NCBI RefSeq assembly: GCF_016278385.1
Contig: NZ_JADQBY010000019.1
Coordinates: 1-64,000 of the forward strand
Reading direction: 5' to 3'
Length of the DNA: 64,000 nt
From: Methanolobus sp.
GTDB taxonomy: Archaea > Halobacteriota > Methanosarcinia > Methanosarcinales > Methanosarcinaceae
The notes beneath the pieces are model-generated. The model saw nothing but the letters and a program-made list of their open reading frames with translations. It was not told the DNA's origin and did not search any database. The stretch's first letter is position 1, and every line of letters starts with the position of its first letter. Below are positions 1-64,000 of this stretch, piece by piece. The position numbers were made by a program, and so were the translations under genes.

Positions 1-85
1 GCATGTTTTATGTTGTGTTGGAAAAAGATTCAAGAGACGTTTTGAAATAGGCTCAGAATAAAACACTCATCCGGTTGGAGTAGCT

Positions 86-409
86 ATGTTATAAATAAGT
101 AGCAAGCTACATCTTCTTCTTAAGTGTGAATTTTTAATAAAGTACTCTCAACTGTGTAGCTCGTTTCTGGATAAGGGTACTGACAGAGTTACTTGTGTGG
201 GTACACAATGTGATTATACTTTTTTGTTGAACTCTGCTTTAAACAAAAAGTTAAATCTTGCAGAAATGGAGGACCATTACTTGAATTTATTGAAAAAAGG
301 ATTCACAGAATAGAAAAGTATCATGGATTTGCAAGCGTCTGGATGGCATATATCTGGCAGAGCTTCGATTGCTGATTTTAAGCCATTTGTCAAGTCCGGG
401 CAGGTTTGA
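86..409 (+). pseudogene. Decayed N-terminal remnant of a second alaS
   Basis: Read from an ATG at 86, the translation aligns with the first ~105 codons of the intact alaS at 1099. The pairing runs codon for codon, with two gaps of whole codons in between. Clear landmarks are a LAEM motif near 256-268, followed by a YLNLL stretch matching YLNFF of alaS, and an IADFKPFV stretch near 368-391 matching IADFQPFV. In-frame stops occur at 92-94 (TAA) and 311-313 (TAG), and homology ends near 407 just before the catalytic core, so it cannot encode an active synthetase. Most differences are substitutions, so this is an old duplicate or an acquired paralogue rather than a fresh duplication. Confidence 0.8.
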
Positions 410-521
410 TATGTGCATTGTTTTTCACCTGTAGGTTGTATGTAGGTGCATGTTCCCTTTTCCCGTATAGTTTTCGTCCTGGCAGGCCCTACTTGTATGA
501 TTGGAACTTTTTGTCATTTGT

Positions 522-803
522 TTACTGGTTTATGTATGCCTCATTTCCAAAATTATGTCTGAGTGTCTCAGTAGAAAATGGCTTATTCATAATGTATGCC
601 TGGCTGAACTGTCCACCATTCACATCATATTCTCTCTGTACATCAATTCCATAATGTTCTTCCATTTCATCGTTTATTGAATCACAGAGATATACCTGCA
701 GGTTGCCGCCAGTATCCATAAATACGGATGGTCTGACACCTGTGTTATTATATTCTTCTACAAGCCCTCTGAATACTAATGACATATAACGCATTGATTC
801 CAT
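522..803 (-). CDS. Small hypothetical protein (93 aa)
   Basis: I do not recognise this protein. It is an acidic, apparently soluble 93-residue product with no signal peptide or membrane segment. The reading is favoured over chance because no other gene occupies the stretch and because a GGTGAT ribosome-binding site lies about four bases before the ATG at 803. It sits between the alaS remnant and alaS, on the opposite strand to both. It could be a short accessory protein or part of a decayed region, and no function is proposed. Confidence 0.45.
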   Translation of the reverse strand: MESMRYMSLVFRGLVEEYNNTGVRPSVFMDTGGNLQVYLCDSINDEMEEHYGIDVQREYDVNGGQFSQAYIMNKPFSTETLRHNFGNEAYINQ

Positions 804-962
804 CGATCATCACCATTATAATCACTTCATGGTCATACATTTAAACCTAATGTATTGATTTTACTGTGAATGTACACGTATAATCTATTTCATGTTCACA
901 AAATAGACGTTTTAATAATCGTGATTTGTCGACAAACAATATCATTAGGAATTATGTGCATG

Positions 963-990
963 TATATTTATATAATGAGTTATATATAGC
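963..990 (+). promoter_or_regulatory. Candidate promoter of alaS (TATA-rich)
   Basis: A strongly AT-rich stretch with two overlapping TATA-like boxes (about 963-974 and 980-989) precedes the alaS ATG by roughly 110-130 bases. The spacing would give a fairly long leader. Which box is used cannot be told from sequence. Confidence 0.35.
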
Positions 991-1098
991 CAACATATCC
1001 AAAGCATGAAGGTAGCTAGGAATAAGAAACGTTTTTAATCATTGATGCGATAGATGGAAGAATAAATTAGACTTAAACAATATCCAGTTGGAATAATT

Positions 1099-3873
1099 AT
1101 GCTTGAAGACGAGTATCAGCTTGATTTTTTCTCTGAGAACGGATTTGTTCGTAAACAGTGCTCCAAATGTGGAAGCCATTTTTGGACACGTGATACTGAA
1201 AGAGCTACATGTGGAGATGCTCCATGTGATCCGTACTCTTTTATTGGCAATCCTGTTTTTAAGAAAACGTTCGACCTCGCTGAAATGAGGGAATATTTCC
1301 TGAATTTCTTTGAGGAAAGGGGTCATACAAAACTTGAAAGGTATCCTGTAATCGCAAGGTGGCGAGATGATATATATCTAACAATAGCTTCAATAGCTGA
1401 TTTTCAGCCGTTCGTCACGTCAGGGCAGGTACCACCACCCGCCAACCCTTTGACCATCTCCCAGCCATGCATACGCCTGTCTGATCTTGATGCGGTAGGT
1501 AGAAGCGGTCGCCATCTTACTACTTTTGAAATGATGGCACACCATGCTTTCAACAAGAAGGACGAGGAACTATACTGGAAGGATCGCACAGTTGAGTTAT
1601 GCGATGAGCTTCTAAATTCGCTAGGTGTTGATCCCATGGCTGTCACCTATAAAGAGGAGCCTTGGGCAGGTGGCGGAAACGCCGGACCATGTGTCGAAGT
1701 GCTCGTTGGTGGACTTGAAATTGCAACTCTTGTGTTTATGGACCTAAAGCAGTCAAAAGATGGCGAAATCGTGATCAAGGGCGAAAACTATCAAAAGATG
1801 GACAATTATATCGTGGACACAGGGTATGGCCTGGAGAGATTCGTATGGGCGTCGAAAGGCTCACCTACTATATATGATGCCGTGTTCCCAAACATTGTGA
1901 ACGAGCTCATGAATCTTGCAGGCATTGAACATGAACTTGACAATTCCGAATATGCCAATATCCTATCCCAGAATGCCCGTCTTGCAGGTCTTATGGATGT
2001 AAGCGAAAAGGCCAATCTTTTCGAACTCAGAAAACAGGTCGCTTTCAGTATTGGGACTACAGTGGAAAAGCTTTCTTCCATAATGGAGCCTGTAGAAACC
2101 ATATATGCGATAACTGACCACACCCGCTGCCTTACATTCATGCTTGCAGATGGTGTCATCCCTTCCAATGTGAAAGCTGGATACCTTGCAAGACTAGTCC
2201 TGCGCCGCACTTTGAGAATGATGAAGGACATGGGAATAACTATACCTTTATCGGATATCGTAAAGATGCATGCCCATAACCTTCCTGAGTATCCTGAATT
2301 CCAGGAAAAGCTTGATGTTATTGAGGACATACTCTACCACGAAGAACGCAAGTTTGCAGATACGCTGGAGCGTGGAAAGCGTATGATCCAGAAGTCTGCA
2401 AAGCACTACAAAGAAGCAGGTGAAAAGATTCCTCTTGACACTCTTATTGAAATGTATGACAGTCATGGGATTCCGCCTGAAATTTCTAAACAGGCAGCTT
2501 CTGAAGTTGGTGTGGATGTAGATCTTCCTGACAACTTCTATTCCCTTGTTGCTGAAGGGCATAGTAAAGCAGAGGAAAAAGAAGTCAAAGTATTCCCTTA
2601 TGCAGAAAGAGTTTCAAAGCTTCCAAAAACAAAGAAGTTATTCTATGATGAACCTACAAGGATGAACTTTGAGTCAGTTGTCCTTGATATTTTCGATAAT
2701 CATCTGGTTCTGGATAGTACATTCTTCTACCCTGAAGGAGGTGGACAGCCTGCTGATCATGGTACTATCACTGTTGAGGATGTTGTCCATAAAGTTATAG
2801 ATGTTCAGGCAGTCGGGGGGGTGGTTGTTCACATTCTTGATGAAATAAAGGATGAATCCCATATCCGTAAAGGTGATATGGCATTCGGAAAGGTTAATGA
2901 GGAGCGCCGTATGGCCCATGCATGCCATCATACAGCAACTCACATTGTTAATGATGCGGCACGTAAAGTGCTCGGTGACCATGTGTGGCAGGCAGGTGCC
3001 CAGAAGTTTGTGGACAAAGCCCGTCTTGATATATCTCACTATAAGCGTATCTCCCAGGAAGAACTTAACCAGATCGAGCTTATTGCCAATCGTACGGTTA
3101 TGGAGAACCAGCGCGTGACTGCTGAGTGGATGGACAGGATAGAAGCCGAGAAAAAATATGGCTTTGGACTCTATCAGGGTGGAGTTCCTCCTGGAAGTAT
3201 TATCCGTGTATTGAAAGTGGCTGATGATATCGAAGCATGCGCTGGTACTCATTGTGTGAACACTGGTCTTGTAGGCCCGATCAAGATGCTGAAGACCGAA
3301 CGCATCCAGGATGGTGTTGAGCGCATAGAGTATGCTGCAGGTCTTGCCGCAGTCAGGGCAATGCAGCAAATGGAATCATATCTCAGTCAGTCTGCTGACG
3401 CATTACGTGTCAGACCGGAGCATCTTCCCTCAACAATAGAACGTTTCTTTAACGAATGGAAGGAATTCAAGAAAGAAAACCAGAGGCTGAAAGAAGATCT
3501 TGCTCATGTTCATGTCATGCAGATGGCCAACGAAGCAGTAAATATTGGCGACGTGCGCCTTGTGGCTGCAGTTGTTCCTAACGCTGACATTGATGAACTT
3601 GTGAAGATTGCCGGTGAACTGGCAACTAACAAAGATATTGTTGTACTTCTGGCAAGTGATTCTGCAGGCGTTAAAATTGCAGGGGCTGCAGGAGTCGATT
3701 CATTGAAAGCCGGTGCAGACGCAGGGAAACTTGTAAGGAAAATGTCTGAAATAGTTGGCGGCGGTGGCGGCGGTAAGCCGGGCATGGCCCGCGGTGGCGG
3801 TGTAGATGTCGACAAGATCGATGAGGCCCTTGAAGTTGGGCGCAACCTCCTTGAAGAGCAGATAAGCAACTAA
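1099..3873 (+). CDS. alaS: Alanyl-tRNA synthetase, archaeal type
   Basis: This enzyme charges tRNA-Ala with alanine in the cytoplasm and edits mischarged Ser/Gly. The 924-residue length fits the archaeal family. The N-terminal extension carries paired cysteines (C21, C24 and two more near residues 40-44), the probable metal-binding knob. The class II catalytic core follows. The editing domain has its HxxxH motif at H611-H615 and the partner Cys/His of the CAGTHC motif near residue 713. The C-terminal domain ends in the glycine-rich GGGGGG segment typical of AlaRS C-Ala. A divergent remnant of the same 5' end lies upstream at 86-409. The gene is followed after 25 bases by the ATPase gene at 3899, possibly co-transcribed. 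Confidence 0.97.
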   Translation: MLEDEYQLDFFSENGFVRKQCSKCGSHFWTRDTERATCGDAPCDPYSFIGNPVFKKTFDLAEMREYFLNFFEERGHTKLERYPVIARWRDDIYLTIASIADFQPFVTSGQVPPPANPLTISQPCIRLSDLDAVGRSGRHLTTFEMMAHHAFNKKDEELYWKDRTVELCDELLNSLGVDPMAVTYKEEPWAGGGNAGPCVEVLVGGLEIATLVFMDLKQSKDGEIVIKGENYQKMDNYIVDTGYGLERFVWASKGSPTIYDAVFPNIVNELMNLAGIEHELDNSEYANILSQNARLAGLMDVSEKANLFELRKQVAFSIGTTVEKLSSIMEPVETIYAITDHTRCLTFMLADGVIPSNVKAGYLARLVLRRTLRMMKDMGITIPLSDIVKMHAHNLPEYPEFQEKLDVIEDILYHEERKFADTLERGKRMIQKSAKHYKEAGEKIPLDTLIEMYDSHGIPPEISKQAASEVGVDVDLPDNFYSLVAEGHSKAEEKEVKVFPYAERVSKLPKTKKLFYDEPTRMNFESVVLDIFDNHLVLDSTFFYPEGGGQPADHGTITVEDVVHKVIDVQAVGGVVVHILDEIKDESHIRKGDMAFGKVNEERRMAHACHHTATHIVNDAARKVLGDHVWQAGAQKFVDKARLDISHYKRISQEELNQIELIANRTVMENQRVTAEWMDRIEAEKKYGFGLYQGGVPPGSIIRVLKVADDIEACAGTHCVNTGLVGPIKMLKTERIQDGVERIEYAAGLAAVRAMQQMESYLSQSADALRVRPEHLPSTIERFFNEWKEFKKENQRLKEDLAHVHVMQMANEAVNIGDVRLVAAVVPNADIDELVKIAGELATNKDIVVLLASDSAGVKIAGAAGVDSLKAGADAGKLVRKMSEIVGGGGGGKPGMARGGGVDVDKIDEALEVGRNLLEEQISN

Positions 3874-3898
3874 TAAATAAGTAATATGAGGAATTGAA

Positions 3899-5239
3899 AT
3901 GATACCTGGTGAGGTTAAAGAGTTCTTTTCATCCCAGTTTGGGAAGTCCCTTCTGGTAAAAGGGAAGCCTGGGACTGGAAAGACTACCTTTGTCTTTGGG
4001 ATACTTGATGAGATATGTTCAGAGGGCAATTGTATCTATATCTCTCCACGTATCGATAAATCCTCTGAATATGGGAAATACCCCTGGATAGAAGGGGATT
4101 TCACCAATAATGAGGATTTCCTCAGGATGCTTGCATCCCGCATAAAAGTGATATGGGAATCAAGTGAGACCAAACCAATTATAGTTGTGGACTCAATTGA
4201 CTCTTTAAGTATTGCTACAACAAGGTCTGCAGACTGGGAATCTAACAAATTCGAACTTGAGCGTTTGCTATTTGATTTCTCAAGAAAGGTAAATGCAGAT
4301 CTTATTATGATCACTGAGCAGACAGATGTAACATCTCTTGATTACCTTGTGGATGGTGTGGTTTTCCTTGAAATATCGGATATATCTGATAGTGATATAA
4401 GAAAGATAAAACTCTTGAAGATGCGAGGTGTGGAGCTGTCTCAGTCAAGATATCCTTTTACTCTTGATGGCGGCGAATTCACCTGCTTTGAACCATTTCA
4501 AGTATCATATCCCGAACAAACACAGGTTCCGCCACCTTTACCGGATCCTATTGAAAGTAAGGTCTCAACTGGTATCATGGATTTTGATGCTATCCTGGGT
4601 GGCGGTTATCAGAAGGGAAGCTTCAATCTGTTTGAAATCACAAGTGGGGTGGGCGACTCGTTCTATAGTTTACTTTTGCCTACATTCATCAATCACCTGA
4701 ATATGGGCAGGCCCCTTCTGAGTATGCCTACTGAAGGCACGAGCGTTGAAACTGAAAAGCGAATGATATTTCCTTTTACAGGTGATAATCATTTTCATGG
4801 ACAGTTCATGGGTTTTGAAATACGCGACCTGAAAGGGAGGATACCTACCTACATTGAACCATTTTCAGGGAATGTTTATAAAGATATGGACGTATTCCAT
4901 AAGATCAAAAATGATATGATGCATCAGTATGGTTCGCCAATTCTTGATTATATCGGTCTTGATAGTATGGAGTATAATTATGGATGGGAGAACATCGGAT
5001 CCATAATCGGGCAGATGGCATCCATAACAAAGACCACAGAGAACATTGTTCTTGCAGTTTCAAAGTATGGGCAGAGGATTACAGAATCAGTTGCACATAT
5101 GGCCACAACCCACTGGAAATTTGAAAATGTTGACAGGACACTTGTTATGTATGGTGTTGTTCCTAAAACTGGTGCTTTTGAAGTAAAGATGGAATTTGTT
5201 TCCGGCTATCCTCAGGTCAACCTGATTCCTATGAAATAA
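3899..5239 (+). CDS. GvpD/KaiC-like RecA-fold ATPase
   Basis: A 446-residue protein with two RecA/KaiC-like halves. The first half has a perfect Walker A (G22-KPGTGKT-T29) and a Walker B-like IIVVDS near residue 95. The second half begins near residue 220 with the KaiC/RadA-style STGIMDFDAILGGG entry, but its P-loop position reads ITSGVGDS and lacks the lysine, so it is probably non-catalytic. The architecture resembles the P-loop family that includes gas-vesicle regulator GvpD and archaeal KaiC-like proteins; no gas-vesicle gene is present here. It lies 25 bases after alaS and just before two receiver-domain proteins, so a signalling role is plausible but inferred. Confidence 0.75.
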   Translation: MIPGEVKEFFSSQFGKSLLVKGKPGTGKTTFVFGILDEICSEGNCIYISPRIDKSSEYGKYPWIEGDFTNNEDFLRMLASRIKVIWESSETKPIIVVDSIDSLSIATTRSADWESNKFELERLLFDFSRKVNADLIMITEQTDVTSLDYLVDGVVFLEISDISDSDIRKIKLLKMRGVELSQSRYPFTLDGGEFTCFEPFQVSYPEQTQVPPPLPDPIESKVSTGIMDFDAILGGGYQKGSFNLFEITSGVGDSFYSLLLPTFINHLNMGRPLLSMPTEGTSVETEKRMIFPFTGDNHFHGQFMGFEIRDLKGRIPTYIEPFSGNVYKDMDVFHKIKNDMMHQYGSPILDYIGLDSMEYNYGWENIGSIIGQMASITKTTENIVLAVSKYGQRITESVAHMATTHWKFENVDRTLVMYGVVPKTGAFEVKMEFVSGYPQVNLIPMK

Positions 5240-5335
5240 GGGCTATTTCGTGCCGCAAGTATATTTTCTGCCCAAAACTTAATAAGAAAATAAAACTAAT
5301 AATATTTGGTAAACAAAATTAAAAGGTACTTGTCA

Positions 5336-6391
5336 ATGAATGATCAAACACAGGAAATCCTTTCTACTCTCCGGAATGAATTGGTCCACAAGAATGCATT
5401 GTTCCTTGCTCCGGTTGACAGCTTTATTGAGCGGTTAGTATATTTTTATGTATCAAATATACTAAAAGAAGAATCAGATCGGACAATAGTATGGTTGTGC
5501 CTGAGTGCTTCTCGGGATAAGGTTCTTACTCGTTTTAAAGATTTTGGTTTTGATATCAATACTTCTGGACAGATGTATTTCATTGATATCGATGCATCAG
5601 GGAAACAACATTACGATGATACCTTTTATTGTAGTTCGGTAGCCGACTATACTAAAATGGCTTCGCATATATCTAACATCTTTCAGAATAGCCCGCACTC
5701 CCTGCTTATCGTAGATAACATGAATGTGCTGGCGAGCGATACAATGCAGGTGGTAGAGAATTTTATTAAATTCATCGAAAAGAAGGTCGCTGAAAACGAA
5801 GGGAGTATTCTTTCGGTGCTTTCTAAAAACATTCTGCCTTCTGAATCTGAAGTTCTTATAACTTCCTTTTTTGATGTTGTTATTGAGATTACCAATGTTG
5901 GAGAGATACATACAGAAATCGGTCTGAATGATTTTGATTTCAGGTACTCTGTTGAAGGTGGTTCCATTGAATTTGAACCCATGCAGAGGAAGACAAAAAG
6001 AGACCGCTTGAAAATACTGATTGTAGATGATGAGCCGGATATTCCAGAATTACTAAAACTTTCTCTTATAAGCGAGCCATATGATTTTCTGGTGGCTCAT
6101 AATGGGGAACAGGCAATAGATCTTACTCTTAAGGAATTGCCTGATCTTATTCTTCTTGACATAATGATGCCGGATATGGATGGTTATGAAGTCGTAGAAC
6201 ATCTAAAAGAGAGTAAGTCTGCAAGTGACATTCCTGTTATAATGATCTCTGCCAAGACTGCTATAGAAGATAAAGTAAGGGGCATGGAACTTGGCATAGA
6301 TGATTATATTTCCAAGCCATTTGACAAGCGTGAGGTCAAGGCAAGGATTAAGATGGTTATGAGGCGACTTGGTTGGGCCGACGATGAATAA
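5336..6391 (+). CDS. DUF835-like domain fused to a receiver domain
   Basis: A two-domain signalling protein of 351 residues. The first ~210 residues resemble the DUF835 family found with archaeal response regulators, a RecA-like fold with a DxxxxL-type strand (LLIVDNMNVL) but no Walker A. The C-terminal ~120 residues are a canonical receiver with acidic pair D231/D232, phospho-acceptor D275 in the LLDIMMPDMDG motif and lysine K327 in the SKPF motif. I place the start at ATG 5336 because AAGGT lies about nine bases upstream; an in-frame TTG at 5306 would add ten residues. No DNA-binding output domain is seen, so it probably acts by protein contact, perhaps with the neighbouring ATPase. Confidence 0.8.
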   Translation: MNDQTQEILSTLRNELVHKNALFLAPVDSFIERLVYFYVSNILKEESDRTIVWLCLSASRDKVLTRFKDFGFDINTSGQMYFIDIDASGKQHYDDTFYCSSVADYTKMASHISNIFQNSPHSLLIVDNMNVLASDTMQVVENFIKFIEKKVAENEGSILSVLSKNILPSESEVLITSFFDVVIEITNVGEIHTEIGLNDFDFRYSVEGGSIEFEPMQRKTKRDRLKILIVDDEPDIPELLKLSLISEPYDFLVAHNGEQAIDLTLKELPDLILLDIMMPDMDGYEVVEHLKESKSASDIPVIMISAKTAIEDKVRGMELGIDDYISKPFDKREVKARIKMVMRRLGWADDE

Positions 6392-6464
6392 TATGTTCTG
6401 GTGGGATATATATATTTATATATTATAATGGCGTAAATCCATTTTCAGGAGCTGTTAAACAATT

Positions 6465-6839
6465 ATGTATCCTAAAATTATGATAGTGGACGATGAACCA
6501 GATACAATTGACCTTGTGAAATTAATCCTTCAATCTGAAAATATGGAGGTTGTCGGGGCAAAAAGCGGTTTTGAGTGTCTTGAGTCCATTGACAAAGAAA
6601 AACCGGATGCTATTTTGCTTGATATAATGATGCCTGATATGAATGGCTGGGAAACATTTCATAAAATAAAGGAACTACAGCCGTGTTTGCCTGTAGCCAT
6701 GCTTACTGTGAAAAGTCAGGAATTTGATAAGATGCTTGGTCTGCATGTGTTGAAGGCAGATGACTATATTACAAAACCTTTCAGCAGGAAAGAACTCATA
6801 AAAAGAACAAGGGAATTGCTGGAAATGGAATTTCAATAA
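6465..6839 (+). CDS. Stand-alone response regulator receiver (CheY-like)
   Basis: A 124-residue single-domain response regulator. The acidic pair D9/D10, phospho-acceptor D53, switch threonine T81 and lysine K104 are all present, so it should accept phosphate from a histidine kinase. No kinase is encoded in this window. Its sequence is close to the receiver of the preceding gene (both have LLDIMMPDM), suggesting duplication. It ends seven bases inside the convergent methyltransferase gene. The location just upstream of the archaellum operon makes a motility link possible, but this is context only. Confidence 0.88.
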   Translation: MYPKIMIVDDEPDTIDLVKLILQSENMEVVGAKSGFECLESIDKEKPDAILLDIMMPDMNGWETFHKIKELQPCLPVAMLTVKSQEFDKMLGLHVLKADDYITKPFSRKELIKRTRELLEMEFQ

Positions 6840-7864
6840 TCCAGCACTTCACATATTATTGCATTATTTTCCTTTACAAAAAGATGTGCCTTCCTTTCTC
6901 CTGAAAGCTCTTTTTCAAGAGTATTTCGGATATTCCAATATCTTTCAGGTTCAATTGATGCCCTGATAATTACTTTGCCAAATGAGTTCTGCTTCAGGTA
7001 TGAGTTTACCATTTCGATATCAAACTCCATTACCTTCGCTACTTTGTAGCTATTCTTAAACAATTTACATTCGAGTGCTTTGTCAGAGCTTATCAACACT
7101 CTTTTTTCATCGATCTCAAATATATTGGTATTAGGTGCATCATTTTTGAAATATGCTGTAAGTTGTTCAAGAAGGCCTGCTTTAGTAATGCATTCTTCTG
7201 GCTCATAGGCATAAAGTCCGGGTTTAGCAGTTCTCTCTATATTTATGGTTGTATTTTTTTTACGAATAATTGCGTCACCTGGCAGAACAACAGCAGAGAT
7301 ATCAGTTTTCTTCAGGTCACCAAAATACAGATTCAGGCGGTTCAGTTTCCCTTCAAGGGACATATACTCTTTTTCACAGTCAAAAGGTATTTTTTCAGGT
7401 GATAACTGAGGTGGTGCTTCGAATGCGAAATTTGAGCTTTTATATGCATATGCCTTCATTACTTCCGGTATTGAAGGACTCAGGTTTTCAATGCTTCTTT
7501 CTTTTTCTGCCGGGGGTCTTGCAGGATCTGAAAAAACAACATCAAGGTTCGGTAATTTTGCGATTACATCGGGTGAAAGTGAATCACCGGGTATGAATTC
7601 AATATTATCGACTCCAATTATTTTTGCATTCTTCCTTGCGTATTCTATTTTTTTAGGGTCAATTTCAATTGCATAAACAAAATCACATTTTTGTGCAAAA
7701 TATATAGCCTGGCCACCGATGCCACAGCTGATATCAGCAATCACTCTGCATTGTAATCTTTTTGCCCTGTATTCTGCAACAGGTTCAGGGGTTGCAAATC
7801 TGATTCCGTCCTTGTCGGATATCATTTCGGTTTTGAATATTTTCTTGCGTGCCAAATGAATCAA
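6833..7864 (-). CDS. Class I SAM methyltransferase, THUMP-like type
   Basis: A 343-residue protein with a Rossmann methyltransferase core. Motif I is IADISCGIGGQA near residues 43-54, followed by a VYAIEIDP acidic strand and a DPARP catalytic-type motif near residue 115. The C-terminal half resembles the THUMP-like domain of predicted RNA methyltransferases, so RNA modification is the likely role; the exact substrate is unknown. The longest reading starts with TTG at 7864 and has no clear ribosome-binding site, so it may be leaderless; the next ATG is at codon 14. It is convergent with, and overlaps by seven bases, the receiver gene at 6465. Confidence 0.8.
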   Translation of the reverse strand: MIHLARKKIFKTEMISDKDGIRFATPEPVAEYRAKRLQCRVIADISCGIGGQAIYFAQKCDFVYAIEIDPKKIEYARKNAKIIGVDNIEFIPGDSLSPDVIAKLPNLDVVFSDPARPPAEKERSIENLSPSIPEVMKAYAYKSSNFAFEAPPQLSPEKIPFDCEKEYMSLEGKLNRLNLYFGDLKKTDISAVVLPGDAIIRKKNTTINIERTAKPGLYAYEPEECITKAGLLEQLTAYFKNDAPNTNIFEIDEKRVLISSDKALECKLFKNSYKVAKVMEFDIEMVNSYLKQNSFGKVIIRASIEPERYWNIRNTLEKELSGERKAHLFVKENNAIICEVLDY

Positions 7865-7944
7865 TTATGTAAAGTCTGATAAATGATTTAAATTAATCTG
7901 ATTCGCTATTCTAAAGGAAAACGCCAGCAACGATTTTATTCATA

Positions 7945-7957
7945 ATTTATATATATT
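7945..7957 (+). promoter_or_regulatory. TATA box of the archaellum operon
   Basis: An AT-only box (atttatatatatt) lies in the divergent gap between the methyltransferase and arlCE. It is 68 bases before the arlCE start, which would leave a 5' leader of roughly 40-45 bases. A second weaker candidate (gtataat) is near 7975. Confidence 0.5.
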
Positions 7958-8024
7958 ATTAAGGGTATAATGTGATGTAGTATAGATATTTCTATCTCAT
8001 AATATAATCATCACCAGTGGAATC

Positions 8025-9323
8025 ATGGCCGGATTTAGCGATAAAATAAAAAAGATGACTTCTGTTCTTTCAAAGAAGGACAAAAAAAAGGGAGCTGACT
8101 CCCCATTCGATTCAGGTACCCCTCCTTTTCTTCAGGGAATTCCTGATTTTGGTTCAGTTCCGGATCTATCCGCAGGATTCCCTCCGGCACCACCGTCAGG
8201 TCCTCCGGGGATGCAAACTGCTCCAGGTGCATCTGGAGTTCCTCAATTTCCTCCTGGCATGTCTCCTCCGGGAAATCCTTCTGGCGCTGACTCTCAGCAA
8301 TCATCTGTGAACAATGAGATGATAGAGGAAACCAGAAAAAAAATAAAGGATGTTGAGACCAAGCTTTCAAAAGCAGATGTAACTCTTAGCATGGTCCAGA
8401 AGGAAAATGAAGAGGTCAGAAAAACTGTAGATAAAATAGATCAGAGTATTCTTGAATTATTATCTCTTTATGAAATTGTATCCAACCAGGTCAATCCTTT
8501 TGTAGGCGATGATGTTGCTTCACGTGCCACAATAGAGCGGTTTGACAAAACAGATAAAAGGATTACAGAAATGGGTGACATGCTGTTCCTCATGAAAAAT
8601 GATTTTGATGCAGCTGCTCAGAAATTAAGCATGCCTCATGGTATCTCTGCAGAAGCAGAATCCCGAATGCAGAATCTTGAGTCAAAGATGGATGCCTTTG
8701 CAGATGCAATGATAATGATGCATGAAAGCATTGAAAAGTTATCCTCCAGTTCAGAAGCATTGTTCTCTAAAACAGGTATTCTTGACCAGAACATTGTTGA
8801 TCTGGCTGAAACAACAGGTATTATTTCTTCTCGTCTTGATGACCTGGAAAAAAGACCTGTAGCTGTCAATGGCACAATAAAGGATGAAAGAACACTTTCC
8901 AATGATAAAGAATCTGAAGTAGAAGATGGTAATGATACCGCCATTATCCCTAAAAAGGCTTCAGTTCCCGTGGTGAGGCTGGAATGTATAAGGGCAGATC
9001 CTACTAGTGTGGTTGTGCTGCTCAACTGGATTGAATTCCTCATGGAACGCGTTGGAAGAAACAACCTGATGGATGCACTTGATTATTACGTTGATATTGG
9101 CTGGATAAATGAAGCCGTGATGTCTGAGATTATGGCTTATGCCCGTGGTATCGATTATTATGTGGAAAAACCTACATGGCGCCTCCTTCCCGAAGATCAT
9201 ACAAAATCCCTCCTTTTCATAGAAAGGCTGTCAGGACGCAAGATCGACAGGAACATGCTAAGTTCAATTGACAGGGAAATGGCAAAGGTAAAGCACGGTT
9301 TGGAGGAACTTTATGGGATTTGA
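8025..9323 (+). CDS. arlCE: Archaellum accessory protein ArlC/ArlE fusion (FlaCE)
   Basis: A 432-residue cytosolic component of the archaellum, thought to link the motor to the chemotaxis adaptor CheF and to form a ring around the ArlHI platform. Residues ~25-90 are Pro/Gly-rich and probably disordered. Residues ~95-290 are predicted coiled coil of the FlaC type. The last ~110 residues are the FlaD/FlaE domain, with the signature LLNWIEFLMERVGRNNL and a LEELYGI end. It is the first gene of the operon, and its 3' end overlaps arlF by 11 bases. A much longer paralogue with the same C-terminal domain is at 54514. Confidence 0.92.
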   Translation: MAGFSDKIKKMTSVLSKKDKKKGADSPFDSGTPPFLQGIPDFGSVPDLSAGFPPAPPSGPPGMQTAPGASGVPQFPPGMSPPGNPSGADSQQSSVNNEMIEETRKKIKDVETKLSKADVTLSMVQKENEEVRKTVDKIDQSILELLSLYEIVSNQVNPFVGDDVASRATIERFDKTDKRITEMGDMLFLMKNDFDAAAQKLSMPHGISAEAESRMQNLESKMDAFADAMIMMHESIEKLSSSSEALFSKTGILDQNIVDLAETTGIISSRLDDLEKRPVAVNGTIKDERTLSNDKESEVEDGNDTAIIPKKASVPVVRLECIRADPTSVVVLLNWIEFLMERVGRNNLMDALDYYVDIGWINEAVMSEIMAYARGIDYYVEKPTWRLLPEDHTKSLLFIERLSGRKIDRNMLSSIDREMAKVKHGLEELYGI

Positions 9324-9744
9324 GTTATCTGTAGTTGCAGTTATTTTTTTCATATCTGCAGTCCTTCTGGGTACCTTCTCTTACACAATGATGAGTGCTT
9401 CCAATGAAGTAGTCAGTGATGCCTCAGCAGAGCAGTATCAAATGCAACATATCAAGCTTCAGACAGATATTGAAGTAGATGACTCCATACCTGATATTTC
9501 CGGGAGTAATTACAATTTAACTTTAACTCTTTCTAACACAGGCAGTGAAGCGGTACGTTTTGATAAGTTAAATGTTCTTGTAGACGGAAATCTGGAACCA
9601 TATTCATATAGCGATAGTGCTGTTACATGGACTCCTGTACAGACAAGGAACCTGACGATTACAGGTCTTTCAGGTCTTGGGATGCATCGTGTCAAGGTTG
9701 TCACAGAAAATGGCATTTCTGCTTATGATGCATATCTTGTTTAA
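9313..9744 (+). CDS. arlF: Archaellum stator protein ArlF
   Basis: A 143-residue protein with one N-terminal membrane helix (residues ~5-27) and a beta-rich extracytoplasmic domain. The order after arlCE and before arlG fits ArlF, which binds the S-layer in the pseudo-periplasm as part of the archaellum stator. The N-terminus lacks a conventional SPVIG-type cleavage motif. The start ATG lies inside the end of arlCE, indicating translational coupling. Confidence 0.87.
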   Translation: MGFELSVVAVIFFISAVLLGTFSYTMMSASNEVVSDASAEQYQMQHIKLQTDIEVDDSIPDISGSNYNLTLTLSNTGSEAVRFDKLNVLVDGNLEPYSYSDSAVTWTPVQTRNLTITGLSGLGMHRVKVVTENGISAYDAYLV

Positions 9745-9756
9745 TCTGAATAGCAT

Positions 9757-9780
9757 CTTTATATACTAATAAATATATAA
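9757..9780 (+). promoter_or_regulatory. Possible internal promoter before arlG
   Basis: The 75-base gap between arlF and arlG contains TATA-like stretches (tttatatact at 9757 and an AT-only run near 9770-9780). This is the only gap of such length within the operon. It may allow separate expression of arlG onward; sequence alone cannot prove it. Confidence 0.3.
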
Positions 9781-9819
9781 TACGATGTTAATTCAATTTA
9801 TAAGGACTGGCAGAAAAAC

Positions 9820-10326
9820 ATGAAAAGCATGCTAAGAACGGACAGAAATAACCTACTGGAAAATACAAGCGCGGATACCGCTATTACGCACATGATATTT
9901 TTCATAGCCGCTATAATACTGGCTATTAGTGTTGTTGCTTTTGTATCTGCCGATGTCCAGTCACTGATATCTTCATCAGGTGCAAGCAGCAAGTTTCTTT
10001 CGGAGCAGCTAAGGACAGATATTACAATCGTAAATGATCCTGAGATCATCCCTTTTGATAGTACAAATAAAAAATATATATTCTATGCAAAAAATACCGG
10101 TAAAACAGAATTGACACCGGAATATGTGACTATTCTTGTTGATGGTATCCTTATAGAACCTGATGATGTTGATATTAGTCTTGTTGATGGTGATGTTGTA
10201 TGGCGTCCCGGTGATGTTCTTACCCTAAATACTACTACAACCCCTTCACCACTTGAATCCGGTGATCATAGGATACTTGTTGCAGCTGAAAATGGTAAAT
10301 CAGGTGCAATGAGTTTTAAAACGTAA
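9820..10326 (+). CDS. arlG: Archaellum stator protein ArlG
   Basis: A 168-residue protein with a single N-terminal membrane helix (residues ~25-48) followed by a beta-sandwich-like exterior domain. Its position between arlF and arlH and its similarity to ArlF in the exterior segment (NDPEIIPFD, KNTGKTELTP) identify it as ArlG, the filament-forming partner of ArlF in the stator. Twelve bases separate it from arlH. Confidence 0.87.
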   Translation: MKSMLRTDRNNLLENTSADTAITHMIFFIAAIILAISVVAFVSADVQSLISSSGASSKFLSEQLRTDITIVNDPEIIPFDSTNKKYIFYAKNTGKTELTPEYVTILVDGILIEPDDVDISLVDGDVVWRPGDVLTLNTTTTPSPLESGDHRILVAAENGKSGAMSFKT

Positions 10327-10338
10327 TTTGAGGTAAAA

Positions 10339-11034
10339 ATGGCAAAGATAAATGCATTTGAGATTCCAAGGGATGATCTTAATTCGAAATTAGGCGGAGG
10401 TTTTCCTGCCGGTTCGTTAGTAGTAATAGAAGGTGGGGGTGGGGGTGGAAAAAGTTCCATTACCCAGCGCCTTGCATTTGGATTGAATGAAAATGCTGTG
10501 AGTGTGACTTTAGTTTCCACCCAGATGACAACAAAAGGATTTATCAATCAAATGTATTCCATGGATTACCCTATTGCCGCCTACTTGCTAAATGGCATGC
10601 TATTGTACATTCCGGTAATTCCTCTGGTACAGGCTGCCAAATCACGTTTTGATTTCATTGAAAGGTTAATGGCAGCAGAAGAACTTTTTGAAAAGAATGT
10701 AATAATTATCGATACTATTTCTTCTTTGATAAAATATAGTGCAAATACAGAAAAAAGCCTTGAATTGATATCTTTTTTTAAGAAGCTAAATGGAATGGGT
10801 AAAGTCATCATACTGACAATAGAACCCAATCAACTGAGTGAAGAGATTGCATCCATGTTCCGCTCTTCATGTGATGTTTACATCACCCTAAAGTCAAAAC
10901 CACTTGGAAGTGAAGTTAAAAGGACTATTCTTGTAAACAAGTTTACAGGCGCCAAAGGTCCGGTAGGGCAGATGATAGGTTTCAGGATAGAACCAAAGGT
11001 AGGTCTGGTAGTAGAAATTGCTTCAGTATCATAA
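10339..11034 (+). CDS. arlH: Archaellum KaiC-like ATPase ArlH
   Basis: A 231-residue RecA/KaiC-family protein that binds ATP and forms a ring with ArlI at the motor base. The start after a GAGGTAAAA ribosome-binding site is convincing. The Walker A is an unusual glycine run (EGGGGGGKSS), encoded by a G-rich repeat at 10432-10448. A Walker B-like IIIDTISSL follows near residue 120. The fit to the GxxxxGK[ST] consensus is retained. Such a homopolymer-like tract is prone to length change, so the gene could be switched by slippage; the frame is intact here. Confidence 0.93.
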   Translation: MAKINAFEIPRDDLNSKLGGGFPAGSLVVIEGGGGGGKSSITQRLAFGLNENAVSVTLVSTQMTTKGFINQMYSMDYPIAAYLLNGMLLYIPVIPLVQAAKSRFDFIERLMAAEELFEKNVIIIDTISSLIKYSANTEKSLELISFFKKLNGMGKVIILTIEPNQLSEEIASMFRSSCDVYITLKSKPLGSEVKRTILVNKFTGAKGPVGQMIGFRIEPKVGLVVEIASVS

Positions 11035-11051
11035 GTTAAAAGAGTGGTTAG

Positions 11052-12710
11052 ATGGATCCGGAATTTCAGAAAGCTATACAGAGAAACCCACATCTTGGGG
11101 AATATGTAAAGAAATTCATGCAGGGGACCGGAACAGATGAACCAACTTTTATGGTAAGTCTTTCAAAGGATATCGATCGGGAAAATGTAAATATCATCTT
11201 GCCTGTGGGTGATCCTGTATTTGTTCATCTTTATGGCACTCCCGAACTTGGAGAGGTTAACTACTATGGTATAGAGCCTGAACTCAATAGCACTGAAAAA
11301 TTAAAGTACCGTACAATTTTGGACATTGTTCTTGAAAAATCAGCAAATGAACCCGTTCCGGATACAGAGGCCGAACTAAAAGATCTTATTACTAAATTAC
11401 TTAATTCATCGGTTGATGTCGGTGCAGGTGGTAAAGTAGATGAAGAGAGCAGCGGTAAATTTAAATTTATCCAGAAGTTTATTCCTGTGCAGAAAAAGGT
11501 TCCTTTGACTCAGGGGGAGTATAACAAGCTCCTTTACCACATAGAAAGGGATATTATTGGTTCCGGTCCTATCGAGCCTATTATCAGAGATCCCTATCTT
11601 GAAGATATCAGTAGTATCGGAGTTGACAATATCTTTATCGTCCATAAGATATTTGATACGATCAAAACTGATCTTACATTTGGGGATGAGCAGGGTCTGG
11701 ATAACTGGCTTCGTAGTATGAGTGAGCGTATAGGCCGTCCTGTGAGTGATGCCAGGCCAATTGCTGACGGTGCACTGCCGGATGGTTCTCGTATAAATAT
11801 TATTTATCCTATAGATGTCAGCAAGCGTGGTAGCAGTTTCACAATGCGTAAGTTTAGTGAAGTTCCTGTAAGTATTATCCAGCTTATTAATTGGGGCGCA
11901 TTGAGTGCAGAAATGGCAGCTTACATGTGGATGTGTCTTGAAAATGGAATGAGTATATTCTTTAGTGGTGAAACGGCAAGTGGCAAGACTACGATGCTAA
12001 ACGCATGTCTTGCTTTTGTCAATCCGAGGGCAAAGGTATTTTCTGCAGAGGACACAGCTGAAGTTCAGCCACCTCAACCTGTATGGCAGCAGTTGATCAC
12101 TCGTGAGGAAGGTCCACCTGAGTCTAGGGTAGATACATTCGCCCTTCTTAAGGCTGCTCTTCGTTCAAGGCCAAACTACATCATTGTAGGTGAAATTCGA
12201 GGAGCTGAAGGTAATGTAGCTTTCCAGGGTATGCAGACAGGACACCCTGTACTTGCAACATTCCACGCATCTGCAGTTTCAAAGATGATTCAGCGTCTTA
12301 CAGCTGATCCTATAAATGTGCCTGTAACTTTCATAGATAACCTGAATATTGCAATGATTCTTTCAGCTGTCTACCGTAAAGGTAAATTTCTAAGGCGTGC
12401 CCTTGCAATTGAAGAGATAGAAGGCTATTATGAAGAAATCGGTGGCGTCGCCACAAGAGCTGTTTTTCAGTGGGAACCGGATACTGATGTGCATAAGTTC
12501 CGAGGTCTAAACAACAGTTACATTCTGGAGGATAAAATAGCTACAAAGCTTGGTTATGAGGACAAGAGGGCTATATATCAGGATCTTTTCCTCAGGGCAA
12601 AAATACTGGAAGAAATGCGCTCAAGAGGGATTGAAGATTACTATGACGTTCTTGAGATCCTGGTTAATTTCTATAAACATGGCATAGAAGGCCTTCCATT
12701 TTCAATTTAG
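11052..12710 (+). CDS. arlI: Archaellum motor ATPase ArlI
   Basis: A 552-residue secretion-superfamily hexameric ATPase that powers archaellum assembly and rotation. It has an N-terminal domain of ~200 residues and a C-terminal ATPase domain with Walker A (G306-ETASGKT), an Asp box, a Walker B (IIVGEIRG near residue 380) and a His box (GHPVLATFHA). The length matches the family. It is 17 bases after arlH and is followed immediately by arlJ. Confidence 0.96.
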   Translation: MDPEFQKAIQRNPHLGEYVKKFMQGTGTDEPTFMVSLSKDIDRENVNIILPVGDPVFVHLYGTPELGEVNYYGIEPELNSTEKLKYRTILDIVLEKSANEPVPDTEAELKDLITKLLNSSVDVGAGGKVDEESSGKFKFIQKFIPVQKKVPLTQGEYNKLLYHIERDIIGSGPIEPIIRDPYLEDISSIGVDNIFIVHKIFDTIKTDLTFGDEQGLDNWLRSMSERIGRPVSDARPIADGALPDGSRINIIYPIDVSKRGSSFTMRKFSEVPVSIIQLINWGALSAEMAAYMWMCLENGMSIFFSGETASGKTTMLNACLAFVNPRAKVFSAEDTAEVQPPQPVWQQLITREEGPPESRVDTFALLKAALRSRPNYIIVGEIRGAEGNVAFQGMQTGHPVLATFHASAVSKMIQRLTADPINVPVTFIDNLNIAMILSAVYRKGKFLRRALAIEEIEGYYEEIGGVATRAVFQWEPDTDVHKFRGLNNSYILEDKIATKLGYEDKRAIYQDLFLRAKILEEMRSRGIEDYYDVLEILVNFYKHGIEGLPFSI

Positions 12711-12719
12711 GTGAGTTTT

Positions 12720-14375
12720 ATGAGCTATGATAAGGCCTTCAAGAATCTTGGCATGGAACCTGGTGCATATGGGAAAAAGTTTGCTTTACCCATAATAGTA
12801 TTTGGTTTTATGATATGTATTATTATTTTAATCGTATTCCCCACACTTTTTACTGGTACTACCAAATACATACCAATATTAATACCTGTAATTTGTATCA
12901 TTTTTGCTTTGTCATATCCCCTGACAATCCTTGCTGCCAAAGCTTCCCGCATAGATAATAATATGCACTATTATATCACCCAGATGGGTTCAATTGCCAC
13001 GGCAGAAACTCCCAGAATCGATATTGTCCGCATCGTTTCTGAAAATTCGGATTACCAGGAACTTGCCGAGGAAACAAGGAAGATATTTGATCTTGTTACT
13101 GTGTGGCACCTTAGTCTTGCGGACGCATGCAGGTTCGTTTCAAAAAGAACTCCTTCTATCATATTTGAAGATTTCCTTGATCGTTTTGCCCATGCACTCC
13201 AGTCTGGAGAGGATGTAAAAGGCTTCCTTTTTGCAGAGCAGGGTGTGGTAATGAACGAGTATGAGTCCATGTATATGGGTGCACTTTATGTTGTTGAAAT
13301 TATTAAGGAACTATTTGTATCTCTTGTAATGTCTCTTATATTCATGGCATCTTTTGCTGTTATCATGCCGGTGATCACAGGTATGAATGCAGAGCTTCTG
13401 ATGAGTATGGTCGTGCTTGTCTTCCTTGTAACAGATATTGTTATGGTGATGTTCACAAAAAGTAAGATTCCAAAGGATCCGGCATGGAGTCAGTCCAAGA
13501 AGGTCACTGAGAACAAGTTAAAATTATATCGTTCAATACCTGTTTCCCTTCTTGGATGCGTTGTTGTTTTCATAGCAGTATCTCTTTATGGAAAGATTGA
13601 AACTTCAATTGCTGTAGCTATGGTTTTCACACCCCTTATTTATACAGGTCATGTCTCAAGGTCAATAGAGAAAAGTATCCGAAGGAAAGATGAGAACTTT
13701 CCTGCGTTTATCCGTTCTCTTGGAAGTTCCGCAGGTGCAAGAGGTGGTGTTATTGATGATGCGCTCAAAGCCCTTAGGGCACATGACTTTGGTCCTCTTA
13801 CAAGAGATGTGAACAATCTCTATAAGATGCTTGTAACCAGGATAGATAAATTCGGTTCATGGGAATATTTTGGAGCTAACACCGGTAGTAATTTGATACA
13901 ACGTTTCTCCGTGATGTTTGTGGAAGCGACCAACCTGGGTGGACAACCTGAGGTCATCGGTGATATAATAGCAACTAACTTCCATAAAATTGTAACTCTC
14001 AGGAAAAAGAGATCCCAGTCTGCAGGTAGTCTTGTTGGTGTCCTGTATGGTCTGACAGGCGGTATTGGTTTTACTATGTATATCTCGCTTGGTGTGGTTG
14101 GACTTATGCAGGATATGTTCTCAGCTGTGGAAATGCCTCCCGGAATGTCCATGGGAATGGTGTTATATACAAATGTAGGTAGCATTGAGACACTTTCAAA
14201 CATGGTTATGTTAATAATGGTTGGTCATTCCCTGATGTCTGCTCTTCTTATCAGGATAGTGGATGGGGGGCATATGTTGAGTGCAACCACTGATTTTGTA
14301 ATAATGGTATGGATATCCGGAGTAAGTGCAGTTGTCACTATGTCGGGTGTGGCCTCGTTGCTGAATCTAAGCTAA
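12720..14375 (+). CDS. arlJ: Archaellum membrane platform protein ArlJ
   Basis: A 551-residue polytopic membrane protein of the TadC/GspF superfamily, the membrane anchor on which ArlI acts. It has about nine hydrophobic helices grouped near residues 20-70, 195-245, 275-320 and 430-545, separated by two large cytoplasmic loops. The GTG directly after the arlI stop would add three residues, but it forms part of GGTGAG, a good ribosome-binding site four bases before the ATG at 12720, so I choose the ATG. It is the last gene of the operon. Confidence 0.94.
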   Translation: MSYDKAFKNLGMEPGAYGKKFALPIIVFGFMICIIILIVFPTLFTGTTKYIPILIPVICIIFALSYPLTILAAKASRIDNNMHYYITQMGSIATAETPRIDIVRIVSENSDYQELAEETRKIFDLVTVWHLSLADACRFVSKRTPSIIFEDFLDRFAHALQSGEDVKGFLFAEQGVVMNEYESMYMGALYVVEIIKELFVSLVMSLIFMASFAVIMPVITGMNAELLMSMVVLVFLVTDIVMVMFTKSKIPKDPAWSQSKKVTENKLKLYRSIPVSLLGCVVVFIAVSLYGKIETSIAVAMVFTPLIYTGHVSRSIEKSIRRKDENFPAFIRSLGSSAGARGGVIDDALKALRAHDFGPLTRDVNNLYKMLVTRIDKFGSWEYFGANTGSNLIQRFSVMFVEATNLGGQPEVIGDIIATNFHKIVTLRKKRSQSAGSLVGVLYGLTGGIGFTMYISLGVVGLMQDMFSAVEMPPGMSMGMVLYTNVGSIETLSNMVMLIMVGHSLMSALLIRIVDGGHMLSATTDFVIMVWISGVSAVVTMSGVASLLNLS

Positions 14376-14422
14376 AAAAAGAATTTATGAGTATCCCATA
14401 GAATGAAAAGCCGGCAGGATTT

Positions 14423-15421
14423 TTATTCTATTCTTGTTTTTATGTATTTTGCAATATTATTGCCAACTTCTGATGTGGTATGTTTACCACCAAGGTCAGG
14501 GGTGCAGATTCCCATATTGAGTGCAGAGTCAATGGCTTCTTCAACAATTGCTGCTTCTGCAACATCACCATGCCATTCAAGGAGCATTTTCAGACTTAAT
14601 ATTGCAGCAAGTGGATTTGCTATGTTTCTGCCAGCTATATCTGGAGCGCTACCATGCACCGGCTCAAATAATGCATATTTCTCTCCAATGTTGGCACTGG
14701 GCAAAAGACCAAGTCCTCCAACCAAGGCACCTGACATATCGCTCAGAATATCCCCAAAGAGGTTGGTTGTTACTATAACATCGTAATTCCAGGGGGATGT
14801 GATCAGGTTGTAAGCGAAGGAGTCTACAAGTTCATCCTTGTGCATAACTCCTGCGTCGGTTGCAGTCTGCCGGCAAACATCCAGGAAGAGTTTATCAGAC
14901 TTCATCACATTGGATTTATGGACAATAGCTAGCTTGTTCAGTCTGCTGCTTGCAAGCTTGCATGCATAATTTGCAATTCTTTTTGAACCTTTTCTTGTGA
15001 CAACTCTCTGTGTAGTGGAAATGTCGTTTCCTATCTCTTCAATGCCTGAGTACAGTCCTTCTGTATTTTCCCTTACGATGATGAAATTGAAATCGTTACG
15101 TTCATGAATGCCTTTTACTGAGGGCAGAGGACGTATAGGCCGGATGTTTGCATACATGTCCAGTTCTTTGCGTATTGTGAGGAGCACACTCTTATAATTA
15201 GGATCAGGTGGCGTTGTAATTGCACCAAAGAATACACAATCGCATTCTTTTAGTGTCGCTATATCTTCGTCGGTTATAGCAGAACCGGTTCTCTCCCATT
15301 TTCCATAACCAAGTTCCAAAGGTATTTTTTCAATATCAAGGTTAAGTGAGTCCAGAATCTCTATTGCTGCAGGGATTACTTCTTTTCCAACCCCGTCACC
15401 TTCCACAACTGCAAGTTTCAT
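14423..15421 (-). CDS. Isopropylmalate/homoisocitrate-type dehydrogenase (LeuB/AksF family)
   Basis: A 332-residue member of the decarboxylating beta-hydroxyacid dehydrogenase family. It shows the N-terminal EGDGVGKEV, the VRENTEGLYSG substrate loop, the TNLFGDILSD metal-binding motif and the FEPVHGSAPDIAG cofactor-binding motif. In methanogens, paralogues serve either leucine synthesis (3-isopropylmalate dehydrogenase, LeuB) or coenzyme B synthesis (homoisocitrate dehydrogenase, AksF). It is the last gene of a three-gene operon with a small subunit carrying the YLRT loop, which favours the coenzyme B route, but sequence alone does not decide. Confidence 0.85.
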   Translation of the reverse strand: MKLAVVEGDGVGKEVIPAAIEILDSLNLDIEKIPLELGYGKWERTGSAITDEDIATLKECDCVFFGAITTPPDPNYKSVLLTIRKELDMYANIRPIRPLPSVKGIHERNDFNFIIVRENTEGLYSGIEEIGNDISTTQRVVTRKGSKRIANYACKLASSRLNKLAIVHKSNVMKSDKLFLDVCRQTATDAGVMHKDELVDSFAYNLITSPWNYDVIVTTNLFGDILSDMSGALVGGLGLLPSANIGEKYALFEPVHGSAPDIAGRNIANPLAAILSLKMLLEWHGDVAEAAIVEEAIDSALNMGICTPDLGGKHTTSEVGNNIAKYIKTRIE

Positions 15422-15433
15422 AATACTACCTCT

Positions 15434-16285
15434 TTATTTTCCCTTAATTTCCTCAACAAGATCCCATACGGCTTTAGCAACGTCAAATTCCGATGCACCC
15501 CAGTGGACAACTGCTCCGCGAATACCATTAATAGTAACAATACCGGATTTCTCAGAGCGGCAGCATCGTGTGATGAATGGTCTTGATGGCTTGAATATGT
15601 CTGATTTAAAAGGACAGATATTTACAAATGAGTATTCTACTCCCGGAAATCTGGATTCAAAAAGGCTTTTTGATATTTCACAGCCTACAAGCAGTGCACC
15701 ATCTTCTTCAATAACATCACAATCAAGACATTTTCCTTTAAGCCCTGATGATGAACATGGGAACACAGTGTTATCTCCTTCAAATCTCCTGAGATCGGTC
15801 AGATTATCTGAAAATTTAATTGTGAGATCACCGAAAATACCACTTTTTTCCAGCCTGTTTACAACACTTGAAAGCCAGGATGGTTCCGGGGGTACAACAT
15901 CGACTATCTCGATATCAAGAATTGCTGTGAGGTCTGGTTTGTGTACAAATGTCAGGTGTTTATCTATGCCTGTGAATATGACAGTATTAACTTTTCCTTT
16001 GCAGATATTTGCTGCGATCTCTATGAGAAGTGCTCTGTCTTTTATGTTCAATTCTTTGTCATAGCGGACAATTTCCTCACATGAGGCTAGTTTTTCAAGA
16101 GATTCGACATTTCTTAGCAGATCATTTCCCAGATGCCTGACTTCGTAAAGTGAGTAACTATTTTCATTATCACAATGTTCAACGATCAGGTATTTTGTGA
16201 GGAAATAGATACGTCTGTCATCGCCGTCGGGAATCTCCCTGCTATGGCCCACATATTTGTACTCATCAGGAAATATCATATTCAT
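15434..16285 (-). CDS. Conserved unknown protein in the leu/aks-type operon
   Basis: A 283-residue soluble protein whose family I cannot name with confidence. It has cysteines in the second half (CSSSGLKGKCLDCDV near residue 180, CEISK, CPFKS and a CCRSE pair) that could bind metal or an iron-sulfur cluster. It lies five bases after the dehydratase small subunit and twelve bases before the dehydrogenase, so it is probably co-transcribed and acts in, or regulates, the same pathway. The operon position is the only functional hint. Confidence 0.8.
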   Translation of the reverse strand: MNMIFPDEYKYVGHSREIPDGDDRRIYFLTKYLIVEHCDNENSYSLYEVRHLGNDLLRNVESLEKLASCEEIVRYDKELNIKDRALLIEIAANICKGKVNTVIFTGIDKHLTFVHKPDLTAILDIEIVDVVPPEPSWLSSVVNRLEKSGIFGDLTIKFSDNLTDLRRFEGDNTVFPCSSSGLKGKCLDCDVIEEDGALLVGCEISKSLFESRFPGVEYSFVNICPFKSDIFKPSRPFITRCCRSEKSGIVTINGIRGAVVHWGASEFDVAKAVWDLVEEIKGK

Positions 16286-16290
16286 ACGCC

Positions 16291-16779
16291 TTAATGTGTG
16301 TTCTTTTTTGCTTTGTGCTGGGCCACAAGTCCGCCTTCAGTCAGCATTTCAAGAAGAAAATCCGGTAATTTGTTTCCCTTGAACACTTCACCGTTTGCTT
16401 TTACTGTTCCCTGAAGCAGGTCAATTTCCACTTCATCTCCTTCGTTGCACTGCACGTCTGCTTCCATAAGTGGAAGTCCTACATTGATGGCGTTCCTGAA
16501 AAAGATCCTTCCGAATGATTTTGCCACAACACATGCAACTCCTGCATACTTTAGTGCCAGTGCAGCCTGTTCCCTGGAGGAGCCACATCCAAAGTTGTCA
16601 TCCGCAACGATTATGTCTCCCTTTTTCACTTTTTTAGGGAATTCAGGGTCTATTCCTTCCAGAACATGATCTGCAAAGACCTGCATATCTGTAGTGCGCA
16701 GGTATTTTCCGGGAATTATTACATCAGTATCGATATCACTACCGAAAATCCATGCTTTTCCCTTGATTATATTGTCCAA
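16291..16779 (-). CDS. hacB: Homoaconitase/isopropylmalate isomerase small subunit
   Basis: A 162-residue swivel-domain subunit of the aconitase superfamily. It pairs with a large [4Fe-4S] subunit not encoded in this window. The specificity loop reads YLRT (residues 26-29). In studied methanogen paralogues YLRT marks homoaconitase, which serves 2-oxosuberate and coenzyme B synthesis, whereas isopropylmalate isomerases carry other residues after YL. The CGSSREQAA motif (near residue 66) is the family anion-binding loop. First gene of the reverse-strand operon. If the YLRT rule fails in this lineage, LeuD is the alternative. Confidence 0.82.
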
Positions 16780-16871
16780 TATATCACCTTAGAGCTAGCT
16801 TCTGCTTGATATTATTTGTAAGTGTCGGGAAATGTCCAAAAAAAAGTAAAGATAGAATGGGAAAGAAGTAT

Positions 16872-19331
16872 TCATACTTCTATTGTGTTCCCATTCAAAA
16901 CATCCAGTTCACTAACGCTGACTTCTTGTGTAGTATTTCCATAGCTTATCACATAAGGTCCTGAAGGCATTGTGTCGAACTGTGTCTCGCCTTTGATTGG
17001 TCCTTCAGTGGAATAAGGTACAGTGAAAGAATATGTTCCGTCAGATGTGGTGGATTGTGTATAGGTGAACGTCCTCATTTGACTTGTCATTATGGTGTTG
17101 CTGATGGTTACAGTCTCATTTTCAGGTGCTGTACCAGAAATAGTTACACCCTTGACATACTCGAATATTTTAACATATCCGGTATTATCTTCTGCCAGGT
17201 TCCCGCTGAAGAGTGCGTTGTATACATTCTTATAACCTGGTTCCTGCGTGCTTCCAATAGGTGACTCATGCACCAGACGGTATTGCTTGAGTCCGTTACC
17301 ATCGAAGATGTGAAGCCTTGCTTCCATGGAATTAAAGTATCTTGGGCCGGGTACTGTCATGTATCCTGAGTCGGTTTGTACTTGTATGTAGTAGTCAGCT
17401 GTGTCCAGCGTCCAGGCGCTCATAGCATAGAATTTGCCCGTAGCCATTTCAACGTCTGAGACAATGTAGCGTGCTCCTGCTTTTTCAGGATCAGGATGTA
17501 TTGCTTCAAGCACTTCTGTTGCTTCTGCTTCAGAAGGAGCTGTGAAGAAAGTTGATGCTCCGGGTCTGTTCTCTTCTTCCAGACTATTAGTGCGACCACC
17601 GATACCTTGTTGGAATGGATTTGCATTTGGTATGCGTCGACCTATAACTTCGATCCAGTGTCCGTAATCCCACCACGACATCACACCATATGCAGTTTCC
17701 GGGTACTGGTAACTTTCTCCTTCTGCAGGTATTTCATAGCTCTCGTAATAGTCAAGTCCTGGATCAGGTGTGTTATACCTGAGCCACTGTGTTGATTCAA
17801 TCCAGTATCCATTAGGACCTCCGGTTCCCTGCACTTGTTGTATTGCAATGCCATAACTTGGATATATGAGGATGAGTACAATGAACGCTGCTGAAATTAT
17901 ATGCATAATTTTTATGTTTTGCACATTGAATTTTTTTGCCTTGATGCTGTCTATTAAATTCTGCCAGCCAGCAAGGTTAAGGATACTGATACCTACCCAT
18001 GCGCTCAGGATTGCGGCATTAACTGAATAGTAGTAAGCGAAACGGTTCTGCTGGAGCATGGCCCATATAATCATCAGTGTCCATACTATCAGGAAAGTGT
18101 TTTCTGGTGTGTTCTTTCGGGTGAATGCCTTATAGATGAGTATTGCCAGTGCGATGAAGGAAATGTATCCCAGTGCGGCAAAATTGTACCACAGGGGTTG
18201 GAGGGAGAACTGTCCGCCAACCAGAAGAAGTGGGGAAGCTTCCGCAACAGTAAGGCCACCACCTGTTAGTGTGAAATAACTGAATACACTTGTTATCATG
18301 GAATATGCTGATTCTGAGAACAACTTTGCCGCAAGGATGCCACCGAAGAACAATATCAATGTTGATACTGGGAAATAATAGCTTTTAAATCCTCTACGGT
18401 TTGATTCCCTTGATATTGCAGTAAGTAATGGGAAGGCTACGATGCCTGCGATCATTCCCTTGATGTATAGTGATTTAATTCCACCTATGTATGGAGCAAA
18501 AAGCACCATCATCAATGCGATAACGAAAATAATAAGTCCGCTAATTGCAAGATAATCAGTAGTTTTTCCCTGCATGTGATTGACAATATGCTGGATTGTG
18601 ATGTATACTCCTATAATGAAGCAGAAAAAGAGTGCCCCTTTCCATGCCAAAGAGTAGGCTCCAAGAGAAATACCTGTGAGTATCAGGTATGGGATAGCAG
18701 GTTTGATTGTATCAATGTTCCTGTTCTTCAGGTCAGCAAAAGTAAATTTACTTTCGTCTGCTCTTTTTATTGCCATTATCAGGAACATTGCTGTTACAGT
18801 ACTCAACAATGTTTCAGCTATGTGGTGGTCATTAAATCCTATTATCGATCTTGAGAGATATTGACCACATGATATTGCGATAAGGAATGATGCAAGCACG
18901 CCAACTTCCCTGTTGAATAACCATTTTGCAGCAAAATATGTTGGAATAACTACAAGTGCACCCAGTATTGAAGGATAGTATGCACTAACAGTGTTCAGTA
19001 ACCCCTGACTTGGATTTCCTGCTCCCAATACCCATATTATCGTTGCAAGAACCATATCGTAGAGTGGTGCAAATACCTGGTTCGTACCATTTGGGAATTG
19101 GGTGTAGGCATCGAACCAGAGCATATGTGGAAAATTATGTACAATCGATTCTACATTTCTGAGGTGGTACCATGGGTCATTTCCACCAAATCTAACAAAG
19201 TTCTCAGAGATGAAAACACCTGCTTTCGGGATGGTTCGGATATAAAATGACACTAATAAGGATAATATCAATCCTGCAATGTAGGGCAAATTATTTTTTA
19301 AATTATACGATCTTGTTTTCTCATCTTTCAT
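16872..19331 (-). CDS. aglB: Oligosaccharyltransferase AglB (STT3 family)
   Basis: An 819-residue membrane enzyme that transfers lipid-linked glycans to Asn in N-x-S/T sequons of exported proteins. The N-terminal ~510 residues hold about a dozen membrane helices. The first exterior loop carries the acidic FGGNDPWYHLRNVE motif, and a second DHH-type motif (GFNDHHIAE) follows. The soluble C-terminal domain contains the diagnostic WWDYG at residues 553-557. It stands alone on the reverse strand, divergent from the glycan-synthesis genes starting at 19641, so both directions are probably served by the gap between them. Confidence 0.95.
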   Translation of the reverse strand: MKDEKTRSYNLKNNLPYIAGLILSLLVSFYIRTIPKAGVFISENFVRFGGNDPWYHLRNVESIVHNFPHMLWFDAYTQFPNGTNQVFAPLYDMVLATIIWVLGAGNPSQGLLNTVSAYYPSILGALVVIPTYFAAKWLFNREVGVLASFLIAISCGQYLSRSIIGFNDHHIAETLLSTVTAMFLIMAIKRADESKFTFADLKNRNIDTIKPAIPYLILTGISLGAYSLAWKGALFFCFIIGVYITIQHIVNHMQGKTTDYLAISGLIIFVIALMMVLFAPYIGGIKSLYIKGMIAGIVAFPLLTAISRESNRRGFKSYYFPVSTLILFFGGILAAKLFSESAYSMITSVFSYFTLTGGGLTVAEASPLLLVGGQFSLQPLWYNFAALGYISFIALAILIYKAFTRKNTPENTFLIVWTLMIIWAMLQQNRFAYYYSVNAAILSAWVGISILNLAGWQNLIDSIKAKKFNVQNIKIMHIISAAFIVLILIYPSYGIAIQQVQGTGGPNGYWIESTQWLRYNTPDPGLDYYESYEIPAEGESYQYPETAYGVMSWWDYGHWIEVIGRRIPNANPFQQGIGGRTNSLEEENRPGASTFFTAPSEAEATEVLEAIHPDPEKAGARYIVSDVEMATGKFYAMSAWTLDTADYYIQVQTDSGYMTVPGPRYFNSMEARLHIFDGNGLKQYRLVHESPIGSTQEPGYKNVYNALFSGNLAEDNTGYVKIFEYVKGVTISGTAPENETVTISNTIMTSQMRTFTYTQSTTSDGTYSFTVPYSTEGPIKGETQFDTMPSGPYVISYGNTTQEVSVSELDVLNGNTIEV

Positions 19332-19640
19332 GTATTCCCCTCATGAATGTCTAATATAGATCGAGATTATATCGAAGTTATTATACATTGGATTCACTTT
19401 GCTATCAATAAATACTATATAATAAATATAGGTATTGTTAAAATAACATCATATTGTTATACAAATAGATTTCATTCACGCAGTTGGCTAGATTTTATTA
19501 ATAAATGGAGTGTACACAGATTGGAAGGAATGCCAGGTTTTTTGTTTTTGTGACTTTTTGAAATAGTCAATGGTCACAAACTCTTACATTTGCATTTTGA
19601 AATTCCGTCGGAGATTTTCATTTTAAAAGGAAGTTTTTTC
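19332..19640. promoter_or_regulatory. Divergent regulatory gap between aglB and the glycan operon
   Basis: A 309-base AT-rich gap with no convincing gene. It holds TATA-like stretches for both directions (for example near 19415-19430). A perfect 8-base inverted repeat, TTTGTGAC at 19547-19554 and GTCACAAA at 19573-19580, has an 18-base spacer and lies 60-95 bases before the start at 19641. This could be an operator or a hairpin in the leader. Confidence 0.4.
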
Positions 19641-20717
19641 ATGAAAATATGTTTAATTGCTGATGCGGTATCTATTCATACTCAGAGATGGGCCCAATAT
19701 TTTGTCCAACAGGGTGATGAAGTACACCTTATATCATATGAACCTTCAAAGCTGGATTATAGCGGTGTTAATGTCCATGTTATCGGTTCATGGTTCAAAA
19801 ATCTTTATCTTTCATTCTTCCCACGCCATATAAAAATCTATTTTTTGATAAGGCGTTTGAAACCGGATATAGTCCATGCTCATTTCATTTCAAAATTTGG
19901 TTTCCATGTGGCTGCTTTGGGTTTTTCTCCGGTGATAATGAGTGCATGGGGCACAGATATTCTGGTCATACCTTATCATTCCCGTCTTCTGTGGCATTTT
20001 ACAAAATTATCCCTTAAGAGCTCAAACATGGTATTTGGTGTATCGGATGATATTTCTAGGAAAATAATCTCTGAATTTGGAGTATCTCCTGAAATAGTAA
20101 AGACTGTACCATTTGGTGTAGATACCCGTTTATTCCACTCTTTGGACAAAAGCAATACGGATAGCGAAGGAAAGATAACTGTGCTTTCAAACAGGAACTT
20201 TCTTGAAGTCTATGATCTGGCAAACCTAATAAACGCCATTCCGTTGGTAATTGCCAGAAATAAGGATATACATTTCATCATAAAGGGATCCGGTCCCCTT
20301 GAAAAAGACTTAAAAGAGCTGGTTGGGAAACTGGGAATAGGGGAACATGTTACTTTTATAGGATGGCTTGAATATGAGCAAATGCCAGAACTGTTACACC
20401 AAAGTGATATATATGTTTCAACTGCCATTTCTGATGGTAGTCCTGTTTCAGTGCTGGAAGCAATGGCATGTGGCAAAGCTTGCATTGTAACCGATGTAGG
20501 TGGTGTAAGCGAATGGGTTAAGGATGGCGTCAGTGGATACTTGATCCCTCCCTGTGACCCACAGATACTCGCCTCGAAGATCCTTGAATTGGCAGATAAT
20601 CTAGATATAAGAACAAACCTTGGAAAGAATGCTCTTTCGGTAATTGAACTCAAAGGTGATTGGTACCATATTATGGAAGATGTCAGGAAGCAATACGTTG
20701 AACTGGTGGGAAAATGA
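19641..20717 (+). CDS. Glycosyltransferase, GT4 type (GT-B fold)
   Basis: A 358-residue retaining-type glycosyltransferase. It has an N-terminal acceptor domain (starts MKICLIADAVSIHTQRW), then a GT4 donor domain with a KGSGPLEKDL loop and the SDGSPVSVLEAMACG E-x7-E type motif near residue 275, which binds the nucleotide sugar. The ATG at 19641 is preferred because AAAAGGAAG precedes it; an in-frame TTG at 19590 lacks a site. It is the first gene of the forward glycan operon and overlaps the next gene by four bases (ATGA). Donor and acceptor sugars are unknown. Confidence 0.88.
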   Translation: MKICLIADAVSIHTQRWAQYFVQQGDEVHLISYEPSKLDYSGVNVHVIGSWFKNLYLSFFPRHIKIYFLIRRLKPDIVHAHFISKFGFHVAALGFSPVIMSAWGTDILVIPYHSRLLWHFTKLSLKSSNMVFGVSDDISRKIISEFGVSPEIVKTVPFGVDTRLFHSLDKSNTDSEGKITVLSNRNFLEVYDLANLINAIPLVIARNKDIHFIIKGSGPLEKDLKELVGKLGIGEHVTFIGWLEYEQMPELLHQSDIYVSTAISDGSPVSVLEAMACGKACIVTDVGGVSEWVKDGVSGYLIPPCDPQILASKILELADNLDIRTNLGKNALSVIELKGDWYHIMEDVRKQYVELVGK

Positions 20718-21604
20718 AATATGGCGATGCAATAGTTACAGGAGATAGTGGTTTCATAGGTTCTCATCTCTCAAAAAGGCTTATTCAGCAGGACGTTGAC
20801 GTCCTTGGTGTATCCCGCTCAACCGCTGGCATAGATATAACAAAGTGGGAGCAGGTCCGGAAAATTCCGCCGAAAAACGTTCTCTTTCATCTTGCAGGGA
20901 TAACCAGTATTCCCGAATCCTTCCAAAATCCTAGGGTAGTTTACGAGAACAATATATCAGGTATATTGAATATGCTTGAATGGTGTCGCATAAATGATGT
21001 GAGTAAAATGATATACTCAAGTACTTTTGTGTACGGACAGCCCATTTATCTTCCGGTGGATGAATCTCATCCAGTTTCCCCCAATAATCCATATTCCAGT
21101 AGTAAGTACTTAGGTGAACAATTGTGTGAGTCCTACTGCAGGGATTATGGACTGGATGTAGTCATTCTGAGATTTTTCAATATATACGGTCCCGGGCAGA
21201 AAGGTAATTTCCTGATACCAGTGATACTTGAACAGCTCTCTAAAGGCAATGTACTTCTTGCGGATTCCCGGCCAAAGAGGGACTATATCTACATTGATGA
21301 TGTGGTTGACGCTTTTTTGTGCGCTTTGAATATCTCTTCTACGGGTTGCAATGTATTCAATATAGGGAGCGGTAAGAGTTTTTCAGTTGATGAGATTGCA
21401 AATATCATCATTGATTTATTCTCTGATATTACCGGTAGACAGACAGAAATCAAATACATGAATTCAAAAAGGGCGTGTGAGATTGCTGATACAGTTGCAA
21501 ATATCGAAAAAGCAGAGCAATTTTTGAACTGGTGCCCAGCAACAGATATTAAAAAAGGTTTAGAAAAGACATTGAGGGTGTTTCTACTTGAACATAGCAA
21601 ATAA
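20714..21604 (+). CDS. NAD-dependent sugar epimerase/dehydratase (SDR)
   Basis: A 296-residue extended short-chain dehydrogenase of the UDP-sugar epimerase/dehydratase family. It has the GDSGFIGSH nucleotide-binding motif at the N-terminus, the SS-T-VYG strand, the YSSSK catalytic Tyr-x3-Lys near residue 130, and the RFFNIYGPGQ stretch that contacts the sugar nucleotide. It probably interconverts a nucleotide-activated sugar for the glycan made here, though the substrate cannot be read from the sequence. Its 5' end overlaps the preceding transferase and its 3' end overlaps the next SDR by 17 bases. Confidence 0.85.
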   Translation: MKYGDAIVTGDSGFIGSHLSKRLIQQDVDVLGVSRSTAGIDITKWEQVRKIPPKNVLFHLAGITSIPESFQNPRVVYENNISGILNMLEWCRINDVSKMIYSSTFVYGQPIYLPVDESHPVSPNNPYSSSKYLGEQLCESYCRDYGLDVVILRFFNIYGPGQKGNFLIPVILEQLSKGNVLLADSRPKRDYIYIDDVVDAFLCALNISSTGCNVFNIGSGKSFSVDEIANIIIDLFSDITGRQTEIKYMNSKRACEIADTVANIEKAEQFLNWCPATDIKKGLEKTLRVFLLEHSK

Positions 21605-22580
21605 AGAAGTTGTCGTAACAGGGGCCGGTGGTTTCATTGCAAGCCATCTTGTAGAGGAACTAGTACGAAGAGGAGCTAATGTAAAGGCTTTTGTCCATTA
21701 CAATTCTAGAAATGACTATGGTCTGTTGAACCTGGTTGACAGTGATGTCCTTAAAGAAATAGAGGTGTCAATGGGAGATATAACAGATCCTTTTTTTGTC
21801 AGAAATGTCACTAAGGGTGCAGATGTGGTTTTTCATCTTGCGGCTCTAATAGGCATCCCTTACTCATATGTAGCTCCGGAGAATTATATCAATGTAAACA
21901 TAAAAGGCACTATGAATGTCCTGCAGGCAGGACTTGATAATAACGTCGAAAAAATAGTCCACACGTCAACTAGTGAAACATATGGAACTGCCCAATACAC
22001 CCCGATCGATGAGTCTCATCCACTACAAGGTCAGTCTCCATATTCTGCTTCTAAAATAGGGGCAGATAAAATCGCAGAAAGTTATTATCGTTCATTTGAC
22101 CTGCCGGTAGCTACCATCAGACCCTTTAATACCTATGGTCCCCGTCAGTCTGCACGTGCAGTAATCCCTACAATTATTTCACAAGCCCTCACAAAGGATG
22201 AGATTCATATCGGTTCTCTTTCTCCTGTAAGGGACATGACTTTTGTGAAGGATACGGTAAAAGGTTTCATTTCTGTGGCTGAGTCTGAAAAGTCGATAGG
22301 TGAAGTAATCAACATCGGTTCAGGAAAGGGATATACTATCGGTGATATTTTGAACACTATACTTTCCATTCTTGGGAAAGAAGATATGAAGATTATTGAG
22401 AAACAGGAACGTATACGGCCTGAAAAGAGTGAGGTGATGGAACTTATCTGTGATAATTCAAGGGCAAAGGAATTGCTTGGATGGGAGCCTGACTTTCCCC
22501 TTTCACAAGGACTTCAACAGACTGTGGAATGGCTGAGTGCTTACACAAATCTATATAAAACTGACAAGTATATTATATAA
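21588..22580 (+). CDS. NAD-dependent 4,6-dehydratase, LegB-like
   Basis: A 330-residue extended SDR close to the LegB group of GlcNAc-nucleotide 4,6-dehydratases used for legionaminic-type sugars. Features are the TGAGGFIASHL dinucleotide motif (Ala in place of the usual Gly), the TSTSETYG catalytic strand, YSASK and the IRPFNTYGPRQSARAVIP stretch. It appears to start with TTG at 21588 inside the previous gene, with GAGGGTG about seven bases upstream. It is followed three bases later by a sugar nucleotidyltransferase, a pairing common in such pathways. The exact nucleotide (UDP or GDP) is not determined. Confidence 0.83.
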   Translation: MNIANKEVVVTGAGGFIASHLVEELVRRGANVKAFVHYNSRNDYGLLNLVDSDVLKEIEVSMGDITDPFFVRNVTKGADVVFHLAALIGIPYSYVAPENYINVNIKGTMNVLQAGLDNNVEKIVHTSTSETYGTAQYTPIDESHPLQGQSPYSASKIGADKIAESYYRSFDLPVATIRPFNTYGPRQSARAVIPTIISQALTKDEIHIGSLSPVRDMTFVKDTVKGFISVAESEKSIGEVINIGSGKGYTIGDILNTILSILGKEDMKIIEKQERIRPEKSEVMELICDNSRAKELLGWEPDFPLSQGLQQTVEWLSAYTNLYKTDKYII

Positions 22581-22583
22581 TTC

Positions 22584-23285
22584 ATGCAAGCTATAATTCT
22601 GGCCGGTGGCAAAGGAAAACGTCTGGCACCTTACACAACTGTGTTACCAAAACCCCTGATGCCTATAGGGGATATGCCAATTCTGGAAATCGTTCTACTT
22701 CAGTTAAAGAAGCACGGTTTCAACAAAATAGTTCTTGCTGTAGGGCATCTTGCGGGTATCATTGAAGCATACTGTGGTGATGGTTCCAGGTGGGGACTGG
22801 AGATTACGTATTCTATGGAGGATGAACCTTTGGGTACTGCAGGTCCATTGTCTCTTGTTGATGGCTTGGAAGAGAACTTCCTTGTAATGAACGGTGATCT
22901 TCTTACCAATATTGATTATTCTGACCTTATGCGTTTTCATCTGGAAAAAGAAGTGCTTGCTACAGTTTCCATGTACAACAAGGATGTTCCCATAAGCCTG
23001 GGTGTTCTGGAGCTGGACAATGCAGGGAACATTGTTGATTATATTGAAAAACCTACTCTTGTTTATAAGGTAAGTATGGGAATCTATTTTTTCAATAAAA
23101 AGATACTGGATCATATCGAAAAGGGAAAGTATCTTGATTTTCCGGTGCTTATTAAGCAATTGATCGAAAAGGGTGAAAAGATAGCTGGTTATGACTTCGA
23201 TGGTTATTGGATGGACATTGGAAGGCATGAGGACTACTCAAAGGTGCTTGAAGAGTTTGAGAGCATGAAGGATGAGTTATTGTAG
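22584..23285 (+). CDS. Sugar-1-phosphate nucleotidyltransferase
   Basis: A 233-residue RmlA/ManC-type enzyme with the signature LAGGKGKRL and the KPLMPIGDMP stretch that binds the nucleotide and Mg. The short length, with no left-handed beta-helix, matches the LegF/PtmE-like and RmlA-like minimal nucleotidyltransferases. Given the LegB-like enzyme just before it, it may make the activated amino sugar (for example GDP- or UDP-GlcNAc type). Base specificity cannot be assigned from the sequence. Confidence 0.86.
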   Translation: MQAIILAGGKGKRLAPYTTVLPKPLMPIGDMPILEIVLLQLKKHGFNKIVLAVGHLAGIIEAYCGDGSRWGLEITYSMEDEPLGTAGPLSLVDGLEENFLVMNGDLLTNIDYSDLMRFHLEKEVLATVSMYNKDVPISLGVLELDNAGNIVDYIEKPTLVYKVSMGIYFFNKKILDHIEKGKYLDFPVLIKQLIEKGEKIAGYDFDGYWMDIGRHEDYSKVLEEFESMKDELL

Positions 23286-23297
23286 AAAGGTAAAAAC

Positions 23298-24326
23298 ATG
23301 ACAGTATTCCATAATAAAAAAATTCTTGTAACCGGTGGTACTGGTTCACTTGGTAAAGAATTGGTCCGATATCTGCTAGCAAATGAGCACCCGGAAATTG
23401 TTAGAATATTCGATGTAGATGAAACCGAGCAGTTTGAATTTCAGCAGGAACTCAAAGGACATGAGGATATAGTTCGTTTCCTTCTTGGCGATGTGCGCGA
23501 TAAAGAAAGGCTTTCAAGGGCTGTAGAAAATATTGATATAATTTTCCACACAGCAGCCCTTAAGCATGTAATGGCCTGTGAATATAACCCCTTTGAAGCT
23601 GTTAAAACGAATGTTATTGGGATGCAAAATATTATTGATGTGTCAATTGATAATAATGTTAGTAAAGTTATTTTTACAAGCAGTGACAAGGCAGTGAATC
23701 CCTCTAACACCATGGGTGCAACAAAGCTACTTGCAGAAAAATTGATGACATCAGCCAATTATTATAAAGGAGCTAGGGAGTGTGTTTTCTCAAGTGTTCG
23801 TTTTGGTAATGTAATGGGTTCTAGGGGTTCAGTGATACCCCTTTTTAAGCAGCAAATAAAAGCAGGTGGACCAGTTACCATCACTGATCCGACGATGACT
23901 CGTTTTATGATGTCGATGTCACAGGCTGTGGAACTCGTTCTCTTATCTGTAGGGATGTCACATGGTGGTGAGGTTTTCATATTTAAAATGCCTACGGTTA
24001 ATATCCAAGATTTAGCAGAAGTTCTGATAGAGGAATTGGCTCATAAATACGGTTATAGGCCGGAGGATATAGATATTGAGATCATTGGTTCTAAACCTGG
24101 TGAAAAGATGTATGAGGAACTGATGACAGAAGATGAAGCATCTCGTTCTTTAGAAAGGGAAGATATGTTTATTATAATTCCAGAGATAAAGGATGAATTG
24201 CTTTTATTCGATGAGTCTGCATACGGTGCTACATCTATCATTTCTCAGGATTATGTATCAAAGAATGCTGTACGTATTAGTAAAGATGGGATACGAACAA
24301 TTCTTAAGAAAGACAAAATAATATAA
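23298..24326 (+). CDS. UDP-GlcNAc 4,6-dehydratase, PseB/CapE type
   Basis: A 342-residue SDR of the polysaccharide-biosynthesis (FlaA1/PseB/CapE) branch. It has the TGGTGSLGKE nucleotide-binding motif, HTAALKHV, and the distinctive SSDKAVNP and MGATKLLAEK segments carrying the Asp/Lys and Met/Lys active site of inverting 4,6-dehydratases. Its usual product is UDP-2-acetamido-2,6-dideoxy-arabino-hexos-4-ulose, the entry to pseudaminic acid or fucosamine/quinovosamine-like sugars. A good AAAGGT site precedes the ATG. Which branch follows depends on the later genes. Confidence 0.86.
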   Translation: MTVFHNKKILVTGGTGSLGKELVRYLLANEHPEIVRIFDVDETEQFEFQQELKGHEDIVRFLLGDVRDKERLSRAVENIDIIFHTAALKHVMACEYNPFEAVKTNVIGMQNIIDVSIDNNVSKVIFTSSDKAVNPSNTMGATKLLAEKLMTSANYYKGARECVFSSVRFGNVMGSRGSVIPLFKQQIKAGGPVTITDPTMTRFMMSMSQAVELVLLSVGMSHGGEVFIFKMPTVNIQDLAEVLIEELAHKYGYRPEDIDIEIIGSKPGEKMYEELMTEDEASRSLEREDMFIIIPEIKDELLLFDESAYGATSIISQDYVSKNAVRISKDGIRTILKKDKII

Positions 24327-24342
24327 TAAGATGGGGGAAATA

Positions 24343-25284
24343 ATGAAAATACTAGTGACAGGAGGTTCTGGTTTTATTGGGAGATGGGTTGTTAAGCGCT
24401 TACTTGATGATAAAAACCTAGTCTGGGTTTTGGATGACATGTCCAATGGAAATCTAAATAATCTTGATGATTTTAAAGAAAATTCCAATCTTATTGTAAC
24501 GCTTGGTGACATAAAGGATAAAATAAAATTGCATGAGTTATTCAATAATAATTTTGATATATGCATTCACTTAGCAGCTAGCATTATTGTTCAGGATAGT
24601 ATTAACAATCCTCGAAAGACCTTTGAAAATGACGTTGTGGGGACATTCAATGTTCTTGAGGAAGCAAAGCGGACAAATACAAAATTTCTTTTCATGAGTA
24701 CATGTATGGTCTATGACACTGCATCGACACAGAGTGCTATCTCCGAAAAACATCCGGTAAAAGCAGCATCTCCATATGCAGGGGCGAAACTTGCAGGGGA
24801 AAATATGGTACAATCATATTACTATGCATATGGTTTACCTACTGTAATAGTGCGTCCCTTTAATACCTATGGACCTTACCAAAAATCAACTGGTGAAGGT
24901 GGTGTGGTTTCCATTTTCATTGACAAACAACTTAATGGGGATGTGCTCAATATTTATGGCGATGGTAAACAAACACGTGACTTGATGTATGTCGAGGATT
25001 GTGCCGAATTTGTAGTTGAGGCTGCGTATTCCGATAATACTAATGGTGAAATTTTGAATGCTGGCCTAGGAGAAGATATAACGATTAATGATCTTGCTTT
25101 GTTGATCTGTAAAAATGTGTCTTATATAAAACATGTTGAGCATATACATCCTCAAAGTGAGATTCCAAAATTGGTTTGTGATTATTCCAAGGCAAGAAAA
25201 CTGTTGGGTTGGGAACCAAAGACATCTCTTGAAGAAGGCATTGAAAAATTCCGTAAATGGATGATGATGAAAGATGAGACGTAA
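24343..25284 (+). CDS. NAD-dependent sugar epimerase/dehydratase (SDR)
   Basis: A 313-residue extended SDR (TGGSGFIGRW motif, MSTCMVYD catalytic strand, SPYAGAK with the Tyr-x3-Lys, VRPFNTYGPYQ). It resembles UDP-glucose 4-epimerases and dTDP-glucose 4,6-dehydratases but lacks specific markers of either. I choose ATG 24343 because GGGGGA lies just before it; the upstream in-frame ATG at 24331 is itself part of that site. This gene and its neighbours have more A+T than the preceding ones. Confidence 0.83.
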   Translation: MKILVTGGSGFIGRWVVKRLLDDKNLVWVLDDMSNGNLNNLDDFKENSNLIVTLGDIKDKIKLHELFNNNFDICIHLAASIIVQDSINNPRKTFENDVVGTFNVLEEAKRTNTKFLFMSTCMVYDTASTQSAISEKHPVKAASPYAGAKLAGENMVQSYYYAYGLPTVIVRPFNTYGPYQKSTGEGGVVSIFIDKQLNGDVLNIYGDGKQTRDLMYVEDCAEFVVEAAYSDNTNGEILNAGLGEDITINDLALLICKNVSYIKHVEHIHPQSEIPKLVCDYSKARKLLGWEPKTSLEEGIEKFRKWMMMKDET

Positions 25285-25345
25285 TTGCAGATACAATCGG
25301 AGTATCATCTTGTATGAAAGTTTGTAGCTAAGATTTTGGTGTGTT

Positions 25346-26221
25346 ATGAGAGTTTTGTTAACTGGATCGACTGGCATGCTTGGACAGTCACTTATGAATG
25401 AAATAAAAACACGAGGTTTTGAGGTTACAGGAATTGCTCGCAACGGTGCTGATGTATCGTGCGATATTTCGAATGATGAAGAATTGGAAAGTATAATCTC
25501 ATCAATTAATCCTCATATTTTAATTAATTGTGCTGCAATTGTTAATTTGACCAAATGTGAAGATAATCCCGGTCATGCATATTTGGTAAATTCACGTCCT
25601 TCTTCAATTATGTCGGAGATTTCCAGAAAAGCCGGAATCTATTTTGTTCAGATTTCAACAGATCATTATTACACAGGGGATTGCCATAAAAAACATTCAG
25701 AAAACCATCCTGTTCATCTAATGAATGAATATGCAAGAACTAAATATGCAGCAGAGGTATTTGCATTGACCAATCCCAATTCTTTAGTAGTACGTACCAA
25801 TGTTGTAGGTTTTCGTCATGATTTGAAAGCACCAACATTTTTAGAATGGGTCATACAAAATCTTCAAAAAAAATCTGTCATGACACTTTTTGATGATTAC
25901 TATACATCAAGTATTCATGTTAATCAATTTTCTACTGCACTGATGGATATCATTGAAACACGCTTCTGTGGGGTATTGAATTTAGCAAGCCGGGATGTTT
26001 TCAGCAAAAAAGAGTTCATATGTGCTCTTTCTGACAGAATGGCTTACTCATTGGATAATACTGTAATAGGTAGTGTTTTTGATATAGGAGGCACACCAAG
26101 AGCAGAGAGCATTGGTTTAGATGTGACTAAAGCAGAACAAATCCTTGGGTATGAGTTACCAACATTAGATGAAGTAATCACAAGTATTATTAAAGAATAT
26201 GATGAGGGTTTAAATAAATGA
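25346..26221 (+). CDS. RmlD-like sugar nucleotide reductase (SDR)
   Basis: A 291-residue protein of the dTDP-4-dehydrorhamnose reductase (RmlD) family. It has the N-terminal LLTGSTGMLGQSL motif, the INCAAIVNLTKCEDNP stretch and the STDHYYTG and YARTKYAAE catalytic region. RmlD proteins reduce the 4-keto group of a dehydrated nucleotide sugar; here the natural substrate would be a product of one of the upstream dehydratases. The stop overlaps the start of the NeuB-family gene by four bases. Confidence 0.84.
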   Translation: MRVLLTGSTGMLGQSLMNEIKTRGFEVTGIARNGADVSCDISNDEELESIISSINPHILINCAAIVNLTKCEDNPGHAYLVNSRPSSIMSEISRKAGIYFVQISTDHYYTGDCHKKHSENHPVHLMNEYARTKYAAEVFALTNPNSLVVRTNVVGFRHDLKAPTFLEWVIQNLQKKSVMTLFDDYYTSSIHVNQFSTALMDIIETRFCGVLNLASRDVFSKKEFICALSDRMAYSLDNTVIGSVFDIGGTPRAESIGLDVTKAEQILGYELPTLDEVITSIIKEYDEGLNK

Positions 26222-27306
26222 TGTATGATAGTCAGATACATATCAATGGAAGAGAGATTTCTATAGGTTCGCCTGCTTATTTCATTGCTGATATTGCCTC
26301 TAATCATGATGGGTATATAGAACGTGCTAAAGAGTTAATCTGGCTTGCTAAAGATGCTGGTGCAGACGCAGTCAAATTTCAACATTTCAAGGCAAACAGT
26401 ATTGTAAGTGATTATGGTTTTAAACATCTTACTGCTAAAATGAGTCATCAGTCTTCATGGGAAAAGTCAGTTTTTGAGGTCTATGAGCAGTGTGAATGCA
26501 ATCGTGACTGGACTCAAGAGTTGTCAAAAACTGCAAAAGACGCAAAGATTGATTTTATGACAACACCTTATGATTACGAGGCGGTTGAGTTACTTGCTCC
26601 GTTCATTCCGGCTTATAAGATTGGTTCGGGTGATATTACCTGGATTGATTTCATTGAAACGGTAGCAAAAAAAAATAAACCATTGATACTTGCAACTGGT
26701 GCATCAAATATGGATGACGTTGAACGTGCGGTAGATAGTGTTTTACGATATAATAGTCAACTTGTGCTATTACAATGCAATACTAATTATACCGGAAGCA
26801 AGGATAATTTCAAATACACCAATCTGAAAGTACTTGAGACATTTGCGATTAGATATCCTAATATGGTACTTGGTCTATCTGATCACACGCCGCTTCATGC
26901 CGCAGTTTTAGGGGCAATAGCATTAGGTGCAAGAGTTATCGAAAAGCATTTCACAGATGATAATGAGCGTGCTGGGCCTGATCATGCATTTTCGATGAAT
27001 CCATGCACGTGGAGAGAAATGATCGATCGGAGCCGTGAACTGGAAATGGCTTTAGGTAATGGAATAAAGCGCATTGAGTCAAATGAAAAAGATACTTCGG
27101 TTGTTCAACGCCGTTGCTTACGTTTTATTCGTGACAAGGCGACAGGTGAAAGAATAAGTAAAGATGACCTTGTGTCTCTTCGTCCGGCACCCACAGGCTC
27201 TCTGGAGCCTTATATGGTACGTAAGGTTGTGGGTAAGACATTAGCCGTTCCAAAATCAAAGGGAGATGCAATTTTGATTGGAGATATTGTGGAGGAGATA
27301 TGTTAA
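26218..27306 (+). CDS. Nonulosonic acid synthase, NeuB/SpsE/PseI family
   Basis: A 362-residue enzyme condensing a six-carbon amino sugar with phosphoenolpyruvate to form a nine-carbon sialic-acid-like sugar. A TIM barrel (DIASNHDG, AVKFQHFKANS, TTPYDYEA, YKIGSGDI, LATGASNM, SDHTPL, VIEKHFTDD) is followed by a C-terminal SAF/antifreeze-like domain from ~residue 295. All core motifs are intact. It overlaps the reductase upstream and the acetyltransferase downstream, so co-translation is likely. Whether the product is neuraminic, legionaminic or pseudaminic acid is open. No hydrolysing 2-epimerase (NeuC/LegG) or PseG was seen in this window. Confidence 0.93.
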   Translation: MMYDSQIHINGREISIGSPAYFIADIASNHDGYIERAKELIWLAKDAGADAVKFQHFKANSIVSDYGFKHLTAKMSHQSSWEKSVFEVYEQCECNRDWTQELSKTAKDAKIDFMTTPYDYEAVELLAPFIPAYKIGSGDITWIDFIETVAKKNKPLILATGASNMDDVERAVDSVLRYNSQLVLLQCNTNYTGSKDNFKYTNLKVLETFAIRYPNMVLGLSDHTPLHAAVLGAIALGARVIEKHFTDDNERAGPDHAFSMNPCTWREMIDRSRELEMALGNGIKRIESNEKDTSVVQRRCLRFIRDKATGERISKDDLVSLRPAPTGSLEPYMVRKVVGKTLAVPKSKGDAILIGDIVEEIC

Positions 27307-27824
27307 AGGGTAATTATGTTGGTCTTCGAGCTATTGAGTGCTCTGATTTGCCGAAGTTGATGTCTTTTCGTAATAGGCCAGAATATCGCCGTTTTTTTCG
27401 TGAGTATCGTGAGCTGAATAGTGAAACTCAAAAAAACTGGTACGAAAATGTAGTTATGAATGATTCCAGAACAATAATGTTTGCCATTATTGATCTTAAA
27501 GATGACCGACTTCTTGGAGCATGTGGTTTATGTTACATAGATTGGATTAATAGAAATGCTGATTTTTCAATTTATATAGGGGAAGATAACTTATATATCG
27601 ATGATAAGTTTGCTCCAGATGCCGGCACAGTTATGATTAATTATGGTTTTGATGAACTTGGTCTACACAGATTATGGGCTGAGATATACAGTTTTGATGA
27701 ACCGAAAAAAGCTTTCTTTGCAAAACTGGGTTTCAAACTTGATGGTATTCATCGTGAAACGCATTGGTCTGAAGGCAAGTGGTATGATTCATTGTTCTAC
27801 AGTTTACTTGATAGTGAACTTTAA
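27300..27824 (+). CDS. GNAT N-acetyltransferase
   Basis: A 174-residue acetyltransferase of the RimJ/RimL-like GNAT branch, with the beta-strand/acetyl-CoA region LLGACGLCYIDWINRNADFSIYIG and the C-terminal HRLWAEIYSFDEPKKAFFAKLGF. The ATG overlaps the end of the NeuB-family gene and is preceded by GGAGGAGAT, a strong ribosome-binding site. Similar small GNATs (for example PseH) N-acetylate amino sugars in nonulosonic acid pathways, which is the best guess here. Confidence 0.85.
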   Translation: MLKGNYVGLRAIECSDLPKLMSFRNRPEYRRFFREYRELNSETQKNWYENVVMNDSRTIMFAIIDLKDDRLLGACGLCYIDWINRNADFSIYIGEDNLYIDDKFAPDAGTVMINYGFDELGLHRLWAEIYSFDEPKKAFFAKLGFKLDGIHRETHWSEGKWYDSLFYSLLDSEL

Positions 27825-28266
27825 ATGTGTATCATAGATTTTGCTCTGTATAATTGCTCATTTGAATAATTACGATAATCTTAATATACTTATTAAGGTT
27901 ATGCAGTAATTATTTTAATTTGACTTATTTTGGTTGTTTCCAGTGCTTCTTGATCATGATTTCTAAATTTTTTAAATATAAGTATCGTTTCTATCAGATT
28001 TCTGTTATTATAAAATCCTTTGTCAAATATACATAACATTTTTCTGCGTTACTCTTTTGAGATTTTTTCTTTTTGTTTGTTTCAGATTTTTGTTCATTTC
28101 TAAATTATCGCTTTAGAATAAAATTAACAGTAGTTTCTACCACAGCCAAAAAGACATTATATTTCAACGTGGTATATAGATAGGATATATTATATATTAA
28201 ATCCGAGGGCATGGAAATAGTAACTAAATCAGTACGTTGCACATAAAACAATGTAGTAGAGGAAGT
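27825..28266. other. AT-rich gap inside the glycan island
   Basis: About 440 bases with no convincing gene, lying between the acetyltransferase and the aldo-keto reductase. It contains a TATA-like run near 28182-28200, a good candidate promoter for the second half of the island. No repeat or terminal inverted repeat of an insertion sequence is visible. Confidence 0.5.
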
Positions 28267-29133
28267 ATGTTAATTAGCAAAATAACATTGGGTACAGCTC
28301 AATTTGGAATGGACTATGGGATTAATAATCAAAGAGGAAAAATCCCAAAGAACGAAATATTTCAAATAATGGATACTTGTGTGAGTATAGGAATAAAATC
28401 TTTCGACACTGCTCGTAACTATGGAGATAGTGAATCCCTCCTCGGAACATATATAAAGACCTCATCTCATGATATAGACATCTTTTCAAAACTACCAGAG
28501 TGCAATCCAAACGAAGTTGATAAAATAGTTCATCAAAGTCTAAAAAACTTAAATATTGACACAATATATGGTTACTACATACACAGCTTTAAGAGTTTTA
28601 TTGACAACCCCCAAATATGGGGAGAACTTGAAAAGCTCAAAGCTATTGGGAAAATTCAAAAAATTGGTTTTTCTCTTTATTACCCAGAAGAACTGGATAA
28701 ACTAATTCATAATAATGTTTTATTTGATGTAGTGCAAATTCCGTTTAATGTGTTAGACCAGCGTTTCGAAAGATATTTTAGTATTCTAAAAAAAAAAGGA
28801 ATAGAAATATCAGTTCGCTCTGTCTTTTTACAAGGATTATTGTTCAAAAGACCTTCTGACCTATCTCCTAGTTTTTTGAAAATACAAAGTAAATTATCGG
28901 ATATTCAAAATTTAGCAAAAGAGAATGATATTCCTCTTGAAGCATTATTTTTTAATTTTGCGACCAATAATCAATATATTGATCATGTTGTCGTTGGTGT
29001 TGACAATTTACAAAACTTAAAAGATATTGTGGGTTCATTGAAATATTCACAACAAACCAGAAGTTTACAAAAATGTCTTGAGAGTTTTAGAGAAGATGAT
29101 GAGAATATAATTTTACCTTTCAATTGGAAGTAA
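28267..29133 (+). CDS. Aldo/keto reductase
   Basis: A 288-residue TIM-barrel NAD(P)H oxidoreductase. The catalytic tetrad candidates are Asp/Tyr in SFDTARNYGDSE, Lys in FSKLP and His in YYIHSF. The ATG at 28267 follows GAGG closely; an upstream TTG at 28237 lacks a site. It begins the low-GC half of the island and is followed three bases later by the cytidylyltransferase-like gene, suggesting reduction of a sugar intermediate. Confidence 0.87.
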   Translation: MLISKITLGTAQFGMDYGINNQRGKIPKNEIFQIMDTCVSIGIKSFDTARNYGDSESLLGTYIKTSSHDIDIFSKLPECNPNEVDKIVHQSLKNLNIDTIYGYYIHSFKSFIDNPQIWGELEKLKAIGKIQKIGFSLYYPEELDKLIHNNVLFDVVQIPFNVLDQRFERYFSILKKKGIEISVRSVFLQGLLFKRPSDLSPSFLKIQSKLSDIQNLAKENDIPLEALFFNFATNNQYIDHVVVGVDNLQNLKDIVGSLKYSQQTRSLQKCLESFREDDENIILPFNWK

Positions 29134-29136
29134 AAA

Positions 29137-29880
29137 ATGAATAAAGTTGCGATTATCCAAGCACGTATGGGATCAACAAGGCTTCCTGGGAAAGTTATGA
29201 AGTTATTGTCAGGTAAACCTATGTTAGAGCATATTGTCAAAAGACTGCAAACAGTAGAGGCGATAGATCAGATTGTAATAGCAACTACATTAAAATCAGA
29301 GGATAATGTTATTTGTGACTTTGCAAAAAGACATAGTATTGAGTATTATAGAGGGAAATCAGTCGATGTATTAGACCGATATTATCAAGCTGCAGTGATG
29401 CATGATGCAGACGTTATAATTCGCATTACTGCTGATGATCCTTTAAAAGATTCACATATCATAAATGAAATCCTGCATGAATATATGGATAATTACGAAA
29501 AATACGATTATGTCAGCAACACCATAGTTCCAACTTATCCCATAGGAATTGATGTCGAAGTTTTTTCATTCAATGCACTTAGGAAAGCATGGATGGAAGC
29601 AGAAGGAACTTTTTACCGTGAGCATGTTACTCCATATATATGGACTAACACTCATCTATTCAATATAAAAAATGTTGAATATACAGGCCATAACCTTTCA
29701 GCTTTGAGATGGACTGTGGATACACAAAATGATTTTGAATTTGCAGAAGCCATATATAGTTATTTGTACAAAGAACATGAAATTTTTTTTATGGAAGATA
29801 TTATTCAACTACTTGATAAATATCCTGAAATACAAACTATTAACAAATATGTTTCTCAGAAAAAATGGGATGTGTTATAA
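29137..29880 (+). CDS. SpsF-like cytidylyltransferase family protein
   Basis: A 247-residue protein of the SpsF/NeuA-like nucleotidyltransferase family, with the diagnostic IIQARMGSTRLPGKVM at the N-terminus and RITADDPLKD further on. Such enzymes are thought to activate nonulosonic-type sugars with CMP or to handle related acids. Together with the NeuB-family synthase it suggests a CMP-activated nine-carbon sugar, though a classical NeuA/PseF motif set is not verified. One base separates its stop from the aminotransferase start. Confidence 0.83.
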   Translation: MNKVAIIQARMGSTRLPGKVMKLLSGKPMLEHIVKRLQTVEAIDQIVIATTLKSEDNVICDFAKRHSIEYYRGKSVDVLDRYYQAAVMHDADVIIRITADDPLKDSHIINEILHEYMDNYEKYDYVSNTIVPTYPIGIDVEVFSFNALRKAWMEAEGTFYREHVTPYIWTNTHLFNIKNVEYTGHNLSALRWTVDTQNDFEFAEAIYSYLYKEHEIFFMEDIIQLLDKYPEIQTINKYVSQKKWDVL

Positions 29881-29881
29881 T

Positions 29882-31057
29882 ATGAGTGAAAAATTATGGC
29901 GTGTTGGCCAAAGAGAATTAGATTACATTAAAGAAGCATTAGATTTGGGTTTGACTGGGGTCATGAATCAAAAACTTGAATATGAGTTTGCAAAAAAAAT
30001 GGGTGTGAAATATGCGGTTGGTGTTAATTCTGGAACATCTGCTCTTCATTCATGCCTTGCAGCAATGGGAATTGGACAAGGGGATGAAGTGATAGTTCCT
30101 CCTTTAACATTTGCATCGACTGCATTTTCAGTTTTGTATCTTGGTGGAGTTCCAGTTTTTGCAGACATTGATCCTGATACATTTAATATTAGCCATGAAG
30201 ATATTGCACGCAAAATAACTTCAAGAACTAAAGCTATAATCCCGGTCTCTCTTTACGGATTATCTGCTGAGATGGATCCAATAATGGAAATAGCAGATAC
30301 GTATGATATTTTTGTACTAGAAGATTGTGCACAATGTTTTTTAGGGAAATACAAAGGTAAAACTGCTGGAACAATTGGTCACATGGGAATTTTTAGTTTT
30401 GAGAGATCAAAACATATGACAACCGGAAACGGTGGAATGCTGATTACCAACGATGCAGAACTGGCAGAAAAAGCACGAAAATTTAGTATCCTTGGATATT
30501 CGACACTAAAGGCAGGAGCTTACGAAACGAAACCACCAAAAGATATTATTCAAGATCCAAACTTTGAAAGGCATCTGTTCGTTTCTCCAAACTACCGGCT
30601 ACCTGAAGTTTGTGCAGCGATGGCTTTAGCCCAACTAGAGCAACTTGATATGTTTGTAGATCGTAGAATTAAAATTGCAAAAATATATTCCAATGTTTTA
30701 AGCGAATGTGAATGGTTGCACTCACAAAAAACACCAGAATATACAGTCAATACTTATTTCACATATGCTATGAAATTAGATTCTCAAAAAGCTAATGTAT
30801 CATGGGAGCAATTCCGGAAAGAATACTTGGAAATAGGTGGCGATCCATATTATGCAGCTTGGAAATTGACATATACAGAGCCCGCTATTCAAGGTATGAA
30901 ATTTGAAAATGGAATTGAGTACAAACCTGGATTATGTCCAATTGCTGAAAAAATACAACCACAGATAATTCAGTTAAAAACAAATTATGAAAGTTTGGAT
31001 TATGCGAAAAAACAGGCCGAAATAATTAGCCAAACAATTGATAAAATCGAAAAATGA
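29882..31057 (+). CDS. PLP sugar aminotransferase, DegT/DnrJ/EryC1 family
   Basis: A 391-residue PLP enzyme that aminates a keto-sugar nucleotide. It shows NSGTSALHSCLAAMGIGQGDEVIVPPLTF, the VLEDCAQ motif with its Asp for the pyridine nitrogen, and the catalytic Lys in FSFERSKHMTTGNGG. I choose the ATG at 29882, one base after the upstream stop; the longer reading would run back into the previous gene. It could make the 4-amino group of a legionaminic-, bacillosamine- or perosamine-like sugar. Confidence 0.9.
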   Translation: MSEKLWRVGQRELDYIKEALDLGLTGVMNQKLEYEFAKKMGVKYAVGVNSGTSALHSCLAAMGIGQGDEVIVPPLTFASTAFSVLYLGGVPVFADIDPDTFNISHEDIARKITSRTKAIIPVSLYGLSAEMDPIMEIADTYDIFVLEDCAQCFLGKYKGKTAGTIGHMGIFSFERSKHMTTGNGGMLITNDAELAEKARKFSILGYSTLKAGAYETKPPKDIIQDPNFERHLFVSPNYRLPEVCAAMALAQLEQLDMFVDRRIKIAKIYSNVLSECEWLHSQKTPEYTVNTYFTYAMKLDSQKANVSWEQFRKEYLEIGGDPYYAAWKLTYTEPAIQGMKFENGIEYKPGLCPIAEKIQPQIIQLKTNYESLDYAKKQAEIISQTIDKIEK

Positions 31058-31140
31058 TGACTTATAAAGTTCAACGGATCGGAACAGGTGCAACACCCAA
31101 ATTCTAAATTTTTATTATCTCTAAGCCATGGAGCAAAGAC

Positions 31141-33069
31141 TTGAAAAAAATCGTGTTGTTAGAGACTTCAGAGCAGGTAGTAGATTGGTTCTCACAAAGC
31201 CAACGTTTTATTGGCACAACAATCATAATTGCACTTTCACCTGATGCGATGTATGAGCTTGAAAAAAACGATGTTGAGTTTAAAGTTTTTGAAGACTATT
31301 ACAAACCGGTGGAATTATATCGTGAGCAAATTTTGAATTATAGCAAAGTTGAAAATCTTTGCCAATACCTTGATAAGCGTATAGTGGAGTGTTGCCGTAA
31401 GGTTGGATCTTATTCTATTCAGCCTGCCATGTTTTCAATTCGATATATTTTGACAACTTATGCAGTAATATCAACAAGGATGTTTCAAATATCTAAACTA
31501 ATATCTATAGAAAAACCAGAAGAGATTATCTATTATGATACTTTAAAATATCCGTTTGGATTTAACAAATCAGCGCCTTTCATTTCGTTTGACAACCGTG
31601 AATCAGTCTATTCCAATTTATTATCACATATAAATTGGGGAATTGTTACCAAAAAAATGGCAATGATAGGGGATGGACAAGTACTAATTTCTTTAAATGA
31701 TGAAAAATTTAGGACTATTAATTTCCCGTCACATTTTAAAAAATGGCTTTTAAATCATCCTATGTGCTACAGTTGTTTATTAAATATTCAAAAAAATAGT
31801 TTTAATAATATGTGGGCTGTATTAAAACAAATCATACCAACTGCAAGAAAACCAGTCCTATTATATGGGGCTGGTTATAGCTGGGATGACTCAATTAGCT
31901 ATCTGCTTAAAAATAACATAACTCCAATATACAGGACTTTGGAGGATTCTGATGTGTTCAATCAGATGTCCATTCAAAAATCAGAAATACTCGATGAATT
32001 GTGGTGCGATCTTGTGGAAGATCCAAAATTTAGGTTCTTCTTCACATGCAATGGTTTTGATTTTTTCCCTATTGTAGAAAGCCGATTTAAATTCTTAGTA
32101 TTGAATTTGATTCCTCTTTGTTTAATAATAACAAAACAAACTATAGAAAGGATTAAAAAACAAAAAATAAAAGCAGTAATTGCATCAACACTTGCAACTC
32201 CAATTGCAAATTCAGTTGCATGTGCAGCTCATACCTGCAATATACCCGTAGTAACATGGCAACATGGGGGGTATGGTGCGATGAGAAACCATCCGTTTAT
32301 AACATACTTAGATTTGCTTAATTCAGATAAACATCTTGTATTTGGAGAAGGAGTCAAGGATAGCTTGGTCACTGAAGCTATTAGGTTCCAAACAGAAGTA
32401 AGAGTAGTCGGATCAATGTCTCTTGAAATGCAAATCAAAGAACATTCATTTGATTTTTCAGTGCAAGAAAAAGTAATTCTATATGCAACTGATTTGTACC
32501 TTAATAACAGTCAATATATTTCAACCGATCCTCCATTTTCAGATGTCATGCTGTGGCAAACACAGAAGCAAATAATTAACCTTTTGTCGACTTATAAAGA
32601 TTATACTATATTGCTCAAATTACATCCATCCCAAAAGCGAAATGAATCACTTATTGCAAAATATATAACAGATAATGATTTTGAAAACTTTAAAATCATA
32701 GGGCTTGAACAAAGTTTTACAGAACTACTCAAAGTTACGAATGCAATTATTCTTGATAGACCATTTACAACAATATTGCAAGCTCTTGTTACTAATAAGC
32801 CAGTATTTGCATTTACAGGTCTTGTTTATTATAGTGAAACAGCACAACAATTTCTTTCAAAACGTGCTATTTGTCAACAGGATATCAGTATCTTTTTATT
32901 TGAACTGAATGCGTATTTATCTGAGAATAAATATTCTCCCGATTTAAACAACAATGAGTTTTTGGTCCATTATGGTCATTCTTTAAAAAAGAACTCTGGA
33001 GAGAGTGCTGTAGAAAATTTGCTTGAAATAATCGCGGAATTTGAAACAAAAGATAATGAATTCAATTAA
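31141..33069 (+). CDS. Predicted GT-B-fold surface carbohydrate transferase
   Basis: A 642-residue protein without close recognisable motifs at the N-terminus. The C-terminal half has a GT-B/CDP-glycerol-transferase look (VVTWQHGGYGAM near residue 370, LLKLHPSQKRNES, and an FTTILQALVTNKPVFAF donor-site stretch), as in transferases that add polyol-phosphates or nonulosonic acids. The start is TTG at 31141, with GGAG about ten bases upstream; no in-frame ATG fits better. Its place beside an SpsF-like gene and a flippase supports a role in finishing or attaching the special sugar. Function is inferred. Confidence 0.7.
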   Translation: MKKIVLLETSEQVVDWFSQSQRFIGTTIIIALSPDAMYELEKNDVEFKVFEDYYKPVELYREQILNYSKVENLCQYLDKRIVECCRKVGSYSIQPAMFSIRYILTTYAVISTRMFQISKLISIEKPEEIIYYDTLKYPFGFNKSAPFISFDNRESVYSNLLSHINWGIVTKKMAMIGDGQVLISLNDEKFRTINFPSHFKKWLLNHPMCYSCLLNIQKNSFNNMWAVLKQIIPTARKPVLLYGAGYSWDDSISYLLKNNITPIYRTLEDSDVFNQMSIQKSEILDELWCDLVEDPKFRFFFTCNGFDFFPIVESRFKFLVLNLIPLCLIITKQTIERIKKQKIKAVIASTLATPIANSVACAAHTCNIPVVTWQHGGYGAMRNHPFITYLDLLNSDKHLVFGEGVKDSLVTEAIRFQTEVRVVGSMSLEMQIKEHSFDFSVQEKVILYATDLYLNNSQYISTDPPFSDVMLWQTQKQIINLLSTYKDYTILLKLHPSQKRNESLIAKYITDNDFENFKIIGLEQSFTELLKVTNAIILDRPFTTILQALVTNKPVFAFTGLVYYSETAQQFLSKRAICQQDISIFLFELNAYLSENKYSPDLNNNEFLVHYGHSLKKNSGESAVENLLEIIAEFETKDNEFN

Positions 33070-33087
33070 AATTCTACTGGTATATAT

Positions 33088-34557
33088 ATGAATCGTATTT
33101 ATTATAAAATCAGACGCATTTTTTCTGATATAATGAAGGTAGGTGCTGTAAAAAGGCAAAGTTTAATTACTTTTATTTGGCAAATAATGTTTACAGTTGT
33201 TGGGTTTGTAAGTACTATGTACATTGCCCAGACAGTAGGACCTGCAATCCTTGGGGTGTATTTCTTATTTTTATCATATAATGGTATTTTTGAGCTTATT
33301 GCGGATGGAGGTTTTGGTAGTGCTGCTGTAAAAAGAATAAGTGAAAATGAAGAGCCTAATGCTTATTTTAGTGCCTATTTTATAATTCGATTGATATTTA
33401 CAATAATTGTTCTAATTGGCTTATTGGTATTTAAGGAGTATTTTGTAGATTTAAATAATGCTGGAATGTTTAACTGGTTACTTCTTTCAGTAATTGTTTC
33501 TATTTTTGGAGGAATTGTATCAAATGGTGTTGCAGGATCTGGTAAAATAGGGGTGAGAATGACCTGTGCATCAATAGGTAACATTTCCAAAATAATACTA
33601 CAGGTAATAGCTATTTTTTTGGGATATGAAGCAGCAGGATTGATTGGCGGAACCATTGCTGGAACTTTTATAGCAGCATTAATCGAATATAAATTTCTGA
33701 AATTGCATTTTGCTAAATTCACTAAGAAACACATTAAAAGTTTGTTGCAATTTTCATTTTGGATATTTTTATCGTCTGGAGGGCTGCTTGTGTTCTCACA
33801 GTCTGATGTTATTTTAATAGGTTATTTTATGGGTAATGCTGATATTGGTGTTTATCGAGTTGCTTTGCAGTTTACAACTATCGCCACATTTTCATCTTAT
33901 GCTCTAAGAACAACTTTATGGCCAAAAGTCAGTAGATGGGCAAAAAACAATGAAATGAATGTTGTTGAAATATCACTTTCCAATGCATTAACTTATTCTT
34001 TAATATTAGCAATTCCTGCGTTTGTTGGTGGTGTATTGTTAGGAAAAGATTTGCTTAGTAATTTTTATGGAACTGATTTTGCAGATGGTTATTCTGTATT
34101 GATTATTTTATTAGGGGTACAGGTAATTACAATATTTCAATATTTTTTCACGATGTACCTTGATGCCCTTGATATGCCAAAAGAATCTTTCAAAGTTACG
34201 TCGATAGCAGTTTTTGTAAACATAATGTTGAATGTATTTCTAATTCCTGTTTACGGAATAAATGGTGCAGCAATTGCAACATTTGTCACCATGGCAGGTA
34301 ATTCAATATTGTCATACATGATACTTTCTAAACATATCAATATAAAACTTCAATTAGAGTGTCTAATGCATATGGTAATGGCATCGTTTATTATGAGTAT
34401 AGTGATTTTTATTTTTATAGCATTTGTACCAATAACTAACATCATTACATCTTTGCTAGCTGTGTTTGTCGGAGGAGTTGTATATGTCTATTCCATTTTG
34501 AAAATGGATCGTCAAATCCAAAAAGATTTTGAAAATATCGTTAGGTACTTTGGATAA
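33088..34557 (+). CDS. Polysaccharide flippase, Wzx/MATE-like
   Basis: A 489-residue integral membrane protein with about 12-14 hydrophobic helices, of the oligosaccharide flippase (PST/Wzx) family. The N-terminal GPAILGVYFLFLS and the mid-protein SDVILIGYFMGNADIGVYRVA stretch are typical. It should move a lipid-linked glycan across the membrane for AglB or a polymerase. It ends a run of very AT-rich genes. No clear Wzy polymerase was recognised in the window. Confidence 0.9.
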   Translation: MNRIYYKIRRIFSDIMKVGAVKRQSLITFIWQIMFTVVGFVSTMYIAQTVGPAILGVYFLFLSYNGIFELIADGGFGSAAVKRISENEEPNAYFSAYFIIRLIFTIIVLIGLLVFKEYFVDLNNAGMFNWLLLSVIVSIFGGIVSNGVAGSGKIGVRMTCASIGNISKIILQVIAIFLGYEAAGLIGGTIAGTFIAALIEYKFLKLHFAKFTKKHIKSLLQFSFWIFLSSGGLLVFSQSDVILIGYFMGNADIGVYRVALQFTTIATFSSYALRTTLWPKVSRWAKNNEMNVVEISLSNALTYSLILAIPAFVGGVLLGKDLLSNFYGTDFADGYSVLIILLGVQVITIFQYFFTMYLDALDMPKESFKVTSIAVFVNIMLNVFLIPVYGINGAAIATFVTMAGNSILSYMILSKHINIKLQLECLMHMVMASFIMSIVIFIFIAFVPITNIITSLLAVFVGGVVYVYSILKMDRQIQKDFENIVRYFG

Positions 34558-34689
34558 ATATTATCAGACCAATTCATTGTTAGAAAGATGTATAATATAT
34601 TAGGATTCAATTTCATCTTTTATTTTTATTCGATAACTATATATTTATGTAACACTTCGAAACATCATTAAATAGATATCAGCTCTTTA

Positions 34690-36813
34690 ATGGGAGAATC
34701 TAATTTGAATATTAGTAAAATTGATGATTTAATTTGTCCTTTTTGTCATAATAAATTGATATTGAATGATAATTTACTTGAGTGTTCAAAATGTAAAAAA
34801 GAGTACAAAATAATTGATGGAATTCCTTCTTTTAATCAAAAAAATGAATACTGGTGCAATGTTGAAAAAGATAAAATGGATTATTTGAATAAAAAGTCCA
34901 GAGAGACTGGGGATTGGTTATCAGTTGCTAAAGAAGTGATTCCAGAGTACCTAGGTCACATTGAACCTTTTGATAGGGCTGATGCTCAGTATATTTGGCC
35001 AATATCAGCAAATGCTCGGATACTTGATGCAGGCAGTATGTGGGGTGGGGTCACCCTTCCAGTTGCTCAACATTGTGGGGAAATCTATGCAGTTGATAAA
35101 ACGATTGAAACGCTAACATTTTTGAAGATACGTGCTGAACAAATGGGTTTTAAAAATGTTCATACAGTAGTTTCCCCTCTTCAAAACCTCCCATTTCCTG
35201 ATGATTTTTTTGATTTAGTTGTTTTAAATGGTGTGTTGGAATGGGTTGCTTTTGATCAACCTGTTGTTTTAGTGAATCACTGGGGAAAAAAGCGAGATGA
35301 TACTTCTCCTCAATATTCTAAAAATCCAAGGCAAATGCAGGTAGATGTATTAAGTGAACTAAGGCGTATAATTAAACCAGGTGGGCATATTTTTGTGGCT
35401 ATTGAGAATAGTATTGGTTATCAATATCTTGCAGGTTTACCTGATGATCACGTTAATCTGAAATATGTTTCATTTTTACCACGCTTTATGGCTAACATCA
35501 TTACAAAAAAGAAATTGAATTGTGATTACAGAACATATACATATTCTCTCTCAGGATATAAATCATTATTAAAAGATGGTGGATACAATGACCTTGTATT
35601 TTATGGTGCTTTTCCACATTATATATCCCCATCTGAAATTATTCCTATAAAATTAATAAAAGACTGGAAAAAGCAGGTTTTACCTCTTGAAAGTCCTCTT
35701 GCACCGTCTTACGCAAAGATTCTAGCTCGTATTTTCCCGGCAAATCTTTTGAAAAGCTTATCTCCAAGTTTCATGATAATTGGTAAAAAGGGTGAATCAG
35801 AAGTACCAGAAGAACCTAGGATAATCAGATTAATTAAAAAAATAGGTCTAATTGATGAAGATGAGTTTAATATTGATGTAATAAAAGTAGCAGGTCGAAA
35901 AGGTAATTTTCATTCTGTAAATATGTTAATTAACATTCATAGTTCCGATACAAAATATTTTTGTAAAATTTGCAGAAATGAAAAATATGCTGATATTTTG
36001 TTGAATGAAGCAAGAAATTTGGAAAAAGCCAATTCTCTCCTTGAAGGAACAGAGATTAGTTCCAACATCCCAAATTTGCTATATTCAGGTGAAGTTGAAG
36101 GTATAACAATCGAGGTTATGACTTTCATTGAAGGCTATTATACGGATATTGGTAGCCATACAAGTTTAGATTCAAGTAACTTAAAAAAGCTTGATGTTGA
36201 TATCCGAAATTCTATTGAATTCTTGGTAAAATATCAAAAATCTACTCATGTAAAAGATGTGGACATGCATACGCATCTTTCATCCCTTCTTGATGAGTAT
36301 GTTGGTATCCTTGATAAAAACGGGGATTTGCCATCGGAAATTAGTCTGAAAATTGACGATTTGAGAAACGAAATTCTTTCTTTAGGTGCGGTTTTGATTC
36401 CACTTTGTGCAGTTCATGGAGATTTTGATTTTTATCACAATATTCTTTTTTCTGATGAGGGTGTAAATGCCATAGATTTTGAGCATTTTGAATTAGAAGG
36501 GTTGCCATTTTTGGATCTTGCAACTCTTATATTCAATCCAATACTTATGAACGACTCGTTCAATAACAGTGATATGGACCTTATGGATTTCATGGATAAA
36601 CACAACATTAGTTCTTATGTTACTGATTGGCTACGTTTATATTCAAAGTTGTCTGGTATCGATATAGAAGTAGTTAATTTATTTGTCAGACTTGCTTCTT
36701 TAGAACAGAAAACAAAAATTTATCCTTATTTCAGGAATCCATTTTCATTTCCAATGTACAAAAACAAAAATTTTCTGCAGCTCTTATCACTAAAGTTTGA
36801 CTCCAAGGAATAA
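34690..36813 (+). CDS. Methyltransferase fused to an APH-like kinase domain
   Basis: A 707-residue fusion. Residues 1-40 form a Trm112-like zinc ribbon (C16, C19, C32, C35). Residues ~70-330 are a class I SAM methyltransferase (ARILDAGSMWGG motif I, then FDLVVLNGVLEW). Residues ~390-690 are an aminoglycoside-phosphotransferase/choline-kinase-like domain with the HGDFDFYHN catalytic loop (H576, D578) and DFE-type metal site (D596-E598). It may methylate and phosphorylate a glycan or lipid carrier, in the manner of chain-terminating kinase-methyltransferases, but this is an inference. Its ATG is followed closely by a second in-frame TTG. Confidence 0.82.
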   Translation: MGESNLNISKIDDLICPFCHNKLILNDNLLECSKCKKEYKIIDGIPSFNQKNEYWCNVEKDKMDYLNKKSRETGDWLSVAKEVIPEYLGHIEPFDRADAQYIWPISANARILDAGSMWGGVTLPVAQHCGEIYAVDKTIETLTFLKIRAEQMGFKNVHTVVSPLQNLPFPDDFFDLVVLNGVLEWVAFDQPVVLVNHWGKKRDDTSPQYSKNPRQMQVDVLSELRRIIKPGGHIFVAIENSIGYQYLAGLPDDHVNLKYVSFLPRFMANIITKKKLNCDYRTYTYSLSGYKSLLKDGGYNDLVFYGAFPHYISPSEIIPIKLIKDWKKQVLPLESPLAPSYAKILARIFPANLLKSLSPSFMIIGKKGESEVPEEPRIIRLIKKIGLIDEDEFNIDVIKVAGRKGNFHSVNMLINIHSSDTKYFCKICRNEKYADILLNEARNLEKANSLLEGTEISSNIPNLLYSGEVEGITIEVMTFIEGYYTDIGSHTSLDSSNLKKLDVDIRNSIEFLVKYQKSTHVKDVDMHTHLSSLLDEYVGILDKNGDLPSEISLKIDDLRNEILSLGAVLIPLCAVHGDFDFYHNILFSDEGVNAIDFEHFELEGLPFLDLATLIFNPILMNDSFNNSDMDLMDFMDKHNISSYVTDWLRLYSKLSGIDIEVVNLFVRLASLEQKTKIYPYFRNPFSFPMYKNKNFLQLLSLKFDSKE

Positions 36814-38270
36814 TGATGAATCACAAAATATCTCGCTGTCTTCTTTTTGCCCCTCCAGTAGTCACAATGAAGAACAGGATCGATGTCAATCCCCTACCTC
36901 CTATGGGTCTTGGCTACATTGCCTCAGTAATGGAAAATCTGGGGATCGATGTGAAAATAGTAGATTGTATGATGGAAGGTTGGCACACCCGTAAAGACAT
37001 TGGTGGCGGTTTGATAAAGATTGGTATTTCTGATGAGGAAATACGCACTATCATTTCTGAATTCCAACCAGATATGGTATGCGTAAACAATCAATTTTCA
37101 AAACAGTATAAAAACGCTCATAAAATATATGAAATCACAAAGTCTGTTGATAACAGCATATTAACTCAGGCAGGAGGTGCGCATCCTACAGTTATGCCTG
37201 AATTCTGTTTAGAAGACCCAAATCTTGATTTTGTTGTTATTGGGGAAGGTGAAATAGTCATTGAAAAACTCATTAAAGTTCTGGAGGCATCTTCTCTGGA
37301 TTTGAGTGGTATAGATGGCCTGGGCTACAAAAAAGAAGGACAGATATTTGTCAATGCAAAGACTTCCTATATCGAAAATCTTGACAGTATTTCCTATCCT
37401 GCTTATCACTTGATGAATCTTCAAAATTACTTTGGACAGGACATGTCTCATGGAAAAAGACATCATAAAAGATTCAGTCCTATTATTACTTCTCGCGGTT
37501 GTCCTGCAAAATGCACATTCTGCACAGCATACAAGGTATGGGGCAGAAAATATCGCTACCGTTCTCCGGAGAATGTTATCGGAGAAATGAAGCTATTAAA
37601 GGAAAATTATGGTATTGAGGAACTTCTTATAGAAGATGATAACTTCACTGCAAATCCCCAAAGAGCGGAAAAGATTTGTGATTTGATGGTAAAGAATAAT
37701 TTCGACTTTAAGTGGGATACTCCTAATGGGGTTGCTGCATTTGCTCTTACTGATCAACTTCTCCGCAAAATGCAAAAGGCTGGGTGCTACAAAATAAATA
37801 TAGCAGTGGAAAGTGGAAATCAGAACACTTTAAATAATATTATAAAGAAACCATTGAATCTATCCAAGGTCGAACATATAATTGATGTTTGCAGGGAGAT
37901 CAAACTTGATTTCGGCGTATTTCTAATAATGGGAATGCCTGGCGACACATTGGATGGAATGTGGGATAACTACAGATTTGCTCGTAAAATAAAAGTATTT
38001 GATCCCTTTATCTCAGTGGCAACGCCTTATCCGGGAAGTGAACTTTATGATGTATGCAACGAAAAAGGATATCTTTCAGATAATTTTTCATTAGAAGACC
38101 TTTTTATTCGTAGTTTTCCAATTTCCACAGAAGACTGGACACCACGTGAAATTAAAAGACTGATGTTAAGAGGCTACCTCTATCTGAAATTCTATCAACT
38201 TTTGGATAATCCCATATTATTTGGAAAATTATTTGTCAACCGACTTTCCCAGATTTTGCGCCGAAAATAA
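36813..38270 (+). CDS. B12-binding-type radical SAM protein
   Basis: A 485-residue protein with an N-terminal cobalamin-binding-like Rossmann domain (PPMGLGYIASVMENLG entry) and a radical SAM core with C230-x3-C234-x2-C237 (SRGCPAKCTFCTAY). The C-terminus is a helical extension. Members of this group carry out methylations or rearrangements on unactivated carbons, or rSAM chemistry on lipids and cofactors. It overlaps the previous gene by one base and is preceded by AAGGA. Within a glycan cluster it may modify a sugar or lipid carrier; the substrate is unknown. Confidence 0.88.
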   Translation: MMNHKISRCLLFAPPVVTMKNRIDVNPLPPMGLGYIASVMENLGIDVKIVDCMMEGWHTRKDIGGGLIKIGISDEEIRTIISEFQPDMVCVNNQFSKQYKNAHKIYEITKSVDNSILTQAGGAHPTVMPEFCLEDPNLDFVVIGEGEIVIEKLIKVLEASSLDLSGIDGLGYKKEGQIFVNAKTSYIENLDSISYPAYHLMNLQNYFGQDMSHGKRHHKRFSPIITSRGCPAKCTFCTAYKVWGRKYRYRSPENVIGEMKLLKENYGIEELLIEDDNFTANPQRAEKICDLMVKNNFDFKWDTPNGVAAFALTDQLLRKMQKAGCYKINIAVESGNQNTLNNIIKKPLNLSKVEHIIDVCREIKLDFGVFLIMGMPGDTLDGMWDNYRFARKIKVFDPFISVATPYPGSELYDVCNEKGYLSDNFSLEDLFIRSFPISTEDWTPREIKRLMLRGYLYLKFYQLLDNPILFGKLFVNRLSQILRRK

Positions 38271-38326
38271 TTATAGACATATGGGAATGATACTTATTAA
38301 TATAAATACATCTATAAAAGTGGCAT

Positions 38327-39460
38327 ATGGTGGAAATCGAAACATTGAATGACAATATTTGTTTTCTTGACACCTATCGTAACAAGAAGGTGCTAGTAAC
38401 AGGAAACACAGGATTTAAAGGTTCGTGGTTATGTGTATGGCTTTCAATCCTTGGTGCGAAAATATCTGGAATTTCAAATGGAATTCCTACTTCTCCTTCT
38501 CACTTTGAAAGTCTGCAATTGAAATCAGAAATAGATTGCTACGATGAAGATGTTCGTGACCTTTGCAAAGTCAAAGAAGTAATTGATAAGTTTAAACCGG
38601 ATTTCATATTTCATCTGGCAGCTCAGCCCTTGGTACGGGAATCTTATTCTGATCCCGTTACCACGATTGAAACTAATGTAATGGGAACAATGAACGTTCT
38701 TGAAGCTCTGCGCCAAGCAAATCATAAATGTACTGCTATTATGATAACCAGTGACAAATGTTATGATAATGTTGAGTGGCTATGGGGTTACAGAGAAACG
38801 GATCACCTTGGTGGTAAGGATCCATATAGTGCTTCTAAAGGCGCAGCAGAATTGATTATAAAAACATATTCTGATTCCTTTTTTGATAAAGATGAAAGTA
38901 ATGTAAAAGTGGCTTCTGTACGAGCAGGCAATGTTATTGGTGGTGGTGACTGGGCGAAAGATCGTATTGTTCCTGATTGTATTAGGTCATGGTCTTCAGA
39001 CAGAGTTGTTGAGATTAGAAGTCCTAATGCAACAAGGCCATGGCAGCATGTACTTGAGCCATTGAGTGGTTATCTATTATTGGGTCAGATACTAGCAAAT
39101 GATCGTGATTTGAACGGTGAGCCTTTCAATTTTGGTCCGAATGCCAATCAGAATTTTACAGTTAAAGAACTGGTTAGCAGGATGCAAAGATACTGGTCAG
39201 GAACAAAAGTCAACTATGCAGAAAATTCTGATAGATCTAAAAAAGAATCCGGTCTGTTAAAACTCTGTTGCGATAAAGCATTGCATCAGTTGGGATGGCA
39301 GCCAACTCTCACATTTGATGAAACTGCACGCTTTACAGTCGAATGGTATCGGAACTTTTATTCCGAAAAAAAAGATGTATATGAGATGAGTTCTAAACAG
39401 GTAGAAGAATATATCCAAAAGGCATCTGAAAGGGGTCAGATATGGGTGAATTCATGCTAG
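38327..39460 (+). CDS. rfbG: CDP-glucose 4,6-dehydratase
   Basis: A 377-residue SDR specific to the CDP-glucose branch: KVLVTGNTGFKGSWLCVWL at the N-terminus, HLAAQPLVRESY, the TSDKCYDN catalytic strand and PYSASKGAAELI. It makes CDP-4-keto-6-deoxyglucose. The glucose-1-phosphate cytidylyltransferase at 39900 supplies its substrate, so the pair forms an unambiguous CDP-sugar start. It overlaps the next gene by 19 bases. Confidence 0.93.
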   Translation: MVEIETLNDNICFLDTYRNKKVLVTGNTGFKGSWLCVWLSILGAKISGISNGIPTSPSHFESLQLKSEIDCYDEDVRDLCKVKEVIDKFKPDFIFHLAAQPLVRESYSDPVTTIETNVMGTMNVLEALRQANHKCTAIMITSDKCYDNVEWLWGYRETDHLGGKDPYSASKGAAELIIKTYSDSFFDKDESNVKVASVRAGNVIGGGDWAKDRIVPDCIRSWSSDRVVEIRSPNATRPWQHVLEPLSGYLLLGQILANDRDLNGEPFNFGPNANQNFTVKELVSRMQRYWSGTKVNYAENSDRSKKESGLLKLCCDKALHQLGWQPTLTFDETARFTVEWYRNFYSEKKDVYEMSSKQVEEYIQKASERGQIWVNSC

Positions 39461-39897
39461 AAGGTGTGAAACTCGCTCCTTTGAAAATCATCACTGGAGA
39501 TCAAGGTAATGTAATGCATGCTATGAAGTGTACAGACCTTGAGTTCTCTGGTTTTGGAGAAGTTTATTTCTCTACTGTTAAGAAAGGTTCAGTGAAGGCA
39601 TGGAAGTGCCATAAAAAAATGACGCTTAATCTTGTTGTTCCATGTGGCAGGATCAAATTTGTTCTATGGGACAATCGCAAGGATTCCTCAACATATTCTC
39701 GTTTCTACGAGATTGTTTTATCACCTGATAATTATCAAAGATTAACAATACCTCCACTAGTGTGGATGGGTTTTCAAGGCATGGATGAAGGATTGAATAT
39801 ACTTATGAACCTTGCTAATATTCCTCATGATCCTGATGAGGCAGAAAGGCTGGAAATTAATAATGACAAAATAAATTACAAGTGGGATGATCTGTAA
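39442..39897 (+). CDS. dTDP-4-dehydrorhamnose 3,5-epimerase-like protein
   Basis: A 151-residue cupin of the RmlC/RfbC-like family (YFSTVKKGSVKAWKCHKKM, then PPLVWMGFQGM). Its length is shorter than typical RmlC (about 180). Overlapping the CDP-glucose dehydratase by 19 bases suggests that it acts on CDP-4-keto-6-deoxyglucose, perhaps as a C3 or C5 epimerase. The first ATG at 39442 has AAGGGG before it; a second in-frame ATG at 39454 follows GGGTGA equally well, so the start is ambiguous by four residues. Confidence 0.78.
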   Translation: MGEFMLEGVKLAPLKIITGDQGNVMHAMKCTDLEFSGFGEVYFSTVKKGSVKAWKCHKKMTLNLVVPCGRIKFVLWDNRKDSSTYSRFYEIVLSPDNYQRLTIPPLVWMGFQGMDEGLNILMNLANIPHDPDEAERLEINNDKINYKWDDL

Positions 39898-39899
39898 CA

Positions 39900-40670
39900 A
39901 TGAAAGTAGTTATCCTTGCAGGTGGGTTTGGTACAAGACTTGCCGAATATACTGATGTAATTCCAAAACCGATGGTTGATGTAGGTGGGAGACCCATTCT
40001 GTGGCATATTATGAATATATATGCGAGTTATGGTTACAATGAATTTGTAGTGGCTCTCGGATACAAGGGAGAAGTGATCAAAGAATATTTCCTCAATTAT
40101 TATTCTTTGAATTCGGACTTTACTGTTGATCTCAAGAATGGTTATATTGAACACATACATAAAAAGCCTGTAGACTGGAAAGTCACACTAATCGATACCG
40201 GACTCAGTACAATGACCGGTGGCAGACTGAAACGATTAAAGGAATACATAGGCAACGAAACTTTCATGCTTACTTATGGTGATGGAGTTGCAGATGTAGA
40301 TGTCGGAGAACTGGTGAAATATCACCGGGAACATGGCAAAATAGCAACAGTCACCGCAGTTCACCCTGCTGCAAGATTTGGTGAACTTGTTGTATCCGAT
40401 GAGCAGAACGTTATGTCCTTTAAAGAAAAACCACAAACAACATTGGGTTGGGTAAATGGTGGTTTTTTTGTACTGCAACCTGAGTTCCTTGATTTGATAG
40501 ACTCTGATTCGACTGTACTCGAAGAAACTCCCCTTGAAAAAGTTGCTGAGATGGGTGAATTAAAATGTTATTATCATGAATCTTTCTGGCAATGTATGGA
40601 TACTGTAAGGGATCGGAATCTTCTTGAGAGTATGTGGAAGAAGAATATAGCTCCATGGAAGGTTTGGTAG
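39900..40670 (+). CDS. rfbF: Glucose-1-phosphate cytidylyltransferase
   Basis: A 256-residue enzyme making CDP-glucose from CTP and glucose-1-phosphate. It has the LAGGFGTRLAEYTDVIPKPM signature, the YGDGVADVD Mg-binding segment and the family-specific NYYSLNSDFTVDL stretch. It lies two bases after the epimerase-like gene. The order dehydratase, epimerase, cytidylyltransferase, aminotransferase is typical of a CDP-6-deoxyhexose operon. Confidence 0.95.
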   Translation: MKVVILAGGFGTRLAEYTDVIPKPMVDVGGRPILWHIMNIYASYGYNEFVVALGYKGEVIKEYFLNYYSLNSDFTVDLKNGYIEHIHKKPVDWKVTLIDTGLSTMTGGRLKRLKEYIGNETFMLTYGDGVADVDVGELVKYHREHGKIATVTAVHPAARFGELVVSDEQNVMSFKEKPQTTLGWVNGGFFVLQPEFLDLIDSDSTVLEETPLEKVAEMGELKCYYHESFWQCMDTVRDRNLLESMWKKNIAPWKVW

Positions 40671-41791
40671 ACTTGCAAAAGAGAAGTATCAGGCTTTCAA
40701 AGTCGGTTATTGGGGAGGAGGAAAAGAAAGCTGTTTCCAATGTTCTGGATAGTGAGTACTTGGGTATGGGGCGGGATGTCCAGCTTTTTGAAAAAAACCT
40801 TACTTCGTTCTTCAGAAGAGAGGCAGTATGTGTGAATACGGGAACTTCAGCCCTTCATCTGGCACTCCAGGCACTTGGTGTGGGTCCGGGAGATGAGGTT
40901 CTTGTTCAATCTTTGACATATGTGGCGTCGTTCCAGGCAATATCAGCAACTGGTGCTCGTCCAGTACCTTGTGAAATCGATTCCGGGTCAATTACTTTGG
41001 ATGTCAATGACGCAAAAAAGAGATTGACTGAACATACTCGTGTAGTAATGCCTGTACATTACGCAGGTGGTATGGGGGATTTGGATGAGATTTATGATTT
41101 TGCATTGGAAAATGGATTGCGTGTAGTTGAAGACGCAGCTCATGCATTTGGTTGTAGTTATAAGGGTAAAAAGGTTGGCAGTTTTGGAGATATTGCATGC
41201 TTTAGTTTTGATGGCATCAAAAATATAACTTCTGGAGAAGGAGGGGCTATCGTTACCGATGACGACGAAATTCTTCAGAAGGTAAGGGATGCTCGTCTTC
41301 TAGGGGTGGAAAAGGATACTCATAAAAGGTATAGTGGTGAAAGAAGCTGGGATTTCGATGTCAAAATGCAGGGGTGGCGTTATCATATGAATAATATTAT
41401 GGCGGCTATTGGAAATGAGCAATTGAAAAAGTTCCCTGTATTTGCGGAAAAAAGAAAAGAACTTATGAAACGCTATTATCATCATCTGCTAAATCTTGAT
41501 TCTATTGAATTGTTGAACCATGATCCTGATTATATAGTTCCTCATATTTTTGTGATAAAATTAAAAAAGCATGATAGAGCACGTGTAAGGGAATATCTTG
41601 AGATGGTTGGCATTCAAACGGGAGTTCATTATAAGTCCAATCATCATCTAAGTTTCTATTCAAATGAAGTTCTCCTTCCTGTTACAGATGAGATTTCTTC
41701 ACAGTTATTAACTCTTCCTATGCATCCTGATCTTACATTGTCAGATGTAGACTATATTTGTACCCAGCTGAAAAGCTGTCTGGTATCCTGA
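40634..41791 (+). CDS. PLP sugar aminotransferase, DegT/DnrJ/EryC1 family
   Basis: A 385-residue PLP enzyme (VNTGTSALHLALQALGVGPGDEVLVQSLTY, VVEDAAHAFG, catalytic Lys in FSFDGIKNITSGEGG). Because the Lys is retained, it is an aminotransferase, not the RfbH-type 3-dehydrase of the CDP-3,6-dideoxyhexose pathway. It likely makes an amino-6-deoxy sugar from the CDP-4-keto sugar. The longest reading overlaps rfbF by 37 bases; GAGAG precedes that ATG. A later in-frame ATG at 40655 has no clear site. Confidence 0.88.
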   Translation: MEEEYSSMEGLVDLQKRSIRLSKSVIGEEEKKAVSNVLDSEYLGMGRDVQLFEKNLTSFFRREAVCVNTGTSALHLALQALGVGPGDEVLVQSLTYVASFQAISATGARPVPCEIDSGSITLDVNDAKKRLTEHTRVVMPVHYAGGMGDLDEIYDFALENGLRVVEDAAHAFGCSYKGKKVGSFGDIACFSFDGIKNITSGEGGAIVTDDDEILQKVRDARLLGVEKDTHKRYSGERSWDFDVKMQGWRYHMNNIMAAIGNEQLKKFPVFAEKRKELMKRYYHHLLNLDSIELLNHDPDYIVPHIFVIKLKKHDRARVREYLEMVGIQTGVHYKSNHHLSFYSNEVLLPVTDEISSQLLTLPMHPDLTLSDVDYICTQLKSCLVS

Positions 41792-41835
41792 ACCAAAAAT
41801 AGATATCTTCTTTATTCATCATGAAAGGTTGTTTT

Positions 41836-42675
41836 ATGGAAATATCAGATAATATTGAATCCCCTGTTGTTAGCATAATAATGAATTGCTATAATTGTTC
41901 CACATATCTAAAAGAGGCTATTGATAGTGTTTATACCCAAACATATGGTGACTGGGAAATCATCTTCTGGGATAATGTATCCACTGATAATAGTGCTGAG
42001 ATTGCAAAAAATTATGATTCAAAATTGAGGTATTTTTGCGGTGACAAAAATGTTCCTCTTGGTAATGCAAGAAATCTTGCAATAGAAAAAGCACAAGGTC
42101 AATATATAGCATTCCTTGATTGTGATGATATCTGGTTGCCATCAAAACTGGAAAAGCAAATATCTTTATTTGAAGCAAATTCCAATATAAAACTTGTATT
42201 TTCTGATTGCAATGTCATTAACTCTCAACATGAGATTCTATACAGGCTATTTTCCGTGCAAAAGCCATCAAGGGGGTTTGCGTTCAATGAATTATTGTTA
42301 TCAAACAATTTTATTTCTTTAGTAACTGTGGTTATTGAGAGATCTGTATTTTATGACATTGGCACTTTTAATGATGAGTTTAAAATAGCTGAAGAATATG
42401 ACCTTTTTCTGCGTATAGCCCATAAACATCCTTTGGATTATGTCGATGAAGCCCTTGCTGAATACAGGATTCATGAAAATAATTGGAGCCATAGACAGGA
42501 TATTGGTATCAAAGAGCAGCTCAAGATTATAGAATTCTGGCTTAACAAAGATATCCTTATTAAAAACAAATTGAGAACAAAAAAGATTAAGCGTAAGATT
42601 GCATTATGTCTTTATTATATTGTAAAGTATATGAAATTTCCCAAAAAATGGTCTGCGTTTTATAAGACACAATGA
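41836..42675 (+). CDS. Glycosyltransferase family 2
   Basis: A 279-residue GT-A-fold transferase: VSIIMNCYNCSTYLKEAIDS entry, a FLDCDDIW segment carrying the DxD-like metal site, and EEYDLFLRIA near residue 190. The ATG at 41836 follows AAAGGT; the ATG at 41821 would add five residues and has no site of its own. No membrane segments are seen, so it acts at the cytoplasmic face on a lipid-linked acceptor. The sugar is unknown. Confidence 0.88.
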   Translation: MEISDNIESPVVSIIMNCYNCSTYLKEAIDSVYTQTYGDWEIIFWDNVSTDNSAEIAKNYDSKLRYFCGDKNVPLGNARNLAIEKAQGQYIAFLDCDDIWLPSKLEKQISLFEANSNIKLVFSDCNVINSQHEILYRLFSVQKPSRGFAFNELLLSNNFISLVTVVIERSVFYDIGTFNDEFKIAEEYDLFLRIAHKHPLDYVDEALAEYRIHENNWSHRQDIGIKEQLKIIEFWLNKDILIKNKLRTKKIKRKIALCLYYIVKYMKFPKKWSAFYKTQ

Positions 42676-42681
42676 GCTAAT

Positions 42682-43803
42682 ATGACTATAATATTACTTA
42701 TCCTTATAGCAATTACATTTATTCCTCTTTCAGTCTATGCTATTTACATAATTGCAGCTGTAACTTCACGCATTCCTCTTTCTGAATCACTAGAATCACT
42801 TCCCTATATTAGTGTTGTTGTTCCTGCTTATAACGAGGAAAAGGTAATTGAATCTCGTCTCAAAAATCTTGCAGAATCTTACCCTCATGAAAAAATAGAA
42901 ATTATAATTTCAAACGATGGTTCATCTGACAATACGAAAGAGATAGCCTTGAAAGCCTTAGATAAATACTCTCTGACAGGAAAAGTTATCACTCATGATA
43001 GAAGTGGTGTCAACAAGGCTATAAATCGTGGGATTGAACAGTCATCCAGTGAAATTGTAGTCATTACAGGTTCAGATGGACTGTTTGACAAAAACACAAT
43101 TCCTGATCTTATGGGTGTGCTCATGAGCAGTGATGAAATAGGTGCAGTTTCCGGTGACATGGTTACCTATGCAGAAGGAGATACGCTGTTTTCAAAATCA
43201 GAAAGTGCATATCGTTCAATATATGGGAAAATCTGCATGTGGGAAAGCAATCTTCATTCTACTTATTGTTTAAATGGAGCAGTTGTTGCCTTCAAGAAAA
43301 AAGCTTCTTCGACTCTAAATACTCGCAGGGGTGCAGATGATGCCAGCATGGCACTTTCTGTTATAAGGAATGGTTACAAGTGCAAGTATGTACCATCGGC
43401 TAAGTTCTATGAACTTGTTCCTCACGAATTCAGTGAGCAGCGGAGACAAAAGATACGCCGGGCTACAAGACTTCTAGAAGCAACTATTTTCAACAGGGAT
43501 GTGTTTTCTCCAAAATACGGAAAATTCGGTATGGTAGTTTATCCTCTTAGGCTTTTGATGTTTGCTGTAGTACCATCAACCTTTTTCCTTTCACTGATTT
43601 TGTGGACTCTGGTGTTGAGTTCTTTTAGTATTTATTATGGAATTGCTTTCATTGGAATTATGTTATGTTTGGTTTTCATGGGTACTATTAAGGCTAATGT
43701 TATTTCTTCATTCATTATTTACCAGAGCTATCTTTTGCTGGGACTGTTTAATATGCTCAGAGATGTACATATATGGGAACCCAATAAAAGAACAAAAATC
43801 TAA
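42682..43803 (+). CDS. Membrane-bound glycosyltransferase family 2
   Basis: A 373-residue processive-type GT2 protein. One N-terminal membrane helix (residues ~3-28) is followed by a GT-A domain (SVVVPAYNEEKVIESRL, ISNDGSSDNT, a TGSDGLFD metal site and an EQRRQKIRRATR segment near the Q/RxxRW position of synthases), then about three to four C-terminal helices (residues ~280-360). It is the last intact gene of the glycan island; the following kilobase holds only gene remnants. Confidence 0.88.
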   Translation: MTIILLILIAITFIPLSVYAIYIIAAVTSRIPLSESLESLPYISVVVPAYNEEKVIESRLKNLAESYPHEKIEIIISNDGSSDNTKEIALKALDKYSLTGKVITHDRSGVNKAINRGIEQSSSEIVVITGSDGLFDKNTIPDLMGVLMSSDEIGAVSGDMVTYAEGDTLFSKSESAYRSIYGKICMWESNLHSTYCLNGAVVAFKKKASSTLNTRRGADDASMALSVIRNGYKCKYVPSAKFYELVPHEFSEQRRQKIRRATRLLEATIFNRDVFSPKYGKFGMVVYPLRLLMFAVVPSTFFLSLILWTLVLSSFSIYYGIAFIGIMLCLVFMGTIKANVISSFIIYQSYLLLGLFNMLRDVHIWEPNKRTKI

Positions 43804-43931
43804 CTTTTGTTTTGTTATGTTCGTAATACACCTACAAATATGGCATATCTAAAGATTATAACAAGTTCTGAAGAGGATTGAATGCTTTCAAAGCAGCAGT
43901 ATTTTTATATCTTCCTGAGAATGTTATTTCA

Positions 43932-44440
43932 ATGTCACAAGTTGCAGTCTTGAAAACATCGCCAAATACCGTAATCGAAGATTACAGTAAGCTGATGCAC
44001 AGCATTGATTATTAGCAATATTTTCCTAAAGATAAAAAAACTATAATTAAACTCAATTTATCCTGGTCACTTTATTTTCCTGCTTGTTCAACTGAACCAT
44101 GGCAACTGGAAGCAGTTCTAAAAACAATGAGGGAAGATGGGTACAAAGACATCGTAGCCATGGAAAATAAGACTGTTGTAACAAAAGCCAATGAAAGGAG
44201 CCAAACAAAACAAGTGGCTTCCGATTCTTGAAAAATATGGTGTTGAATTTATTCCGCTGACTGAAGTTGAATGGGTAGACTATATACATAAATCAGAAAT
44301 GCTGTCTATGAATAAGGTTTTCCCGGATGGTTTCAAAATACCAAAGCCCTTCATAGGTGCTAATATTGTTCATTTGCTACCCTGAAAACCCATGGTCATA
44401 CCACTATGACCGGTGCACTGAAAAATGCTTTTGGTGGTCT
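43932..44440 (+). pseudogene. Broken DUF362-family gene
   Basis: Conceptual translation from ATG 43932 gives a DUF362-like N-terminus (MSQVAVLKTSPNTVIEDYS, then LSWSLYFPACSTEPWQLEAVL and MREDGYKDI). It is broken by an in-frame TAG at 44013-44015, a frameshift near 44185 into the frame containing WLPILEKYGVEF, and a second frameshift near 44384 into a LKTHGHTTMTGALKNAFGGL stretch. The last segment is the family's characteristic KTH...TGALKN core. The gene is therefore dead; the intact family member would run for several hundred more residues. It is truncated at 44440, where another gene's tail begins. Confidence 0.8.
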
Positions 44441-44636
44441 TGGGGTTGCAGAGGGAAGTATTGTTGGAATACTTCAGACTGCAGGGATTTCAAAGGCGAT
44501 AGCAGCTGCTTCTGCTTTGTTAATTCGATTTGGAACCTTGTGGTTTGGTGTTTTTGTTGGAGTATTTACTCTTATACTAAACAGGAAGAAGTTTGAAAAT
44601 AATAGTGATGATTCAGATATATCCGGAATGGAATAG
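44433..44636 (+). pseudogene. C-terminal fragment of a UPF0104/flippase-like membrane protein
   Basis: The last ~65 codons encode GGLGVAEGSIVGIL followed by two hydrophobic helices and a charged tail (NRKKFENNSDDSD). This is the typical end of the lysylphosphatidylglycerol-synthase-TM/UPF0104 (AglD-like) family, whose PGGLG(V)xEG motif precedes the last helices. All earlier helices are missing. The fragment is in frame with the end of the DUF362 remnant, and the junction falls in the shared Gly-Gly-Leu codons (44433-44441), so a deletion between two neighbouring glycan genes is likely. An open reading frame runs from 44406 to 44636 but is probably not functional. Confidence 0.72.
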
Positions 44637-44810
44637 GAATAATAACCTAATAGTAATGTAATAACGTATTCAAAAAACTCTTATCGTCATATCTAAATAT
44701 ATTAATCATCCTGTACTTATACAGACATTTTACTCAATTTTTAAGTACTATTAACTTAATCATATCTCAAAAATTCGAATAATTCCACCTCAATTCTGTA
44801 ACGTGATTAC

Positions 44811-45659
44811 ATGCCATACACAATTATCGAAAAAAAGGAAATAGCATCTTCTGTGCACATGATGAAAATACTCGCGCCTGATGTTGCCAAAGCTGCAAAG
44901 GCAGGACAGTTCATTATAGTACGTATTGATGAAACCAGCGAAAGGGTACCGTTGACAATTGCCGATTTTGATGCAACAGAAGGTACCGTGACCATAATCT
45001 TCCAGGAAATGGGCAAGACTACAAAGCAGCTTGCAAAGATGGCAGCTTCAGATGAGCTACAGGATTTTGTTGGTCCCCTGGGAACTCCTGCTGATGTAAG
45101 GGAACTGGGTACAGTTATTCTTGTAGGTGGCGGAGTAGGTATTGCCCCGGTGTATCCGCAAGCTAAGGCATATAGTGAAGCAGGGAACAAAGTAATATCT
45201 GTGATTGGAGCAAGGAACGAAAGCCTGCTTATCCTTGAGGATGAGATGAGGGCCGCAAGTGATGAACTTCACGTCGCAACAGACGATGGCTCTAAAGGTC
45301 ACCACGGTTTTGTAACAGATGTTGTGAAGAATATCCTTGACAGCGGTGAAAAGATCGCAAGGGTAGTTGTAATAGGCCCTCCGATTCTTATGCGTGTGGC
45401 AGCAGGTATGCTGGAGCCTTATGGTGTGGAAACTCTTGTAAGTCTGAATCCTATCATGATCGATGGTACAGGTATGTGTGGCGGATGCAGGGTCTCTGTG
45501 GGTGGAGAGACAAAGTTTGCCTGTGTGGATGGTCCGGAATTTGATGCTCATAAAGTTGATTTTAACCTTCTCATGAGTCGTCTGGCTCTTTACAGAAACG
45601 AAGAATCAAAGTGTCTTGATAATCACAACCATAAATGTACATGTAAGGGTGATAACTAA
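44811..45659 (+). CDS. Sulfide dehydrogenase/NfnA-like FAD-[2Fe-2S] subunit
   Basis: A 282-residue protein of the ferredoxin-NADP reductase-like family that includes dihydroorotate dehydrogenase electron-transfer subunits, Sud-beta and NfnA. It has an FAD-binding beta-barrel (RVPLTIADF), an NAD(P)-binding GGGVGIAPV motif near residue 103, and a C-terminal [2Fe-2S] cluster region (GTGMCGGCRV, then FACVDGPEFD). It overlaps the next gene's start by one base. Together they would form a heterodimer moving electrons between ferredoxin, NAD(P)H and possibly sulfur compounds. Confidence 0.88.
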   Translation: MPYTIIEKKEIASSVHMMKILAPDVAKAAKAGQFIIVRIDETSERVPLTIADFDATEGTVTIIFQEMGKTTKQLAKMAASDELQDFVGPLGTPADVRELGTVILVGGGVGIAPVYPQAKAYSEAGNKVISVIGARNESLLILEDEMRAASDELHVATDDGSKGHHGFVTDVVKNILDSGEKIARVVVIGPPILMRVAAGMLEPYGVETLVSLNPIMIDGTGMCGGCRVSVGGETKFACVDGPEFDAHKVDFNLLMSRLALYRNEESKCLDNHNHKCTCKGDN

Positions 45660-47029
45660 TGGTTGACAGACAGGCAATGCCACTGCAGGATCCTAAAGAG
45701 AGGGCACACAATTTCAATGAGGTGGCACTTGGTTATAGTGGTGAGCAGGCACTTGCTGAAGCTTCAAGGTGTCTTGAGTGCAAAAGCCCTAAATGTGTAG
45801 AAGGTTGTCCTGTGAATATCGATATACCTGGCTTCATCTCCTGTATAAAGAAAGAGGACTTTGACGGGGCAATCGATACAATAAAACTTACCAACACACT
45901 TCCTGCAGTATGCGGACGTGTCTGTCCTCAGGAAGTTCAGTGTGAACTACACTGTATACTTGCAAAGAAGGGTGAACCTGTTGCTATCGGAAGACTTGAG
46001 CGCTTCTGTGCAGACTATGAAAGGGAGAAGGGTGTAACTCCTCCTGTCCGCACCACATCTTCAGGTAAGAAGGTTGCAGTGATCGGTGCCGGTCCTGCAG
46101 GTCTTACGGCAGCAGCTGATCTTGCAAAAGCAGGTCATGCAGTCACAATGTTCGAATCACTTCACGATACTGGCGGTGTACTTACTTATGGAATTCCTGA
46201 ATTCAGGCTTCCAAAAGCAATCGTCAGGGATGAAGTGGAATACATTAAACAACTTGGTGTTGATGTCAAGGTTGATTACGTCATCGGTAAAATAAAGACC
46301 CTCGATGAGCTCAGAGAGGATTTTGATGCGGTTTTCCTTGGAACAGGCGCTGGATTGCCTAAATTTATGGGCATAGAAGGTGAGAACCTCAATGGTGTTT
46401 ACTCTGCAAACGAGTTCCTGACACGGGTTAATCTGATGAAAGCCTACCTGTTCCCTGACTACGATACTCCTATCAAGAGAGGGAAGCATGTCATTGTAGT
46501 TGGCGGCGGCAACGTTGCAATGGATGCCGCACGCAGTGCACTCCGTCTTGGTGCAGATGAGGTAAGCATAGTCTATCGTCGTAGTGAGGATGAACTCCCT
46601 GCAAGGAAAGAAGAAGTTGAGAATGCAAAGGAAGAAGGTATTGTTTTCAGGCTCCTTACTAACCCGACCCGAATACTTGAAGGTGAGAACATGACAGTAA
46701 ATGGCGTTGAATGCATAAGGATGGAACTTGGAGAACCCGATGAGTCAGGACGCAGAAGCCCTGTTCCAATAGAAGGCTCTGAGCATGTAGTAGATGCTGA
46801 TGTCGTTGTCATTGCCATAGGCACATCACCCAATCCTATGATATTTTCCGGATCAGAGGGTCTGGAAACAAATTCCAGGGGCACTATAATTGTCGACGAT
46901 TCCGGAAAGACTTCCCTTGCAAATGTCTATGCCGGTGGGGATGCTGTGACCGGTGCTGCAACTGTTATCAGTGCAATGGGCGCAGGTAAGATTGCTGCAC
47001 AGGCCATTAATGAATATCTTAGCAACTAA
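45659..47029 (+). CDS. Glutamate-synthase-small-subunit-like flavoprotein (NfnB/SudA type)
   Basis: A 456-residue flavoprotein of the GltD/NfnB/Sud-alpha family. The N-terminal domain holds two [4Fe-4S] ligand sets (CLECKSPKCVEGCPVNIDIPG and VCGRVCPQEVQCE). Two dinucleotide folds follow: FAD (VIGAGPAGL near residue 141) and NAD(P) (VVGGGNVAMDAAR). The final YAGGDAVTGAATVISAMGAG is diagnostic. With the preceding subunit it fits an electron-bifurcating or NADPH:ferredoxin oxidoreductase; a stand-alone glutamate synthase is the other annotation used for this family. Confidence 0.9.
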   Translation: MVDRQAMPLQDPKERAHNFNEVALGYSGEQALAEASRCLECKSPKCVEGCPVNIDIPGFISCIKKEDFDGAIDTIKLTNTLPAVCGRVCPQEVQCELHCILAKKGEPVAIGRLERFCADYEREKGVTPPVRTTSSGKKVAVIGAGPAGLTAAADLAKAGHAVTMFESLHDTGGVLTYGIPEFRLPKAIVRDEVEYIKQLGVDVKVDYVIGKIKTLDELREDFDAVFLGTGAGLPKFMGIEGENLNGVYSANEFLTRVNLMKAYLFPDYDTPIKRGKHVIVVGGGNVAMDAARSALRLGADEVSIVYRRSEDELPARKEEVENAKEEGIVFRLLTNPTRILEGENMTVNGVECIRMELGEPDESGRRSPVPIEGSEHVVDADVVVIAIGTSPNPMIFSGSEGLETNSRGTIIVDDSGKTSLANVYAGGDAVTGAATVISAMGAGKIAAQAINEYLSN

Positions 47030-47097
47030 TTTTGTTATCTGGCATCGTCCGGATCTCCTATTTTTTTCGGACATCTTTTTAAGCTGGTGCATGCTAA

Positions 47098-49134
47098 ATG
47101 GTACCAATGAAAAAAGGCAGGTATTTTTCCACTAAATCCGGTAACTCACATGTAGTAAGTGTGAACGCTTCTTCTGCCAGACATAAAAGTTCTAAAAACA
47201 ATATGTCGAGGAAAGTCCCGCCTCATAACAAACCTGTTCAGAGGTATGCGAGTAACGAAAAGGACTATATTTTCTGGTGCACTAAATGTAATGTTCCTCT
47301 TATGGAAAAAGGCTGTAATACCTGTGAGGAAGAAGGAAGGAAGCTCGATCTTTCACAACCTGCAGATGTGAGGTTTTGTTCCCCTTATGAAAGGGGTGTT
47401 CTTCATGAGCTCTTGATATCACTTTTTGAAAGTGATCCATTTGGAGAACGTGTCATTCTGCTGAATAAGATTCCTGGGGACGATAAGGTTGACGAGGTCA
47501 TAGTTGACAGTCTGGTTGTTGGAATACTTCGTTTTGATATGCAAAAAATGGACTATATTTTAGAGCCATCTGTTTCCGGTGCTCAGATTCTTCTGGAACA
47601 TACTAACCTGAAAACCGTAGTCTTGAAAAAGACTTCCAAACACCTTAACGGTAAAAAAGTCAATTATGATATTGTTGAATCAATTTCTTCTGATGTTCGG
47701 GAAAGTGATATTGTTCTTGTAAAGTCTGGCAACCTTGTGGGTTTTGGGATTGCATATTGTGATTCAATGAATGCGTCTTCTGTAAATGGTCCAATGCTAA
47801 GGGTCAGGAAAATAGATTCCAGGCAGATCTCATTGAATCCGAAGGTTTCCACCATGGATGATGTGATAGCTGCCAATGTATCTCATATACGTACTATTGG
47901 TAAGAATGCAATCAACACGATAAAAGGTATTGCTAACCAGAAAGACTACAAAAATCTCCCGGTGAATGTGTCTTTCAGTGGTGGTAAGGATAGTCTTGTA
48001 GTACTTGATCTGACTCTGAGTGCGCTTAAGAACAGGAAAGTTCAGGCATTTTTCCTCAATACTGGTATTGAATTCCCTGAAACCGTGGAATTTGCTCATA
48101 AGTATTGCAAAGAAAATAACGTTGAATTAATTGAAAAAAAGGCAGTGTCCGATTTCTGGGACAATGTAGATGCATTTGGTCCTCCTGCGAAGGATTTTCG
48201 CTGGTGCTGCAAGATATGTAAGCTTGCTCCGGCAAATGCTGCCATAGAAGAGTGTCTTGCAGAGGCTCCCACATGTATAACCGTGGACGGAAAAAGAAGA
48301 TACGAGTCATTTTCAAGGGCAAATATCTCGACAAGTGAAAAAAATCCGTTTGTTCCGGGTCAGCTTAATATTTTCCCTGTCAAGGACTGGAAAGCGATAG
48401 AGATCTGGTTGTATATCTATTGGAGAAAACTTGAATATAACCCGCTTTATGATCTTGGTTTTGAGAGAGTTGGATGTTATTTGTGTCCTGCTGCTCTTTC
48501 AGCGGAATACCAGCGTTTGAAGGTTCTGCATCCTGAGCTGCATAGCAAGTGGGAATCGTTCCTTATGCAATGGGCAAAAAAGAATGGTCTGTCAGATGAG
48601 TTTATAGAGCATGGTTTGTGGAGGTGGAAAGAACTCCCTCCTAAGATGCTAAAACTCTGCGATGATCTTGGAATATCTTCATCTGCAATCGCCAGTGATT
48701 CATCATTCACTGTAAACATAACTTCTGGGATATCTCCATGCAAGGCAGGGGGCTATAGTATTGAAGCTTCCATACAGGGTTTTTCAATGAAAAGAACCAT
48801 GGATTTCATGAATATCATTGGAGAGATGGTTTTCTCAGAAGAGCTTGGTCTTCTCATAGTCAGGACAGATTCATCCTCTATTAAAATATTTTCGACCGGT
48901 AGCATTGTTGTCAATTCTGAAAACCGGGAAACAGCTGATTCTGTTTTCGGGGAAGTTTCACGTCAGTTATTAAAGGCTCATAAATGCACGGGCTGTGGCA
49001 TATGCCTCAAAGTATGTCCTGTAAATGCTATTGTGCTTGAAGATGGTCATGTCCGCATAAATGAAAGCTGTATCAGGTGTGGAAAATGCACTGATTCATG
49101 TGTGGTGCTAAAATATGCGAAGAAATTCTCTTGA
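47098..49134 (+). CDS. PAPS-reductase-like PP-loop protein with ferredoxin domain
   Basis: A 678-residue archaeal protein with several modules. A basic N-terminus and a zinc ribbon near residues 61-78 (CTKC...CNTC) come first. A PUA-like region follows (residues ~150-255), then a PP-loop ATPase with SFSGGKDS at residues 292-299 and C(C)xxCK cysteines (RWCCKICKLAP, GCYLCP). At the C-terminus are two [4Fe-4S] ferredoxin motifs (CTGCGICLKVCP and CIRCGKCTDSC). This family is labelled phosphoadenosine phosphosulfate reductase, but the PUA and ferredoxin modules suggest RNA thiolation or sulfur assimilation. The precise reaction is not settled. Confidence 0.85.
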   Translation: MVPMKKGRYFSTKSGNSHVVSVNASSARHKSSKNNMSRKVPPHNKPVQRYASNEKDYIFWCTKCNVPLMEKGCNTCEEEGRKLDLSQPADVRFCSPYERGVLHELLISLFESDPFGERVILLNKIPGDDKVDEVIVDSLVVGILRFDMQKMDYILEPSVSGAQILLEHTNLKTVVLKKTSKHLNGKKVNYDIVESISSDVRESDIVLVKSGNLVGFGIAYCDSMNASSVNGPMLRVRKIDSRQISLNPKVSTMDDVIAANVSHIRTIGKNAINTIKGIANQKDYKNLPVNVSFSGGKDSLVVLDLTLSALKNRKVQAFFLNTGIEFPETVEFAHKYCKENNVELIEKKAVSDFWDNVDAFGPPAKDFRWCCKICKLAPANAAIEECLAEAPTCITVDGKRRYESFSRANISTSEKNPFVPGQLNIFPVKDWKAIEIWLYIYWRKLEYNPLYDLGFERVGCYLCPAALSAEYQRLKVLHPELHSKWESFLMQWAKKNGLSDEFIEHGLWRWKELPPKMLKLCDDLGISSSAIASDSSFTVNITSGISPCKAGGYSIEASIQGFSMKRTMDFMNIIGEMVFSEELGLLIVRTDSSSIKIFSTGSIVVNSENRETADSVFGEVSRQLLKAHKCTGCGICLKVCPVNAIVLEDGHVRINESCIRCGKCTDSCVVLKYAKKFS

Positions 49135-49215
49135 AGCCAATATTTTATCTTTTATGGTGAATTATTAATAGGTTAATATATTATATCTAGGAAAAAGAAT
49201 ATCAGAAGGGTAAAA

Positions 49216-50301
49216 ATGGTTACAACCGGAAGAGATGGAATTTCACGTATAATTAATGCAAAATGGGCGATAGCCTCCTTGGCTGGTATTTTTCTTCTAT
49301 TCTTATTATTCGTCTACATACTTTTCCCGCTTGCAGACGGTCTGGTTCTTGGCCTTGTTTTTGCCTACATTGCCCGCCCGATTTTCATGAAGCTTAAAAG
49401 GTTCAGGAAATTAGGGGCCCTTGTAGCAACAATGTGTATAGTTGTTCCTGTTGTTTTCATAATAGGTTCTGGAATGATTGAAATACTTCGCCAGATCATC
49501 TGGGTCATTGAGAATCAGGCAGATGTCATCAATTCAGCTCTTGACCTTTTAAGGTCTATAGACGTACCTGCGAAATATAGTGATGATGTACAGCAGATGA
49601 TATGGAATATTTCTACATCCTTCTTCCCTCTTCTAAGCAAGATAGGGATAGTATCATATGCCCGCAATCTTATGATGTTTGGCATAAACCTGCTTTTAGC
49701 AATTTTCCTGTGTTACTTTTTACTTGCAGACGGAGATGGTTTTTATCGAGCAACATTGAGGTTAGTTCCTGAGAAACACAAGTCCGTTTTTACGCGGTTC
49801 TTATTGCATCTTGATGTGATATTGCAAGGTGTTTTTGTAGGGAATGCCTCTGCTGCATTGATAGTCAGTGTTCTTTCTCTGATAGTTTTCTATGCATTTG
49901 GTTTCAGCCATGTTCTTGCGCTAGCAGCCCTAATATTTGTGGCATCTGTTATCCCCATGTTTGCCGGATACATGGTTCTTCTTATTATGTCTTTATACCG
50001 TTATCTGGACCAGGGACTTGAAAGTGCAGCTGTGTTCTTTGTAGTTGCCTCTATAGTCATCTATGCTCCTCCAGAACTTGTCCTTCGTCCTTATCTTGCA
50101 AGTATCAAATCTCAGATACATCCTTTCCTTATTCTCCTCGCATTTCTGGGTGGTGCATTTGTAGGTGGTCTTGCAGGTTTCTTCCTGGCTCCTATCGTAT
50201 TGGGTGCTATAATTGCAGCATACAGGGTCCACACGGATGATGACAGGCTAATTTGTTCACATACGGATGCTTCTTTCTGTGACAAGGAGGTTGCAGAATG
50301 A
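49216..50301 (+). CDS. AI-2E family transporter
   Basis: A 361-residue polytopic membrane protein with about seven to eight helices. It has the family's early pair of helices (residues ~17-50), a cytoplasmic/amphipathic central region, and late helices containing VIPMFAGYMVLL and the GGLAGFFLAPIVLG end motif. Members export autoinducer-2 or act as ion antiporters; the substrate in archaea is generally unknown. It stands alone, with an AGAAGGGT ribosome-binding site before its ATG. Confidence 0.88.
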   Translation: MVTTGRDGISRIINAKWAIASLAGIFLLFLLFVYILFPLADGLVLGLVFAYIARPIFMKLKRFRKLGALVATMCIVVPVVFIIGSGMIEILRQIIWVIENQADVINSALDLLRSIDVPAKYSDDVQQMIWNISTSFFPLLSKIGIVSYARNLMMFGINLLLAIFLCYFLLADGDGFYRATLRLVPEKHKSVFTRFLLHLDVILQGVFVGNASAALIVSVLSLIVFYAFGFSHVLALAALIFVASVIPMFAGYMVLLIMSLYRYLDQGLESAAVFFVVASIVIYAPPELVLRPYLASIKSQIHPFLILLAFLGGAFVGGLAGFFLAPIVLGAIIAAYRVHTDDDRLICSHTDASFCDKEVAE

Positions 50302-50405
50302 AAATACTTTATTTCTATTCCTGAACTCTGTTTTGCTTTGGTTAATTGAAAAAACTTAATTAAGGATTGGTCTAATTAGGTAGCAGATATCTTTAAGGTG
50401 AATTT

Positions 50406-52316
50406 ATGCAATTATTACTGATCCATTCTGATTATATTGAATATGAAGTGAAAAAAAGCACACCTGTTGCTGAAAAAATAGAAGACTCCTTCAAACAGGG
50501 AAGGCTTGAAGAAGCTCTTACTGCATTTATTGCAGTGGAAAAAATTGATGAGTCTAATGTTGAAGGTGCTATTTCCAAAGCGGTGGAAGAGATAAAAAGT
50601 GTAGCTTCACAGGTCAAGGCCGAAAATATAATGGTCTATCCGTATGCCCATTTAAGTTCAGATCTGTCTTCTCCAAAAGCCGGTGTTACTGTCCTGAAGG
50701 GAATTGAGGAAGCACTGTCCGGTGAATTTAATGTTAAAAGAGCACCATTTGGCTGGTACAAGGCTTTTAAGATCAGCTGTAAAGGGCACCCTCTTTCCGA
50801 ACTCTCACGTTCCATAGTGCCTGATGAGTCCGTCTCCGGTTCAGAGCCGCCTGCATGTATTGCACCCATGAAGGAAGAAGTGGTTTCTGAAGCTCTCAAG
50901 GCTGAAAGCACTGCCAAGTCCTACTGGCATGTTCTGACTCCTGATGGTACTTTGCATGATGCAGCCAGTTTTGATTTCACAGGTCACGAAAATCTTGGAA
51001 AATTCGTGGATTACGAGATCTCTAAAAAGAGAGCTGTTGAAAAGGCACCCCCACATGTTGAGCTCATGCGCAGACTGGAAATAGCTGACTATGAACCGGG
51101 GTCTGATTCCGGTAACATGCGTTATTATCCAAAAGGTCGTCTTATGAAATCACTCCTTGAGAATTACGTACTTGAGGAATCCTCAAAGGTCGGGGCAATG
51201 GAGGTAGAGACTCCTATTATGTATGACATGAACCACCCAACCCTTAAGAAATACCTTGATAGATTCCCTGCCCGTCAGTATTCTATTGAATCTGACAAGA
51301 GGCAGCTTTTCCTGAGGTTTGCGGCATGTTTCGGCCAGTTCCTTATGAACCACGATATGACAATTTCTTATAAGAACCTGCCACTCAAGATGGTTGAAAT
51401 GACCAGGTACAGCTTCAGGAAAGAGCAGCGTGGAGAGCTTGTTGGTCTGAGGCGTCTTAGGGCTTTCACAATGCCTGATATGCACAGTCTGTGTGCTGAC
51501 ATGGAGCAGGCAATATCACAGTTTGAAGATCAGTATAACATGTGTATTTCTGTTCTGGATAAGATAGGCATTAAATTGGATGATTTTGAAGTTGCCATCA
51601 GGTTTACCAGGGATTTCTATAATGAGAACAAGGATTTCATCACAAACCTTGCAAAGACTGTGGACAAGCCGGTACTTATTGAAATGTGGGATACTCGCTT
51701 CTTCTACTTTGTACTTAAGTTCGAGTTCAACTTCGTTGATGCTCTTGCAAAGGCAAGTGCTCTTTCAACTGTGCAGATAGATGTAGAGAATGCTGAACGG
51801 TACGACATTAACTACATTGATTCCAATGGAAATGCAAACAAGCCAGTGATTCTTCACTGCTCACCAAGTGGAGCAATTGAACGCTGTATCTACGGTCTCC
51901 TTGAGAAAGAGGCAATGAAGGCTGAAGAAGGTGGAGTTCCAATATTGCCGCTATGGCTCTCTCCTACTCAGGTAAGGGTTATACCAATAGCTGACAAGCA
52001 CCTGGAATATGCCATAAAAGTATCTGAACAACTTAACTGTCGTGTTGATATTGATGACAGAGAAGATACTGTAGGTAAAAAGATACGTGAAGCTGGTCGT
52101 GAATGGGTTCCATATGTTGTGGTTGTCGGTGACAGTGAAGTTGAAAGTGGTACTGTCAATGTAACCATCCGTGCAGAGTCAGAACCTAAGAAACCATTAA
52201 AGGTGGAGATGACTCCTGAAGAACTTAATTCGAAGATATCTTCCGAAATTGAAGGAATGCCTTACAAAGGTCTCAGTCTTGCAAAAATGCTAAGTGTGAG
52301 GCCAAAATTCTTATAA
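50406..52316 (+). CDS. thrS: Threonyl-tRNA synthetase, archaeal type
   Basis: A 636-residue synthetase. The N-terminal ~140 residues are the archaeal D-aminoacyl-deacylase-like editing domain ([15 protein letters not shown] start), replacing the bacterial N1/N2 domains. The class II catalytic domain has motif 2 in [27 protein letters not shown] and motif 3 in the [17 protein letters not shown] region. A C-terminal anticodon-binding domain begins near residue 515 ([14 protein letters not shown]). An AAGGTG site precedes the ATG. It is probably co-transcribed with the acylphosphatase gene, 23 bases downstream. Confidence 0.97.
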
Positions 52317-52339
52317 GCCTGCCAGACAAATTAACCTAT

Positions 52340-52642
52340 ATGCAGAACGAGATGTCCAATGCAGAGGAGCTTTCCTCTGCAACTATTCTTGTAAGGGGAA
52401 GCGTTCAGGGTGTCTATTTCCGCAAATTCACAGTGGAAAATGCCCGTAACCTGGGTCTGACCGGATTTGCGCAGAACCTGCCTGGTGGGATGGTTAAAGT
52501 TTTCGCTGAAGGGAGAAGGGCTTCTGTTCAGCAACTCATTGATTATTTGCATATAGGTCCGACTATGGCAAACGTTCAGGAAGTGAATATTGAGTGGTCC
52601 GATCCAACGGGTAATTTTTCGGATTTCACTATCAAGCGTTGA
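52340..52642 (+). CDS. acyP: Acylphosphatase
   Basis: A 100-residue protein that hydrolyses acyl phosphates. It carries the VRGSVQGVYFRKF phosphate-binding loop with its catalytic Arg near residue 29 and the GFAQNLPGGMVKVFAEG motif containing the catalytic Asn. The length and motif spacing fit the family, with a short N-terminal extension. Confidence 0.93.
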   Translation: MQNEMSNAEELSSATILVRGSVQGVYFRKFTVENARNLGLTGFAQNLPGGMVKVFAEGRRASVQQLIDYLHIGPTMANVQEVNIEWSDPTGNFSDFTIKR

Positions 52643-52930
52643 TTTAATTGAATTTTTTTAATCTTATTTTCACTGCTTCCTATTTTTAATATCTTATGTA
52701 TTCTTGTTTTTATGTCGTTGAAGAGAAGAAGTCCTTTATCCAGATTCACATGTGCTGCATCGAACTGAGTGAGATGTGTCTTTGACCAAATCACGGATAT
52801 TCAGGTTTCATGGTTTTCTTGTTCTTCTAAGTATTCTGGCTCACTGTAGTGGAATAATTATACTGTAGCCGTTATGTTTGTTTTGCCTCTTCCGATTAAC
52901 TTTAATAGTTCTATTACTGATTTCTAATTG

Positions 52931-54106
52931 ATGGAAAACGTAATTATTGTAAGATATGGTGAACTTGCTTTGAAGAGCACAGGTGTTCGTAACTTGTATG
53001 AAAGAACCCTGGTGAAAAATATCTCCTCCATGCTGGAACACCGTGGTGTGCCTTATTCCCGTATAAACCGTGAATGGGGGAGAATATTTATTGAAACTGA
53101 TGATTTCAGGGCTGCAAAAGCAGCGGCAGACGTTTTTGGGGTTGTATCTACTTCTTTTGCACAGGTGACTGATGCTACCATCGAGGCAGCAGGATCATTG
53201 TGCGCAAAGCTTGCTGATGGGTTTATTACTGAAGGTCAGTCATTTGCTATCAGGGCCAGACGTACTGGTAACCATAGTTTTTCTTCACGTGATATTGGTA
53301 TGAAGTGTGGTGATTCAGTCTGGACAATGCTTGAATCTAAAGGTATTACACCTTCTGTGGACCTGACAAATCCGGACAGGGAAATATTTGTAGAAATGCG
53401 TCAGAGCAAATCATATGTTTTCACAGAAGCGGTAGAAGGTGTAGGTGGACTTCCCCTGGGAACTCAGGGCAAGATGATCTCCCTTGTGTCAGGTGGGATT
53501 GATTCCCCAGTTGCCACATGGCTTATGATGAAGAGGGGAGTTGAGGTGATATCTGTTTATTGTAATAATTTCCCTTACAATGATGATCGTGCCCCTAAAC
53601 GTACAATGGATTCTATTAAAGCCCTTCAGGAATGGTGCCCGGGTCGTCCTTTAAAGATATATGAAGTTTCGCACGGGGAGAGTCTTGGTGCCTTTATAGA
53701 TAAATGTTCCAGAAACAAGACATGTCTTTTGTGTAAAAGAACTATGTACCGGGTAGCTGCTGAGGTTATGAAAAAAGAAGGTGCTTCAGGTATAATTACC
53801 GGTTCATCTCTTGGTCAGGTGGCTTCCCAGACTACTGCTAACATGTATGCTGAATTGTATGGGCTTTGTGTCCCACTGTACCATCCGGTTATAGGTTTTG
53901 ATAAGAATGAGATTATCAATATTGCAAGAAAGATAGGTACTTATGATATTTCCATCCGTGAGACCGGTGGATGTGGTGCTGTACCAGTACATCCTGAAGT
54001 TAAAGCTGCTTTTGATTCCATGCTTGCAGAAGAATCAAAGATTGACATTGATGTTCTTGTTAGGAAATCTGTTGAAAGTGCCAGGATAATGTATCCTGAC
54101 TTTTAA
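52931..54106 (+). CDS. thiI: tRNA 4-thiouridine synthetase ThiI
   Basis: A 391-residue enzyme that adenylates and thiolates U8 of tRNA and may supply sulfur for thiamine. It has an N-terminal ferredoxin-like plus THUMP domain (residues ~60-165) and a PP-loop with LVSGGIDSPVA at residues ~184-194. Cysteines of the CLLCKRTMYR motif and the later GGCGAVPVHPE motif provide candidate catalytic thiols. No rhodanese domain is attached. The ATG at 52931 directly follows an in-frame TTG at 52928; the ATG is preferred. Confidence 0.93.
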   Translation: MENVIIVRYGELALKSTGVRNLYERTLVKNISSMLEHRGVPYSRINREWGRIFIETDDFRAAKAAADVFGVVSTSFAQVTDATIEAAGSLCAKLADGFITEGQSFAIRARRTGNHSFSSRDIGMKCGDSVWTMLESKGITPSVDLTNPDREIFVEMRQSKSYVFTEAVEGVGGLPLGTQGKMISLVSGGIDSPVATWLMMKRGVEVISVYCNNFPYNDDRAPKRTMDSIKALQEWCPGRPLKIYEVSHGESLGAFIDKCSRNKTCLLCKRTMYRVAAEVMKKEGASGIITGSSLGQVASQTTANMYAELYGLCVPLYHPVIGFDKNEIINIARKIGTYDISIRETGGCGAVPVHPEVKAAFDSMLAEESKIDIDVLVRKSVESARIMYPDF

Positions 54107-54513
54107 CTTTCATTTTTAATTATTTATTGTGCATGGGTTTGCACATTTATAAATGTCAAAAATTATATATCACTCTATTTTTTCTTCAATACCATTAGTA
54201 TTGATATCGATTTCATTATGATGGCCTGATGTGGTTGTCTTTAGACTGTTGTGCAAAAGCTTTATATGTGTTTATCAACAATGCACAATTAGCCGCACAA
54301 ACTCACAGCAAATGAATTTTTAGCACAAATTTCATCCTTTATCTCTCGTCCATTCCCTCAATTATTCCCGTGCGCCTAAACTCTTTTAATTATTTCTATA
54401 ATTGTGTTTATATCCTTACTACTTTTTGTTGTTGATGGTAACTCTTATATAAATCTCGAGCATATAATATTCTTGGATTTATAATAATCATTTTGGATCA
54501 ATAGTTGGTTTTT
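54107..54513. other. AT-rich gap with dyads and a promoter
   Basis: About 400 bases with no convincing gene. A TGTGCA/TGCACA dyad with a six-base spacer lies near 54130-54147. A related TTGTGCA...TGCACAA pair lies near 54251-54289. A TATA box (cttatataaat) near 54446-54456 fits a promoter for the ArlCE paralogue at 54514. Confidence 0.45.
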
Positions 54514-57135
54514 ATGAGCGAGCTTCCATGGGAAAATAAAAAAGTAGCAGATATTATGTCATCGGCAGGTGAAGAGGCTAAGATATCTGATGGTTCTGCC
54601 CCTGGCACAACTAAAAGTTTCCATCCTCCAATTCCTGATATATTGGCAAATGCATTTGCAGATATACCGATGGAAGAGGCTACAATAGAGCTTTCAGATT
54701 CTACGCCAGATGCAAAAGATGTTCAGATGCCTAATCTGGGTGTCCCATCATTTGGGGATTTACCTGATTTGTCCCTTATGGGTGGGAGCAGCAATAAAGA
54801 ACCTGAATTAAATTCAGGTAATTCTCTTTCACAAGGTATCCTTCCACCTTTCATGAGCAATTCTAATATCCCTAACTCTTCGGTTCAAAAAGAAGAAAAT
54901 GCATTTGTTCCAAAACCTCTTTTTGATCCTTTATCATCTGACAATGCTGGAGCTAATGCTATAGGTGCTTTAGATGCACCTGCTAAGAAGCGTTCTCCTC
55001 CTCCTTTATTTGAACCTTTGATCCAATTGGATGATGCGGTCAATGGTGCTGATGTTGTAGTTCCATTTCCAATTCAAGAAAGCGAATCCATGTCTTTCCC
55101 ATCAAATGAATTCCTGGTTGAAGGGCGCCCGGCTCCAGAGATGCCTCCATTTGGTGAACCTTCATCTGATAGTGTAAATCCATTCGCTTCACCCAATTCC
55201 AGTGTTGCTCCTCCATTTAATGAACCTCCTTCTGGTAGTGTAAATCCATTCGCCTCCCCTAGTTCCAGTGCTGCTCCTCCATTTAATGAACCTCCTTCTG
55301 GTAGTGTAAATCCATTCGCCTCCCCTGGTTCCAGTGCTGCTTCTCCATTCTCTGAACCTTCTTATGCTAGTGTTAATCCTTTTACTCAGGCACCTGTGGG
55401 TATGGAAAGCTCCTCCGTTAAAAACGGTTCAAAATCAGAAGGTTCAAAGGTCAACATTAATTTGGATTCATTAAAAAAGAATATTGAAGGGATATCTGTT
55501 GTAGCCATAGATTTTTTAAGGAACCTAACAAAGGGAAAAAGCTTGATTGATAGAATGGAGGATATGAGTTATTCTACACGGGATGATGTAAGTTCTGCTA
55601 ATACAGTATCAACAATTTCTTCACCATTTGACAGCGAGTCTACATCCCCACTTGACCAACCTTCAATCAATCCGTTCTCTCCATTACAAGAAGGTCCAAA
55701 TGAAACAGAACCTCCTTTACAGTCTAATCCTTTTGAATCAATTACCGGGTCCTCAGATGCAGGCGACATAAGGAAAGTAACATCTATAGAGAATCCAATA
55801 TTGGAAGCTATAAATCCGTTTGATGAAAATGAGACTGATTTTTTAGAACCGGATTCCATTTCAGATGAAAATGATGTTTTATCACTTTTTGATTCTGATA
55901 TTGTAGGGATCACACCAATTGGTGGGGAAGGGGATCAGGATATTGTTGATGATGTGGACGTTGCTTTGCCGGAAATCCTGGACTCAGAGATAAACGTTAT
56001 TGAAAAAACAGTATTTTCATTTGAAAAAGAAACTCATGCCAATGCTGCAGAAGGTTCTGCTGTATCACCGGTACTTTCTTTAGAGTTAAAAGCTATGAAG
56101 GAAAGTTCAGATAAAAGATTCAACATTCTTGAGAACGATATTATTAACTTTAAGGATGATCTTACAAGTATTGATATGCAGTTTAGTTTTGTTAAGGAGG
56201 AAGTTATAAGTTTCTCCGGCAAAGTTTCAGAAATGGAACAGGCATTCTCTTCTTTTGTAATATCGAATGAAGAGTCCACTTCCTTAAATAATGCTAAATT
56301 TGATGGCCTTGAAGAAAAGATAAGTTCAGTGGGAGGAAGGATTGGTAATTTTGAATCAAATCTTTCTTTTTTGCAATCAGACAATGTTTCCATTAAGTCT
56401 GACTTGTCTCGGATAGAGGACAATGTTTCAGAACTTGTGAATTCTTATACTGCACTTCTTGCACAGTTGCATGAATCCTTCCAAGAAAACGAATCTAATT
56501 TTTCACGTATCGATGTTATTTCAGCAAAACTTGATGAAATAGGATCAAAGATAAGTTCAATTGAGAAAACCCAGGAAGGTTCCAAATCAACTTCTATGGA
56601 GTTTTCAAGATCCATATCTGCTATGCTTGACAATCTTGGCAAGACCTCTTCTGCATTTTCTGACTTTAAACAGGAATCAGAGACGAAAAATGCTGCTATG
56701 ATCAAAAAAATAGATTCTGTAACTGAGTACGTGGAAAGTGAATTGCAGAAAGTGGGTGCCAGAAGTTACAAAGGTTTTGGACAGAATGTACACCTTTCCA
56801 ATATTGTCAAGAATTCCGGTAATATGAAACTCTGCATGGAATGGCTCGAGTTTTTGATGGAGCTTGTAGGTCGCAATAATCTTCCGGAGATACTCTCTTA
56901 TTATGAGGAGCTTGGCTGGATAACTGATAAGATAAGGATGGAACTGTTGCAATATGCTGACGGTATTGATTTCTATATGGAAAAGCCAGACTGGAAACTC
57001 ACACCGGATGACCACGTTAAATCTATCTGGTTCATTGAAAGTCTTGCAGGTATAAAAGTTGACAAGAACAGGCTTTCAGTTATCGAAAGGGATATTGAGA
57101 AGGTCAAAAAAGGCTCTGAGATCTACGGGATATAA
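54514..57135 (+). CDS. Giant ArlCE-like archaellum accessory paralogue
   Basis: An 873-residue protein whose last ~110 residues match the FlaD/FlaE domain of the operon's ArlCE (LCMEWLEFLMELVGRNNL, same spacing, ending SEIYGI). The first ~430 residues are low-complexity and rich in Pro, Asn, Ser and Phe, with PPFNEPPSGSVNPFASP-type repeats (DNA repeat at 55144-55390) and recurring NPF motifs. The middle, ~residues 505-750, is predicted coiled coil. The choice of ATG 54514 over TTG 54505 is by codon preference. It is twice as long as ArlCE and stands apart from the arl operon, so it may be a specialised adaptor; function is inferred. Confidence 0.82.
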   Translation: MSELPWENKKVADIMSSAGEEAKISDGSAPGTTKSFHPPIPDILANAFADIPMEEATIELSDSTPDAKDVQMPNLGVPSFGDLPDLSLMGGSSNKEPELNSGNSLSQGILPPFMSNSNIPNSSVQKEENAFVPKPLFDPLSSDNAGANAIGALDAPAKKRSPPPLFEPLIQLDDAVNGADVVVPFPIQESESMSFPSNEFLVEGRPAPEMPPFGEPSSDSVNPFASPNSSVAPPFNEPPSGSVNPFASPSSSAAPPFNEPPSGSVNPFASPGSSAASPFSEPSYASVNPFTQAPVGMESSSVKNGSKSEGSKVNINLDSLKKNIEGISVVAIDFLRNLTKGKSLIDRMEDMSYSTRDDVSSANTVSTISSPFDSESTSPLDQPSINPFSPLQEGPNETEPPLQSNPFESITGSSDAGDIRKVTSIENPILEAINPFDENETDFLEPDSISDENDVLSLFDSDIVGITPIGGEGDQDIVDDVDVALPEILDSEINVIEKTVFSFEKETHANAAEGSAVSPVLSLELKAMKESSDKRFNILENDIINFKDDLTSIDMQFSFVKEEVISFSGKVSEMEQAFSSFVISNEESTSLNNAKFDGLEEKISSVGGRIGNFESNLSFLQSDNVSIKSDLSRIEDNVSELVNSYTALLAQLHESFQENESNFSRIDVISAKLDEIGSKISSIEKTQEGSKSTSMEFSRSISAMLDNLGKTSSAFSDFKQESETKNAAMIKKIDSVTEYVESELQKVGARSYKGFGQNVHLSNIVKNSGNMKLCMEWLEFLMELVGRNNLPEILSYYEELGWITDKIRMELLQYADGIDFYMEKPDWKLTPDDHVKSIWFIESLAGIKVDKNRLSVIERDIEKVKKGSEIYGI
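55144..55390 (+). repeat. 66-bp tandem repeat, about 3.7 copies
   Basis: Units begin at 55144, 55210, 55276 and 55342, each starting CCTCCATTT or a close variant. The second and third units are nearly identical over their whole length, while the first and last have diverged. Each unit encodes 22 residues containing PPF, NEP and VNPFASP blocks, so gain or loss of units keeps the frame. Confidence 0.92.
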
Positions 57136-57221
57136 TGTTGACCTGAAAAAAGTAAAAATAAATGCTTGGGGCCGGGTAGGCCTGCAAACATTTCATTCTT
57201 TTCTTAAAGTGGAATAATTGT

Positions 57222-57554
57222 TTAGAACATTGCTTCAAGTTTGTCTGCAAAGTCTGCAAGAACTGGTAGTCTGTACATGTTACCTTTGTAGGCCATGAAT
57301 ATCAGGTAAAGCCAGAGTACAAATCCAATAAGGGGCAAAAACAATAATATTAACCATCCAATAATTGGTATGAACCCCATAATAATACTCAATACGAAAA
57401 GCCCACCAAACACTACAGTGGACTGTGCTGCATGGAAGCGTACAAATTTGTTTTCCTTTTCAATAACCAACAAAAGTATGCCAGTAATGAAACCCAGTGC
57501 ATAGGCTATTACTCCTGCTATGTTTTCATCGACACCTAATTTTGTTTCGCTCAT
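57222..57554 (-). CDS. DUF4870-type small membrane protein
   Basis: A 110-residue protein with about three hydrophobic helices and the family hallmark KFVRFHAAQS. It begins MSETKLGVDENIAG at 57554, with GGAGAG just before; a longer reading to 57617 adds a non-native N-terminus and is rejected. A paralogue starting with nearly the same residues is at 57653. Function of the family is unknown, probably membrane-related. Confidence 0.88.
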   Translation of the reverse strand: MSETKLGVDENIAGVIAYALGFITGILLLVIEKENKFVRFHAAQSTVVFGGLFVLSIIMGFIPIIGWLILLFLPLIGFVLWLYLIFMAYKGNMYRLPVLADFADKLEAMF

Positions 57555-57652
57555 AATATCTCTCCTTATAATAAAACAAAAAAATATAAGAATGTTTGAG
57601 GTCAGATTACTCCGCAAACATTTTATGATTTTGTCCAGGCCAAATATTGGTC

Positions 57653-58003
57653 TTAGAATTTCTGCTCCAGTTGGTCAGCATACTCTGCAATTACTGGGAG
57701 CCTGTACATTTCACCTTTATAGGCTTTGTACATAAGGAAAAACCATAGTACTAATGAAACTAAGGTTATAAGCAATGATATTAACGCAAAGATAAATCCA
57801 ATATAGTCTATGGAAGTAAGGAATCCTATAATAAAGTTCAAAACAAACAAACCTACATACAAAACAGTAGACTGGGCTGCATGGAAACGTACGAATTTGT
57901 TGTCTTTCTCAATGATCAATAGAATTATGCCGGAAATCCAGCCAAGTAAATAGGCTAATAATCCAGCTATATTTTCACTGACACCTAATTTTGTTTCGCT
58001 CAT
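57653..58003 (-). CDS. DUF4870-type small membrane protein (paralogue)
   Basis: A 116-residue tandem paralogue of the preceding protein, with the same MSETKLGVxENIAG start, KFVRFHAAQST core and three hydrophobic helices. GGAGAG lies before its ATG at 58003. The two genes are about 100 bases apart and probably arose by duplication. No further role is evident from context. Confidence 0.88.
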   Translation of the reverse strand: MSETKLGVSENIAGLLAYLLGWISGIILLIIEKDNKFVRFHAAQSTVLYVGLFVLNFIIGFLTSIDYIGFIFALISLLITLVSLVLWFFLMYKAYKGEMYRLPVIAEYADQLEQKF

Positions 58004-58396
58004 AATGACTCTCCTATAAATATCTATATTTATACTCTTGTCTTAGATACAAACGGTGCGATGGAAGTATGGATATAAAACCAAATATGGTTAATAAAAC
58101 CAACAATGAATGCCACTTGTTTACCTTTAATGTCTTCAAGTAGTATAAAAATTCATAATCCAACACACCACATCCAGACTATAATTGTTTAATATATCTC
58201 TTTGAAATAATTAATTACAAAAGTAGTGGTCCCCTATATTATATAACAGTTTCTATAAAAAAGGTAGGGGCAGTGATATTGAAATGTTTAAATATCACGG
58301 CATTTCTGTTATTTTGGTCACTGGAATTATTCAACGTTTTCTAATTAAAAAAGAGAGCTGCAAACAAATGTTTACAGCTTTGATATTTGCTCTGTT
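58004..58396. other. Gap between DUF4870 and DUF4013 genes
   Basis: About 390 bases without an intact gene. It includes the DUF4013 remnant (58085-58190) and otherwise only AT-rich sequence with possible reverse-strand promoters for the DUF4870 gene near 58020-58035. Nothing else was recognised. Confidence 0.5.
58085..58190 (-). pseudogene. Truncated remnant of a DUF4013 gene start
   Basis: On the reverse strand a codon run starting TTG GAT TAT GAA at about 58162 gives DYEFLYYLKTL and then LLVLLTIFG. This matches the N-terminus of the intact DUF4013 protein at 58933 (DYEVLLKNSW, then LLITVFG). The DNA just upstream of both starts is also similar (attcataatcca...ccacatcc versus cttcataatcca...ccacaccc). 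The homology ends after ~30 codons, so this is a broken duplicate. Confidence 0.6.
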
Positions 58397-58933
58397 TTAT
58401 TCTGCAAGTTCGAGTGTTGCATACGCGAGAAGTACTGTGGCAATAGGTGCTGTCACTAGCATACCGATTCCCAGCAGTAATGCCCCTATCATGAAAAGGA
58501 CAAGCATTATCACATATACTATTATACTTTCAACAGGCTTGGCCTTGATAATTTCAATGCTCTCTGTTATTGCCTCAATACCGCCGTATCCCTTTATTAC
58601 AAGCAGGGGCAACGCAAACATGAACAATATTCCTACTATTGTTGAGAGTATGGATGCTATCTGTCCAAGTATTCCGGCGATGACCATGTAGATCAGCATA
58701 TACACCCAGCTTCTGATGAAATCATCCTTGTTGAACCCTACAAAGACATCGCTGATCTCTATTTGCTCTCCTCTTGCTCCCTTTACAGTCATGGATGTAA
58801 ATCCATAGGCTAGAGGTGCAATGGTAACTATAAATATTGAACCAAAAACGGTTATCAATAAACCAACAATAAATGTTACAAGATTATCTTTTACAACATT
58901 CCATGAATTCTTTAATAAAACTTCATAATCCAA
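58397..58933 (-). CDS. DUF4013-type membrane protein
   Basis: A 178-residue protein with four to five hydrophobic helices (residues ~18-40, 74-110, 135-175) and the DUF4013/DUF975-like pattern (MDYEVLLKNSWNVVKDN start, then LAYGFTSMTVKGARGEQIEISDVFVGF). The family's function is unknown. It lies among other small membrane proteins and 130 bases from the pilin gene. A truncated duplicate of its start is at 58085-58190. Confidence 0.85.
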   Translation of the reverse strand: MDYEVLLKNSWNVVKDNLVTFIVGLLITVFGSIFIVTIAPLAYGFTSMTVKGARGEQIEISDVFVGFNKDDFIRSWVYMLIYMVIAGILGQIASILSTIVGILFMFALPLLVIKGYGGIEAITESIEIIKAKPVESIIVYVIMLVLFMIGALLLGIGMLVTAPIATVLLAYATLELAE

Positions 58934-59012
58934 TATACCACACCCTGAATATAATTACTTATAAGAATGTGTGGTTCTGTATCGTATATAAGTTTATCTG
59001 AAAAGTCATGAT

Positions 59013-59049
59013 TGGAAAAGAAAAAAAGAATGACGCCAAAAGCGTCATT
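59013..59049 (-). terminator. Hairpin plus T-rich terminator after the pilin gene
   Basis: A perfect 8-base stem (59029-59036 with 59042-59049, AATGACGC/GCGTCATT) and 5-base loop lie 12 bases after the pilin stop on the reverse strand. It is followed by a T-rich run when read on that strand. Archaeal termination mostly needs only the T tract, so the stem may add 3'-end stability. Confidence 0.6.
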
Positions 59050-59060
59050 TAAGTTTGAAA

Positions 59061-59564
59061 TTAGAATCTAACGTCCATATCGCCAATCATCTGCTGGCTT
59101 GCAATATCAATTATCTTTACATTGATTGTTTCGCCAGATACGGCAATAGGTGTGTTATCTGTCTGTGTCATATTACTATTATCGACGAGTACCTGACCAG
59201 TTGCGTCTTCATAGTAAACGTACAGTGAATCTCCAGCGTCGAACTTAGCATCCTCTACAGATAAGTCTGTAAACAATGCAGATCCTTCTGTAGTTGCATT
59301 ACCTGAAACTGTAACTCTTGTTGTAGTGCTGGAAAATACTATCTGATCTCCGCCCTGATGCTCAAGCTTTACGACATCAGTACTTGAGACGTCTGCTGCT
59401 GATGCTCTGATACTTGCCTGTGGTGCCTGTTCAGGCGGACCCATGCCGAATACGAATGCAGCGATAACTGCAGCAAGGATTACAGTGATTGCGACCATCA
59501 GGATTACACCGATGACCGGGGATATTACGGTGTAATAAGGCTTATTTTGCTGATTAAAGGTAGT
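59061..59564 (-). pseudogene. Type IV pilin lacking its 5' end
   Basis: The body is a typical archaeal pilin: an SPVIGVILMVAITVILAAVIAAFVFG hydrophobic segment (longer than normally quoted; key part SPVIG followed by the helix), then a ~115-residue beta-rich domain. The frame is open upstream to a TAA at 59565-59567, but between that stop and the internal ATG at 59498 there is no ATG, GTG or TTG codon. The ATG at 59498 falls inside the helix and would drop the prepilin cleavage site. The first coding bases therefore seem lost. The integrase gene begins 52 bases beyond that stop, so insertion of the element is the probable cause. Confidence 0.75.
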
Positions 59565-59589
59565 TTAGACTCTATTTAGCTTATTAGGT

Positions 59590-59609
59590 ACCTCTTATTT
59601 AATAGAGGT
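59590..59609 (+). promoter_or_regulatory. Hairpin over the integrase ribosome-binding site
   Basis: A 6-base inverted repeat (ACCTCT at 59590-59595, AGAGGT at 59604-59609) with an 8-base loop includes most of the GAGGTG ribosome-binding site of the recombinase (59605-59610). In an mRNA it could hide that site. Whether it is transcribed depends on the transcription start. Confidence 0.4.
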
Positions 59610-59616
59610 GTATATA

Positions 59617-60465
59617 ATGGTATCGGAAGCAATGAAAAATCTCAGTACATTTGTCAGTTATGAGGACTTCCTTAAGCTGGAAAAGACTGCAAAAGAGTAT
59701 GAAGTACGTGCTATTAGGAAGAAAGCAAGAAAGGGTGAATACTCTTTGTTTGTAAGGATGTTATTCTTTACAGGTGCTCGTATATCTGAGGTCGTGGGTA
59801 GTAATAGGAGAGTGTACACACAATGTCTTTTCCCCGGTTTCAAGAAAAGGAAGGGTAACTGTCCCAAGTGGGCTGCACAAAGGGACGATAAGGTCTGTAT
59901 TGAAGCTGGCTGCAAATCTCTGACATCATATGTGCAAAAAGCCCATCATGGAATACGTGTCAAAGATATTGTCTTTAACGACAGGATTATCGCTGTATAC
60001 GGTAAGAATGTCAAGTCTGATGAACTCAAAGCAAGGACTGTCATCATTGATTCTGAGACACTTGAGATGCTCCGGGAGCACATTGAAAGGTATTCATTGA
60101 GACCGAATGATAAAATTATTAGTCTGAATGAAAATGGTGCTAAGACACTGGTAAATAAACTCCGTGATATCACTGAACTGCACTGGTTGACTGCACATAA
60201 GTTCAGGCATGGACACGCCGTCTATTGCATTCAGCATGGTATGGATATTCGTACTTTACAACAGCAGCTTGGTCACTCTGATTTGGGTACTACTGCTGTG
60301 TATCTTCAGTTTGCTGTTAATGAGCGGAAAAAGGCGTACGATAAGGTCTTCTCTAAAAAGCCGGACCATGTCAAGGTGCAATGTCCTTCTTGTGGGTTCA
60401 ACTTCCGTCTATGCAAAAATCACGAAATGGAATTAGAGGACCGGCTGAGTACAATGTTCCAATAG
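59617..60465 (+). CDS. Tyrosine recombinase/integrase with Cys-rich insert
   Basis: A 282-residue site-specific recombinase. The catalytic residues seen are R55 (TGARISEV), H194-x2-R197 (AHKFRHGHA), H220 (LGHSD) and the nucleophile Y229 (AVYLQ). An insert after the first catalytic Arg holds cysteines C70, C82, C94 and C99, a probable metal site, and a C-terminal tail holds a CPSCGFNFRLC motif. The ATG at 59617 follows GAGGTG; the GTG at 59608 lies within that site. It begins the foreign element and is adjacent to the beheaded pilin. Confidence 0.88.
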   Translation: MVSEAMKNLSTFVSYEDFLKLEKTAKEYEVRAIRKKARKGEYSLFVRMLFFTGARISEVVGSNRRVYTQCLFPGFKKRKGNCPKWAAQRDDKVCIEAGCKSLTSYVQKAHHGIRVKDIVFNDRIIAVYGKNVKSDELKARTVIIDSETLEMLREHIERYSLRPNDKIISLNENGAKTLVNKLRDITELHWLTAHKFRHGHAVYCIQHGMDIRTLQQQLGHSDLGTTAVYLQFAVNERKKAYDKVFSKKPDHVKVQCPSCGFNFRLCKNHEMELEDRLSTMFQ

Positions 60466-60561
60466 GATATGATTGACCATCATCCCCTCCAACCTTTCTT
60501 TTTTCCACCACCCCCCTATCACACCTGTTCTCTCATCGCAAACCTTCACCCACTCCGCCAT
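60433..60561 (-). CDS. Possible small basic/tryptophan-rich ORF (42 aa)
   Basis: A 42-residue reading frame (MAEWVKVCDERTG start) on the reverse strand that overlaps the end of the integrase gene. It has no clear ribosome-binding site. Its first residues resemble those of another short reverse-strand frame at 63870-63974. It may be a chance frame. Confidence 0.2.
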   Translation of the reverse strand: MAEWVKVCDERTGVIGGWWKKERLEGMMVNHILLEHCTQPVL

Positions 60562-60759
60562 GTGCTACGCAAACATTTAAACAGTGCTATAATAACAAGT
60601 AAACTTGTTTAGTTACAGATTGCGATTTTTGCTATATGCAATGACAGTGCCGAAAATTAAGTGGTATGTTGATATTGGTTTTTTTGTTACCTAAAGTTTA
60701 ATTGTCAGACAATTTATATTGTTTTAGCGTGTAGTAGTACCAAATACGGAGTGAAAATC
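60466..60759. promoter_or_regulatory. Regulatory gap with two palindromes before the RHH gene
   Basis: A 294-base gap between the integrase and the first ribbon-helix-helix gene. It holds a perfect dyad AACAAGT-AA-ACTTGTT at 60594-60609 and another, AATTGTC-A-GACAATT, at 60700-60714. The second abuts a TATA-like tttatatt at 60713-60720, about 45 bases before the start codon. A repressor bound there would block the promoter. Confidence 0.55.
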
Positions 60760-60966
60760 ATGACAGTAGAAAAGAAGTCAGTATCATTTCAGGAAGATTT
60801 GTTCGAAGAAATGGAGTCAAGACGTGCTGAATTCGATATGAGTCGAAGCGGTTACATTGATTCCGTTCTCCGTGTGCACTTTGGACTTGACAGCACTGAA
60901 AAACAGACCAAAGTCACAGTGCATGAAAATGTATTCTCCGATGCAGAAATAACTTCTGCACTATGA
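60760..60966 (+). CDS. Ribbon-helix-helix DNA-binding protein
   Basis: A 68-residue protein with a CopG/Arc-like pattern: the SVSFQEDLFEEMESRR beta-helix, then MSRSGYIDSVLRVHF as the second helix. It ends in an acidic tail containing HENVFSD. ATG 60760 is chosen because GGAG lies eight bases upstream; the GTG at 60751 overlaps that site. It probably regulates its own promoter through the palindromes upstream, and perhaps element copy number or excision. Confidence 0.75.
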   Translation: MTVEKKSVSFQEDLFEEMESRRAEFDMSRSGYIDSVLRVHFGLDSTEKQTKVTVHENVFSDAEITSAL

Positions 60967-61011
60967 GATGATGCGAGAACAGGCACAAGCTTCGCTCTGA
61001 GAGGCTGATAC

Positions 61012-61224
61012 ATGCCCGACAAAAACGAAATCATCCTGACACTGGACCCTGAGCTACTGCCTTATATTGACGTTCTCAGAGGCTATCAGAGCCGTTCTAC
61101 GTACATCAAGAAGGTGCTCAGGGACCACATTAAGGGTTCAGACGTTCAGTTCGGAATAGTGGACGACACGCAGGAACAGAATGTATTCTCAGAGCATGAT
61201 GATGATTTCTGTGTATTACAGTAA
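61012..61224 (+). CDS. Ribbon-helix-helix-like DNA-binding protein (second)
   Basis: A 70-residue protein with an RHH-like fold signature (IILTLDPELLPYIDVLR, then SRSTYIKKVLRDHI). Its acidic tail (QEQNVFSEHDDD) shares the NVFS motif with the tail of the preceding protein, so the two may be related by duplication and may heterodimerise. A GAGAGG site lies before the ATG. It precedes the primase-helicase gene by 63 bases and is probably co-transcribed with it. Confidence 0.65.
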   Translation: MPDKNEIILTLDPELLPYIDVLRGYQSRSTYIKKVLRDHIKGSDVQFGIVDDTQEQNVFSEHDDDFCVLQ

Positions 61225-61287
61225 TTGAAAATATTACATCAGGGCTGAGGTCCAAGTCAGCCCCAAGAAAAAGTTAACGTGATTTAA

Positions 61288-63123
61288 ATGAACAAAGACA
61301 TCAGTATTAAAATAGATTCCGGTACACCTTCCGAGGATACCGCAGAACAGAACAACGCAATCACTGATTTTGCAGAGCTTAATTCAGCCCTTGTTGAAAA
61401 GACCTATGAGACATCCAACTCTGACCTGTCATTCACCTTTAAGGAAGTGCTTAAGGGTGGAATGTACAAGATAACCGTGAAGGCTCTGTACAAACAGGTT
61501 GTAGTCACTGACAGGGACTTCGATTATGATATCATCCTGAAGGCTGACCACAGGTTCAAAAAGGAGTTCATCAACCAGATTGAACATGACACCGGCAAAG
61601 CAATCAAGAAAAACGATGTAAATAACCTGCTTAATGAAGCCGTCCTCAAGTTCAAGGATGAGCCTGACTTCAAGGCTCACCATGAAGCGTACCAGTGTCT
61701 TGAAAACTTGCGTATACAGGAACTCAAGAACAGGACATCATCATTCCTTAAGGTCGATGAGATGGGTCGTGCGTATGGGATATTCGTACACAACCTTGCA
61801 ACATCATTGATGAAAGAGTACACTTTCCTGACACTTGATGACACACATGAGGTCTTATACTACGAAGATGGAAAGTACAGGCATGGTGGCGAAAATCTTA
61901 TCCGACTACTTGTCCAGAGAGAGCTTCTGAATGAGAGCACTGAGAAGTATCAGAGGGAAGTACTGAACTACATCAAGCATGAGACCCTGATTGAACGTAA
62001 GCACTTCAATCTACCATGCAGGATAATCAACTTCAAAAATGGTCTCTATGAAGTTGAAACACGTACATTCCATAAACACACACCTGAGCACCTGAGCACC
62101 ATGCAACTTAACGTGGACTATGACCCTGATGCTAAGTGTCCAAAGATAGAGAAGTTCATGTCAGAAATCCTACCTAAAGATGTTGACCGGGATGGTACTC
62201 TTGAGTTCACTGGATATGGTATGATTAATGAGAACAACATGCGTAAAGCCTTCATGGGTCTTGGAAATGGTAAGAACGGTAAAACCCAATTTTTCAAACT
62301 TGTCATGAAGCTCTTTGAAGGTCAGTTCAGCATGGAAGCCATACAGGACTTGGAGAAGGATAAGTTCGCTGCACATAACACATGTTGGAAGATGCTTAAC
62401 ATCATGCCTGACCTTCCATCAGAACCACTTGATGACAGCAAGGCTTACAAGACCATTGTTGGTAATGACGGTTTCATCAAGGGTGAAGCCAAGTACATGC
62501 CCGGATATCTTTTCAGACCAACCATCAGGATGATGTTCATGGCTAATCAGGCTCCTTGGGCGCACTTTGAGAACAATGATGCTTACTATGACCGCTGGCT
62601 CTTAGTTGAGTTCAAGCAGCGTTTCGAAGGTCAGAGCGATAACAAGAACCTGTTCAATGAGATATCCACTGATGAAGAGATGGAAGGTTTTGCACAACTG
62701 CTCATCAAACACCTTCACAACTTGCTGGAGCGTGGCGAATATGCCAATGAGAAAGATTTACAGGAGACCAAGAAGATATACTTAATACGTGCTGACCATG
62801 TAAGAGCATTCGTCATGGACCGTCTTGAAGAGGATGATGAAGGTGGTAGGTCAAGCACTGTCAAAGACGTGTACGACTGCTACAAGCAATGGTGTTCAGA
62901 AAACGACATTGCAGGTGTAAAGAGCGGTCCAGAACTCAAGAAAAGGTTTAAGAAGCTCTATGGATGGGAGTTCAAGCAGTTATGGGATAGTGTTAATAAT
63001 GGCAAGGTCTGCTGGGTAGGTATCAGAATCAAGGGTGAACAGGGAAATTCTGGTTCATCATTCACACCATCATTCCCAAGAACACCTTCTCCACCTAAGA
63101 TAGCATTACCACCTGTGAACTGA
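61288..63123 (+). CDS. P4-type phage/plasmid primase-helicase
   Basis: A 611-residue SF3 helicase of the D5/P4 family. Residues ~270-500 are the helicase core: Walker A in FMGLGNGKNGKTQFF near residue 330, Walker B-like NIMPDLPSEPLDD near residue 370, and the MMFMANQAP sensor stretch near 415. The N-terminal half lacks an obvious active archaeal primase motif set, although length and layout fit primase-helicases of integrated plasmids and proviruses. The C-terminal tail is a Pro/Ser-rich extension. It is the likely replication initiator of the element; an origin-like region lies immediately downstream. Confidence 0.85.
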   Translation: MNKDISIKIDSGTPSEDTAEQNNAITDFAELNSALVEKTYETSNSDLSFTFKEVLKGGMYKITVKALYKQVVVTDRDFDYDIILKADHRFKKEFINQIEHDTGKAIKKNDVNNLLNEAVLKFKDEPDFKAHHEAYQCLENLRIQELKNRTSSFLKVDEMGRAYGIFVHNLATSLMKEYTFLTLDDTHEVLYYEDGKYRHGGENLIRLLVQRELLNESTEKYQREVLNYIKHETLIERKHFNLPCRIINFKNGLYEVETRTFHKHTPEHLSTMQLNVDYDPDAKCPKIEKFMSEILPKDVDRDGTLEFTGYGMINENNMRKAFMGLGNGKNGKTQFFKLVMKLFEGQFSMEAIQDLEKDKFAAHNTCWKMLNIMPDLPSEPLDDSKAYKTIVGNDGFIKGEAKYMPGYLFRPTIRMMFMANQAPWAHFENNDAYYDRWLLVEFKQRFEGQSDNKNLFNEISTDEEMEGFAQLLIKHLHNLLERGEYANEKDLQETKKIYLIRADHVRAFVMDRLEEDDEGGRSSTVKDVYDCYKQWCSENDIAGVKSGPELKKRFKKLYGWEFKQLWDSVNNGKVCWVGIRIKGEQGNSGSSFTPSFPRTPSPPKIALPPVN

Positions 63124-63196
63124 CCCCACCCAAGATTTTACTTTTGGTGAAATTTCAAGACCCCTTGAAGGCTCACCCAAGTTTTTACTATTTTTT

Positions 63197-63415
63197 ACCA
63201 AGAAAAAAAACTCGGCTTTTTCGTTATCCTGTTCCACTTTTGCTTGAAAACCCAAAGAAAAAACATATGTTCAAAAACCTTATTTTATATAGGGATTTTT
63301 TTTTCAGAAAAAAATTTCCCTATACTGGAGTACACTTTTTTTTTGTAAAATTTTCTTGGGGTTTTTCGTCAAACAATGATAATGCTATCGAATAAACAGA
63401 GTTTTTTTTCTTGGT
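63197..63415. repeat. Inverted repeat pair around an AT-rich hairpin (possible replication origin)
   Basis: A perfect 16-base inverted repeat (ACCAAG-A8-CT at 63197-63212 and its complement at 63400-63415) flanks an AT-rich core. In the core lies a hairpin, TATAGGGA at 63288-63295 with TCCCTATA at 63317-63324. Additional boxes are ACCCAAG at 63128-63134 and 63175-63181, and CTTGG(G) at 63355, 63410, 63421, 63458 and 63488. The change in orientation of the boxes across the core resembles origin-binding sites around a melting region. Confidence 0.6.
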
Positions 63416-63978
63416 GAAAACTTGGGTTTCGAGTCTCTGCATAACGAAAATTAAAATCTTGGTTCCAGTGGAAATATAGGTAATAATCTTGGGTTAAGAT
63501 TGAAGTCCGTTTTAGAGCAGGTTTAAGCACTTGACGAGCTTCACAGATGGTATGACACTACTGAACCTGAGAACTCATTGTGACGGGAGTGTACACAGGC
63601 AAATTATGGATAATAAACCATGTATCAAAAGCAATACTGTATTCAGTCCTGAAACACACCTGAAACCCTGATACGAAGAAGATAATCCACCCATCTATCA
63701 ATCAGCCTGTTCTTAAAACCCAGATACCTTGCAGGGACTCAAAAACACCTTCAACGTATAGCACTTTTTGAAACCGTGACAGCTTGAGCGGAAGCCCGAG
63801 CGAGTACCTGTAGCGCCATTGGAAACCACATCCCACTACCACTGAAATGCGTAACAGTGGACATGATTGTCACTCATGCCGAGTGCATGCAATGGACCTG
63901 AAATCACCGGAACGCCGTTTGATAATGGCGCCGGGAAAGAGCACCTTCTCAGAATCGCAAACACGTTCAGCCATGTTG

Positions 63979-64000
63979 CTTTCAATCCCTTAGTGGTATT
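63979..64000. other. CRISPR-repeat-like sequence at the window edge
   Basis: The last 22 bases read CTTTCAATCCCTTAGTGGTATT. Many archaeal CRISPR repeats begin or end with CTTTCAATCC/GGATTGAAAG. Only one partial copy is visible, so no array can be called; the reverse complement would end in ATTGAAAG like a repeat 3' handle. Confidence 0.25.

Follow-up and report, generated by a model that had tools for sequence, protein, structure and literature searches.

How did the front of a DUF362 gene come to stand directly against the end of a UPF0104 gene at the right-hand end of an island of glycan genes in a methanogen, and what was lost when the two met? The locus lies in a window (the whole stretch of DNA analysed here, 64,000 nucleotides of contig NZ_JADQBY010000019.1) from Methanolobus sp., represented by a single draft genome of 2.88 Mb in 52 contigs. 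The island (~19590-43803), whose content was sampled through Pfam matches for seven genes, one of these without a match, ends in an intact GT2-family glycosyltransferase gene, and intact sudB- and sudA-like genes stand beyond the scar (Table 1). We take sudB to be a sulfide/dihydroorotate dehydrogenase-like gene; the sud names in general are likewise our assumption, as is the label GT39 for the GT39-type gene discussed below, the model match of which in M. bombayensis is PMT_2. Two relatives recur throughout, Methanolobus bombayensis DSM 7082 (genome G010, locus L022) and a second Methanolobus relative (genome G007, locus L023).

Two further regions of the window were noted. Inside the island, Pfam gave no match at E 1e-5 for an ORF of 642 amino acids (31141-33069). 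At 59608-63123, genes for a phage-type integrase (PF00589) and a D5_N/DUF5906 primase-helicase-like protein perhaps represent an integrated mobile element. The search for non-coding RNA at the scar returned a single Rfam match (E 0.55), under its gathering score and outside the scar.

Table 1. Features at and around the join, in window positions.
Feature	Position	Strand	Evidence
GT2-family glycosyltransferase, intact left flank	42682..43803	+	373-aa ORF; 78.6% aa identity to L022 4794-5915
Dead DUF362 relic (codons 1-170)	43932..44441	+	PF04015 over cut-off with stops read through; intact genes of relatives
Nonsense codon TAG, relic codon 28	44013..44015	+	substitution
One extra base (frameshift), exact base ambiguous	44182..44186	+	alignment to relatives
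One base missing (frameshift back to first frame)	44375..44376	+	alignment to relatives
76-aa frame over the join, the part of the in-phase chimera still open	44406..44636	+	ORF; phase of both parents
Junction, breakpoint not placeable more closely; contains GGTGGTCTT	44432..44443	+	breakpoint sliding against L022 and L023
UPF0104 / PF03706 flippase-like gene, 3' end: last 67 codons and stop	44433..44636	+	profile match and DNA identity to relatives
sudB-like gene, intact right flank	44811..45659	+	89.0% aa identity to L022 11440-12288 (there NCBIfam NF004862)
sudA/gltA-like gene, intact right flank	45659..47029	+	91.9% aa identity to L022 12288-13658 (there NCBIfam TIGR01316)

Two gene remnants meet at the join

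The DUF362 remnant claimed in the original prediction was borne out by profile and protein comparison. With its stops read through, the DNA at 44043-44456 matched PF04015 at 36.3 bits (cut-off 24); the separate pieces score under that cut-off. Residues 1-170 of the intact M. bombayensis DUF362 protein matched 43932-44441 (E 5.8e-56), and the DNA identity of the relic to the intact genes was 82.3% for L022 and 83.7% for L023. The frameshifts that had been claimed in this part are present, two of one base each, and a nonsense codon comes in addition; these lesions aside, the three pieces of the relic read as DUF362 protein. A TGA at 44383 was rejected as a lesion, being in the shifted frame only. 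In IQ-TREE trees of the DUF362 part, the nodes on which the placement of the window depends had support values of only 47 and 60.

On the other side of the join, PF03706 matched 44433-44561 with the last 43 of its 302 positions, at 25 bits and thus under the cut-off of 33.4 because so little of the gene remains. The tail was assigned to UPF0104 through the intact M. bombayensis gene, which scores 151.3 bits against PF03706 and whose protein is 80.6% identical over 67 aligned residues, in agreement with the C-terminal fragment proposed earlier. Its DNA identity was 78.6% (L022) and 76.1% (L023). The tail has no stop or frameshift; compared to both relatives it has gained three bases, in frame.

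A functional fused gene was rejected. The frame is broken by the stop and the two frameshifts, and the substitution pattern is relaxed compared to the same genes in relatives, which taken alone is a weak test. When 60 genomes (the window's own included) were searched by DNA, with at most seven candidates scored per genome, 21 matched and only the window's own sequence spanned the join, so that none of the relatives covered in this way carries the fused version.

Relatives carry both genes whole with the intervening DNA

In M. bombayensis and in the second relative the gene order is DUF362, GT39-type, UbiA, PHP, UPF0104, sudB and sudA. Both genes that were expected to be found intact in relatives are thus whole at this very place. 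A GT2 gene, with Glycos_transf_2 as its Pfam match (L022 4794-5915), directly precedes DUF362 in M. bombayensis and a different gene does so in G007; the flanks are therefore as in the window on both sides for L022 and on the right side for L023. Compared to these loci the window lacks ~4.6 kb here, which held the remainder of DUF362, three whole genes (GT39-type, UbiA and PHP) and the larger part of UPF0104. The deletion had been placed between neighbouring genes; the DNA was indeed lost within one cluster, but the two genes are not neighbours, as three whole genes lie between them. The spacing from the GGL codons of DUF362 to those of UPF0104 is 4614 bases in G010 and 4612 in G007, and in shorter or differently ordered cassettes 2905 (G030) and 2065 (G024), both without a GT39-type gene between DUF362 and UPF0104.

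Joining the flanks of the relatives at the GGL codons gave the sequence that a simple deletion had been predicted to give: the alignment ran unbroken over the join at 80% identity, from 43898 to 47020 for L022, with GT2 aligning as a second piece, and from 43932 to 47020 for L023. For the two relatives respectively, the separate DNA alignments stop at 44441 and 44440 on the DUF362 side and start at 44425 and 44433 on the UPF0104 side. Sliding the breakpoint placed it best at 44439-44442 (L022) and 44439-44441 (L023), or at 44432-44443 and 44433-44442 if one mismatch was allowed. The join holds a single repeat copy and no inserted bases.

The breakpoint falls in a short likeness between the two genes

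The nine bases that had been named as the junction, GGTGGTCTT, were located at 44433-44441 as claimed. Over these nine bases the two parent genes are 8/9 alike in L022 and 7/9 in L023, so an exact nine-base ancestral repeat can only be surmised; over the ten bases 44432-44441 they agree at 9/10 and 7/10 positions, and the stretch at the join that is exactly identical measures six bases in G010 and five in G007. Of the recombination at a short repeat that was proposed, the joining at a short likeness stands, but exact nine-base identity is found in neither relative.

The likeness at the breakpoint is more than chance. In G010, 0.053% of possible breakpoint pairs fall inside a 10-mer pair at least 9/10 alike, and in G007 2.3% fall inside a 10-mer pair as alike as the one found here (7/10); for exact runs, random breakpoint pairs fall within at least six bases in 0.22% of cases (L022) and within at least five in 0.61% (L023). 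Across the four loci that we compared, each of the two proteins retains GGL. Part of the likeness at the join is therefore coding constraint, which explains why it exists. Longer repeats were rejected as the cause of the deletion since none lies at the join: exact repeats of at least 11 bases between the two genes were absent from L022 and L023, and those found away from the join comprised one of 10 bases (L022) and, at 9 bases, six entries in L022 and two in L023. That longer exact repeats were available and yet left unused weighs against a repeat-mediated cut at the GGL codons, as do the coding constraint and the inexact copies in the relatives. Within window positions 42600-44900 there are three two-copy repeat families, none at the join.

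Possible relaxed constraint and the timing of decay

We compared window-only differences at codon positions 1 and 2 with those at position 3, a count to which changes along the stem leading to both relatives also contribute. On the window side, the DUF362 part had a ratio of 0.36 and the UPF0104 tail one of 0.35, compared to 0.08-0.15 for the same genes in relatives, 0.20 for sudB and 0.14 for sudA. Pooled, the two parts differed from the same genes in relatives (Fisher p = 0.003) and from sud (p = 0.009); taken alone, the DUF362 part gave p = 0.011 and the tail p = 0.19 (not significant). Relaxation is nevertheless a weak argument here, because the ratio is just as high in GT2, the intact neighbour of the relic, at 0.37 on the window side and 0.48 for L023. 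By a simple estimate, both parts would have been unconstrained for ~0.28 of the window-side path (95% 0.09-0.53), a path that includes the stem of the relatives. The share was 0.29 (0.06-0.62) for DUF362 and 0.26 (-0.30-0.74) for the tail, values that would fit one event.

Probable deletion within an ancestral cassette, and its alternatives

The reading that we favor, at a probability of roughly 0.78, is that a deletion between the GGL codons of DUF362 and UPF0104 within an ancestral cassette made the join. The ancestor would have carried DUF362, (GT39-type), UbiA, PHP and UPF0104 between the glycan island and sudBA. A deletion from the DUF362 GGL (codons 168-170) to the UPF0104 GGL (codons 258-260), probably a single event, would have removed ~4.6 kb from a cassette composed as in G010 and G007, or ~2.9 kb from one without the GT39-type gene as in G030, and would have left one copy of the short repeat behind. 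The repeats may have paired through replication slippage, strand annealing or microhomology end joining. Because the join is in phase with both parent genes, its initial product would have been an in-frame fusion of the DUF362 front to the tail of a membrane protein, now dead, and the lesions in the DUF362 part presumably came after the deletion. Vertical descent of the cassette is only presumed, since in the sudBA tree of 23 loci the window is not sister to G007 and G010, and 24 of the 27 genus genomes have no intact close DUF362 (4/27 match at E 1e-20, relic included).

We regard it as unlikely that the join came instead from a deletion-coupled insertion, in which the short likeness served to join an imported glycan island, ending in the DUF362 front, to the UPF0104 tail and sudBA already in place, with loss of the missing genes during the exchange. 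Such an exchange would agree with the different third-position patterns on the two sides of the join. For differences unique to the window, L022 and L023, DUF362 has a split of 22:31:23, the tail one of 17:4:8 and sudBA one of 194:84:88. The DUF362 split departs both from sudBA (p = 0.0003) and from the tail (p = 0.008); no such departure was seen between the tail and sud (p = 0.52). The pattern may, however, stem from the relatives. L022 and L023 differ at 144/355 third positions in DUF362 (L022 5976-7043, L023 5801-6868) and at 437/1585 from UbiA to sudA (p = 2e-6), whereas the distances of the window to them in DUF362 and sudBA are not significantly different (p = 0.60 for L022, p = 0.08 for L023). 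Because DUF362 is divergent between L022 and L023 and the window distances are ordinary, recombination in one relative is the simplest reading, and these counts suggest a recombination edge after DUF362 in the L022 or the L023 line.

The left flank and the wider genus also bear on an island exchange. The GT2 gene of the window is closer to its counterparts in G018 (84.4%) and G012 (81.7%) than to that in G010 (78.6%), and in G018 and G012 (L148, L149) this counterpart sits directly on sudB with no cassette gene. On the other side of the balance, GT2 directly before DUF362 is an arrangement common to the window and G010. Owing to the GT2 results, we slightly lowered our estimate for a plain deletion and slightly raised that for an exchange. 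Genes upstream of sudB are varied, which is again in favor of an exchange: among the 23 Methanolobus loci of the sudBA comparison (25 genomes matched; G014, in two pieces, and G020, with 58 bases, were dropped), the cassette is found in G007 and G010, the relic in the window's genome (G000), GT2 on sudB in G018 and G012, and other ORFs in the rest, with the contig of G021 ending after 309 bases. In G009 (L141) there is, upstream of sudB, an ORF whose end resembles by eye the C-terminus of the GT39-type protein. The arrangements in G018, G012 and G009 are possibly independent losses. That imported glycan DNA was stitched in at a ten-base likeness owed to the GGL shared by two unrelated protein families, giving for a time an expressed DUF362-flippase in-frame chimera, we consider decidedly improbable.

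Stepwise decay, in which smaller separate deletions took the middle genes and the present join is the last of them, is very improbable: cassette content does vary (no GT39-type gene between DUF362 and UPF0104 in G030 and G024, GT2 on sudB in G018 and G012), but in this one genome the two parts meet without debris from the middle genes, and one cut suffices. An assembly or sequencing artefact, conceivable in a single draft genome, deserves next to no credence, since the stretch matches once in its own genome, the nonsense codon is a substitution, and the window alone is different at 16/339 first and second positions of the DUF362 part.

Comparison with deletions in haloarchaea

Deletions at short repeats have been described in Haloquadratum walsbyi C23 and HBSQ001 and in Halobacterium (PMC3119063). 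In that account, the repeats are mostly under 20 bp and are counted down to 4, the losses range from 10 bp to 34 kb, and in several cases the repeat copies vary slightly in the undeleted strain (PMC3119063). The window resembles these cases, as described there, in the single short-repeat copy left at its join (PMC3119063). It is unlike Haloquadratum, where by the same account two strains of one species with a core 98.6% identical were compared (PMC3119063), in that our comparison is between species at ~80% DNA identity, hence the parental repeat is not directly seen. The account also describes deletion-coupled insertions in Haloquadratum, with DNA exchanged at fixed flanks, including a surface-glycoprotein island (PMC3119063), which would speak for an exchange at our locus; unlike the insertions described there, no foreign insert can be delimited at the join in the window. 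The scar itself is real, well supported and of a known kind, a commonplace trace of gene loss that can be read clearly, with plain deletion as its probable route.

The lost genes and their predicted role

The UbiA protein of M. bombayensis, absent from the window, passes the cut-off of the decaprenyl-phosphate phosphoribosyltransferase model NF008977 (266 bits, cut-off 234), a role that is only predicted for the archaeal protein. The UPF0104 gene of the same genome passes the cut-off of the flippase-like model TIGR00374, and its PHP gene matches PF02811. Searches of the window's genome gave no UbiA relative at E 1e-8 (of 26 genomes, only G007 and G010 matched), no GT39-type relative at E 0.001 (this search covered the window's genome alone and had no positive control), and, at E 1e-20, neither a second close DUF362 nor a second close UPF0104. 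Distant members of these families are left: two other DUF362 genes, a PHP relative with 36% identity, and other PF03706 genes, three over the cut-off and one under. Perhaps a lipid-linked pentose branch of surface glycan synthesis was lost, polyprenyl-phospho-pentose being the putative intermediate, because no counterpart of UbiA, the predicted phosphoribosyltransferase, was found elsewhere in the genome; this proposal rests on family names.

The set of DUF362, a phosphoribosyltransferase-like UbiA, PHP and UPF0104 recurs at L022 5976-11291, L023 5801-11117, L024 5090-8672 and L025 2483-6162, and also at L077, L086 and L094. We surveyed the best 80 of at least 326 confirmed DUF362 loci, with partners called at E 1e-5. 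UbiA was within reach in 46 of these 80, PHP in 18, UPF0104 in 14, all three in 7 and none in 27; for the 31 loci of at least 14 kb the counts were 16, 8, 7, 2 and 11. The gene set is therefore only loosely conserved across the loci examined. Within the literature covered by our search, no paper was found that links DUF362 with UbiA in an archaeal glycosyl context, or DUF362 with UPF0104.

Together, these results provide a near base-resolved case of gene loss beside a methanogen surface-glycan island, for which the precedent that we found is in haloarchaea. The scar points to a small gene set, composed of DUF362, UbiA, PHP and a UPF0104 flippase-like gene, of putative role. Provided that the family names are correct, the organism of the window would be a natural knockout to set against M. 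bombayensis.

Follow-up and report, generated by a model that had tools for sequence, protein, structure and literature searches.

In Moraxella, Piv carries out pilin inversion, a site-specific recombination within the coding sequence which joins a constant N-terminus to alternative bodies. Gonococci hold silent, 5'-truncated pilin cassettes (pilS), and alleles of P. aeruginosa pilA are exchanged horizontally at one locus. Archaeal pilins are highly variable, and we know of no general mechanism for this variability. In the Sulfolobales, the variable regions of the Ups pilins decide which cells recognise each other (PMC7064770). Integration into archaeal protein-coding genes is already known: 14 thaumarchaeal integrations in protein genes lie in 3'-distal regions (Krupovic et al. 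2019, PMC6563490). A pilin target is described neither in that study nor in the review of archaeal tyrosine recombinases (PMC8371274). Among mobile elements of other kinds, excision of the dusA-associated islands was demonstrated by PCR (Farrugia et al. 2015, PMC4482086), and the flagellin-remodelling prophages FR-phi, with TldR, replace the host filament subunit by the phage's own (PMC13418256). Parallels thus exist; a description of a pilin-swapping element itself was not found in the open-access literature.

Here we analysed a window of 64,000 bases, which corresponds to bases 1-64,000 of contig C4 (109,650 bases; Methanolobus-type). With a probability of about 0.86, we propose that it holds one end of a type of integrative element (3.9-37.3 kb) whose tyrosine recombinase takes the SPVIG codons within a pilin gene as its site and swaps the pilin body. 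The features concerned are listed below.

58397-58933, minus strand: GPDPase_memb-like membrane protein of the host flank (PF10110, E=9e-8; synteny)
59061-59524, minus strand: headless resident pilin, that is, mature body and SPVIG core (PF07790), homologous to the intact pilin at C4:73,796-74,287
59509-59524, no strand: attL core CCGATGACCGGGGATA (reverse complement TATCCCCGGTCATCGG), repeated exactly at C4:74,235-74,250 (attR), outside the window
59525-64000, no strand: left part of the integrated element, which continues to C4:74,250 (rejoined flanks and synteny of empty loci)
59536-59563, minus strand: putative integrase arm site CTACCTTTAATCAGCAAAATAAGCCTTA, its role suggested by position and conservation
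59617-60465, plus strand: tyrosine recombinase (integrase), 282 aa from the ATG (PF00589, E=1.2e-16); first in-frame GTG at 59,608
60751-60966, plus strand: small protein of 71 aa (open reading frame), possibly of ribbon-helix-helix fold as judged by eye
61012-61224, plus strand: small protein of 70 aa (open reading frame), resembling its 71-aa neighbour in style
61288-63123, plus strand: D5-type primase/helicase, 611 aa, replication protein of the element (PF08706, E=5.1e-14; PF19263, E=3.3e-13; phrog_864, E=2.5e-55)

The minus-strand frame at 59,061-59,564 matched the archaeal type IV pilin family PF07790 in the Pfam search (E=1.6e-22), and the hydrophobic N-terminal domain Pilin_N is present in this frame as well as in the intact pilin described below. 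Its upstream limit is the TAA at 59,565-59,567, and none of the 15 codons between this stop and the P of SPVIG is ATG, GTG or TTG. The frame re-read in this way and its family match agree with the first-pass annotation, which had described a pilin frame open to a stop at 59565 with no start before SPVIG. The listed open reading frame from the ATG at 59,498 begins within the membrane helix (ILMVAIT) and lacks a leader. The annotation also had the recombinase begin shortly past the stop, and it does, at the GTG at 59,608 or, at the start position of the homologues, at the ATG at 59,617. It was right in placing the integration within the pilin gene's first codons and in expecting a direct repeat at the element ends, but spread the junction over 59,525-59,564 and the repeat over 59,525-59,560; the shared core is at 59,509-59,524, and everything from 59,525 up to the recombinase is element sequence. 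The GPDPase_memb gene comes after the headless pilin, as it does beside the pilin in many element-free relatives. A tandem pair of DUF4870 membrane-protein genes (57222-58003) adjoins the pilin locus, and their order and number differ between relatives.

The missing pilin start, which had been predicted to lie beyond 64000, was found at the other end of the element. A DNA search detected a second pilin in the same genome (C4:74,114-74,250, 90% identical over 137 bases), which belongs to an intact gene of 163 aa at C4:73,796-74,287 (PF07790, E=2.4e-25). It starts at 74,287 and begins MSKANQFLNEDAVSPVIG. This hybrid pilin has the N-terminus MSKANQFLNEDAVS followed by PVIG, so the leader peptide of 14 codons that is missing ahead of the processing site in the window is present in this copy. 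Alignment placed the exact 16-base core TATCCCCGGTCATCGG, which encodes SPVIG, in both pilins, 14,726 bases apart from core to core. On the leader side of the core, similarity between the two copies ends immediately; on the body side it spans the membrane helix, fades, and reappears at the C-terminus and terminator. Beyond the helix, the element and resident bodies are 51% identical. When the host flanks were rejoined in silico, a complete resident pilin resulted. The repeats are direct and both bodies lie on the same strand, which does not match a Moraxella-type pilin inversion. The earlier suggestion that pilin expression is lost, or switched on and off, was rejected, because at the far end the gene is completed by the element body; excision is predicted to change the kind of pilin produced, and not whether a pilin is produced at all.

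In the AF2 model of the hybrid pilin (pLDDT 84.7), a helix at residues 14-39 is followed by a beta domain with strands at 49-162, as in solved archaeal pili. The best PDB match was the Haloferax volcanii pilus 8fj5 (E=1.8e-5, TM 0.45-0.52), which was also matched by sequence. Since the cut lies just ahead of the helix, the host supplies essentially only the leader.

The integrase has the catalytic residues expected of a tyrosine recombinase (R55, K130, H194xxR197, H220 and Y229, invariant in an alignment of 10 homologues) and a C-terminal CxxC motif. Together with the direct repeats at the ends and the empty site in relatives, these residues identify a tyrosine-recombinase integrative element, and the integrase probably catalyses the recombination. 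Sequence resembling the putative arm site occurs left of the core in other elements, including one sited at an aminotransferase gene; both kinds of target have a similar arm motif, CTACCTTTAATnnnCAAAATAA, beside the core. The 71-aa protein had no match in Pfam or PHROG and the 70-aa protein none in Pfam.

Of 238 genomes of the class, 9 (among them that of the window) contain relatives of the integrase (59-75% identity), and another lies on a separate contig, L024. Nine of these ten elements are pilin-sited, namely those of G000 (the window's genome), G044, G056 (=L023; Methanolobus MAG contig NZ_JAUXNK010000095.1), G024, G029, G073, G112 (=L025/G183), G113 (=L026/G157) and L024, and the integrases of these are 64-75% identical to that of the window. 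In all nine, a headless pilin is cut between the S and the P of (V)SPVIG, about 70-90 bases from the integrase. Because eight other elements have the identical codon cut next to a related integrase, the headless arrangement is far beyond chance. Both ends are covered in seven of the nine (14.7, 30.6, 3.9, 9.5, 29.6, 31.2 and 37.3 kb) and only the headless end in two. Every two-ended element has an intact pilin with leader at its far end and exact repeats of 16-117 bases, and its rejoined host flanks give a complete resident pilin. In all seven, both bodies are open (119-140 aa) and 37-59% identical beyond the helix; the copies share a 5' island (core/helix) and a 3' island (C-terminus and/or terminator), with the variable part between them. 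Three of the seven (G044, G029 and G073) stand in assemblies of one or two contigs, which argues against assembly error.

In an all-against-all comparison, only the integrase and the pilin body were common to the seven two-ended elements. The differing cargo includes D5-type primases (G000, G029), type I restriction-modification (G029, G073), polysaccharide genes (G044), and coupling-protein-like ATPases and a serine recombinase (G112). The G112 element (L096, L097; G112:C14) carries a second whole pilin gene, so that a pilin pair is exchanged. In the window's genome, a second tyrosine recombinase lies within the element (C4:68,442-69,032; L013:11442-12032); it shares 55-60% identity with recombinases of the G044 and G024 elements and is missing from the other four. 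The same element has an adjacent gene pair (C4:71,508-72,827; L013:14508-15827), one member of which matches the candidate defence family PDC-S02 and phrog_10226 while the other is weakly endonuclease/exonuclease/phosphatase-like, and a JAB-domain protein is close by. No virion structural genes were recognised among the proteins scanned, the JAB protein giving one weak tail-family match. Assignment to a specific virus family was rejected: the seven elements have no replication or virion genes in common, and searches of the IMG/VR, phage and plasmid collections with the integrase returned only distant recombinases.

The tenth integrase (G019, 59% identity) adjoins a headless aminotransferase gene (L031 / G019:C9:296,838-318,046), so the site of the integrase family is not exclusive to pilins. 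A complete copy, about 99% identical in the shared part, lies at the other end, about 20.8 kb off. What the target gene lacks is provided by the element here as in the pilin elements, and the anatomy is therefore general; the protein is essentially unchanged in this single control and is exchanged in all seven two-ended pilin cases.

In about 20 other Methanolobus genomes, the element-free locus runs uninterrupted in the order UPF0210, ACT, DUF5371, pilin, and GPDPase_memb or DUF4870. Our survey of the locus covered 27 genomes, with one pilin copy each. The relatives without the element have a single intact pilin there, and the start-less arrangement without an element, which would have counted against the first-pass annotation, was not seen. 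The window's genome has the intact pilin on the DUF5371 side and the headless pilin on the GPDPase_memb side; therefore the headless body is the former resident, and the body of the intact gene came with the element. The DUF5371 gene upstream of the pilin (L013:17313-17519; C4:74,313-74,519) is mostly 93-100% identical across the genus, and it adjoins this pilin at every locus where the upstream side was covered.

Exchange of bodies across the genus is evident from the comparison of these loci. The Mantel correlation of pilin-body distance with UPF0210 distance was r=-0.15 (p=0.95; 24 genomes), that of ACT with UPF0210 distance was r=0.88, and that of the downstream GPDPase_memb gene, on the other side of the pilin, was r=0.51 (p=0.007; 10 genomes). 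Saturation could lower r, yet it cannot explain pairs such as G055 and G040, in which UPF0210 is 100%, ACT 99% and the pilin body 40% identical. Counted from the core proline codon, the DNA of several near-identical pairs is mismatch-free between -60 and about +8, and differences set in at +8 to +29. Towards the core, the correlation with flank distance drops from about 0.7 to about 0.2. Variation there is too low for a sharp breakpoint map of the genus, which was therefore rejected, and only the near-identical pairs place the breakpoint near the core. G056 has a third pilin body without head or helix (L032:7,498-7,860) behind a transposase-like stretch, which is probably the scar of an earlier pilin exchange. 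An insensitive search with the C-terminal motif found no such scars within 1.5 kb at 24 loci.

We propose the following mechanism. The chromosomal target would be the SPVIG codons, a few residues past the leader of a type IV pilin gene, and next to its own attachment core the element would bring a pilin body that has neither promoter nor leader. Recombination would link the promoter, ribosome site and leader of the host to the body of the element, and this hybrid is predicted to be the pilin made. The resident body would be stranded without a start at the integrase end and may be silent. In the G044 element, GTG codons with a basic stretch lie upstream of the headless copy; therefore its silence is not certain everywhere. 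Recombination of core with core would excise the element and reverse the swap. In a different event, the two bodies would recombine through their conserved 3' ends, so that the element is lost and the new pilin stays. Such recombination at the 3' island would account for the clean replacements in element-free genomes.

The two pilin copies that flank the element could also have arisen by tandem duplication, with an unrelated element landing between them and the start of one copy decaying later. The common codon cut of all nine headless copies, with integrase-side sequence there, the single pilin at the locus in about 20 element-free genomes, and repeats that stop sharply at the core led us to reject this very improbable course of events. 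It is also conceivable that homologous recombination between strains, not the integrase, creates the pilin differences and that the elements merely sit at a conserved site. Element-free sister genomes indeed differ in their bodies with clean flanks on both sides, and because helix and 3' ends are conserved and provide homology, body exchange in these genomes could be ordinary homologous recombination. As a general account this is unlikely, because it does not yield the two bodies that coexist at the element ends in occupied genomes, and near-identical pairs have their 5' switch point no more than about 30 bases from the core.

A further explanation shares the anatomy of pilin swapping and differs in the purpose that it assumes, so that confidence in the two overlaps: the element may carry the rest of the gene merely to spare its host, the difference being incidental as pilins diverge fast. 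This is a serious possibility that comes near an even chance without reaching it. Target restoration is usual for integrases (PMC8371274), and with this anatomy the aminotransferase element rebuilds a nearly identical gene. The helix-coding DNA of resident and element copies is identical at 80-81 of 81 positions in G024, G029, G073 and G112, and elements and hosts therefore draw on one gene pool. Repair of the same protein, however, would not yield bodies of 37-59% identity beside helix DNA of 99-100% identity, nor would it explain a different body in every two-ended pilin element and the additional pilin gene in G112. If the swap serves a purpose of its own, we suggest tentatively, and with rather more doubt than belief, a reversible surface-filament switch: on integration the pilin of the element would be worn, excision would restore the host's own, and deletion through the 3' ends would fix the change. 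Such a switch may feed a genus-wide pool of interchangeable bodies, altering mating or self-recognition or blocking pilus-dependent viruses. Pilin swapping may benefit the host or the element; species recognition, escape from viruses that use the pilus and harmless housing of the element are possible alternative purposes.

If pilin swapping is true, an element that puts its own pilin behind the host leader would be a mechanism for archaeal pilin variability, and surface identity would be tied to the carriage of mobile elements that leave readable scars behind. Insertion would exchange one surface filament protein for another without destroying the gene. The seven attL/attR pairs offer a test system with a predicted, checkable outcome.

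The present system differs from the known ones as follows. In Moraxella, a resident segment is inverted by an unrelated recombinase, whereas here a mobile element integrates. The pilS and pilA systems depend on homologous recombination, whereas here an integrase and an attachment core stand at the junction. Direct-repeat att sites in coding genes are shared with other archaeal elements in protein-coding genes (PMC6563490, PMC8371274). As with the dusA islands, the integrase is directed at a conserved part of a protein gene close to its 5' end, part of the gene is supplied by the element, and the old part stays as a remnant (PMC4482086). However, it is the 5' end that those islands supply, essentially restoring the enzyme, whereas here the 5' end of the host is joined to almost the whole of a divergent mature protein borne by the element. 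FR-phi prophages likewise exchange a host surface-filament subunit for their own, but do so by RNA-guided repression of the host gene and a complete phage flagellin gene, in place of the in-gene recombination proposed here (PMC13418256). In conclusion, the dusA islands (PMC4482086) are nearest in mechanism and the flagellin-remodelling phages (PMC13418256) nearest in effect.
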